Shown here: positions 1 to 37,215 of the stretch, piece after piece | Layout of the letters: each line of letters opens with the position of its first letter | Numbering within the stretch: the stretch's first letter is position 1 | NCBI GenBank assembly: GCA_020433455.1 | Contig: JAGRCP010000129.1 | Span: forward strand, 1-37,215 | Direction: 5' to 3' | Origin: Caldilineaceae bacterium | Lineage (GTDB): Bacteria > Chloroflexota > Anaerolineae > Caldilineales > Caldilineaceae | DNA length: 37,215 bases | The notes under the pieces: model-generated | What the model was told of the DNA's origin: nothing | What the model saw: the letters and a program-made list of their open reading frames with translations, nothing else | The model's database searches: none | Translations under genes and position numbers: made by a program

Positions 1-2
1 CG

Positions 3-950
3 AGCGGCAATCTCTACGCCGGGGGCGACTTTACCACGGCCGGCGGCGCAACGGTCAACCGCGTCGCCAAATGGAACGGAAGCAGTTGGACGGCTCTGGG
101 CTCCGGTATGAATAGCACGGTACGGGCCCTGACCATGGACGCGTCCGGCACTCTCTACGCCGGAGGATACTTCACCGCGGCCGGCGGCGCATCTGCCGAC
201 TACATCGCCCAATGGGACGGCACGAGCTGGGCGACTCTGGGCTCCGGCATGGACAGCTATGTGGGCTCTTTGACGACAGATGCGGGCGGCAACCTCTACG
301 CTGGAGGCTGGTTCACCACGGCCGGCGGCGCACCTGCCAACCACATCGCCCAATGGGACGGCACGAGCTGGGCGGCTCTGGGCTCCGGCATGGACGGCTA
401 TGTAGGCGCCCTGGCCACGCATGTCAGTGCCGCCGTCTCAGCCGCCGGTCAGGAGAATGCTGCACCGACGCAGGCCGACGCAGTCGTCGCCGCGGACGCG
501 ACGCTCGATCTCTATGCCGGCGGGTGGTTCACCACCGCGGGCGACAATCCGTCAGCCTACATCGGCCAATGGACGGGCAATGTTACCCTGGCCGTGACGT
601 TGGGCTACTTTGCTGCTGTTCGGGATGGTGATCGAGTCAACGTTCACTGGCAGACTGCCGCCGAGACGGGCGTGGCGGGGTTCATGCTCTACGGTGAAAT
701 GGATGGATCGGTTACCCGGTTGAACGCGCAATTGATCCCTTCGGTTGCGGTGGATTCGCTTACGCCGCAAGACTATTCGTACCAGGCGGTCACCCCTGCG
801 ACCCGGTTCTATCTGGATGAGCATGGCGTGGACGGCAGCATTACCCGTCACGGTCCTTTCGAGGCGGGTGAAACGTACGGCGCCTATACGCTTCCGGGCA
901 ACCAGGAAGCGTCGCCCGCCCTATATCTGCCTTTTGTAGCCGGAGAGTAG
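3..950 (+). CDS. Secreted repeat (propeller-like) protein, 3' end only
   Basis: The reading frame is open from base 3, so the gene starts outside the window. It encodes about 47-residue repeats of the form LYAGGxFTTAGG, then IAQWDGTSWxALGSGM; three near-complete copies are visible, then a broken fourth. Such repeats resemble beta-propeller blades in secreted proteins. The third and fourth copies are separated by an Ala-rich insert of roughly 25 residues (about bases 424-505). After the repeats comes a domain with the pattern VNVHWQTAAETGVAGFMLY, like the fibronectin-type modules common in Chloroflexota exoproteins, and the protein ends ALYLPFVAGE, resembling the 'YLP' tails I associate with surface proteins of this phylum. 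The role is probably extracellular; the ligand is unknown. Confidence 0.75.
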   Translation, partial: SGNLYAGGDFTTAGGATVNRVAKWNGSSWTALGSGMNSTVRALTMDASGTLYAGGYFTAAGGASADYIAQWDGTSWATLGSGMDSYVGSLTTDAGGNLYAGGWFTTAGGAPANHIAQWDGTSWAALGSGMDGYVGALATHVSAAVSAAGQENAAPTQADAVVAADATLDLYAGGWFTTAGDNPSAYIGQWTGNVTLAVTLGYFAAVRDGDRVNVHWQTAAETGVAGFMLYGEMDGSVTRLNAQLIPSVAVDSLTPQDYSYQAVTPATRFYLDEHGVDGSITRHGPFEAGETYGAYTLPGNQEASPALYLPFVAGE

Positions 951-1017
951 TCGCCGGGAGGTAGAGGAGCGGCTGTCCGATTCATGCGACCCGTTTTACA
1001 ACGAAAAAAGGAGCCTC

Positions 1018-2319
1018 ATGTTTACCAATCCCGCGCCCCTGGCGCAGACGGTCGATGAATTGCGCGGCGGCCGGCACAGCCTTTCTCTCTATCTGGAACA
1101 GCAGATGATGCGCCTGGAGCAGGTGGAGCCCCACGTGCAGGCGCTGCTCCCCGAGCCAGAGCGCGCCGTCCGGCTGGCGGCTGACGCGGCAGCGCTGCGC
1201 GCGCGTTTTCCCCTGCCGGCCGCGCGTCCGCCTCTCTACGGCGCGCTCCTGGGCATCAAGGATATCTTCCACGCGGACGGCTTTGTCACCTACGCCGGAT
1301 CCGCGCTGCCGCCCGAGCTCTTTGCCGGCCCGGAAGCGATCTGCGTGACCCGCCTGCGCGACGCGGGCGCGCTGATCCTGGGTAAGACGGTCACCACCGA
1401 ATTCGCCTACTTCGAGCCGGGTCCCACCCGCAACCCCCATAATCTGCTGCACACGCCCGGCGGCTCCAGCAGCGGATCGGCCGCGGCCGTGGCGGCCGGG
1501 CTCTGCCCGCTGGCCCTGGGCACCCAGACCATCGGCTCGGTGATCCGCCCGGCCGCCTATTGCGGCGTGGTTGGCTTCAAGCCCACCTACGACCGCATCC
1601 CCACGCCGGGCCTCGTCTACTTTTCGCGCACGGTGGACCATGTGGGCCTCTTTACTCAGGATGTGGCGGGCATGATGTTGGCCGCATCGGTGGCCTGCGA
1701 CGGGTGGTCCCCCGACCCGCTGCCTGACCGGGGGCCCGTGCTGGGCGTGCCCGACGGTCCATACCTGCATCAGGCTGAGCCCGAAGCGCTGGCCGAGTTC
1801 GAGAAACAGTTGCTCATCCTCCAGGCCCGGGGCGCGACGATCAAGCGCGTTCCTGCGCTGGAGGATATCGAGGCGCTCAACGCGCTCCATCGTCGCCTGG
1901 CTTTCGGCGAGTTTGCACGGGAGCATGCCGCATTCTACCCTGCGCATCAGGAACTCTATCGGCCGCGTACCGTGGAAATTATCGAGATTGGCTTAACCGT
2001 GGGCGATGATGAACTTGCAGAATTGGGCGAGAGCTGCGTCACGCGCCGCGTCCAGCTGGAGGCGACCATGGAGCGGGCCGGCCTGGATCTCTGGGCGTGT
2101 CCGGCTGCGCCCGGCCCGGCTCCCCGGGGCATTGAATCCACGGGCGACCCCAATATGAATCTGCCCTGGACCCACGCGGGCATGCCCGCAATTACCCTTC
2201 CTGCGGGCGTAAGCCAGAATGATTTGCCGCTGGGGCTTCAGTTGGTCGCGCGCTACGGCGAGGATGAGGCGCTATTGGCCTGGACGCAGCGGATTGGGGA
2301 GATGATGGGCGAGGGGTAG
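1018..2319 (+). CDS. Amidase signature family hydrolase
   Basis: This 433-residue protein belongs to the amidase signature family (GatA, FAAH and relatives), which hydrolyses amide bonds with a Ser-cisSer-Lys triad. Lys81 lies in GIKDIF, Ser150 opens the run after HTPGG, and Ser174 lies in GTQTIGSVIRPA. The 24-residue gap between the two serines matches GatA and FAAH. The ATG at 1018 follows AAGGAG at good spacing. GatB and GatC are not nearby and the protein is shorter than typical GatA, so a stand-alone amidase is more likely than a tRNA amidotransferase subunit. The substrate cannot be told from sequence. It faces the FAD oxidoreductase across a perfect palindrome. Confidence 0.88.
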   Translation: MFTNPAPLAQTVDELRGGRHSLSLYLEQQMMRLEQVEPHVQALLPEPERAVRLAADAAALRARFPLPAARPPLYGALLGIKDIFHADGFVTYAGSALPPELFAGPEAICVTRLRDAGALILGKTVTTEFAYFEPGPTRNPHNLLHTPGGSSSGSAAAVAAGLCPLALGTQTIGSVIRPAAYCGVVGFKPTYDRIPTPGLVYFSRTVDHVGLFTQDVAGMMLAASVACDGWSPDPLPDRGPVLGVPDGPYLHQAEPEALAEFEKQLLILQARGATIKRVPALEDIEALNALHRRLAFGEFAREHAAFYPAHQELYRPRTVEIIEIGLTVGDDELAELGESCVTRRVQLEATMERAGLDLWACPAAPGPAPRGIESTGDPNMNLPWTHAGMPAITLPAGVSQNDLPLGLQLVARYGEDEALLAWTQRIGEMMGEG

Positions 2320-2322
2320 GGC

Positions 2323-2348
2323 GGGACCCGCACGGCCGTGCGGGTCCC
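2323..2348. terminator. Perfect palindrome between convergent genes, likely bidirectional terminator
   Basis: The arm GGGACCCGCACGG is followed at once by its exact reverse complement, giving a 26-base palindrome that folds as an 11-bp GC-rich stem with a GGCC loop. It starts 3 bases after the amidase stop and ends 7 bases before the stop of the opposing gene. The following T tract (CTTTAA) is short. Its position suggests that it ends transcription from both sides. Confidence 0.75.
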
Positions 2349-2355
2349 TTTAACC

Positions 2356-3558
2356 TCATTCTGTATCCCACTCGTGGAGCAGGAAGGGGTCGCGCGGCAG
2401 GTCGTCGGGCCAGGCTTCGCCTTGCGCCACGCCCGCGGCCAGCCGGCCCAGCGTATCTGAGCATTGGGCGCTGCTGCCGTTGCCGCCCGCCAAGGTGAGA
2501 ATGCGCTCGCTCACCCAGTCGATGGTGGGCAGACCGCTGGGTGTGTAGCAGACGATGCAGCGTCCGCTTTGGAAGCCAAGGAACTCGGTGTCGGGCATCA
2601 TGGCGCGCACGGCCGCGGCCATGGCCGGCTTGCACGTTTCGCTGTCGCCGCTCTGGAACCACGCGCGCACTTCCTCCAGCGTGGCGGGCCAGGTGTCGGT
2701 GCGGGTATTGCAGCCCATCTTCACGTAGAAATTGCCGTCGGGATATTGGACCGGCGGCGTCATGTAGATGTCGTCAATGTCCGGATCCATGATCTGATAG
2801 CCTACGATGGGCATTTCGGCCAGCTCCGCGGTCCGTTCCGGCGTCACCTGGGCCAGGATGATGGTCTCGGTTTTGAGGCGCAGGGGCAATTCCCGGGGCA
2901 ACAGATCGTTGAAATTGGTGAACGCGCCCGCGGCGACGATAACCTTTTCCGCCCGATAGGCGTTGCCGTCGTCGGTGGAGACCGTGACGCCGGCCTCATC
3001 TTCCGCCACGCCCGTCACCGTCGCGCGGATGAGGGTCGCGCCCTGTTGTTGGGCGATGCGCAGTTGCGCCTGGCACAGCCCGCGCGGGTTGATCATGCCC
3101 GCGGGCGCCGGCTCATAAATGACCCAGAAGCCGCCGGGAAAGTCCAGCCCCGGCGCTGAAGCGCGCCAGCCGTCGTCGCCGGCGGCAAAGCGCGTGTAGG
3201 CCACCCCCTCGGCCTGGGCGACGCGCATGAGCGCCTCGCTCTCGGGCGCGGGCGAATGAGGGCCCTCGGCCTGCACCTTCCCCACTGGTCGATAGAACTT
3301 GATTCCCGCTTCCGCTTCGATTGTCCCGTACTGCTCCATGGATCGGCGCACCAGCCGCGACCAGATTAGATTTTTGCTGGCGGCCGACGTGAGGCGGCCC
3401 TGGTCATAGTGGCTGGCGTAAACGCCGTCATGGGTCACTTGATCCGCGGGCTCGGCCGGACCGATGATGCCGATGTTCGGGTCCGATTGGGAGAGATAGC
3501 GAGCCGCCGCGCTGCCCATAAGGCCCGCGCCGATGACGATGGTGGAAAAGGTTTGCAT
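2356..3558 (-). CDS. FAD-dependent oxidoreductase, DAO/sarcosine-oxidase-like
   Basis: The protein (400 residues from the chosen start) opens with an FAD Rossmann motif, VIGAGLMGSAAARYL, directly after the start, and has a second nucleotide-contacting segment, AEKVIVAAGAFTN, as in the DAO family that oxidises amino acids and N-methylated amines. Near the C-terminus, RCIVCYTPSGLPTID resembles the region where monomeric sarcosine oxidases attach FAD through a cysteine; covalent attachment here is only a possibility. The ATG at 3558 places the Rossmann fold at residue 7 or so, as usual, and GGAA lies upstream. A longer frame to 3612 would add 18 residues unlike the family. The substrate is unknown. 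Confidence 0.85.
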   Translation of the reverse strand: MQTFSTIVIGAGLMGSAAARYLSQSDPNIGIIGPAEPADQVTHDGVYASHYDQGRLTSAASKNLIWSRLVRRSMEQYGTIEAEAGIKFYRPVGKVQAEGPHSPAPESEALMRVAQAEGVAYTRFAAGDDGWRASAPGLDFPGGFWVIYEPAPAGMINPRGLCQAQLRIAQQQGATLIRATVTGVAEDEAGVTVSTDDGNAYRAEKVIVAAGAFTNFNDLLPRELPLRLKTETIILAQVTPERTAELAEMPIVGYQIMDPDIDDIYMTPPVQYPDGNFYVKMGCNTRTDTWPATLEEVRAWFQSGDSETCKPAMAAAVRAMMPDTEFLGFQSGRCIVCYTPSGLPTIDWVSERILTLAGGNGSSAQCSDTLGRLAAGVAQGEAWPDDLPRDPFLLHEWDTE

Positions 3559-3595
3559 AAGCGTTTCCGTGTGGGTGTGAAATGATTGAATGATC

Positions 3596-3790
3596 TTATG
3601 GCCCCGCCGCAACCATCACGACCACGAGAATGATGATAACGACGATGATCACAACTATCGCCAGATTGAGGACGCAGCCGTCATCCCGGTCCCGAATGAC
3701 GGAGCGCAGCACGATTAAGGGCGTCACAAAACCCAGCAGGTAAAAGACGGCGGCAAAGAGTTGCCAGCGCTCGCTTATCATGGAGCCCAT
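3596..3790 (-). CDS. Small membrane protein, unknown function
   Basis: The frame encodes about 64 residues. One hydrophobic segment lies near the start (LFAAVFYLLGFVTPLIVL). A second, almost pure Val/Ile stretch (VVIIVVIIILVVVMVA) ends the protein, with charged RDRDDG between them, so it looks like a two-helix hairpin. The ATG at 3790 follows GGGAG about 9 bases upstream; a GTG at 3811 is less likely. It sits 37 bases upstream of the oxidoreductase on the same strand and could share its transcript. No family was recognised. The low-complexity DNA behind the second helix leaves room for doubt. Confidence 0.5.
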   Translation of the reverse strand: MGSMISERWQLFAAVFYLLGFVTPLIVLRSVIRDRDDGCVLNLAIVVIIVVIIILVVVMVAAGP

Positions 3791-3894
3791 GCTACCGTAC
3801 TCCCTTCTCACTCAGCGCACATTCGAGTGGTCGCCCCATCTTGTATTCCTGCACGGCCGACTCTGGCGGCGCAGGTTCGGTTCTCCCCGGGGCC

Positions 3895-6327
3895 CTACAT
3901 CCAGACTTGATACGAGTCTGAGTCGTCGCCGCCGATAATGTGAGGACGGCTGCCCGATTGGGACTCGCCCAGATATTCGCGGCCTTGGCTGCCGCCAAGG
4001 TCAGGACCCAAAATCCCGGCTTCTTCCAACTGTTCGACCAGGCGCGCGGCGCGACTGTAGCCGATGCGCAGCTTGCGCTGAAGCAGGCTTACCGAGCCGC
4101 GTCCGGCCTCCTGGACCACGCGTACCGCGTCGTCGTAGAGTTCGTCCCGCGCGTCAATGCTCTTCAGCTCGTCGATCTCATCAAAGAGGGAGACCTGGAC
4201 GCCGTTCACCGGTTTGACGGGCGCGGTTGCCGCTTCCCGCCACTGCGCGTCATCGGTGCGCGTCGGGGCGGCGGGCTCCGCCTCGGGGCGAAGGACCGGC
4301 TCTTCAAGACTGCGCGTACCTTTCCAGTAGCGCACCGCGTTGTTGATCTCATCGTCGCCCAGAAAGGTGCCCTGAAGGCGCTCCAGCTTGGATGCGTCCG
4401 GCGCCATAAAGAGCATGTCGCCCCGTCCCAGCAGCCGCTCTGCGCCGGGGATGTCGAGGATGACCCGGCTGTCCGTCTGGCTGGTCACGGCAAAGGCGAT
4501 ACGCGCCGGGAAGTTGGCCTTGATCAAACCGGTAATGACGTCCACAGAGGGGCGCTGGGTGGCGATGATCAGGTGGATGCCCACGGCCCGGGCCATCTGC
4601 GCCAGGCGGCAGATGTGCTTCTCGACCTCCTCCGGCGCGGCCATCATGAGGTCGGCCATTTCATCGACGACGATGACGATATAGGGCAGAGGCTTTTCGT
4701 TGCGCTTGGTGAGATAGGCGTTGTAGCGCTCCAGATCGCGTGCGTTGACCTTACTCAGCAATTGATAGCGCCGCTCCATTTCCTTGACCGCCCAAAAGAG
4801 CACGCCTGCGGCCTTGTCCACTTCGGTCACGACCGGGGTCAACAGGTGGGGAACGCCGTTGTAGACGCTCAACTCCACCATTTTTGGATCAACCATGAGC
4901 AGGCGCAGCGAATCGGGCGTATGGGTCAGCAGCAGCGCGGTGATGATGGAGTTGATGCAGACCGACTTGCCCGAGCCGGTCGCGCCCGCAATGAGCAAGT
5001 GGGGCATTTTGGTCAGGTCCGTGACGATGGGCTGGCCCTTTACGTCTTCGCCCAGCGCCAGAATCAGCTTGCCTTTGCGCTGGAGAAAGGTTTCGGAGTC
5101 CATTAATTCCTTGAGCCCCACCACGTTGCTCTCTTCATTGGGCACTTCGACGCCTACGTAGGTCGTGCCGGGAATGGGCGCTTCGATGCGTACGCTGGGC
5201 GCGGCCAGGGCCAGGGCCAGGTCGTTGGCGAGATTGGAAATTTTGCTCACCTTGACCTTCTGGCGCTTGAGTTCGCCGCGGATGGTGCGCTCGATATAGC
5301 CGGGCTTGATGAGGTATTGGGTGACCGCGGGCCCTTTGTACGCGCCCTCAAAGTCGGCGGGCACGCCAAAGCTGGCCAGCGTATCCTGGATGAGGCGTCC
5401 CTGCTCCCGGATGCGGTCATCGCTGTCGGCAAAGCGTTCCCAATCGCGCAGGATGTCGCCCCGGCGCGGCAAGCGCCAATTCTGGTCGCCGACGATGCGG
5501 GGCGCCAGCAGCTCCTCATCCCGGGGCTTGGCCCCAGCCTGTACGGGCGCGGGGTTTCCGCCGCGGGAGGCTGGACGCTCCTGCGTCGGCGCTGCGCCGC
5601 GCTGCGTCGGCGATTGGGGTTCGGGCGTCACCATGTTGCCTGGCGCGCTGGCCGGCAGGGTAACCGGCGGCAGGCGCGTTTCCCCGCCGCGGAAGCGATC
5701 CGCCATTCGTTTCCACCAGGGGATTTCGCCTCTGGGCAGAATGACCGGCGACTGATCGGGCAGGCTGGGCCCAGTGGAAGAAGCCAGCGTCCACCCCTGC
5801 ACTGCGTACCAGAAATCCAGGATATAGTCGAGGAGAAGGCGTTCCGTCAGAAAGAGAAGACCGGCAATGAAGAGAAAGGTGACGAAGGCCCATGCGCCCG
5901 CGGGCGTGATCGTTGTCCTGAACAGGTCGGCCAGCATTGCGCCCAGCGTGCCGCCCTGCTCGGGACTTTCTCCCCCCGCGTAGAGGCCCGCGCCCATGAT
6001 GAGCGCAACAAAGAGCAGAAGCATGCCGGCCGGTCGCTGCCAGGGCAGGTCGTCAATAGGGTCAAAGGCCCGACGAATAAACCAGAAGCCTATGCCGGCC
6101 GTGAGAAACGGGAAGAGCCAGACGCCCACGCCGAAGAGGCTTTGCAGCCCGCTGATCCAGGCGTCGGTAACCAGCCCCCGGCTGTTGGTGATGAGGCTGA
6201 GGAGCGTAAAAAGCGCGATGAGCATGAGCGCCACGCCGATGATCTCCCCGCGCAGCAGCGCGCTGACGCTCCCGAACAGGCCGCCGCCGTCCTGCTTTTT
6301 GGATTTTTTGCCGCGAGATTTTGCCAT
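3895..6327 (-). CDS. ftsK: DNA translocase FtsK/SpoIIIE
   Basis: This 810-residue protein is a septal DNA pump that moves chromosome ends through the closing division site. The N-terminus has about four membrane helices (roughly residues 29-48, 62-84, 101-116 and 144-163), then a Pro-rich linker. The motor follows with Walker A GATGSGKS at about 448-455 and Walker B IVIVVDEMAD at about 550. A C-terminal winged-helix gamma domain (DELYDDAVRVV onward, SRAARLVEQLEEAGILG) would read polarity sequences. The start at 6327 is preceded by GGAG at 8 bases and opens with Lys-rich MAKSRGKKSKK; the 21 extra residues of the longer frame lack these features. Length and domain order are normal for SpoIIIE. 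Confidence 0.95.
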   Translation of the reverse strand: MAKSRGKKSKKQDGGGLFGSVSALLRGEIIGVALMLIALFTLLSLITNSRGLVTDAWISGLQSLFGVGVWLFPFLTAGIGFWFIRRAFDPIDDLPWQRPAGMLLLFVALIMGAGLYAGGESPEQGGTLGAMLADLFRTTITPAGAWAFVTFLFIAGLLFLTERLLLDYILDFWYAVQGWTLASSTGPSLPDQSPVILPRGEIPWWKRMADRFRGGETRLPPVTLPASAPGNMVTPEPQSPTQRGAAPTQERPASRGGNPAPVQAGAKPRDEELLAPRIVGDQNWRLPRRGDILRDWERFADSDDRIREQGRLIQDTLASFGVPADFEGAYKGPAVTQYLIKPGYIERTIRGELKRQKVKVSKISNLANDLALALAAPSVRIEAPIPGTTYVGVEVPNEESNVVGLKELMDSETFLQRKGKLILALGEDVKGQPIVTDLTKMPHLLIAGATGSGKSVCINSIITALLLTHTPDSLRLLMVDPKMVELSVYNGVPHLLTPVVTEVDKAAGVLFWAVKEMERRYQLLSKVNARDLERYNAYLTKRNEKPLPYIVIVVDEMADLMMAAPEEVEKHICRLAQMARAVGIHLIIATQRPSVDVITGLIKANFPARIAFAVTSQTDSRVILDIPGAERLLGRGDMLFMAPDASKLERLQGTFLGDDEINNAVRYWKGTRSLEEPVLRPEAEPAAPTRTDDAQWREAATAPVKPVNGVQVSLFDEIDELKSIDARDELYDDAVRVVQEAGRGSVSLLQRKLRIGYSRAARLVEQLEEAGILGPDLGGSQGREYLGESQSGSRPHIIGGDDSDSYQVWM

Positions 6328-6419
6328 GAAGATTGCTCCGAACAAACGTTCCGCCAGAGTATAACATAGCCGCGCGTCCGGTCGCAACACAACGTCCCCC
6401 CATGCGCACGCTTTAAATA

Positions 6420-6449
6420 TTCACGCATCTCGCTTGCGTAGGGTACAAT
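6420..6449 (+). promoter_or_regulatory. Candidate sigma-70 promoter for the CpXC-cinA-HD operon
   Basis: TTCACG at 6420-6425 and TACAAT at 6444-6449 are separated by 18 bases and match the -35 and -10 consensus at 4 and 5 positions. Transcription would begin near 6456, giving a leader of roughly 80 bases. Found by eye only. Confidence 0.45.
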
Positions 6450-6478
6450 AAGCGGGTTTATGCAGAATTGACGCGCTG

Positions 6479-6515
6479 TCCCTTTTCGGTCTGGAAAGGG
6501 ATTTGTTTGTCTTTA
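6479..6515 (+). terminator. Terminator-like hairpin in the leader of the CpXC gene
   Basis: TCCCTTT (6479-6485) pairs with AAAGGGA (6495-6501) over a 9-base loop and is followed by a U-rich run, TTTGTTTGTCTTT. It lies between the candidate promoter and the start codon at 6538, so it could act as an attenuator, or end readthrough from upstream. No alternative antiterminator stem was found. Confidence 0.35.
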
Positions 6516-6537
6516 ATACAGGAAGGAATTAGCTTGT

Positions 6538-8067
6538 ATGAGCGGTATTATCTTACCCGGTCAGGGATCCGAATCCGACGGCGGGAGCGGCATTGAACTG
6601 CCCAAAGGCTTCTCGCGCGCCAAGGAGGAAAAGGCGCAGGAGAAGCGCGCTGCGGCGGAATCTCCCGCGCTTGATCCGACCTTGACCGGCGGTCAGCCGG
6701 GCGGCGAGCCGGATTTCCTCTTTCCGCCCCAGGCGGCTCAGGTTCAGTGTCCGAATTGCGGTACGCCTTATCCCGTGGCGATCTTCTCCATTGTGGATTT
6801 CGGCGAAAATCCCGAACTGCGGGGCGCACTTCTGAGCAATCAGATCAATATGGCGATTTGTCCCGCGTGCGGATCGGGCGGACCGTTGAACGCGCCCCTC
6901 ATGATCCACGATCCTGAGCATGAGTTTTTGGGCGTCTTCCTGCCGGCCGACAATCAATCCAATGAGGCCCAGCGCCAGAAGATTATCGGCGATCTGACCC
7001 AGCGCCTCATGCAGAAGCTGCCCAGCGAGGCCCGACGCGGCTATATGCTCCAGCCCAAGCAGTACATGGACTGGCAGCGCTTTATGGAGGTCTTCTGGGG
7101 CTATGAGGGCGTCACGCCGGAGATGCTGCGTCGTCAGCGGGATCAGACTGCGCTCATTCAGCGCCTGCTGGGATTGGCCAATGATCCCCAGGCTCTGGGC
7201 ATCGCCGTTGAGCGGGACAAAGCCCTCATCGATCGGGAGTTCATGAGCCTCTTCGATCGCATCTTCGTCATGAGCCGCGGTCAGATGGATGAAGAGGGAG
7301 CCCAAGCCTTCCAGGCCGTGCGCACCCGGTTGCTGGACTCTACCGAGGCCGGCGCTCAGGTCAAGGCTCGGGAAGCCCGCTTGCGTTCATTGTTGGCGAA
7401 GATCGACGAAACCAGCACCCGCACCGACGTGCTGGACCTGCTCCTTGCGGTGATGGCCAATCCGGGGGATGAGGACCTGCTGCCGTCCCTGGCCGTCTCC
7501 GTCTTGCCCGTACTGGATTATGAGTTTCTTCTGGAGCTTTCCCAGCGGCTGGATGCGACGGACGACGAGGCGGAGCGGGCGCGGTTGGAAACCCTGCGCG
7601 AGCTGATTGCCCAAATGCAGGAAACCCAACGCGAGTCCCAGGCTTCCGGTGCGCAGCAGGCCCAGGCCCTCCTGCAGGAAATTTTGGAGCAGCCCGATGC
7701 CGTAGCGGCAGTGGCCGAGTATGCTGACTACATTGACGAGACCTTCCTGGCCTTGCTCGGTTCCCAGATTCAGTCGGCGGAAGAAAAGGGCGCAACCGCG
7801 GCCGTGCGGCGCTTTACCCAGATCTATGAGGCGGCGGTGGGCGTGCTGGAAGCGAATATGCCCGACGACATTCGCCTGCTCAATAATCTGCTTTCGGCTC
7901 GGGACGAGAGTGAAATGCGCGCCCTCATCAACGAAAACCGGGAAATGATCACGCCCGAGTTGGTGGAAACCCTGGGCGCATTTGAGCAGCAAGCCCGGGC
8001 CGGCGGTCAGACCGAAATCGCGAACCGGGTGCGGTCCTTGCTGTCACGCCTGAAGCTAATGGGATAA
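6538..8067 (+). CDS. CpXC-domain zinc-ribbon protein, unknown function
   Basis: The 509-residue protein carries two CPxC pairs (Cys71/Cys74 in QCPNCG and Cys108/Cys111 in ICPACG) about 34 residues apart, the pattern of the CpXC family, which probably binds zinc. A disordered, charged N-terminus precedes this. The remaining 380 residues are largely helical and rich in Gln, Glu, Leu and Arg, with repeated LLxxL patterns, and no enzyme motif was recognised. GGAAGGA lies 10 bases before the ATG. It is first in a tight row with the CinA-like and HD genes (9-base gap, then a 4-base overlap), so the three are probably co-transcribed. Family function is not established to my knowledge. Confidence 0.8.
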   Translation: MSGIILPGQGSESDGGSGIELPKGFSRAKEEKAQEKRAAAESPALDPTLTGGQPGGEPDFLFPPQAAQVQCPNCGTPYPVAIFSIVDFGENPELRGALLSNQINMAICPACGSGGPLNAPLMIHDPEHEFLGVFLPADNQSNEAQRQKIIGDLTQRLMQKLPSEARRGYMLQPKQYMDWQRFMEVFWGYEGVTPEMLRRQRDQTALIQRLLGLANDPQALGIAVERDKALIDREFMSLFDRIFVMSRGQMDEEGAQAFQAVRTRLLDSTEAGAQVKAREARLRSLLAKIDETSTRTDVLDLLLAVMANPGDEDLLPSLAVSVLPVLDYEFLLELSQRLDATDDEAERARLETLRELIAQMQETQRESQASGAQQAQALLQEILEQPDAVAAVAEYADYIDETFLALLGSQIQSAEEKGATAAVRRFTQIYEAAVGVLEANMPDDIRLLNNLLSARDESEMRALINENREMITPELVETLGAFEQQARAGGQTEIANRVRSLLSRLKLMG

Positions 8068-8076
8068 GGTAACCCT

Positions 8077-9300
8077 ATGTCATCATCTAATCAGTCCGCG
8101 CGCCTGAACGCCGAAATTATCACCACCGGCACGGAAATCCTGCTGGGCGAAATTGTTGATACCAACGCCGCCTGGATTGCGCAGCAACTGCGCGATGTGG
8201 GCGTCAATCTCTATTACAAATCCACCGTAGGCGATAACCTGGGCCGGGTCGTGGAGACGCTGGGCCACGCGCTTCAGCGCAGCGACATCGTCATTGTCAC
8301 CGGCGGTCTGGGGCCTACAGTGGACGACATCACCCGGGACGCCATCGCCCAGGCTGTAGGCCAACCCCTGGTGCGGGATGAGCGCAGTCTGGACATTATC
8401 CGCGAGCGGTTCGCCCAGTTCGGCGTGGCCATGACCGCCAACAATGAGCGCCAGGCCATGGTCCCCGCGGGCGCGACGGTCATTGATAACCCCGTGGGCA
8501 CAGCGCCTGCATTCCGCGTGGAAAAAGGGCGAACTGCGATCATTGCGCTGCCCGGCGTCCCCCGGGAAATGGAGCACCTCATGACCCATGCTGTGCTGCC
8601 CTACTTGCGGGCGCGCAGCGGCAATACGGGCGTGATTCAGCGGCGCATTCTGCGCACCATCGGTATCGGCGAAAGCACCATCGACAGCCGGCTGGAGGAC
8701 CTCATGCAGCTCTCCAATCCCACCGTGGGTCTGGCCGCCCATACGGGGCAGGCTGACGTGCGCATCACAGCGGGGGCAGCCAATGAAATCGAGGCCGACC
8801 GCATGTTGGATGAACTGGAAAGCCGCATCCGGGAGCGCATTGGGCGCTATATCTACTCCACTACGCCCAAACAGCCCTTTCCCGAATTTTTGATCGGGCT
8901 GTTGGAGCAACGGGGCGCGACCGTCGGCCTGGTGGAAGTCAATACCAACGGACGGCTGGCTCAGGACATGCACGAAGCAGCCGGTGATGCGGACCCGCTT
9001 ATTGCAGCCTGGACGGAAGATAGCTGGCCCGGCGCGCCGGCCGGCGACAGCGGGGCGACGGGCGAAGCCGCGGCCGAAGCGTTGGCCGTTGAAGCGCGCG
9101 GCGCGGCCCAGGCTGATTATGGCCTGGCTCTCCTCAACAGCGCAACGAATGACGGCACGGCCGCGGTCGCTTTGGCCGGCCCCAACGGCGTGACGACGCG
9201 CCGGCTTACTTTTCCCGGCCAGGATACCGTGAACTTGCAGCGCGCGGCCAACCAGGCCATGGTGTTGCTCTGGCGCGGGCTGAACGGCGTTCCGGCATGA
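8077..9300 (+). CDS. cinA: CinA-like protein with degenerate C-terminal deamidase domain
   Basis: Residues 10-175 form the MoaB/Mog-like (COG1058) domain, with TGTEILLGEIVDTNA, VTGGLGPTVDDITRDAIA and ALPGVPREM well kept. A middle region follows (RILRTIGIGES). In typical CinA the C-terminal part is a pyridine-nucleotide (NMN) deamidase with an ESxTGG motif; here the aligned place reads VEVNTNGRLAQDM, so the Ser-bearing motif is gone. The GGVVxYSN stretch is missing and GIAGPxGG is reduced to NSATNDGTAAVALAG. The N-terminal half should still be functional, but deamidase activity is unlikely. At 407 residues the length is close to normal. Its stop overlaps the next start as ATGA. Confidence 0.88.
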   Translation: MSSSNQSARLNAEIITTGTEILLGEIVDTNAAWIAQQLRDVGVNLYYKSTVGDNLGRVVETLGHALQRSDIVIVTGGLGPTVDDITRDAIAQAVGQPLVRDERSLDIIRERFAQFGVAMTANNERQAMVPAGATVIDNPVGTAPAFRVEKGRTAIIALPGVPREMEHLMTHAVLPYLRARSGNTGVIQRRILRTIGIGESTIDSRLEDLMQLSNPTVGLAAHTGQADVRITAGAANEIEADRMLDELESRIRERIGRYIYSTTPKQPFPEFLIGLLEQRGATVGLVEVNTNGRLAQDMHEAAGDADPLIAAWTEDSWPGAPAGDSGATGEAAAEALAVEARGAAQADYGLALLNSATNDGTAAVALAGPNGVTTRRLTFPGQDTVNLQRAANQAMVLLWRGLNGVPA

Positions 9301-9860
9301 GCCAATCGCTGCTGCGGCTGTTGGACAACGCCAATGCGCTCAAGCGCCTGCCGCGCACGGGCTGGCTGCTGGCCGGCGTTCCGGCTGCCGAATCGGTGGC
9401 GGATCATGCTTACGCTACGACGCTTCTGGCCATGCTCCTGGCCGACCTCATCAACGCTGACTATGCGAGTTACGGCCTGTCGCAGCCTCTGGACACGGAT
9501 AAAGTCCTGCGCATTGCCCTGCTCCACGACCTCCCTGAGTCGCTTCTCACCGACCTGCCCAAACGCAGCGCCGAACTGCTGGGCAGGGAGGTGAAACACG
9601 CGGCCGAGCGTGAGGCGGCCGCGCGCTTGCTATCCGAATTTGAGGCCGGCTCCGCCTATGTCGCTCTCTGGGAGGAGTACGCTGGGGCGGCATCGCCCGA
9701 GGCCCGTTTGGTGAAGGATGCGGATAAGCTGGAAATGGTGCATCAGGCCCGCACGTACGCCAGCGCTGCGCGTAGTCATGTGGCGGAGTTTTTTGACGGT
9801 CACACCTGGTATTACGCGGTCAGCGCTGAATTGCACAAAGCCCTTGCAGACGACGCCTGA
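9297..9860 (+). CDS. HD-domain phosphohydrolase, YfbR/HDDC2-like
   Basis: The 187-residue protein has the HD pattern: SVADHAYATTLLAML (first His), LLHDLPESLLTDLP (the His-Asp pair) and KDADKLEMVHQ (last Asp). Members of this group include the 5'-deoxynucleotidase YfbR, which removes phosphate from nucleoside monophosphates in the cytoplasm, so nucleotide clean-up is a reasonable guess. Its ATG overlaps the stop of the CinA-like gene by four bases, which implies translational coupling. A second member of the family is encoded at 25671-26288, but the two differ clearly around the central HD pair. Confidence 0.82.
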   Translation: MSQSLLRLLDNANALKRLPRTGWLLAGVPAAESVADHAYATTLLAMLLADLINADYASYGLSQPLDTDKVLRIALLHDLPESLLTDLPKRSAELLGREVKHAAEREAAARLLSEFEAGSAYVALWEEYAGAASPEARLVKDADKLEMVHQARTYASAARSHVAEFFDGHTWYYAVSAELHKALADDA

Positions 9861-9931
9861 TTTGGCCTACAATGGTTGGATTCCCCGGAAGGCCATGCTG
9901 GAAGCCATACAAGTTGCGTCTGTCACGCGAT

Positions 9932-10035
9932 GAGTGATGCGTACTGCGTAATTGGTTGTGCTGCTGCATAACATGCCTGCTCTTCTGATGGGGACGCGGC
10001 AGCGATATTACGCAGTACGGATTACGCAGTACGCC
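9932..10035. repeat. Intergenic seven-base-period repeat with inverted arms
   Basis: The left arm holds GCGTACTGCGTAAT (9939-9952). The right arm holds two back-to-back copies of its near-complement, ATTACGCAGTACGG (10007-10020) and ATTACGCAGTACGC (10021-10034); the second is the exact reverse complement of the left arm. Each 14-mer splits into two related heptamers. The arms flank about 54 bases without a visible gene, between the HD and LCP genes. The same 14-mer family recurs at 11051-11175. Confidence 0.85.
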
Positions 10036-10056
10036 CTATGAGTAACGGGTGATCTC

Positions 10057-11049
10057 ATGCTTGAACCATTATCTTTTCCCCCTCAACCAAATCGATCAGG
10101 CCGGCGCATCATCGTTGGGCGCATGTTGGCCGCGGTGCTGTTCGCCCTCACCGCTTGCGTACCGGTTGTCTGGGCGAGCGTCGCGTCCGCCGCGCCCGGC
10201 CCGGAGGACGCCGCGCCCGTTGCCCCGCCCTACGACGAGACCGTCAACATTCTCATCCTCGGGGCCGATCGGGAGCCCGGCGTTGCGAATTGGCGCACGG
10301 ACGTCATGATGCTGGTGGCGCTGGATCTGAAGCGGGGCGAAGCGGGGGTCATCTCGTTTCCCCGGGATATCTATTTGGAGGAGATTCCCAACCATCAGCC
10401 CAACCGCATGAACGTGGTCGACTATCTGGGCGAGACGGATGAGGCGGGCGGCGGCCCTGAACTGCTGGGGGCAATCATTGAAGAGAAGATGGGCATTCCC
10501 GTGGATCACTACGTACGTTTCGACTTCTCATCCTTCCAGGAGGTGGTGGATGCCCTGGGCGGCGTGGATGTGGAGGTCGATTGTCCCTTTACGGGCTATC
10601 TGCGCGACTACGGCGGCTACCTCAAGTTGGAGCCGGGCATGCATCATCTGAACGGCGATCAGGCCCTGATTTACGTGCGGGATCGCGCGCTCTCCGGCGG
10701 CGACCTGGACCGGGCCCGCCGTCAGCAGCGCTTTGTCTGGTCGGTGCGCAATCAGCTTGTGAGTAAGGAGATGATTCGCCGCTTGCCCGCCCTCTATTCG
10801 GCGCTTTCCGATTCGGTGGAAACAGACCTGGGCCTCATCAACACCATGCGCATTGCCCGGGCCGGGCTGGATATGGGTCCGGATGATATCCACGGCTTTG
10901 TCATCGCGCCGCCCGATATGCTGACCGAAGGCTGGCGTAACGGCATGTCTATCTTTATCGCCGACTGGGATCTGATCGGCGACCAGGCGACCCAACTGTT
11001 TGATCAGCCTTCTTTTGACCTGACCAACACGCCTGATTGGTGTGAGTAA
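10057..11049 (+). CDS. LytR-CpsA-Psr (LCP) family protein
   Basis: LCP proteins are membrane-anchored phosphotransferases that attach polymers to peptidoglycan or other cell-surface carriers, using a polyprenyl-phosphate substrate. This 330-residue protein has an N-terminal membrane segment (about 19-46) and then the LCP core: RTDVMMLVALD (Arg80, Asp82), SFPRDIYLE (Arg103, Asp104), QPNRMNVVDYLG, and YVRDRALSGGDLDRARRQQ, which carries the conserved arginines. These are the residues that hold the pyrophosphate and metal in the family. The ATG at 10057 has only a weak ribosome site; starts further in would cut into the membrane helix. It faces the isomerase gene across the second repeat block. 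Confidence 0.9.
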   Translation: MLEPLSFPPQPNRSGRRIIVGRMLAAVLFALTACVPVVWASVASAAPGPEDAAPVAPPYDETVNILILGADREPGVANWRTDVMMLVALDLKRGEAGVISFPRDIYLEEIPNHQPNRMNVVDYLGETDEAGGGPELLGAIIEEKMGIPVDHYVRFDFSSFQEVVDALGGVDVEVDCPFTGYLRDYGGYLKLEPGMHHLNGDQALIYVRDRALSGGDLDRARRQQRFVWSVRNQLVSKEMIRRLPALYSALSDSVETDLGLINTMRIARAGLDMGPDDIHGFVIAPPDMLTEGWRNGMSIFIADWDLIGDQATQLFDQPSFDLTNTPDWCE

Positions 11050-11050
11050 T

Positions 11051-11175
11051 CCGTACTGCGTAATTTGTACTGCGTAACGAGTGATGCGTAATTGGTTACG
11101 CCGTAAAGGGACGTTCCGCTTACATTGATCGCCCCTTTACGACGACGGCGCTGATTTACGCATCACGCATCACTC
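11051..11175. repeat. Second copy of the GTACTGCGTAAT heptamer repeat, with hairpin core
   Basis: Three adjacent 14-mers occupy 11051-11092: CCGTACTGCGTAAT, TTGTACTGCGTAAC and GAGTGATGCGTAAT. The right side (about 11154-11175) runs ATTTACG, CATCACG, CATCACT, roughly the inverse of the third unit. Between the arms, CGTAAAGGG (11102-11110) pairs exactly with CCCTTTACG (11133-11141). The block fills nearly the whole gap between the convergent LCP and isomerase genes and may end transcription of both. Confidence 0.85.
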
Positions 11176-11182
11176 GTCAGCC

Positions 11183-11926
11183 TCAACCCTGCAATTTTCG
11201 CAGGTTCTCCAGGCTCATCGCCACGCTTTCCATGGGCGGGCGGTCGAATCCTTCCTGCTCCACTACCCACCATTCTGCATTGGGCGCGGCCGCGACTACG
11301 CCCGCCATATCGATTACGCCCGCCCCGACCTCCGTGTCGTTCCAATCATTCTTATCCGCCGCGTCTTTGAGATGCAGGCGGGTGCAGCGCGCGGCATTTT
11401 CCCGCACGAAGGCCACGGGATCTACGCCTGCCCGGGCAATCCAGTGGGTATCCGGCTCCAGCGTCACCAGCTGGGGATCCATCTGCTCCAGCAGAACGTC
11501 CATGCCGGTGCGCTTTCCGTCTACATCGACGAACTCAAAGCCGTGGATGTGGTAGAAAAAGCCCAGTCCTTCATCCTGGCAGCGGGCGCCCGCGTGGTTG
11601 AAGAGTGCGGCCATGCGCTCAAAGGTGGCCAGGTTGTACTCCACGTTCCACAGGCCGGGGCAGCCGATGGCGGGACAGCCGACGGCCTGGGCCAGCTCAA
11701 TCTGGCGGTCTAAATCGTCTTCCAGCAATTGAAAGCCCACGTGTGCGCCCGCCACGCCCAGATTTTGCGCGTCCAGCGTGCGCCGAATTTCGGCCGGATC
11801 GACATCGTAATACCCGGCAAATTCCACGCCGTCATAGCCGATCTCGGCCAGGCGCGCCAGGGTTCCCGGCAAATCTGCTGCAGCGATATCGCGAATGCTG
11901 TAGAGTTGTAGGGCGATGGATGACAT
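11183..11926 (-). CDS. Sugar phosphate isomerase/epimerase-like TIM barrel
   Basis: The 247-residue protein fits the xylose-isomerase-like TIM-barrel family (AP endonuclease 2 superfamily). The barrel strands are readable: IALQLYSIRD, GYDGVEFAGYY, GVAGAHVGFQ, FFYHIHGFEF, LVTLEPDTHWI, CTRLHLKDAAD and WWVVEQEGF. Glu and His residues at the strand ends (VEFAG, YHIHG, LEPDTHW, HLKD, EQE) would hold a divalent metal. The ATG follows AAGGAG about 9 bases upstream. The substrate is probably a sugar or polyol, but neighbours do not identify it. The gene lies just downstream of the LysR gene on the same strand, separated by the heptamer tract. Confidence 0.85.
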   Translation of the reverse strand: MSSIALQLYSIRDIAAADLPGTLARLAEIGYDGVEFAGYYDVDPAEIRRTLDAQNLGVAGAHVGFQLLEDDLDRQIELAQAVGCPAIGCPGLWNVEYNLATFERMAALFNHAGARCQDEGLGFFYHIHGFEFVDVDGKRTGMDVLLEQMDPQLVTLEPDTHWIARAGVDPVAFVRENAARCTRLHLKDAADKNDWNDTEVGAGVIDMAGVVAAAPNAEWWVVEQEGFDRPPMESVAMSLENLRKLQG

Positions 11927-11962
11927 AGGTTGATGCTCCTTATGGGGTGATGGTTGAAAACT

Positions 11963-12004
11963 GGAAATTGAAGATTGGAGATTGAAGATTGAAGATTAGA
12001 GATT
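11963..12004. repeat. Tandem heptamer tract (GAAGATT-type)
   Basis: Six successive seven-base units read GGAAATT, GAAGATT, GGAGATT, GAAGATT, GAAGATT and AGAGATT, all ending in ATT. The tract lies between the isomerase and LysR genes and runs into the LysR coding end: the LysR stop codon (TAA, complement of 11996-11998) lies inside it. Confidence 0.85.
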
Positions 12005-12916
12005 GGGTAGTTGGGTTAGGTGCGGGAAATTGCGGTTCAGGAAGGTGAGGAATGCCCGCGTGACGGGTGAGAAAAACCCATCGGCGTGCCATGCCAGTCG
12101 TAATGTTCGCTGCAGGGGACTTCCCTCAATGGCGATGGCGGCCAGCGTGCCTGATTCCACTTCGTTTTGCACTGCGTAATCCGGCAAAATGGTCAGCCCT
12201 GTACTGCGAGCTACTGCCCGCTTAATGGATTCTACGTTATCGAATTCGCCCGTCACATTGACCCGGATACCGGCTGCATGCAACCGCCGGTCCAGCCAGA
12301 CGCGGGTCTGACTGGTGGGCTGGCGCATGATAAAGTCCTTGCCGTCCAGTTCGGCGCAAGTAACCCGCATCCGATCATGCCACGGATGGTTTCGTCCCAC
12401 AATTACAAGCTGTTCGTGTTCTTCCAGCGTCAGGGTTTTGATCTGCGTGAGATCCATATCCTCGATCTCGCCTTCAATGAAGCCGATTTCCGCGCGGCGC
12501 GTCCGCAGATCGGCCAACACGCGCGGGGTGATGTCCGTCTGGACGGATGCCGTAAGATTGGGGTAGCGGACGCGGAAAGCCTGCACCCACTCGGGCAGTT
12601 GATAGACGCCGATGCCGGGCGTGGCCGCGATGACGACCTGGCCGGCCGGCAGATGCGCGACGTCGGTTACCGCATTTTCGGCCTCTGCAACCAGGCGCAG
12701 GATAGAGCGAGTGTATGCGTGCAGCTTTTTGCCCGGCGCGGTCAGGGTAACGCCCCGCCGCTCACGGATAAAGAGCGATGTCCCCAACCCGGCTTCCAGA
12801 TCCCGGATATGCTGACTCACGGCAGGCTGGCTCATGTAAAGGCGTTCTGCCGCTGCGCTAAAGCTGCCCAAAGCGACTACCATGTCAAAAATTTCCAGCT
12901 TGTAGAGACTTAGCAT
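11996..12916 (-). CDS. LysR-type transcriptional regulator (CysB/CbbR-like)
   Basis: The 306-residue protein has an N-terminal winged helix-turn-helix (FSAAAERLYMSQPAVSQHIRDLEAGLG, then LFIRERRGVTLTAPG) and a C-terminal effector-binding domain with the usual VVIAATPGIGVYQLP opening. It is divergent from the rhodanese gene at 13028, the usual arrangement of LysR regulators and their targets, so control of the sulfur module is a good guess; the effector is unknown. A 18-base palindrome covers its own start codon, which suggests autoregulation. Its last codons are supplied by the GAAGATT repeat tract, so the C-terminus may have been altered by repeat expansion. Confidence 0.9.
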   Translation of the reverse strand: MLSLYKLEIFDMVVALGSFSAAAERLYMSQPAVSQHIRDLEAGLGTSLFIRERRGVTLTAPGKKLHAYTRSILRLVAEAENAVTDVAHLPAGQVVIAATPGIGVYQLPEWVQAFRVRYPNLTASVQTDITPRVLADLRTRRAEIGFIEGEIEDMDLTQIKTLTLEEHEQLVIVGRNHPWHDRMRVTCAELDGKDFIMRQPTSQTRVWLDRRLHAAGIRVNVTGEFDNVESIKRAVARSTGLTILPDYAVQNEVESGTLAAIAIEGSPLQRTLRLAWHADGFFSPVTRAFLTFLNRNFPHLTQLPNL

Positions 12917-12942
12917 AAGTTGTAACTTATGCCTGATATAAG
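12914..12942. promoter_or_regulatory. Palindromic operator candidate covering the LysR start
   Basis: CATAAGTT (12914-12921) and AACTTATG (12924-12931) form a perfect 8-2-8 palindrome, and a further ATATAAG half-site follows at 12936-12942. Palindromes with an ATAAG/CTTAT core are typical of LysR-family binding sites. The first three bases are the complement of the LysR ATG, so bound regulator would block its own gene while sitting upstream of the rhodanese. Confidence 0.6.
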
Positions 12943-12975
12943 TCTTTGGGGAGTACTGAACGCCCCATGAGGATG

Positions 12976-12981
12976 TATAAT
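12976..12981 (+). promoter_or_regulatory. Candidate -10 box for the rhodanese gene
   Basis: A perfect TATAAT lies 46 bases before the GTG start at 13028. No good -35 is seen at 16-18 bases upstream, which would fit a promoter that needs an activator such as the neighbouring LysR protein. Confidence 0.4.
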
Positions 12982-13027
12982 TGTTTTCCGGTGATTAACC
13001 TGTCAATTTGGAAAGGATTCAACAATA

Positions 13028-13378
13028 GTGAGCTTCCTTAATCGTTTTTTCAGCGGCGCTTCCAGTCACGATCTGGTATCGGCCGCCGAATATAAAAGCC
13101 GTTATTTGGATGATGCGCAGCCCCACACGCTGGTCGATGTGCGTACGGCTCAGGAGTTCAGCCAGGGCCGCATTCCGGGGGCCATCAACATCAGCCTGCA
13201 GGAACTTCAGCAGAAGCTGAACCGCATTCCTGCTGACAAGCCTGTCGTTGTCTATTGCCGCAGCGGCAATCGCAGCGCCTTTGCCGCCCGAACGCTTCTG
13301 CAGGCAGGCTATGAAGAGGTCTATGACCTGGGCGGCATTATGGATTGGGCGCGACAGGGATTGCCGTTGGAATCATAA
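13028..13378 (+). CDS. Single-domain rhodanese sulfurtransferase
   Basis: The 116-residue protein is one rhodanese domain: LVDVRTAQEFSQGRIPGAINI, the active loop VVVYCRSGNRS with Cys77 as the persulfide-carrying residue, and the closing YDLGGIMDWARQG. Such proteins move sulfane sulfur between carriers in the cytoplasm. The start is GTG, preceded by AAAGGA about 10 bases upstream. It lies between the LysR regulator and the CstB-like enzyme, which also carries a rhodanese domain, so it probably belongs to the same persulfide pathway. A gap of 251 bases to the next gene holds no visible ORF. Confidence 0.92.
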   Translation: MSFLNRFFSGASSHDLVSAAEYKSRYLDDAQPHTLVDVRTAQEFSQGRIPGAINISLQELQQKLNRIPADKPVVVYCRSGNRSAFAARTLLQAGYEEVYDLGGIMDWARQGLPLES

Positions 13379-13629
13379 ATGGTTCTCGGTCTGGGAATGA
13401 AAGGCCGATTTTTATATATCGACTCTCCTCTTTCCCGATCCCTATGCTCTTAATCTTTACTCTCTGCGTCCTAATCGCCAATTTTCATTTGGGTATGTTG
13501 GAAATCGCTTGGTAGACTGCGAACAGTCGCAAAGGCATTTTACTGTCTGTCCAGCCCACTTTGTTCGCCCAGCACGCGCTTTGTGTCAACACACCCTTTC
13601 TATTTCTACATAGCTCATGGAGAAGACCA

Positions 13630-15054
13630 ATGTTACTGCGATATTTTTATGATGACAAACTGGCCCAAGCCAGCTATATGGTTGGATGCGCCGCGACGGG
13701 CGAGGCACTGGTTGTGGACCCGGCCCGCAACGTAACGCCCTATCTGCGCGCGGCGGAAAAAGAGGGCCTGCGCATTACCCACGTTACCGAAACCCACATT
13801 CATGCCGACTTTGTGAGCGGCAGCCGCGAGCTGGCCGCCACTACCGGAGCCACCATCTATCTAAGCGATGAGGGCGACGCCGATTGGAAGTACGCCTATG
13901 CCGGCGACAGCAACGTTATTCTCGTCCGCGATGGCGACAGCTGGTCGGTGGGCAACATCAAGGTGGATGTGCTGCACACGCCCGGCCATACGCCTGAGCA
14001 TATTTCGTTCATGATTACCGATACCGCCGGCGCAAACAAGCCCATGGGCGTCTTTACCGGCGATTTTCTCTTTGTCGGTGATGTGGGCCGGCCTGACTTG
14101 CTGGAGGAGGCCGCCGGCTTTGTCGGCACCAAGGAGATCGGCGCCCGTCAGCAGTTTGAGAGCGTCAATCGTTTCCGCGGGCTGCCTGATTATTTGCAGA
14201 TTTGGCCCGGCCACGGCGCGGGCAGCGCCTGCGGCAAGGCCTTGGGCTCCATTCCGTCCACCACCCTGGGCTATGAGAAGCTCTTCAACCCCGCCTTCCA
14301 GCAGGAGAGCGAAGACGACTTTGTGGCGTGGCTGCTCGACGGTCAGCCCGAAGCGCCCACCTATTTTGCCCAGATGAAGAAGGTCAACAAAGAGGGACCG
14401 GCGCTCACGTCCGCCCTGCCGACGCCGGTTAATTTCGATCGGGCTGCGCTGGATGCCGTGATTGAAGACGGCGGCCAGGTCTTTGACCTGCGCAACCGCG
14501 GCCAATTTTCGGCCACCCACGTACCTGGTACGATCAATGTCCCCGCTGACAGCGACGGCTATGTGGGCTATCTGGGCTGGCTGGTTGATTACGATCGGCC
14601 GGTCTATGTGCTGCTGCCCGGCATTGACGGCGAGCGGGAAATCCTGCGCGACCTGCGCTCCATCGGCATTGACAACGTGCCCGGCTACTTTAGTCCTGAC
14701 GTGCTGAGCCGCCGCACCCGGGCCCTGCCTGTTATCACCGCTGAAGATCTGGCCCGGCGTATGGACGCTGAAGAGATCCTCATCCTGGACGTGCGCGGTA
14801 AATCGGAGTACGACGAGAAGCACATTGCAGACTCGCGCCATATTCCGCTGGGCTATCTTGCCCAACGTGCCGACGAGTTGCCCCAGGATGCGCTGATTGT
14901 CACCCACTGCGCCACCGGTTATCGCTCCCAGATTGGCGCCAGCCTGCTGCAAGCCGCAGGCTTCAACCGGGTCATGGCCCTCAACGAGGGCGAAGATTGC
15001 TGGAGCCGCTACCTGCCTACCGCGAGCGGCAAGCCGGAACTGACTCCGGCGTAG
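13630..15054 (+). CDS. cstB: CstB-like persulfide dioxygenase/sulfurtransferase
   Basis: The order of domains is metallo-beta-lactamase (1-225), inactive rhodanese (about 270-360) and active rhodanese (about 365-465), as in CstB, which oxidises persulfides and makes thiosulfate. The metal motifs are THIHADF (His56, His58, Asp60), HTPGHTPEH, FTGDFLFVGDVGRPD (Asp145) and WPGHG (His195), in the ETHE1 style with a mononuclear iron. The first rhodanese has VLLPGIDGEREI where a Cys loop would lie, so it is inactive, as in CstB. The second has Cys427 in THCATGYRS. The ATG at 13630 follows GGAGA at 8 bases; the longer frame from a TTG codon looks spurious. Length is 474 residues. Confidence 0.9.
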   Translation: MLLRYFYDDKLAQASYMVGCAATGEALVVDPARNVTPYLRAAEKEGLRITHVTETHIHADFVSGSRELAATTGATIYLSDEGDADWKYAYAGDSNVILVRDGDSWSVGNIKVDVLHTPGHTPEHISFMITDTAGANKPMGVFTGDFLFVGDVGRPDLLEEAAGFVGTKEIGARQQFESVNRFRGLPDYLQIWPGHGAGSACGKALGSIPSTTLGYEKLFNPAFQQESEDDFVAWLLDGQPEAPTYFAQMKKVNKEGPALTSALPTPVNFDRAALDAVIEDGGQVFDLRNRGQFSATHVPGTINVPADSDGYVGYLGWLVDYDRPVYVLLPGIDGEREILRDLRSIGIDNVPGYFSPDVLSRRTRALPVITAEDLARRMDAEEILILDVRGKSEYDEKHIADSRHIPLGYLAQRADELPQDALIVTHCATGYRSQIGASLLQAAGFNRVMALNEGEDCWSRYLPTASGKPELTPA

Positions 15055-15120
15055 GCAACAAAATTCCTGAATAGATTTCCTAACCGAACACATTTCCTAT
15101 CCGGGAATAGCGCAGAGGCA

Positions 15121-15170
15121 GGAGAGTGTGAGACTGACGGTTGATATCAGCTGTCAACCGCTCACTCTCC
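15121..15170. repeat. Imperfect long hairpin between cstB and tauE
   Basis: GGAGAGTG (15121-15128) pairs with CACTCTCC (15163-15170), and inside it CGGTTGA (15138-15144) pairs with TCAACCG (15154-15160); the bulges are 9 and 2 bases. No T tract follows. It could attenuate readthrough from cstB into the exporter gene, or be an eroded member of the inverted repeat set. Confidence 0.6.
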
Positions 15171-15219
15171 GCTCTCCCCTGCTCAAATTTCCTGACGTAA
15201 CCTTTTTTGGCATAATTTT

Positions 15220-15990
15220 ATGATTTTTCAACAAATTTTTCTCGATATTCTGCTTGGCTTCGGCATTGGCCTTTCCCTGGGGCTTATGGGCGGCGGCGGC
15301 TCTATTCTCACCGTGCCCGCGCTGGTCTATTTCGTCGGGCAATCGCCCCAGGCCGCGGTGACGGCGTCGCTCGTGATTGTGGGCATCAACAGCAGCATGG
15401 GCGCCTGGCTGCACCGCCGTCAGGGGACGCTGGATTGGAAAGTCGCCCTGATTTTCGGCGGCAGCGGTATGGCCGCGGCCTACATTGCGGCAGGCTGGTC
15501 CCAGGCTTTCTCGCCCACCATGCTTATGCTGCTCTTTGCCTTGCTGATGTTGGCTGTGGGGGCATTTATGGTTTTGCGTCCCCAGCCCGCTGATACTGAA
15601 GCTCGCCGTCATGGCCTTCCCGTCATCATTCTCAGCGGGATTGCCGTAGGCATTCTGACCGGCTTTCTGGGCGTGGGCGGCGGCTTCCTGATCGTGCCCG
15701 CCCTGGTCATGCTGGTGGGTCTGCCCATGCGCCAGGCCGTAGGCACGTCGCTGGTCATCATCGCCATGAACAGCCTGGCCGGCTTTTTGGGCCACATGAA
15801 CGGTGCGGCCGTTGACTTTCAGATGATCTTTCTCTTTGTGGGCGCGGGGATTCTGGGCGCTTTGGCCGGCGCGCGCCTGTGCGGAATTGTGCCGCCTGAA
15901 GCGCTGCGCAAAGGCTTTGCCGTTTTCGTCATTATCCTGGCCGTCTTCCTCCTGGCCGATAACCTGCTGCATAGCGGCTGGATTGGGTAA
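15220..15990 (+). CDS. TauE/SafE-family sulfite or organosulfur exporter
   Basis: The 256-residue protein has about eight hydrophobic segments in two homologous halves. Each half carries the family's Gly-rich turn near its start: SLGLMGGGGSILTVPALVYF in the first and GFLGVGGGFLIVPALVMLVG in the second. TauE/SafE proteins move sulfite, sulfonates or related anions across the inner membrane. Standing next to a CstB-like enzyme, it probably exports sulfite or thiosulfate made from persulfides, as the tauE gene of cst operons is thought to do. No clear ribosome site precedes the ATG. The stop lies 15 bases from the stop of the opposing glgA. Confidence 0.9.
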   Translation: MIFQQIFLDILLGFGIGLSLGLMGGGGSILTVPALVYFVGQSPQAAVTASLVIVGINSSMGAWLHRRQGTLDWKVALIFGGSGMAAAYIAAGWSQAFSPTMLMLLFALLMLAVGAFMVLRPQPADTEARRHGLPVIILSGIAVGILTGFLGVGGGFLIVPALVMLVGLPMRQAVGTSLVIIAMNSLAGFLGHMNGAAVDFQMIFLFVGAGILGALAGARLCGIVPPEALRKGFAVFVIILAVFLLADNLLHSGWIG

Positions 15991-16005
15991 TGGCCCGAGG
16001 CGCGA

Positions 16006-17481
16006 TTAGCCCGGCTTATTGTCCATGGCCTGCTCATACAGTTGCAGATACTGACGCGCGCTCTTCTCCCACGAGTAATCCTGGGCCATGGCGTGCTGGA
16101 TCATGCGCTTCATGTGGGCGGGGCGGTCGTAGAAGGTGCTCACGGCCCAGCCGACGGTGGAATAGATGCTCCCGGGGTTGAGATCGTAAAACTTGAAGCC
16201 CGTACCATCGCCCGTGGCCTCGTCGTACTGTTCCACCGTATCTTCCAGGCCGCCGGTGGCCCGGACGATGGGCAGCGTGCCGTATTTCAGGGAATAAATC
16301 TGGTTCAGGCCGCACGGCTCGTAGCGCGACGGCATGATAAAGAAGTCGGAACCGGCCTCGATCCAGTGAGCCAGCTCGTTGCTGTAGCCGATGTAGCTGC
16401 CGATGCGGCCGGGATATGCCAGGGGCAGGCGTCCGTAGAAGGCCTCCAGCCCCTTGTCGCCCGATCCCAGAACGACGAACTGCACCGCCATATCGCGCAC
16501 AATCCCCTCAATGGCCGCGGCCAGGACATCCAGCCCCTTCTGGTCCACCATGCGACTCACTACGCCCACAATGGGAATCTCCCGGGAAATATCCAGGCCG
16601 AAGCGCTCCTGGAGAGCGCGCTTGCATTTGGTCTTGCCCGACAGGTAGAAAGCGTCATAGTTGGCCGGGATCAGGCTGTCCGTGGCCGGATTCCACTCGC
16701 TGTAATCCACGCCGTTGACGATGCCCGAATAGTCCCGACCCCGATCGTTCAGGTAGGGGGCCAGACCATAGCCCAGCGCGGGCGTGCGCGTTTCATCGGC
16801 ATAGGTGGGGCTCACCGTGTTGAGCGCGTCAGCGTAGGCAATGCCGCCCTTGAGGAAGTTGATCGCGCCGAAGTCCTCGAACGTATCGGCGTGGAAGTTC
16901 TGCCAGCCCAGCCCCAGGTAAGGATAGACGCCGGCATCATACTTGCCCTGATAGGCGATGTTGTGGATGGTGAGCACGCTGGCCGCGCCGCCCAGCACGG
17001 GGTCGTCCCAGTGCCAGGTCTTGAGGTAGGCAGGAGCGAGGGCGGTTTGCCAATCGTGAACGTGGACAATGTCAGGGGCAAAGTCCAGGTCGCGCATGAG
17101 CTGAAGTCCGGCCCGGGTGAGGAAGCCGAAGCGAGCGGGGTTGTCGCCGAAGTCGTTGTAGTTGGCGTCATGGTAGAGGCCGTCACGTCGGAAATATTTG
17201 TCCGCTTCGATAAAATAGGTGGCGACGCCTTCGTTATTCGCCTCATCCACGGCGCACCATTCCAGAAAGTTTCCCATCCAGACGCCCATGGAATCAAAGC
17301 GGCGCTGCAGATCAAATTTCTCCGCGTCAATGCTGCTGTATTTGGGCATGACCACGATCACTTCGTGGCCCAACGCCTGCAAAGCCTGGGGCAGCGAGCC
17401 GACGACATCGGCCAGGCCGCCCGTTTTGGCATAGGGGACGCATTCAGATGTGATCATGGCGATCTTGAGGCTGGTCTTCAC
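16006..17481 (-). CDS. glgA: Glycogen synthase
   Basis: At 491 residues this is a normal-length GT5 glycogen synthase, which adds glucose from ADP-glucose to a growing alpha-1,4-glucan in the cytoplasm. The N-terminal ADP-glucose loop is YAKTGGLADVVGSLP (Lys19-Leu23), followed by VVMPKYSS, DIVHVHDWQTAL and VLTIHNIAYQGKYD. The C-terminal half has VVSRMVDQKGLD and the E-x7-E type element PSRYEPCGLNQIYSLKYGTLP, then TGGLEDTV. The start is GTG, with GGGAGGG six bases upstream. No other glycogen gene is in the window. A TATAAT read on the minus strand (complement of 17592-17597) may be its -10 box. Confidence 0.97.
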   Translation of the reverse strand: MKTSLKIAMITSECVPYAKTGGLADVVGSLPQALQALGHEVIVVMPKYSSIDAEKFDLQRRFDSMGVWMGNFLEWCAVDEANNEGVATYFIEADKYFRRDGLYHDANYNDFGDNPARFGFLTRAGLQLMRDLDFAPDIVHVHDWQTALAPAYLKTWHWDDPVLGGAASVLTIHNIAYQGKYDAGVYPYLGLGWQNFHADTFEDFGAINFLKGGIAYADALNTVSPTYADETRTPALGYGLAPYLNDRGRDYSGIVNGVDYSEWNPATDSLIPANYDAFYLSGKTKCKRALQERFGLDISREIPIVGVVSRMVDQKGLDVLAAAIEGIVRDMAVQFVVLGSGDKGLEAFYGRLPLAYPGRIGSYIGYSNELAHWIEAGSDFFIMPSRYEPCGLNQIYSLKYGTLPIVRATGGLEDTVEQYDEATGDGTGFKFYDLNPGSIYSTVGWAVSTFYDRPAHMKRMIQHAMAQDYSWEKSARQYLQLYEQAMDNKPG

Positions 17482-17689
17482 GTTGCCCTCCCGGCGGCGG
17501 TGGGTTAATTGAGAAGCAAATGCGCTTCTGCCTTCCGAATCCCCATGGGAAAAGGAATGAAGCGTACAAGATTTAGCGGAATTGTGCCGATATTATACAT
17601 CAAACCGACGTAAGCCGCGCGGCGGAAAGGCGCGCACATGCATAATCTGTGCGGGTCTACGGTCTTCGCTCCCTTTGGGACACTGATTC

Positions 17690-17718
17690 TTGCCCCCGTT
17701 TCTGAAAAGCCGTATACT
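17690..17718 (+). promoter_or_regulatory. Candidate sigma-70 promoter for the dsb operon
   Basis: TTGCCC (17690-17695) and TATACT (17713-17718) are 17 bases apart, matching the consensus at 4 and 5 positions. The transcript would start about 77 bases before the dsbA ATG. The rest of the 320-base gap back to glgA shows no gene. Confidence 0.5.
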
Positions 17719-17801
17719 TGCCCAATGCTCCAACCGCCATCCGCCGCGGCCTTACTCTCCCTGAGATGCCGTGTAGTTTGATAACGAATGTGAGGAATTC
17801 C

Positions 17802-18500
17802 ATGCCCAAGTACGCCAAACCATCCGAAGCCCAGGCAAAAAAAGAGAAGCGCTCCATGACGCCGTGGATTATCGGCGCAGGGGTTCTCTTCCTTGTCCTG
17901 ATTGCCCTGGCCGTCTTCATCAATAACCCCACCCGTTCCATTGCTTCGATTGAGGCGCCCGACGTTCCGGCGGATTGGATCGACCGTTCCACCATGGGCG
18001 ACCCCAACGCGCCGGTTACCATTCAGGCCTGGGAAGATTTTATCTGCCCTGCATGCCAGCAGTGGACGGCGCAGGTGGAACCGCGGGTAATTGAGGAGCT
18101 GGTCAAGACCGGCAAGGCGCGTTTGGAATTCCGTCAATTTCCCTTGCAGATGCACGCGCCCGGCGCCGCCATGTCCGCCATGGCCTCGGAGTGCGCCGCG
18201 GATCAGGGCGGCTTCTGGCCCTATCATGATCGCCTTTTCGTAGAAGCGTCCAGCCGCGGTCAAGCCGCTGCTACGCTGGAGCGCCTGGTGGAGTACGCCA
18301 AGGATCAGGGGCTGGATGACGGCGAATTCCTGACCTGCATGAACAGTCAGCGCTACTGGGATCAGGTAAATGCGTCCGCCAGCGAGGCCGTTTCAACGGG
18401 CCTTACCAGTACGCCCTCAATTGTGGTGGGGGGGCAGCTGATGGCCGATCCGTTTAACTTTAATGCTATCGTGCAGGCCGTGGAGGCGAATACGCCTTAA
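17802..18500 (+). CDS. Membrane-anchored DsbA/BdbD-like thiol oxidase
   Basis: The 232-residue protein has a Lys-rich cytoplasmic start, one membrane helix (about 20-41) and an exported thioredoxin-fold domain of the DsbA type. The active site is Cys72-Pro-Ala-Cys75 in FICPACQQW, and the cis-proline loop is STPSIVVGG. It should oxidise cysteines of exported proteins to disulfides outside the membrane. The ATG at 17802 follows GAGGAA; a longer frame upstream lacks a ribosome site. It ends 3 bases before the DsbB-like gene, its expected reoxidising partner, and the two are surely one operon. In Gram-positive terms this pair is BdbD/BdbC. Confidence 0.92.
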   Translation: MPKYAKPSEAQAKKEKRSMTPWIIGAGVLFLVLIALAVFINNPTRSIASIEAPDVPADWIDRSTMGDPNAPVTIQAWEDFICPACQQWTAQVEPRVIEELVKTGKARLEFRQFPLQMHAPGAAMSAMASECAADQGGFWPYHDRLFVEASSRGQAAATLERLVEYAKDQGLDDGEFLTCMNSQRYWDQVNASASEAVSTGLTSTPSIVVGGQLMADPFNFNAIVQAVEANTP

Positions 18501-18503
18501 GTT

Positions 18504-19391
18504 ATGGAACGCTTACTTGAACGATATGGATTATATGGGGCGCTATCGACAGCCTCTACGGCCATGTTCGGCAGCCTCTATTTCAGCGAAGTCGCGGGGT
18601 ACGTTCCCTGCGTCTACTGTTGGTACCAGCGCATTCTTATGTACCCGCTGGTGGCGATCCTGACGGTTGGATTGCTCCGACGCGATAAGGGCCTGGCCGC
18701 TTACGTCTTGCCCTTTTCCCTATTGGGCATAGGCGTTTCCACCTACCATTATCTGCTGCAAAAGACCCAGCTTTTTGACAGCAGCGCTGTCTGTCAGGTG
18801 GGCGTGCCCTGCACCTCCATCTGGATCAACTGGTTCGACTTTGTCACCATTCCCTTTCTGGCGCTGACCGCCTTTCTGATCATTACCGGCCTGACGCTGA
18901 TTGCCCTGCAGGCCGGAGAGCCGGACAGCAGCGAGCCCGTTCCGGGCGGCCGCGTGTGGCTGCCGGTGGTTGCCGCCATTCTTCTGGGTCTGGTTATCGT
19001 AGGCGTCTACGGCTTGCTGAATCGCCCGACCGCCACGGTCCAAACTTTCTCTGAATTGAGCGTGGTTGAAACCGCCGCCCAACACGCCACCTCCGCTAAT
19101 TTGCCTGCCAATTTGGACGGCGCGGCGCTCTATCAAAGCGCCTGCGCCGTCTGTCACGGGCAGGAGATGGAGGGCGTGGCGGGGTTGGGCAGCGCTTTAC
19201 AGCGCAATGAAACCATCAGCCGGCAGAGCGACGATGAGCTGCTGACGTTTATTCGGCAAGGTTTGGCGGCCAACCATCCGACCAATGCCAGCGGCGTTTC
19301 CATGCCGCCCAGCGCCGGACAACCCAACCTGACCGATGCTGAAATTCTGGCTGTAGTCCAGCACCTGCGCACCAACCAGGCCATCAACTAA
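18504..19391 (+). CDS. DsbB/BdbC-like oxidoreductase fused to cytochrome c
   Basis: Residues 1-135 are a four-helix DsbB/BdbC domain: PCVYCWYQRILMYPL carries Cys36/Cys39, and the second loop has Cys97 and Cys103. DsbB reoxidises DsbA and passes electrons to quinone. After a fifth helix (about 151-172) comes a c-type cytochrome domain: YQSACAVCHGQ (Cys214, Cys217, His218) binds haem and Met267 in GVSMPPSAG is the likely distal ligand; ILAVVQHLR is the usual last helix. The frame is unbroken, so this is a real fusion unless the sequence has an assembly fault. It suggests electrons can leave toward a cytochrome as well as quinone. Both DsbA and haem domains would face outward. Confidence 0.93.
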   Translation: MERLLERYGLYGALSTASTAMFGSLYFSEVAGYVPCVYCWYQRILMYPLVAILTVGLLRRDKGLAAYVLPFSLLGIGVSTYHYLLQKTQLFDSSAVCQVGVPCTSIWINWFDFVTIPFLALTAFLIITGLTLIALQAGEPDSSEPVPGGRVWLPVVAAILLGLVIVGVYGLLNRPTATVQTFSELSVVETAAQHATSANLPANLDGAALYQSACAVCHGQEMEGVAGLGSALQRNETISRQSDDELLTFIRQGLAANHPTNASGVSMPPSAGQPNLTDAEILAVVQHLRTNQAIN

Positions 19392-19403
19392 GACTTGAGT
19401 TTT

Positions 19404-20222
19404 ATGCTACGAGAGATACGCTTCACCGGTTCCCGCCGACTTGTTATGTTCATCGCCTGCGCCGCGGCGGCGGTCGCCTTGCTTGCATGGGCGTCTCCCG
19501 TCTCGGCTCAGGAACCGGGCATCACCTCGCCCGGCACCGGCTCAGCCGTAGGCGGTGATGTGCCGGTCCTGGGCACGGCGGTTATCGATCCGTTTCAGAA
19601 GTATGAGCTGTATTACAAGCTGGAACCCAGCGGAGATGATGCTTATATTTACTTCGACGGCGGCACATCGCCGGTGAGCAATGGCCAGCTTGCCGTCTGG
19701 CGGGCGGCGGCGCTGCCCTCGGGCGAGTACAGCTTGCGCCTGCGCGTGGTGAAGCTGGACGGCAATTATGCCGAATATTTCGCGCGCAACCTGAGCGTGA
19801 ATCAGGGACCGACGCCTACGCCTACCTCGGATCAGCCCACCGAAACGCCCATCCCTACCGCCACCTTCACGCCCGCGCCCCAGCCCACCCCCGAAGTTGG
19901 TCAGGTGGAGCAGCCGGGCGCGCTGGCTGAGGAAGAGGCCCCGGTGGAGGAAGCCCCTACCCAAGCGCCGGTTGAACAGGCCCAGGTGATCCTGCCCACC
20001 GCCACGCCCGCCGCGGTGGCGGTCATCGTCGATCCGGCGGCGCAGGACAGTGCGGAAGCCGCCGCGGCCGGCAGCGTTACCCGTGAGCTGGGCGAGGCCC
20101 TGGCCATCGAGCGTCTGCGCGGTTACTTCTTCCAGGGCATGCGGCTCAGCGGCCTGCTCTTCCTCACGGTCGGCCTGATCTTCGGCGGACGTCGGCTCTT
20201 TGAGTGGCTGCGTACGCGCTGA
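19404..20222 (+). CDS. Secreted, membrane-anchored protein with Ig-like domain
   Basis: The protein (272 residues from ATG 19404) has a signal-like helix ending near PVSAQ, an all-beta domain ([21 protein letters not shown] to [12 protein letters not shown]) like the Ig-like modules of Chloroflexota surface proteins, a Thr/Pro then Glu/Ala/Pro-rich spacer of about 80 residues, and a C-terminal helix ([19 protein letters not shown]) followed by Arg-rich RLFEWLRTR, a stop-transfer pattern. It would hang outside, held by its C-terminus. It starts 12 bases after the DsbB-cytochrome gene and is probably in that operon. The function is unknown; no cysteine is present, so it is not itself a disulfide substrate. 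A TTG three codons earlier is an alternative start. Confidence 0.78.
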
Positions 20223-20238
20223 TAGCCGGGCGGACTAC

Positions 20239-20407
20239 GGATGGTCACAACCCGGGCGGCGTGGTTGGCGGACCGGCACGGAGGCCGGTCCTTACGGATG
20301 GTCAACCCGCGACGACGTGGTTGGCGGACCGGCACGGAGGCCGGTCCTTACGGATGGTCAACCCGCGGTGGCGTGGTTGGCGGACCGGCACGGAGGCCGG
20401 TCCCTAC
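20239..20407. repeat. Three tandem 56-57-bp units, each with a hairpin
   Basis: Units at 20239-20295, 20296-20351 and 20352-20407 share GGATGGTCA, then GTGGTTGGC, then a stem: GGACCGGC, loop ACGGAG, GCCGGTCC. The middle of each unit varies slightly. The array fills the gap between two convergent genes (ending at 20222 and 20429). Open frames across it encode only the repeated peptide and are not credible genes. Confidence 0.92.
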
Positions 20408-20428
20408 CGGTTTATCGTGCCTGGTCGG

Positions 20429-20974
20429 CTATGGCCGACTCTCCAACACGGTAGCTACGCTCAAAAAGGAAAGCCCCTGCTGTTGTGAGGTGCTGGTCAT
20501 GAGCGCCTCCACCACCGGTTCATGCACGGTTTCCGTCGCGCTCCACACCACAATAAAATTGGCTCCCGTCCCGCCCGTTTTGTCCACGCGGCTGATGGCA
20601 ACCTCGCCGGTGGCCATGGGCGCCAGGGCAAGCGGACTCTCCACGTATTCCCGCACCAAATCTCCGTCAGAATTATAGTAGCGCACTGATTCGATGATGA
20701 TGGACCTGTTCAGGTCCGTATTGCGGATGGAGAGCATGATGGAGAGATTGAAAGTCTGGGTCTCGTCCGCGTCGTAAATCTCCGAATAGGCGGGCACGTA
20801 GAGCATTTGTCCTACGGGCAGTTCAAGGCCGGCGATATCAACCGGCTCCAGCTTGCCGTGCAGCGCACCGGCCGCCGGCTCCGTTTCCCCGGCTGGCTGC
20901 CCGCCGGGCGCGCTTCCTGCGCACCCGACGAGCAGCAGGAGCGCGACCAAGACAATCGGCCATATTTTTCCCAT
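20429..20974 (-). CDS. DUF3124-like lipoprotein
   Basis: From the ATG at 20974 (GAGGAA six bases upstream) the protein has 181 residues. A lipoprotein signal ends in LLLLVGC, with Cys18 as the lipid-bearing residue, followed by a Gly/Ala/Glu/Pro-rich spacer. The body, MLYVPAYSEIYDADETQTFNL, then SIMLSIRNTDLNRSIIIESVRYYNSDG and GEVAISRVDKTGGTGANFIVVW, matches what I recall of the DUF3124 family; its role is unknown. It lies 35 bases downstream of the GH31 gene on the same strand and is probably the last gene of that transcript, ahead of the tandem hairpin array. Confidence 0.8.
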   Translation of the reverse strand: MGKIWPIVLVALLLLVGCAGSAPGGQPAGETEPAAGALHGKLEPVDIAGLELPVGQMLYVPAYSEIYDADETQTFNLSIMLSIRNTDLNRSIIIESVRYYNSDGDLVREYVESPLALAPMATGEVAISRVDKTGGTGANFIVVWSATETVHEPVVEALMTSTSQQQGLSFLSVATVLESRP

Positions 20975-21009
20975 TGCGTTCCTCGCGATCACTTTTTTCG
21001 GACCGGTCC

Positions 21010-23322
21010 TTATACCGGCCTTATCACGCGCACAGTCAAATCGGGCAACGCTTCCGTATCCCCCTGCGCGTCCATCTTCAGCATAATTTCATCGCCCGCC
21101 CGGATTGCCGTGACCGTTACTTCGACGGCGGGGCCCTGCTCGCTGATGCCGTCGTCCCAGAAGAAGCGCATCTGTCCGCGCTGGAAATTGGGCCCGGCAA
21201 AGAGCGTACACTCAATCTGTTCGGCATCGTGGGGCGAATGGGTCGGCCACGCCGTAGCCAGGGGCAGAATCGCACCGGCGCGCACCAGCACGGGCAGACG
21301 CTCCAGCGGCGCGGGCAGGGTGGCGACTTGGCCGCCGGCATACCATGCCCCGGTCGCGAAATCGCACCACCCGTCTTCCGCCTCCGGCAGATAGAGGGTC
21401 ACCGCTTCAGCGCCGGGTGCGACCGCGGGCGCGACCAGCACGTCCGGTCCCAGCATGAAGGCGTCGGCGTCGGCATGGCAGAGCGGGTCATCAAAATGGT
21501 AGAAAAGCGGGGCGATAACGGGCGTTCCGGCCAGGTGCGCGTGGCGGACCAGGTTGTAAAGGAGGGGCAGGAAGCGATAGCGCAGGCGCAGCGCCTCCCG
21601 CACCAGGTCGGTGACTTCAGGGTGCATCCACGGCAGATTGGCTCCGCCGCCGGGAAAGGGCTTCCAGGCGTTCATGACGCAGCGGGGATGAAGGGCCATC
21701 ATCTGCGCCCAGCGCACCAGCAGCTCGGGACCGGGTTTGGGGCCGTCAAAGCCGCCTACGTCATGACCGATGAGGGGCATGCCGGAAAGGCTCATGGAGA
21801 GGCCGTTGCGCAGGTTCCACTTGAGGGTGTGCCAGCTTGTGCGGTTGTCGCCTGTCCAGGTTTCGGCGTACCGCTGAATGCCGATGGGACCGGCCCGGGT
21901 AATGCTGTAGTAGCGCTGATCCGGCGCATGGGCTCGGGTCGCCTCTACGCTGGCTCGGGTCATGAGCAGGGCCTGGAGAGGACGCAGGCTCAAAGCGGGC
22001 ATGGGCGTGCCGAAGCCGTTGAGCCAGGCGTCCTCATCCGCGATTTCGGCTTCGTTGTTGTCGTTCCAAATCGTGTTAAAGCCCGCTTCCAGGACCTGGG
22101 CCGTGGCCTGCTCCTGCCACCAGCGCACCGTCTCCAGATTGGTGAAGTCCAGGCTCGATCCCAGGCCGCCCCAGAAAGGTTCCACCGCGGGCGCGCCGTT
22201 CTCGCGCATGACGAAGCGGCCCGCGGCCGCGGCCTCCTCATACAGCGGGTGGGTCGTCAGCAAAGAGGGCTTGACGTTGGCCGCGGTATGAAAGCCCATC
22301 TCCCGCAAGGCGGCAAAGAGCGCGGCCCGGTCAGGAAAAGAGCGCTCATTCCACGTGAAGACGTAGCGCTTCCCGTCTTCGCCCAGGGTATATCCCGAAC
22401 CGGAATGGACGGCGCTGATGGGGATGTCGTCGGCGCGGCAGCGGCGGGCAAAGTCCTCTATCACGCGTTGGGCCTGGGGATCGTCGGCGTGGTGCATGGT
22501 GGTAAAGGCAAAGCCCATGCTCCAGCGGGGCGGGAAGTACGGACGTCCCGTCAGCGCATAGAGACGCTCTACCACATCGCGGATGCGCGGTCCGGCCAGC
22601 ACGTAATAAACCAGCCCCCGCTCCTCCGCCTCCACATAACGGTAGTGAGGATGATAGTTGGAATGTTCCGCACCCACATCGAAGGTAATCTCGCCCAGCG
22701 TGTCGTAGAGCAGGCCGACGGCGTCGCCCTCGGGCTCGTCTGCTATCAGAAACGGCGCGTGCTTGTAGAGGGGATCGGAGCGTTCGGCGTCGTAGCCCAG
22801 CGCGTCCAGTTGCAGACAGCGGAAGCGCCGTCCGCTCCGGTCCAGAGGCCCCGTCTTGTCACCCAGGCCGTAGTGACGCGTTGCGCGGGTGCGCTGCTGG
22901 TAATGGCGACTCTGGCGGCCCGCCCGAGCCATTGCGTAAGCGCCCGTGGGGCGATCGGACAATACCGTGCGCCACTGGTCGCCGTCATGGATGTCACCGT
23001 CACGGACCTGGAACGTCAGGGCCAGAGGCGCTGACTGCACGCTGATGCGCAGATCGCCGGCCGTGATAGTGTCGCCGTTCACGGCGAGGGGCGGGCAGGA
23101 AAAGCCGTCGCGTCCCAAGCGAGCCCGACCCTGGGGCGGCGTGTCGCCCTGGGGCGCGATCATCCAACTGCGATCGATGAGCAATTGCTCGGGCGGCAGC
23201 AGGCTGACGCGCAGGCACCACGGTTCCAGCGCGTCAATGCGCAGGCTGAAACCGTCCTGAAGCGGCAGCAGTGCATAGCCGTCCATGAGTTGCGTTGCAG
23301 CGGTACAGGCGAAGAATTGCAT
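21010..23322 (-). CDS. GH31 family alpha-glycosidase
   Basis: The 770-residue protein has the GH31 plan: an N-terminal beta domain, a short DUF5110-like tail and a central barrel. The catalytic nucleophile is Asp421 in IWNDNNEAE (family pattern WxDMNE), the acid/base is Asp492 in WTGDNRTSW, and SLSGMPLIGHDVGGF is the conserved subsite strand. DKTGPLDRSGRRF is the usual N-terminal loop. These enzymes cleave alpha-glucosides or alpha-xylosides by a retaining mechanism. No signal peptide is seen, so it is probably cytoplasmic and might act on glycogen-derived or imported sugars. AGGAGG precedes the ATG. It begins 11 bases after the pyrB stop, an odd partner for pyrimidine genes. Confidence 0.94.
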   Translation of the reverse strand: MQFFACTAATQLMDGYALLPLQDGFSLRIDALEPWCLRVSLLPPEQLLIDRSWMIAPQGDTPPQGRARLGRDGFSCPPLAVNGDTITAGDLRISVQSAPLALTFQVRDGDIHDGDQWRTVLSDRPTGAYAMARAGRQSRHYQQRTRATRHYGLGDKTGPLDRSGRRFRCLQLDALGYDAERSDPLYKHAPFLIADEPEGDAVGLLYDTLGEITFDVGAEHSNYHPHYRYVEAEERGLVYYVLAGPRIRDVVERLYALTGRPYFPPRWSMGFAFTTMHHADDPQAQRVIEDFARRCRADDIPISAVHSGSGYTLGEDGKRYVFTWNERSFPDRAALFAALREMGFHTAANVKPSLLTTHPLYEEAAAAGRFVMRENGAPAVEPFWGGLGSSLDFTNLETVRWWQEQATAQVLEAGFNTIWNDNNEAEIADEDAWLNGFGTPMPALSLRPLQALLMTRASVEATRAHAPDQRYYSITRAGPIGIQRYAETWTGDNRTSWHTLKWNLRNGLSMSLSGMPLIGHDVGGFDGPKPGPELLVRWAQMMALHPRCVMNAWKPFPGGGANLPWMHPEVTDLVREALRLRYRFLPLLYNLVRHAHLAGTPVIAPLFYHFDDPLCHADADAFMLGPDVLVAPAVAPGAEAVTLYLPEAEDGWCDFATGAWYAGGQVATLPAPLERLPVLVRAGAILPLATAWPTHSPHDAEQIECTLFAGPNFQRGQMRFFWDDGISEQGPAVEVTVTAIRAGDEIMLKMDAQGDTEALPDLTVRVIRPV

Positions 23323-23333
23323 GGTCGTTCCTC

Positions 23334-24299
23334 CTATGCCTTGCCTAATACGGACGCCAACAGCGCCATGCGGATGTACATGCCGTTGCGCATCTGGCGG
23401 AAATAGGCCGCGCGGGGATCGTCATCCACCGCATAACTAATCTCATTGACCCGGGGCAGGGGATGCATAACGCACATTTCCGGCTTGGCCAGGGCCATCA
23501 GCTCCTCGTCAATGATGTAATGATCGCGCACCCGGTCATATTGGGCCAGATCGGTGAAGCGTTCTTTCTGGACCCGGGTCACGTAGAGGACGTCCGCATC
23601 GCCAATCACGTTGTGCACGTCATCCAGTTCCGTATACGCGTGGCCCGATTGGCGCACAACGTCCAGCACGTCATCGGGCATGCGCAGAATCTCCGGGCTC
23701 ACAAAGGCGAACTCGACGCCGTAGTTGACCAGCAGCTTGGTCAGGCTGTGGACGGTACGGCCATAGCGCAGATCGCCCACCATGACGATTTTGAGGTCAT
23801 CAACCCGCCCCAACTCTTCCAGAATGGTGAATTGATCCAGCAGAGCCTGGGTGGGATGCTCGCCCACGCCGTCGCCGGCGTTGATCACCGGCTTGGATGC
23901 GTAGTGGGCCGCGGTCGCGGCCGAACCGACTTCCGGATGGCGCAACACGATGATGTCGGCGTAGCTTTCCAGCGTACGCACGGTGTCGGGCAGGCTTTCA
24001 CCCTTGGTGACGGAACTGTACTGCACGTTGTTGATGGGAATAATCTGCCCGCCCAGCCGCAGCATGGCGGCCATGAAGCTGGAACTGGTACGGGTGCTGG
24101 GCTCGTAGAAGAGATTGGCCAGGATCTTGCCCTGCAGGAGATCCGCACTGCCGAAGCGCTCTACCAGCACCCGCATTTCGTGGGCCACCCGATAGATGTA
24201 ATCCAGCTTGTCCCGATCAAACTGGCTAACGCTGATGATGTCCTGCCCGTAGAAGCCGTTATCGACCAGATCGGCCGGCACCCGTCCTGCATCTTTCAT
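23334..24299 (-). CDS. pyrB: Aspartate carbamoyltransferase catalytic chain
   Basis: This enzyme joins carbamoyl phosphate and aspartate in the second step of pyrimidine synthesis. The signature loop [12 protein letters not shown] binds carbamoyl phosphate; [12 protein letters not shown] and [11 protein letters not shown] are the other conserved stretches, the last holding the aspartate site. The chain (321 residues) is a normal length. I chose the ATG at 24299, which has GGAG six bases upstream; the ATG at 24311 lacks a spaced ribosome site. No regulatory chain (pyrI) is present. pyrC lies upstream, separated by a heptamer tract rather than overlapping it. Confidence 0.96.
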
Positions 24300-24317
24300 A
24301 GTTTGCTCCATTCCTTT

Positions 24318-24359
24318 TGATGATTTGCCGCTGATGATTCGTCACTGATGATTTGCCGC
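24318..24359. repeat. Tandem 14-mer/heptamer tract between pyrC and pyrB
   Basis: Three exact-length 14-mers abut: TGATGATTTGCCGC (24318-24331), TGATGATTCGTCAC (24332-24345) and TGATGATTTGCCGC (24346-24359). Each is TGATGAT plus a variable heptamer. The tract fills the short pyrC-pyrB gap, so it is transcribed with the operon. Confidence 0.9.
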
Positions 24360-24369
24360 AGCCGGGCGT

Positions 24370-25485
24370 TTATCCCGCTGCATGAAACAAAACGTGTCCG
24401 CTGCCCGGCTGGGCCAGAAGCGTGCCGTCGGCGTAGACGGGTGCGCCGCGCAGGGTTACGCTGCGCACCCGGGCCCGCAGGGGGATGCCCGCAAAAGGCG
24501 ACCAGCCGACTCGGGTGTGCATCTCTTCATTGCGCCAGGCGATGGGCTCTTCCAAAATTTCCACCTCCACCCACGTCTCAGGCTGTTCGGGCAGGCCGTA
24601 GATGCGCCGGGGATTCACGCAGCAGCGGGCGATTATGTCATCCAGCGTCAGCCGCTGGTCAGCCACCGCGGTGAGAAGCAGCGGCAGCATGGTTTCCAGC
24701 CCCGGCACGCCCGGCGGCGGCTCAGGCAGGGCCTTTTCCGCCTGCGTGTGGGGCGCATGATCCGTTGCGAAGACGTCAATGACGGCCAGATTTTTCCACA
24801 GCGCGCACTGATCGTCGGGCGTGGCCAGCCGCGGGCGCATATCGCCCAGCGGGCCCAGGCGGGCTGCGTCGTCCGTCGTCAGAAAAAGATGGTGGGGCGT
24901 GACCTCGCATGTTACCCGATAGCCCCGCTCCTTGGCCACGCGGATCAGTTCGATTTCGCTCCGCCGGCTCACGTGGACCACGTGGAGGGGCGCATCGTAC
25001 AGGCGGCTCAAGTTGAGGCAGACCGGCAGCATCAACTCCTCGGCGTGGACGGCCACGGGGCCTAGTCCTCCTGCCTGTCCGTCGCTGCGATAGCCGACGT
25101 CACGCGCCCGCTCCGCCCAGGTGCGGAAGAGGCGGTGCATGAGATCCAGCGTGTCGATGCGCAGGCTGCCAAAAGTGTCGCTCACGTAGATTTTGAGGCC
25201 GCAGGCTCTGGTTGCTGCGGGCAGATAAGCATCTGCCAGGTCATTGGTGGCGGCAACAAAAAGCCCGACATCGCAAACAGCTTTCGCTGCTGCGAGCCGG
25301 GCTTTGGCCGCCAGTTGCTCGGGCGTGGCGGTGGGCGGTTGGGTGTTGGGCATGTCCAACACGGTGGTCACGCCTCCTGCCAGGGCGGCCGCCGTGCCGC
25401 TGTAAAAATCCTCTTTGTGCTCATAGCCGGGTTCCCGCAGATGGACGTGGGCGTCAACCAGCCCCGGTATGCGCAATATGGTCAT
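24370..25485 (-). CDS. pyrC: Dihydroorotase
   Basis: The protein (371 residues from ATG 25485, which follows GAGG six bases upstream; a GTG four codons earlier is less likely) closes N-carbamoyl-aspartate to dihydroorotate. The metal motif [10 protein letters not shown] opens it; [16 protein letters not shown] carries the lysine that is carbamylated in CAD-type enzymes; [22 protein letters not shown] and VFATDHAPH supply the remaining histidines and the catalytic Asp. The pattern is closer to the CAD/animal-like type than to Escherichia coli PyrC. It heads the minus-strand cluster with pyrB, GH31 and DUF3124. Confidence 0.95.
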
Positions 25486-25542
25486 GAATCGCCTCACAAT
25501 CGGTTACAACGATGAATTAGGGAACGCTACATGATGGGTAGT

Positions 25543-25555
25543 GGACAAACTGTCC
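25543..25555. promoter_or_regulatory. Short palindrome between divergent pyrC and HD genes
   Basis: GGACA, three bases, TGTCC (25543-25555) is a perfect 5-3-5 palindrome 58 bases upstream of the pyrC start, in a position fit for an operator. Such short palindromes arise by chance fairly often. Confidence 0.25.
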
Positions 25556-25670
25556 TATTGTAACGAGCGGGGCGAGAAAATCACAAATGGCGCATGGTGA
25601 AAAACCATAGCAATTGATAGAATGGACGGGTTCTTCACTTGGTTTATCTATCAGCAGAAAGGAGCCGGGT

Positions 25671-26288
25671 ATGGATGCCTCGGCATTGACAAATCTTCAG
25701 GCCGCGCAGCGCTTACAGCAGCAGTTGCACTTTATTCTGGAAATCGACAGGCTCAAGGCGGTCCTGCGCCAGACCCGGCTCATGGGCGTTGCGCGTCGGG
25801 AGAATTCGGCCGAGCATTCATGGCATCTGGTCATGTTGATCCTGGTGCTGGCCGAATATGCCAACGAACCGACGGATATCCTGCATACCATCAAGCTGGC
25901 CGCGCTGCACGACATTGTGGAGATTGACGCGGGCGATACGTTTGCCTATGACGCGGCCGGCGCAGTGGACAAGAACGAGCGGGAGGAGCGGGCTGCCACG
26001 CGCATTTTTGGTCTTCTCCCTGAGGATCAGGCCCATGAATTTTATGCGCTCTGGCATGAATTTGAGGCCCGCGCCACGCCTGAAGCGCGTCTGGCCAATG
26101 CGGCCGATCGCCTCATGCCCATGCTCCATAACTACTTCACCGACGGCGGTACGTGGGTGGAACACGGCGTCACCCGGCAGCAGGTGATGGGCCGGGTCCA
26201 GACCATCGACGACGGCTCCCATACGCTGTGGGATTTTGTCCAGAGCCTGATCGATGATGCGGTCGCGCAGGGGATGCTGGCCCCATGA
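25671..26288 (+). CDS. HD-domain phosphohydrolase, YfbR/HDDC2-like
   Basis: From the ATG at 25671 (AAAGGAG eight bases upstream) the protein has 205 residues. It carries the family's HD motifs in near-canonical form: [30 protein letters not shown] and [10 protein letters not shown]. Relatives are 5'-deoxynucleotidases acting on dNMPs, and placement beside the pyrimidine genes suits a nucleotide role, though it runs away from them. The longer frame to 25614 lacks a ribosome site. Its last bases overlap the SPOUT methyltransferase start (ATGA), so the two are translated together. It is a paralogue of the gene at 9297-9860. Confidence 0.88.
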
Positions 26289-26914
26289 GCGAATTCGTCT
26301 TTCGCCGCTGCCAAAATTCGGCCTGCGGATTGCGTTATCCAGCGCCGGCGGATGATCCCCGGGGGGCGGCCTGTCCCCGCTGCGGCGGCGTTACCGTCGT
26401 TGTTGCAACGGCTGCCGGCGGAGCGGAGACGGGCGCAGCCGCCCAAGGCCGCGCCCGGAATGAGCCCCGGATCGCGGCGCTCATAGACAACGTGCGCAGC
26501 CTCTACAACGTAGGCTCGTTCCTGCGCACCGCGGACGGCGCGGGCCTGACCATGCTTCACCTTTGCGGCATTACGCCTACGCCCGCCAATCCCAAGCTGG
26601 GCAAGACGGCCCTGGGTGCGGAAGAGGCTGTCGCCTGGCGCTATCACGCGGACGCAGTCCGGGCGGCCGCGCTCCTGCAGCAGCAGGGCCAGATCATTGT
26701 TGCCCTGGAAACGACGCCGGGCGCGGTCTCCCTCTTCGATTGCCCTGGACTGGACCATGCGGTTCTGGTGGTAGGCAACGAACGGGCCGGCATCGATCCC
26801 GGTATTCTGGAACTGGCGGACCTGTGCGTCGCTATCCCCATGGCGGGCGTTAAGCGTTCGTTAAACGTGGCCACGGCCTTCGGCATCGCCGCGTATGCGT
26901 TGACCGCGGGGTAA
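26285..26914 (+). CDS. SPOUT (TrmH-type) RNA methyltransferase with zinc-ribbon N-terminus
   Basis: Residues 1-40 hold a zinc-ribbon pattern, Cys9, Cys14, Cys30 and Cys33 (the last two in CPRCG). After an Ala/Gly linker comes a compact SPOUT domain: [31 protein letters not shown] and [21 protein letters not shown], the three signature motifs that form the knotted S-adenosylmethionine pocket and carry the catalytic Arg and Asn. The enzyme should 2'-O-methylate an RNA; which RNA is unknown, and the zinc ribbon may replace the usual L30e-like RNA-binding domain. It overlaps the HD gene by four bases and the opposing transglutaminase gene by 54. Confidence 0.88.
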
Positions 26915-29227
26915 TTCCGTCTGTAACGCGCGCCAATATTCAGCGGCCTGCGCCGCGGCCGCACCTCGCCCCCCGGCCGGACCATACTGCGCATGCGTCG
27001 CCGTTTCCCCCAGGGCCTGAATATTCTGTGCGGTTTGGTCATCAACATCCGCGCCGGCAGGCGCATCTTCCAGCACAAAGTCACTCAAAGCCTGGCCATA
27101 CTCCAGCGTCGTTTCATGCGCCGACATGGGGCGGCCCGCGCGTCCGCCCCAGCGCAACAGGGCTAACCACGGATCGTCAGGTCCGCGCATGCGCCGCAGC
27201 ATCAGGATCGTCAGCCCTCCCAGCAGCGCCCCCGCGGCGAACAGCCCCATGAGCGCCCGCCACTTTTCCCCAATCACGCGCGCGGGCGGATTCGCCTCTT
27301 CCGGCCGCGCGTCGCTCATGCTCTCCATCCCGGCAGCCGGCGCGCCGATCCGGGCCAATGTCGGCCGCCCGCCGGTGGGCTCGAAGGGAATCCAGCCATA
27401 GTCGGGAAAGTAGACTTCGGGCCAGGAATGGGCTTCATCTTCGGTGATGACGTACCGCTGCTCTCGTTCATCCCACGCGCCCACGGCAAAGCCGGTGGCA
27501 AAACGCGTGGGCAGGTCGGCCAGGCGCGCCAGAACCACGAAGGCCGTCGCGTAGTAATCACAGTAGCCGCGCTGCAAATCGAAAAGGAAGTAATCGGCTA
27601 CGTCCGCAACCTCCTCGGGCGGCGGCGGCACGCTCAGGTCGTACTCAAATTGGCGCAGATATTGCTCGATAGCCTGGGCCTTGGCGTAGGGCGACTCCAG
27701 CCCCGCGGTCAGCTCCTGGGCCAGGGCTCGGGTGCGGGGCGTCACGCCGGCGGGCAAGGCCAGGTGAATGGTGTATGCTTCGGGCAGCGGCCGCGCCCCG
27801 CTCCAGCCTGGGGCCGCGGCCAGAGTTGCGTCATCCAGCGCGGGCACGGCCGAGATGATGGTGTAGGTGCGGGCCGTGGCGGAGAGGAGGGCCAGGTCGC
27901 CCGGTCCGCGCTGGACGGCGCGGTAGTCAACGCCCGGCTCCAGCGGTTCACCCGCGGCGTAGAGCGCGCGACCGGTAAAGGTGAGGTCCACGCTCTGTAC
28001 GACCCGCTTGCGCTTCTGTTCGCCGATTCCGGTTACCATTTGGCCGGGACGTCCTTCGATGCGCGTCATTTGAAGAGGATTTTGCCAACCCCGGCCATCA
28101 TATTCAGAGAACGTTGCGCCGCGCATGTAGTAGCCGGGAGGCGCTTGGCCCGGCCCCGCGGACTCATCGGTGCGCACGCGCATGACCTCGCTGCCGGGTA
28201 AATCCCGTTCCCGGGTAATGAGAAACTCGTTGGGCAGCCCGCCCGCCGTCTGTGCGCCCAATAGACCGTTTGCGCCCGTCATATCAGGAAAAAGCCGTTT
28301 GGTTGCCGCATCCAGGCGCGCGTAGACGGGGGCGGTCTGCTGGTAGAACCACCAGGCTAGGCGGTTGTTGCCCACAGCGGGCATCACCGCGGCCAGGGCC
28401 ATGAGCAACAGGCCGATGCCGATGACGGACCAGAGCCGCTCCGCCAGAATCATGGGGCTGTAGTCCAGGCCGCGCGCGGTCCAGCGACGCCGCAGGGCCG
28501 CCTGATCCAGCAGCAGGTGCAGGAGGAGGGCGGCCGCCAACGCACCCAGAAGGGCCCAGCGGCTGCGCGTGGTGTAGAGGAGCGTATTCACCAGCAGGAG
28601 CAGGCTGGGCAGCGCGCTGATTAGTCCCCGTTCGGTGCGGCGGGTGAGCCAGGCCGTCATCATGCCCAGGAGCCAGAGGAGCAGGGCGATGAGGCTTACC
28701 AGCACCAGGTTGTCTTGCGCGGCGCTGCCCTGCTGTACGCCGGTCCACCAGAAGGAGTAGCGGCCGGCAAGGCGCAGGAAATCACCGGTTACCTCTCGGG
28801 CCAGGAGGGACCAGGCCCCGCTGCGGCCGACTTGCCACAGGGAGACGGGGCCGGGCAGCCAGCGTTGCCCCATCTGGGCAATGACGAGCAGTCCCGCGGC
28901 CAGGCTCACGAGGAGGGCCAGGAGCGTCAGCAGGAAGTCAATCGTGCGTTGCTTGCGAGGGGCGTCCAGCAAGGGGCGACGCCAGCCCAATATCAGCCAG
29001 GTGAAAAGCACGCCCAGCGGCGCAATCCATGCGAGCGTAGCCCGGTCTACCGGCAGCCGGCCTGGACCAAGCTCGTAGAAAGACCAGCCCGTAAACCCGG
29101 TCAGGCTCATGGCGGTGATGAGTACGAGCCAGCCCAGCCAGGGCCGCAATGCGCGGATCAACCATAAGCCGAAGCGATAGAGGAGCGTGGCCGGATCTCT
29201 GGAAGCCGGCCCGTCGCGGAGCGCCAT
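26861..29227 (-). CDS. TgpA-like membrane transglutaminase
   Basis: The 788-residue protein has several N-terminal membrane helices (to about residue 300), an exported transglutaminase-like core, another helix (about 680-700, LFAAGALLGGLTILML) and a cytoplasmic tail resembling DUF4129. In the core, Cys556 lies in RGYCDYYATAF and His600 in EDEAHSWPEVYF. The third triad place reads GWIPFEPTGG, so Glu616 stands where Asp is found in most family members. The ATG overlaps the DUF58 stop (TGATG). DUF58-transglutaminase pairs are usually found with a MoxR ATPase, which is not seen here. The substrate is unknown. The last 54 bases overlap the SPOUT gene in the opposite strand. Confidence 0.9.
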   Translation of the reverse strand: MALRDGPASRDPATLLYRFGLWLIRALRPWLGWLVLITAMSLTGFTGWSFYELGPGRLPVDRATLAWIAPLGVLFTWLILGWRRPLLDAPRKQRTIDFLLTLLALLVSLAAGLLVIAQMGQRWLPGPVSLWQVGRSGAWSLLAREVTGDFLRLAGRYSFWWTGVQQGSAAQDNLVLVSLIALLLWLLGMMTAWLTRRTERGLISALPSLLLLVNTLLYTTRSRWALLGALAAALLLHLLLDQAALRRRWTARGLDYSPMILAERLWSVIGIGLLLMALAAVMPAVGNNRLAWWFYQQTAPVYARLDAATKRLFPDMTGANGLLGAQTAGGLPNEFLITRERDLPGSEVMRVRTDESAGPGQAPPGYYMRGATFSEYDGRGWQNPLQMTRIEGRPGQMVTGIGEQKRKRVVQSVDLTFTGRALYAAGEPLEPGVDYRAVQRGPGDLALLSATARTYTIISAVPALDDATLAAAPGWSGARPLPEAYTIHLALPAGVTPRTRALAQELTAGLESPYAKAQAIEQYLRQFEYDLSVPPPPEEVADVADYFLFDLQRGYCDYYATAFVVLARLADLPTRFATGFAVGAWDEREQRYVITEDEAHSWPEVYFPDYGWIPFEPTGGRPTLARIGAPAAGMESMSDARPEEANPPARVIGEKWRALMGLFAAGALLGGLTILMLRRMRGPDDPWLALLRWGGRAGRPMSAHETTLEYGQALSDFVLEDAPAGADVDDQTAQNIQALGETATHAQYGPAGGRGAAAAQAAEYWRALQTELPRGQRIRGDAEGRGHV

Positions 29228-30597
29228 CAGCCCACCTCTTCCTCTACTTCATAACTGACGGCCCCGCCGGTAGGCGTAGAGCGGATAACGGTGCGGGTGC
29301 GGCGATAGGTGATGAGGGGCGGCGGCTTGGCGTCTACGGGCAGCACTTGGCATGGAATGCCGACACGCGCCAGCGCGCGGCGATCAGCGTCTGCGACGTC
29401 CGGTTGGTGGGATGATGCGCCGATCAGGAGCACGCTGCTCTCCAGGCCGGCCCGGCGCAGGCGTACCAGCTCGGCTATGGTCTGCTCATTCGCCTGGGCC
29501 GCAATCACCACCAGCGTGCGGCGTCGGCCCAATCCCGGGCCGCTCCGCCGCAGGAGGTCGTGAAGGGGCATGGACGCGGCCCGGGCGGGAGCCAGTGCGG
29601 CCAGAACCCGCCAGAGTTGGGCCTGGCCTGCTTGGGGCGCAATCCAGAGCGCCTGTTCGGGCAAGCGCTCCGGGTCTGTCGCCGCATCTTGCGCTTGGGG
29701 GCTGGACTCGCTGCCGCTCACCGCCAGGAGCCCCACTGCCCGGGGGCTGCTGCCGGCCAGCAGTTGCGCGGCCAGGCTCACGGCCAGAATGACGGCGTAT
29801 TCCAGGGTGCTGGAATCGCCCGTTCCGCTGTGGGTAGCGGCCTGCATGTCCGCCACAATCCAGACGTCGCCGCTGGGCTCCAGCTCATCTTCCCGCAGCA
29901 TGAAGCGGGCGTGGCGCGCGGTTGCAGGCCAGTGGATGCGCCTCACGTTGTCGCCGGGCAGATAATCGCGCACCATCACTCCGGGTTCCGCCCCCATGAG
30001 CGGACGACGGCGGCGGGCGTCGCCGTCCGTTTGGCCGTGGGGCAAATCGATTTCCGGCAAGCGCAGAACCCGGGGGTAGATAAGGAGTTGCTCTACGTGG
30101 GGAAAGTCAATGGTGAGTCGGAAAAAGTGAAACAGGTCGCCCAGGATCAGGCGGCTGGGGCCCAGGCGGAAGACGCCGCGTCGGCTGCACTCTGCGACGG
30201 TGCGCCAGCGGGTGCGCGTCATGGCATCCACGCTCACTATCCGGCCGGGGTCGTAATCCGGCACGTCCGAATAGTCTTCAAATTCGGCCCAAATGACGGG
30301 TAAGCGCGTCGGGTTGGCGAGCGTGAATTCCTCTTCCATCTGATCGCCGGCAATGAGGAATGCGCCCTGGCGACGGCGGGCCAGGGTAATCTTTCCGGCC
30401 AGGGTCCGCACCCACCAGTAGCCGCTGAAATAGATGCCGCCCAGCACCGTCAGCAGCACAATCCACACGCCGTGGGGCGCCAGCAGATGGGCAATCAGAA
30501 GAAAAGGGAGCGTCCAGAGCGGCCAGGCAATGCGCAGGTCGATGGCGGCTCCCTGGGCAAGACCTCGATTTAAGAGCGTGCGGAGGCGTGCATGCAT
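29227..30597 (-). CDS. DUF58 domain membrane protein
   Basis: From ATG 30597 the protein has 456 residues. Two close membrane helices follow (WPLWTLPFLLIAHLL and VWIVLLTVLGGIYFSGYWW), then a beta-rich region and the DUF58 core GVMVRDYLPGDNVRRIHWPATAR with DVWIVADMQ, a von Willebrand A-like fold in this family. These proteins work with MoxR ATPases and transglutaminases in a poorly known envelope or stress role. The longer frame, to 30753, would read through a promoter-like sequence and begins with unconvincing residues, so I used the internal ATG, which places the first helix near the start. The stop overlaps the transglutaminase start. Confidence 0.85.
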   Translation of the reverse strand: MHARLRTLLNRGLAQGAAIDLRIAWPLWTLPFLLIAHLLAPHGVWIVLLTVLGGIYFSGYWWVRTLAGKITLARRRQGAFLIAGDQMEEEFTLANPTRLPVIWAEFEDYSDVPDYDPGRIVSVDAMTRTRWRTVAECSRRGVFRLGPSRLILGDLFHFFRLTIDFPHVEQLLIYPRVLRLPEIDLPHGQTDGDARRRRPLMGAEPGVMVRDYLPGDNVRRIHWPATARHARFMLREDELEPSGDVWIVADMQAATHSGTGDSSTLEYAVILAVSLAAQLLAGSSPRAVGLLAVSGSESSPQAQDAATDPERLPEQALWIAPQAGQAQLWRVLAALAPARAASMPLHDLLRRSGPGLGRRRTLVVIAAQANEQTIAELVRLRRAGLESSVLLIGASSHQPDVADADRRALARVGIPCQVLPVDAKPPPLITYRRTRTVIRSTPTGGAVSYEVEEEVG

Positions 30598-30634
30598 GAC
30601 GGGCTGCCTGGGAAAGATTGGCGGGCTGCAATCT

Positions 30635-30663
30635 ATCGTATACAATCCCAACGCTTCTGCCAA
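30635..30663 (-). promoter_or_regulatory. Candidate promoter for the DUF58-transglutaminase operon
   Basis: Read on the minus strand, TTGGCA (complement of 30658-30663) and TACGAT (complement of 30635-30640) are 17 bases apart, matching the -35 at 5 of 6 and the -10 at 4 of 6. It lies about 38 bases ahead of the ATG at 30597, which supports that start over the longer frame. Confidence 0.55.
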
Positions 30664-30690
30664 GTAAACAATGGGGCACGCTGAGCGTGT

Positions 30691-30766
30691 GCGGTTGCCA
30701 GACGAATGATGAGTGAGGCGTGAAACGTAAGGCAGGGGCTCGACAACCGCCACGCATCACGTTTCA
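30691..30766. repeat. Degraded seven-base-period repeat with inverted arms
   Basis: Left of centre, GAATGAT, GAGTGAG, GCGTGAA and ACGTAAG follow in seven-base steps (30704-30731); on the right CACGCAT and CACGTTT (30751-30764). TGAAACG (30721-30727) and CGTTTCA (30760-30766) are exact inverses, as are GCGGTTG (30691-30697) and CAACCGC (30744-30750). The block lies between the divergent DUF58 and PyrK-like genes. Confidence 0.6.
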
Positions 30767-30816
30767 AAAAACAGACCATACGGATTCCTGAAGAAGCAAA
30801 GGCAATCACTTCAACC

Positions 30817-31650
30817 ATGAACAACGCGTGGCATGACGGTACGCTGGATGCCGAAATTATCAAAGTGGGGTGCGCAGGCGATGGGGTGCAGATAACGGCG
30901 GCGTTGCCGGCCGGCCTGGCCCGGCCCCTGCCCGCGGGACGCTATTTCCTCGTCCGCTGCGGCGCGCAGAGCCGGGAAGAGCGCCTGTCCGCGTGGTCCA
31001 TCTATGCGCGGCGGGCCCTTTTTGCCGCCCGGGTGACGCGGTTGGACGCTGACCGGGACGCATGGACCCTCCACGCGCAGGATGATGCCCGGGACGCGGG
31101 CGTGGCTTGGCTGCGGGAACGCACGCCGGGGGAAACGCTCAATCTGCTGGGCCCCCTGGGCAATGGATTCCCCGCGCCGGACGCGCCGCAAAATCTGCTC
31201 CTCGTCACCGATTCCCTGCGCCTGCCCCTCCTGGACACGCTGATCCACGCCACGCTGGACCGGGGCGGGCGGGTCACGCTCATCGTCGTTGCGGGAGAAT
31301 GGGCGGATGTCGGGCTGGAGACTTTGCGCAGCGCTTTGCCCATTGCCGCTGAGGTGCGCATGGCCGCGGAGGAAGGCGCGTTGCGGAGTCACTTACAGGA
31401 GACGCTGGTCTGGGCTGACGGCTTGGCCGTGGCGCTGCCCGGCCTTGCGCCGGCCGCGTTGGCCAATTGGGTGCGGGATGCCCGCCTGCGCGTGGAAGAA
31501 GGATTCGCTCAAGTACTCATGCAGGCGGATCTGGTCTGCGGCAGCGGCGCATGCCTGGCCTGCGTCGTCCCCACAGCCGGCGGCGGCCTCACCCGCGCGT
31601 GCGTGAACGGGCCGGTTTTTGATTTGGTGCAAGTAGCAGGTGGCAGGTAG
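30817..31650 (+). CDS. PyrK-like iron-sulfur protein lacking cofactor motifs
   Basis: The C-terminus, LVCGSGACLACVVPT, then TRACVNGPVFDL, is the [2Fe-2S] site of PyrK (Cys241, Cys246, Cys249, Cys262), and the segment LNLLGPLGNGFP is also typical. PyrK is the electron-transfer subunit of dihydroorotate dehydrogenase B and normally binds FAD by an RRPxSI loop and NAD by a GGGIGxxP loop. Here those places read ERLSAWSIYARR and LLLVTDSLRLPLLDTL, so both motifs are lost. Whether FAD is still bound is unclear. No pyrD gene is in the window. The start is uncertain: the ATG has no near ribosome site. It may be a divergent PyrK or a related reductase. Confidence 0.78.
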   Translation: MNNAWHDGTLDAEIIKVGCAGDGVQITAALPAGLARPLPAGRYFLVRCGAQSREERLSAWSIYARRALFAARVTRLDADRDAWTLHAQDDARDAGVAWLRERTPGETLNLLGPLGNGFPAPDAPQNLLLVTDSLRLPLLDTLIHATLDRGGRVTLIVVAGEWADVGLETLRSALPIAAEVRMAAEEGALRSHLQETLVWADGLAVALPGLAPAALANWVRDARLRVEEGFAQVLMQADLVCGSGACLACVVPTAGGGLTRACVNGPVFDLVQVAGGR

Positions 31651-31790
31651 GCAGGTGGCAGGTAGGCAGGTAGGCAGGTGGCAGGTGCGCAGATAGCAGA
31701 GAAAATCCCTATAAGCCCCCAGTCAACATTCAACCCGTAACCTGCAACTTGCCACCTGCTACTTGCCACTCCGCAACCCCGCAACCCCGC
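31629..31790. repeat. Heptamer repeat with 16-bp inverted arms
   Basis: GCAAGTAGCAGGTGGC (31629-31644) and its exact reverse complement (31751-31766) enclose about 106 bases. The left side continues as GCAGGTG and GCAGGTAG units of 7 or 8 bases to about 31700. The right side runs TGCAACT, TGCCACC, TGCTACT and TGCCACT in seven-base steps, then CCGCAAC-type units. It starts inside the end of the PyrK-like gene, whose last residues are repeat-encoded, and reaches the stop of the opposing M23 gene. Confidence 0.9.
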
Positions 31791-31791
31791 C

Positions 31792-32907
31792 TCACCGCAT
31801 CAACACCCCCACCGGATCCACCCGCCGCCCAAAGTCCCGAATTTCAAAGTGAAGATGGGGGCCGGTGCTGTTGCCGGTGGAGCCGACCCGACCGATGGGC
31901 GCGCCCAGGGCGACGATGTCGCCCTCTTTTACCAGCACTTCGGAGAGGTGCGCGTAGACGGTCACATAGTCGATGTTGTGATCGATGATGACCAGATTGC
32001 CGTAGCCCTGGTCGCTCCAACCGGCGCGGATGACCCGGCCCCGGTCCGCGGCGGTGACCAGCGTGCCCGGCCGGGCGGCCACGTCGATAGCCCGGTGCCC
32101 GGCGTGATAATCCTGGGTGAGCCAGCCGTAGAGGGGCCAGACGAAGCTGCCGCTGCCGTAAGGCCAATCCGCGGGTACGGGCACCAGGAGCGCGTCCGGC
32201 CTGTTGGCGCCGCCGACCGGCAGGGCGCCCTGGGCCGCCAGCGCGGCATCCAGCGACGCAAGCTGCTCGCCGGTCGTGCCTACGGGCTGGCGCAGAATCA
32301 TGGGCAGGAGGGAGTCTCCGTCCGCCTCGTCTGGCCCGGGCTCCGCCGGGCGGGGCACGCGCAGATAGCCGCCGCCCGGCAGAACCATAATATCGCTCAG
32401 ACCCGCAGGCAATTCGTTCCAGGCAATCCCGCGCAAATGTGCGGGCGTCGTGGCGTACAGGGCCGCAATGCCCGCCAGGGTTTCGCCCGTCTCTACTGCG
32501 TGGCACTGCTGATCGTCGGGCAGGCGCAGAAGCAAATCCCCAATGACCAGGGGCGATGTCGGATCAAAATCGGGCGTCGCCAGGCAATAGGCGTCAGCCA
32601 GGTCCAGACCGAACTCCACCGCCAGGGTCAGGAGCGTGTCGTCAGGCTTGACCCGCAGATAGCCGTCGGGCGCGGGCGGCAGAGGCGAAGGGGTCGGCGT
32701 GGGCAATAGCAGCGGCGAGGCGGCGGACTGGGATAGAGGCTGGAGCCCGGCGCTCACAGAGAGCAAAGGCGCGGGCCACAGCATAAACAGCAGCCATGCG
32801 CTTAGGCATAACAGCGCGGCCCCGGGCATGCGGCTCTTGGAAAAAAATTGGGGCGCTTGTTGGGGCCGGTGGGATCGCATGGGGGGAAGTGGCTTGGGCT
32901 GGTGCAT
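31792..32907 (-). CDS. LysM-M23 endopeptidase, secreted or anchored
   Basis: Taking ATG 32907, the protein has 371 residues: a positively charged start, a membrane helix (LLCLSAWLLFMLWPAPLL), a Pro/Thr spacer, two LysM-like modules (YLRVKPDDTLLTLAVEFGL and HAVETGETLAGIAALYATT) and a C-terminal M23 domain. HRAIDVA, VYAHLSE and PHLHFEIRD carry the zinc ligands (His and Asp of HxxxD, then HxH) and the catalytic His, so the enzyme should cut peptidoglycan peptide bridges outside the membrane. The start is not decided by any ribosome site; ATGs at 32880 or 32829, or a longer frame to 32985, are possible. Its promoter region abuts degraded transposon DNA. Confidence 0.9.
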   Translation of the reverse strand: MHQPKPLPPMRSHRPQQAPQFFSKSRMPGAALLCLSAWLLFMLWPAPLLSVSAGLQPLSQSAASPLLLPTPTPSPLPPAPDGYLRVKPDDTLLTLAVEFGLDLADAYCLATPDFDPTSPLVIGDLLLRLPDDQQCHAVETGETLAGIAALYATTPAHLRGIAWNELPAGLSDIMVLPGGGYLRVPRPAEPGPDEADGDSLLPMILRQPVGTTGEQLASLDAALAAQGALPVGGANRPDALLVPVPADWPYGSGSFVWPLYGWLTQDYHAGHRAIDVAARPGTLVTAADRGRVIRAGWSDQGYGNLVIIDHNIDYVTVYAHLSEVLVKEGDIVALGAPIGRVGSTGNSTGPHLHFEIRDFGRRVDPVGVLMR

Positions 32908-33060
32908 AGCGGATTGGTCACGAAAACGGGGGATGGCGTTGACAAAGTTTGGCTCTGCGCTTGATTTAACCCGAACGGGCGGCAAGATCGCAAATTTGGC
33001 GGGGACCGGCGGAGCTTACGTACAGTTGCACACAAGACAACGGCTATGCTCCATTCGGTC

Positions 33061-33448
33061 TTGGCCGACATACCACCGCTTGTCGCATTGGATCGTCGCA
33101 TTGGCTCGCCAACTCTCTGACCTGCTCGATGCAGCCTGCCGCACCAGCAGCCTGGTGGAGAATCTCAACGGCCTGTTGAAGCAGTTTCTGTACAACCGTC
33201 GCTCTTTTCTCAGCGCCCAACACTTGCAGAACTACCCTTTTCACCCTCTGGCACAATATGCGGGTCTTTCAGTGGGGAAAACGCCAGGGTATGGGGCCCT
33301 TTCAGTGCGCCCGCATTCAGATGCCGACGACTGGTTGACCTTACTCGGCTACCGGTCCTGCCTGACTCGCTCTACCTTACATCCTGTTGGCTTGGCCGGC
33401 CTTCCTTGTCCTGCCGCCGTCTTGGCGCCCTTGCTCATTCAATTGTAA
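33061..33448 (+). pseudogene. Transposase C-terminal remnant
   Basis: The frame reads CRTSSLVENLNGLLKQF and then LYNRRSFLSAQHLQN, ending near DDWLTLLGYRS. This resembles the C-terminus of transposases whose tail reads SSxVENLNxxLRxxFxLRR followed by HPHWLELLG-like text. Only the last third is present. Upstream the frame becomes meaningless, and a piece in another frame (SVLADIPPLVALDRR) hints at a frameshift. No terminal repeats were found. The exact family is uncertain. Confidence 0.6.
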
Positions 33449-33454
33449 AGATCC

Positions 33455-34264
33455 TCAACTATCTTTTTGAACTATGTCCAAATTCGGGATAAAACGGGTG
33501 TCAAACGTCTGGGCTTCTTCGCTGAACCAAAGTTCTACAGGCAATCGGCACACCAGATCAATGACGACACATATCTTATCCGCTACTTGACCGACCGAGG
33601 CATCTTCCAGAGAGCCAAGTTTGCGAAAGAGTGCTTCCAGTGTCGACCCGTCAGCTACCAGGATGTCGTCAAAATGCTCGCTCGCTACCCGAATGGTAAG
33701 GGGAATCGGCCTTCGCCGTTCTTCCCATCTTGTTCTCAACTCGGGCAGCAGCGCCTTCAAAACCTGCTCGAACAGCTCTGCCGGAAAAGTCAGAAACCGT
33801 TCGCTTAACGCTTGCTGACTCACTTTGACCGTTCTGCACCAGAGTAAATCCTCTCGTGTAAGCATCCGCGTCAGTTCTCTCACCGAGGGTAACTGTCTCC
33901 ACAGGATCGTCAATACCAGTGTAACTATCATCGGCAGATTCAGGATACGAGACCGTATCCCCAGCTGTCGATAGACGGGAATTTGACAAATCCTTTCTGT
34001 GACAGGCTGAATCGTCTGCCGCCCGTCTCTTTTGCGGCCGTTCCGCCGGCTATTCTGCTGTCGTTCCCATCTAAGCAGGTAGGCAAAGATGCTGAATAGA
34101 TAGGCAAGGGCTACTTGTTTATCTGTTGTTTTCTGTCTCTCCCCACAGCTATATTTTTTTTGATCTGAAAACAGTTCGTAAGTAAGAGACCCTTTAGGTC
34201 GCCGGAAGCTTTCACCGCGATACCACCCGCAATTTTTCCTGAAGATTAACCCATCAGATAGCAC
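33455..34264 (-). pseudogene. IS4-like transposase, truncated at the C-terminus
   Basis: The 269-residue frame looks like the N-terminal part of an IS4-family DDE transposase: LPSVRELTRMLTREDLLW, then VSQQALSERFLTFPAELFEQVLKALLPEL, and ILVADGSTLEALFRKLGSL with the first catalytic Asp. It stops after NLDIVQKDS, before the second Asp and the Glu of the DDE triad, where it meets the other remnant at about 33450. So the element was cut and cannot transpose by itself. The start is a GTG at 34264 and may not be the original one. Its base composition is visibly lower in GC than the neighbours. No intact terminal inverted repeats were seen. Confidence 0.75.
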
Positions 34265-34315
34265 TTGATACGCTAGCGTGCAGTGATGCCCCTAACTGCT
34301 GTTGTAAGAAGGTAT

Positions 34316-34399
34316 CTGTATAGGCCCCTCCGGCCCCCTCCGGGAGGGTCTGCGGAAAACATGTCGCTCCCGGAGAGAAACCTCCCGAAGGCTATACAG
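34316..34399. ncRNA. Nested long hairpin, candidate structured leader
   Basis: CTGTATAG (34316-34323) pairs with CTATACAG (34392-34399). Inside, CCTCCGG (34327-34333) pairs with CCGAAGG (34385-34391) with one mismatch, and CTCCGGGAG (34338-34346) pairs exactly with CTCCCGGAG (34367-34375), leaving a 20-base loop. In all about 23 base pairs. It ends 65 bases before the surface protein ATG. It might be a regulatory leader, a transposon end or a terminator; it resembles no riboswitch that I know. Confidence 0.5.
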
Positions 34400-34464
34400 T
34401 AACGTAAGAAGTTTGCTCGTTTGATTCGTGGTTTGTAGATGAGTGAAGAGGAGTGGTGAATAAA

Positions 34465-37215
34465 ATGTTATCACGGAATAGATGCAAGCTGTTTCTCACT
34501 GTTTTTACGCTGTTCATATCGTTGGGCATGGCGTCTGCTGCGTCGGTGAGCGCCTTTGCGGTCGAAGACGCTCGCATTGCCATGATGCCAAATCCTGCGG
34601 TTTCGCCCGCGCGTGACGGTGCAGGGAATTTGCTTGCCCGCGAGTGGAAAAATGCCCCGGACAGAGCGGATTGCCTGTCGCTCCCGCTTGAAGGAGAGCC
34701 GGGATTCGCCTGGTTTGCCGGCGCGGGCGAACTTGCCGCAGGCAATGCAGAAATTGTGAATCCGGCTCCTGTGGCCCAAATCGGCAGTGCGCCGTGCAAT
34801 CTGCAGGCGCCGTGGGTCAACAACGCCACATTTGACAGCATCAGCGCCACGGTGATTGACGATGTGGTCTCTTTGGGCTGTCTCGTCGGCAGCAACGTCA
34901 GCAACATCGGGAATCTGAGCAATGGAGATACGACGGATTCCGCTACTTTCCAGATGACGGGCCTGAACTGCGATGCAACCCTCAGTGTTGAAGACACGAA
35001 TGACACCTATCCTGCGGGCACATATGCGGGCTTCAAAGTCAGCAGTGACTCACTGCTTGACGTTTCCGTGGGCTTTGACGTTACCATCGAGACGTGGAAC
35101 GGAGGGGCGTTGCAGGAATCGCAAACGGTTGTGTCGTCGTTGGTGGGGGTGGATGCGAGCCTGCTGGACGGGTCGGGTGACGTTGTTCTCGGTTTTGTGA
35201 CGGCGCAGGATTTTGACGAAGTCCGCATCGTCTATGAGGCAGCAGTGGGTGTTCTGGTCACGGGCGAGGTTTATTATGCAGTAGTCGAGCCGTTCTGTGC
35301 AGGGGACCCTCTACCCTGCAATATGACTACGTCCATGACGGCTCCGGACTATCCTGTTGTCATCGATTCCGAACACACGGGCGTAGGGGCTGCTGCGTGC
35401 ATTGGTTGCAGCGTGACCGGTGTGGAGAAGGTCATCAATGATGATGAAACGGATGCTGCGGCCATTGTGCTGACGGCAGGGGTTCTGGACGCATCAGGCT
35501 CTATCGCCGTCCAAGATCTGCTCACCGATTATGCCGCGGGAACTTTTGCCGGTTTTGAAATTGAGAACACGGGGCTGCTGGATCTTTCGCTCTTGCAGGG
35601 GATCACGGTGGAGACCTTCCTTGCCGGCGTCCCAAAGGAGAGCGTTACAGGCTCGGGGTCCTTACTCACGGTCGCTACGTCACTGCTGTCAGGCGGTGGG
35701 CGTATGACGGTGGGCTTTATTACCACACAGTCGTTTGACGAGGTCAAGCTGACTGTGAGCAACCCTGTTCTGGGCGTTGATTTAGGCAGTACGCTGGTTT
35801 ACAGGGCGCTTTTTAAGAGTCTCTGCGAACTCAACTTGAGTTGTGATCAGACATATTATCTGTCGGAGCCGGATTTCCCGGTCATCATCGACAGCGGGCT
35901 GACGGGGGTTGAGGGAGTCGCCTGCGTGGGCTGCGCCGTTGACGATTCAGCGGCGGTGATTTCGTCTGACCAGAATGATTTTGCAACCATTACAATGCCT
36001 GCGGGCGTTGCGGCTTCCGGTTCTATTGCGGTTTTTGACCCAATCGAGACGTTTCCGGAGGGGAGTACGGCGGGGTTTACCATTCGGGATGCCAACGGCC
36101 TGCTGGAGGCGGACCTCTTGGATAGCCTGACTGTTTGTACATATAACGACGGTGGAGAGCAGGAATGCAGCGAGGGCGGCGATCTTCTGAACGTTTCTTT
36201 GCTGCTGAACTGGGGCGCGACCGCGGGCCTCCAGGACGTGGGGTTCAAGACGACGTTACCCTTCGACGAGATTCGCATTACGGTTGACCCGCTGGTGAAC
36301 GCGGGGTTGGGCGACAACGAGATTGAAGTCTACAGCGCCTTTCTCGACACGCGGACAGCGACCGGCGGTGACCTCTTCTGCCGCGACACAGACGGCGACG
36401 GCATCCGCGACAATGTAGATGCGGATGATGATGATGACGGTATTCCTGATATTCAGGAGGGAGATGGAGCAGTTGACACGGATAGCGACGGCATGCCGGA
36501 CAGCCTGGATCTGGATAGTGATAATGACGGGCTCAATGATGTAGATGAAGGTGGGGATGGGGGACTGGACGCGAACAATGACGGTCGGATCAATAGCGCT
36601 GATGTCGGGTTTGCCGATGGTGATAGTGATGGCCAGGCGGATGCGTCAGTCGATGTGAACGAAGAGCCGAACAGTGACGGCGACGGCGTTCCCGACTACC
36701 GGGACTTGGACAGCGATAATGACGGCATCAATGACGTAGCCGAGGCCGGCTATGGCGCTTTTGACGGCGACAACGACGGCATGGTGGATGTCTCTGGAAC
36801 CAATGACAGTGATGGCGACGGTATCCAGGACGGCGTTGACGGCGCGCCCGGCGTCTTCGGTGACGCCGCGGACCCGGCTCCTCTGGATACCGACGGCGAC
36901 GGCATTCCCGACTATCGGGACCAGGACGGCGACAACGACGGTATTCCCGATAGCGAGGAAGGCAGCGGAAATGTTGACACAGACGGCGATGGCGTGCCGA
37001 ATAGCCGGGATTTAGACAGCGACAACGACGGCGTCAACGATGTTGACGAAGGTGGAGACGGTGCGCTGGATACCAATGATGATGGTCAGATTAACAGCGA
37101 TGATACAGGGTTTGCAGACGACAACGGTGACGGCCAGGCGGATGCGTCGGTTGATGCAGAGGAGGAACCGGACGGTGACGGCGACAGCGTGCCTGACTAC
37201 CGGGATCTGGACAGC
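34465..37215 (+). CDS. Giant secreted protein with triplicated domain and Ca-binding repeats, 5' part
   Basis: The frame is open for 917 codons and runs off the right edge. A signal peptide ([23 protein letters not shown]) opens it. Three copies of a domain of about 155-170 residues follow (roughly 122-274, 293-453 and 467-637), each with AGxxAGF, then LLD, a TVET-like strand, VGFxTxxxFDEV and paired Cys; copies two and three open with PDYPVVIDS and PDFPVIIDS. From about residue 641 on come DxDxDGxxD repeats of the thrombospondin type 3 sort, which bind calcium. An ordering of about 80 residues recurs with a period of 167 residues (Asp671 and Asp838). GGAG lies about 12 bases before the ATG. 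It is probably a cell-surface adhesin or stalk protein. Confidence 0.88.

Follow-up and report, generated by a model that had tools for sequence, protein, structure and literature searches.

Organization of the dsbB-cytochrome c locus

The window, that is the whole 37,215-nucleotide stretch of DNA analysed here, carries a plus-strand gene (18504..19391; 295 amino acids plus stop codon) in which a DsbB and a cytochrome c domain are joined in one chain, as judged from the open frame, profile matches, characteristic residues and a structural model. The first-pass annotation had proposed one unbroken frame covering both domains. This was borne out, since the frame is open from 18504 to 19391 and both domains exceed the profile cut-offs. 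In the Pfam scan, DsbB and cytochrome c were the only domains detected (PF02600 DsbB, 46.3 bits, cut-off 22.1; PF13442 Cytochrome_CBB3, 38.6 bits, cut-off 27; PF00034 Cytochrom_C, 35.2 bits, cut-off 21.3). Among the NCBIfam profiles, NF002849 'disulfide oxidoreductase' matched residues 7-135 with 152.8 bits (cut-off 124). The ATG of the fusion gene lies 3 bases past the stop codon of a gene for a membrane-anchored, DsbA-like thioredoxin-fold protein (17802..18500, plus strand), which has the active site CPAC and matches PF13462 Thioredoxin_4 (103.9 bits) and PF01323 DSBA (46.8 bits). This protein is likely the redox partner of the fusion, encoded in the same operon.

All features of the fusion lie on the plus strand. 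The DsbB/BdbC domain (residues 1-136; 18504..18911) comprises four transmembrane helices and was assigned by NF002849, PF02600, the helices of the model and a match to structure 6wvf. Its first, quinone-proximal thiol pair, Cys36-x-x-Cys39 (18609..18620), aligns with PCVLC of E. coli DsbB. The second pair, Cys97...Cys103 (18792..18812), lies in a periplasmic loop and would meet DsbA. Both pairs are conserved in 32 of 32 homologues. Profile alignment identified the invariant residues Arg43 (18630..18632) and His82 (18747..18749) as counterparts of Arg48 and His91, which lie at the quinone site of E. coli DsbB; they mark a putative quinone site in the fusion. The DsbB domain is followed by a fifth transmembrane helix (residues 152-172 in the AlphaFold model; 18957..19019), which would put the C-terminus outside, and by a flexible linker (residues 173-203; 19020..19112) with pLDDT values below 50 at residues 178-196 and a length that varies among homologues. 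A class I, CcoP-like cytochrome c domain (residues 204-295; 19113..19388) forms the C-terminus and was assigned by PF13442, PF00034 and a match to structure 4j20. Its predicted haem attachment motif, C214-A-V-C217-H218 (19143..19157), has invariant cysteines and a histidine kept in 31 of 32 homologues. Met267 (19302..19304), the expected axial haem ligand, is found in 32 of 32 and is followed by the invariant Pro268. The two Cys pairs, the CxxCH motif and the fifth helix were thus placed correctly at first reading, and the methionine ligand suspected there corresponds to Met267.

A DsbA-like gene directly upstream, as claimed initially, is present in the window and common in the family, but this does not hold as a general rule. 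A linked DsbA gene was found in the window and in 19 of 25 judgeable Caldilineaceae neighbourhoods, while none lay beside the fusion in the ten loci checked from the two other families that carry it. In four Caldilineaceae loci (L044, L045, L048, L050) a glycosyltransferase-like gene lies upstream of the fusion and dsbA is not adjacent; here the gene order has shifted and the fusion was kept whole.

Several further elements were noted around the locus. The gene at 19404-20222 (plus strand), which lies downstream of the fusion in most Caldilineaceae checked, encodes a protein that is secreted or anchored in the membrane and matches neither a Pfam nor an NCBIfam profile. Its product has a signal peptide, a conserved domain of ~100 residues, a Thr/Pro-rich linker and a C-terminal helix; it may belong to the operon as a third member, or it may be a substrate. 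Directly after this gene, ~3 copies of a 56-base repeat (20236-20407; 92% matching, TRF score 291) were detected. At the left edge of the window, ~3 tandem copies of a 141-base repeat (4-418) probably code for a repetitive protein. Upstream of the Dsb genes, and separated from them by an oppositely oriented glycogen synthase-like gene, a metallo-beta-lactamase and rhodanese protein is followed by a TauE/SafE exporter (13633-15990, plus strand), a possible pair for persulfide or sulfite detoxification.

Predicted structure and topology of the fusion protein

The AlphaFold model of the fusion (mean pLDDT 83) places the DsbB helices at residues 2-30, 37-59, 64-87 and 116-136, followed by the fifth helix, the low-confidence linker region (about 178-196) and a cytochrome c fold. 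In Foldseek searches the best matches were E. coli DsbB and class I cytochromes, none of which reached an E value of 0.001. VIA-align gave a Z score of 10.7 to E. coli DsbB (DsbB-ubiquinone, 6wvf) over 130 residues, a value that can also arise between unrelated helical bundles, so that the DsbB assignment rests on the sequence profiles. For the cytochrome domain, a Z score of 10.2 to cytochrome c-554 (4j20) was obtained.

If the protein adopts the usual DsbB topology, helix 5 would set the cytochrome on the thiol-loop side of the membrane, which is the side where haem attachment occurs. Charge counts support this topology at the loop between helices 2 and 3 and are neutral to contrary at the loop between helices 4 and 5. 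An unfused DsbB with a fifth helix and without cytochrome was found in some other Chloroflexota; helix 5 may therefore predate the cytochrome fusion.

The fusion is widespread and conserved in Caldilineaceae

A search for DsbB and cytochrome c in one chain, as suggested with the first-pass annotation, recovered this fusion in three families of Anaerolineae and, in addition, a separate second fusion. DsbB was present in 36 of 37 sampled Caldilineaceae genomes, nearly all with the complete fusion, and seven more Caldilineaceae from a class-wide search were fused as well. A second Anaerolineae family (f4) carried the fusion in 23 of 27 sampled DsbB-bearing genomes. In a third (f27), one member, an Ardenticatenales bin (L066/G982), was fused and two others were unfused. 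The fusion was also encoded in one-contig genomes, three from Caldilineaceae (G031, G1084, G1149) and one from the second family (G1033). A frameshift, an assembly join or consistently split genes in close relatives had been named as findings that would speak against a true fusion; the joined form was instead found in nearly all sampled members of the family. The full-length fusion was not detected in plasmids, viral contigs, 111 Deinococcota or 299 Bacillota.

In 32 aligned homologues all ten thiol, quinone-site and haem residues were conserved, with the exception of one haem His-to-Arg replacement, in genome G032, where CAACR replaces CxxCH. In G010 (L037, 896-1585), DsbB lies in a 230-aa frame without cytochrome and the usual downstream gene follows directly. 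This frame looks like a deletion of the cytochrome domain and is the sole such case among the Caldilineaceae sampled; both G010 and G032 are draft metagenome-type assemblies. The median dN/dS in three genera was 0.14-0.15 for the cytochrome domain and 0.07-0.19 for DsbB. Both domains are under purifying selection.

A strict single clade for the main fusion was rejected in the DsbB-domain tree (p 0.011); this fusion may have arisen by one gain with later losses or by several gains. The cytochrome domain resembles stand-alone lipoprotein cytochromes, for example that at L178 in the window's own genome.

Several longer frames were examined as candidates for other fusions and rejected. A 697-aa frame in G001 was considered as a DsbA-DsbB-cytochrome triple fusion, but its extra N-terminal part is not DsbA and has the look of a long frame that stays open upstream in GC-rich DNA. 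Several Deinococcota also have long DsbB frames (350-430 aa); in those examined, a long open stretch precedes DsbB, which forms the C-terminal end, and no cytochrome is present. In three of these the frame overlaps a separate dsbA gene. Cytochrome proteins of 330-365 aa from other Chloroflexota, considered as VKOR-cytochrome fusions, proved in those read to be cytochromes that carry either two haems or a cupredoxin-like tail.

Independent associations of dsbB with cytochrome c

A second DsbB-cytochrome c fusion, with a cytochrome c of a different subclass, was found in another family of Anaerolineae (f31; L255/G1091, 3326-4240 of L255). In the DsbB-domain tree it falls in another well-supported clade, and a single clade comprising both fusions was rejected (p 9e-5). 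By this phylogenetic measure it is independent of the main fusion. A dsbA gene lies just upstream of it and is split into two frames in the assembly.

Unfused dsbB genes with a same-strand cytochrome c lipoprotein gene adjoining or one gene off were detected in 6 genomes from four lineages. The cytochrome gene lies immediately downstream of dsbB in three f31 genomes (L181, L182, L256), downstream and overlapping in L269, immediately upstream of dsbB and after a DsbA-like gene in L089, and in the order dsbB-dsbA-cytochrome c in L131. Since PF13442 matches occur at 2.33 per Mb (mean of twelve genomes), ~0.2 cytochrome c neighbours would be expected by chance among the ~60 unfused loci, compared with 6 observed; operon structure and common ancestry within a genus do not enter this estimate, and lineages are therefore the proper counting unit rather than genomes. 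The probability of four or more lineages was about 2e-5 to 5e-5. For the majority of unfused dsbB genes in Chloroflexota, the neighbouring genes do not include a cytochrome c. At two loci of genus g306 (L263, L264) a cytochrome c gene is convergent with dsbB, the ends lying 14 and 51 bases apart, which is adjacency without co-transcription.

We consider it as likely as not that DsbB and cytochrome c became coupled independently in several Anaerolineae lineages, whether in one chain or in one operon, and that electrons leave via haem c to a terminal oxidase and not through the quinone pool alone. Such systems would be the quinone-protein counterpart of Mia40-Erv1-cytochrome c.

Proposed electron path and alternative explanations

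The genome of the window encodes a single PF02600 protein, and a profile search detected no VKOR (PF07884) in it; the fusion protein itself matches PF02600 only. A clear VKOR was found in 5 of 46 Caldilineaceae genomes. With one DsbB and no VKOR, this organism probably generates disulfides solely or mainly through the fusion, which would then be no accessory exit. The first-pass annotation had regarded the tethered haem as a second exit from disulfide formation. The haem exit is supported by residue conservation, selection, the second fusion and the gene neighbours, while the word 'second' fits less well with the lone DsbB and the lack of VKOR.

We modestly favour the view that the protein is a cytochrome-c-coupled DsbB, in which electrons would pass from DsbA over the thiols to a bound quinone, the tethered haem c and a terminal oxidase. 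Reduced DsbA would deliver electrons to Cys97/Cys103, from where they would reach Cys36/Cys39 and a quinone presumably held at Arg43/His82. At least some of the bound quinol would be re-oxidised by haem c, which helix 5 and the linker tether on the outer face. The haem would then pass electrons one at a time to a haem-copper oxidase, with or without a carrier cytochrome in between. Disulfide formation would in this way be drained to the high-potential end of the respiratory chain and would not rely wholly on the menaquinone pool. Chloroflexota mostly use menaquinone, and since this is a weak oxidant, a high-potential haem sink would favour thiol oxidation; this is a rationale rather than evidence. 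The coupled path is supported by residue conservation, purifying selection, the spread across the family and into two others, the second fusion, the gene neighbours, the topology, the lone DsbB without VKOR and the precedent of Erv1. Against it stand the flexible linker, the losses in G010 and G032, the many unfused dsbB genes without a cytochrome neighbour and the uninformative distribution of oxidases. Haem-copper oxidase subunit I, which the coupled path requires, was found in all fusion-bearing genomes tested, but terminal oxidases are also present in most of family f15, the nearest group with unfused DsbB. Oxidase presence therefore does not discriminate, and a specific tie between fusion and oxidase was rejected.

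A different reading, which we consider possible but doubtful, is that DsbB feeds the menaquinone pool as usual and the cytochrome c is a respiratory carrier that uses DsbB and helix 5 as an anchor, with no exchange between the domains. The complete retention of Arg43 and His82 is consistent with this, as is the flexible linker, and the closest stand-alone cytochromes are lipoproteins, so that such carriers need an anchor. However, a plain anchor needs no set partner, yet dsbB and cytochrome c are joined or adjacent in several independent lineages, and the partner cytochromes are of unrelated subclasses, including lipoproteins that are already anchored. For the cytochrome-coupled DsbB, the retained quinone site may mean that the haem sits downstream of the quinone.

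The cytochrome could also be regulatory, sensing oxygen, haem supply or the thiol state and gating DsbB, for example to protect apocytochrome c thiols before haem attachment. In Bacillus subtilis lacking CcdA, cytochrome c synthesis is rescued by loss of BdbC or BdbD (PMC9145763), from which it follows that DsbB-type enzymes compete with cytochrome c maturation. The fusion has, on the other hand, no signalling domain, and its cytochrome part retains both ligands in a CxxCH...Met fold typical of electron transfer; for the thiol-state sensor proposed at first reading we found no supporting evidence. A regulatory role is accordingly improbable. Similarly improbable is a direct transfer of thiol electrons from DsbB to haem c that dispenses with quinone. 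This would be downhill in potential, and the cytochrome c of the Erv1 system does take thiol electrons, though through flavin; but the quinone residues are strictly conserved, and between a thiol that donates two electrons and a haem that accepts one, a relay is required, for instance quinone or flavin. A frameshift, chimeric assembly or pseudogene, conceivable for a draft assembly of 172 contigs, has a negligible probability given that dozens of genomes, including several complete ones, carry the fusion and that both parts are under purifying selection.

Comparison with known systems

No description of a DsbB-cytochrome c fusion was found in the open-access literature, in agreement with the initial remark that no described enzyme of this build was known. 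Already known are a DsbB with an added domain (DsbI), VKOR-thioredoxin fusions and, as a functional analogue, Mia40-Erv1-cytochrome c. Bacterial DsbB is usually presented as working with quinone alone. A conserved and recurrent physical connection to cytochrome c would imply that an exit through this carrier evolved for oxidative folding in bacteria as well; a possible reason is that menaquinone, with its low potential, oxidises weakly. The fusion makes a prediction on how a large and mainly uncultured bacterial group powers oxidative folding, and a single-chain protein lets the thiol, quinone and haem steps be followed optically.

With DsbB/BdbC enzymes (PF02600, NF002849) the fusion shares the fold, the four helices, both Cys pairs, the quinone-site Arg and His and the DsbA partner. 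It has the profile score above cut-off, the four-helix bundle with two extracytoplasmic Cys pairs and the counterparts of Arg48/His91 that define this group, and its DsbB domain is 51% identical to BdbC of Bacillus subtilis strain DE0224. Re-oxidation by quinone and oxidation of DsbA are predicted for the protein. Known members end after helix 4 and pass electrons to ubiquinone or menaquinone (PMC4460558), whereas the fusion continues into a fifth helix and further into a haem c domain. The latter shows the profile match, CxxCH motif and distal Met of class I cytochromes c; its haem would be bound covalently.

In DsbI of Helicobacter and Campylobacter, too, a membrane part resembling DsbB carries an extra periplasmic domain at its C-terminus, which may have a redox role (PMC4460558). 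There the extra domain folds as a beta-propeller and no second Cys pair is present, while the fusion carries a cytochrome c and keeps both pairs. In the known VKOR-thioredoxin fusions (PMC4555120) a quinone-linked thiol oxidase is also joined to a redox partner; there the oxidase carries its upstream partner, thioredoxin, whereas in the present case a member of the DsbB family carries an acceptor that would take the electrons downstream. Three-domain nitrite reductase, CcoP and membrane alcohol dehydrogenase share the covalently joined haem c as an intramolecular relay, and tethered-cytochrome enzymes are among the closest structures to the cytochrome domain of the fusion; none of these three takes electrons from disulfide formation. 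In the mitochondrial Mia40-Erv1-cytochrome c relay, Erv1 hands electrons to cytochrome c (PMC5203823), and disulfide generation is drained to cytochrome c and cytochrome oxidase, as proposed for the fusion. The Pfam scan detected no FAD-binding Evr1_Alr domain in the fusion protein, and the analogy is therefore functional only: Erv1 differs in fold, is soluble, binds FAD and uses a separate cytochrome c, whereas the fusion is a quinone-type DsbB with a covalently tethered cytochrome.
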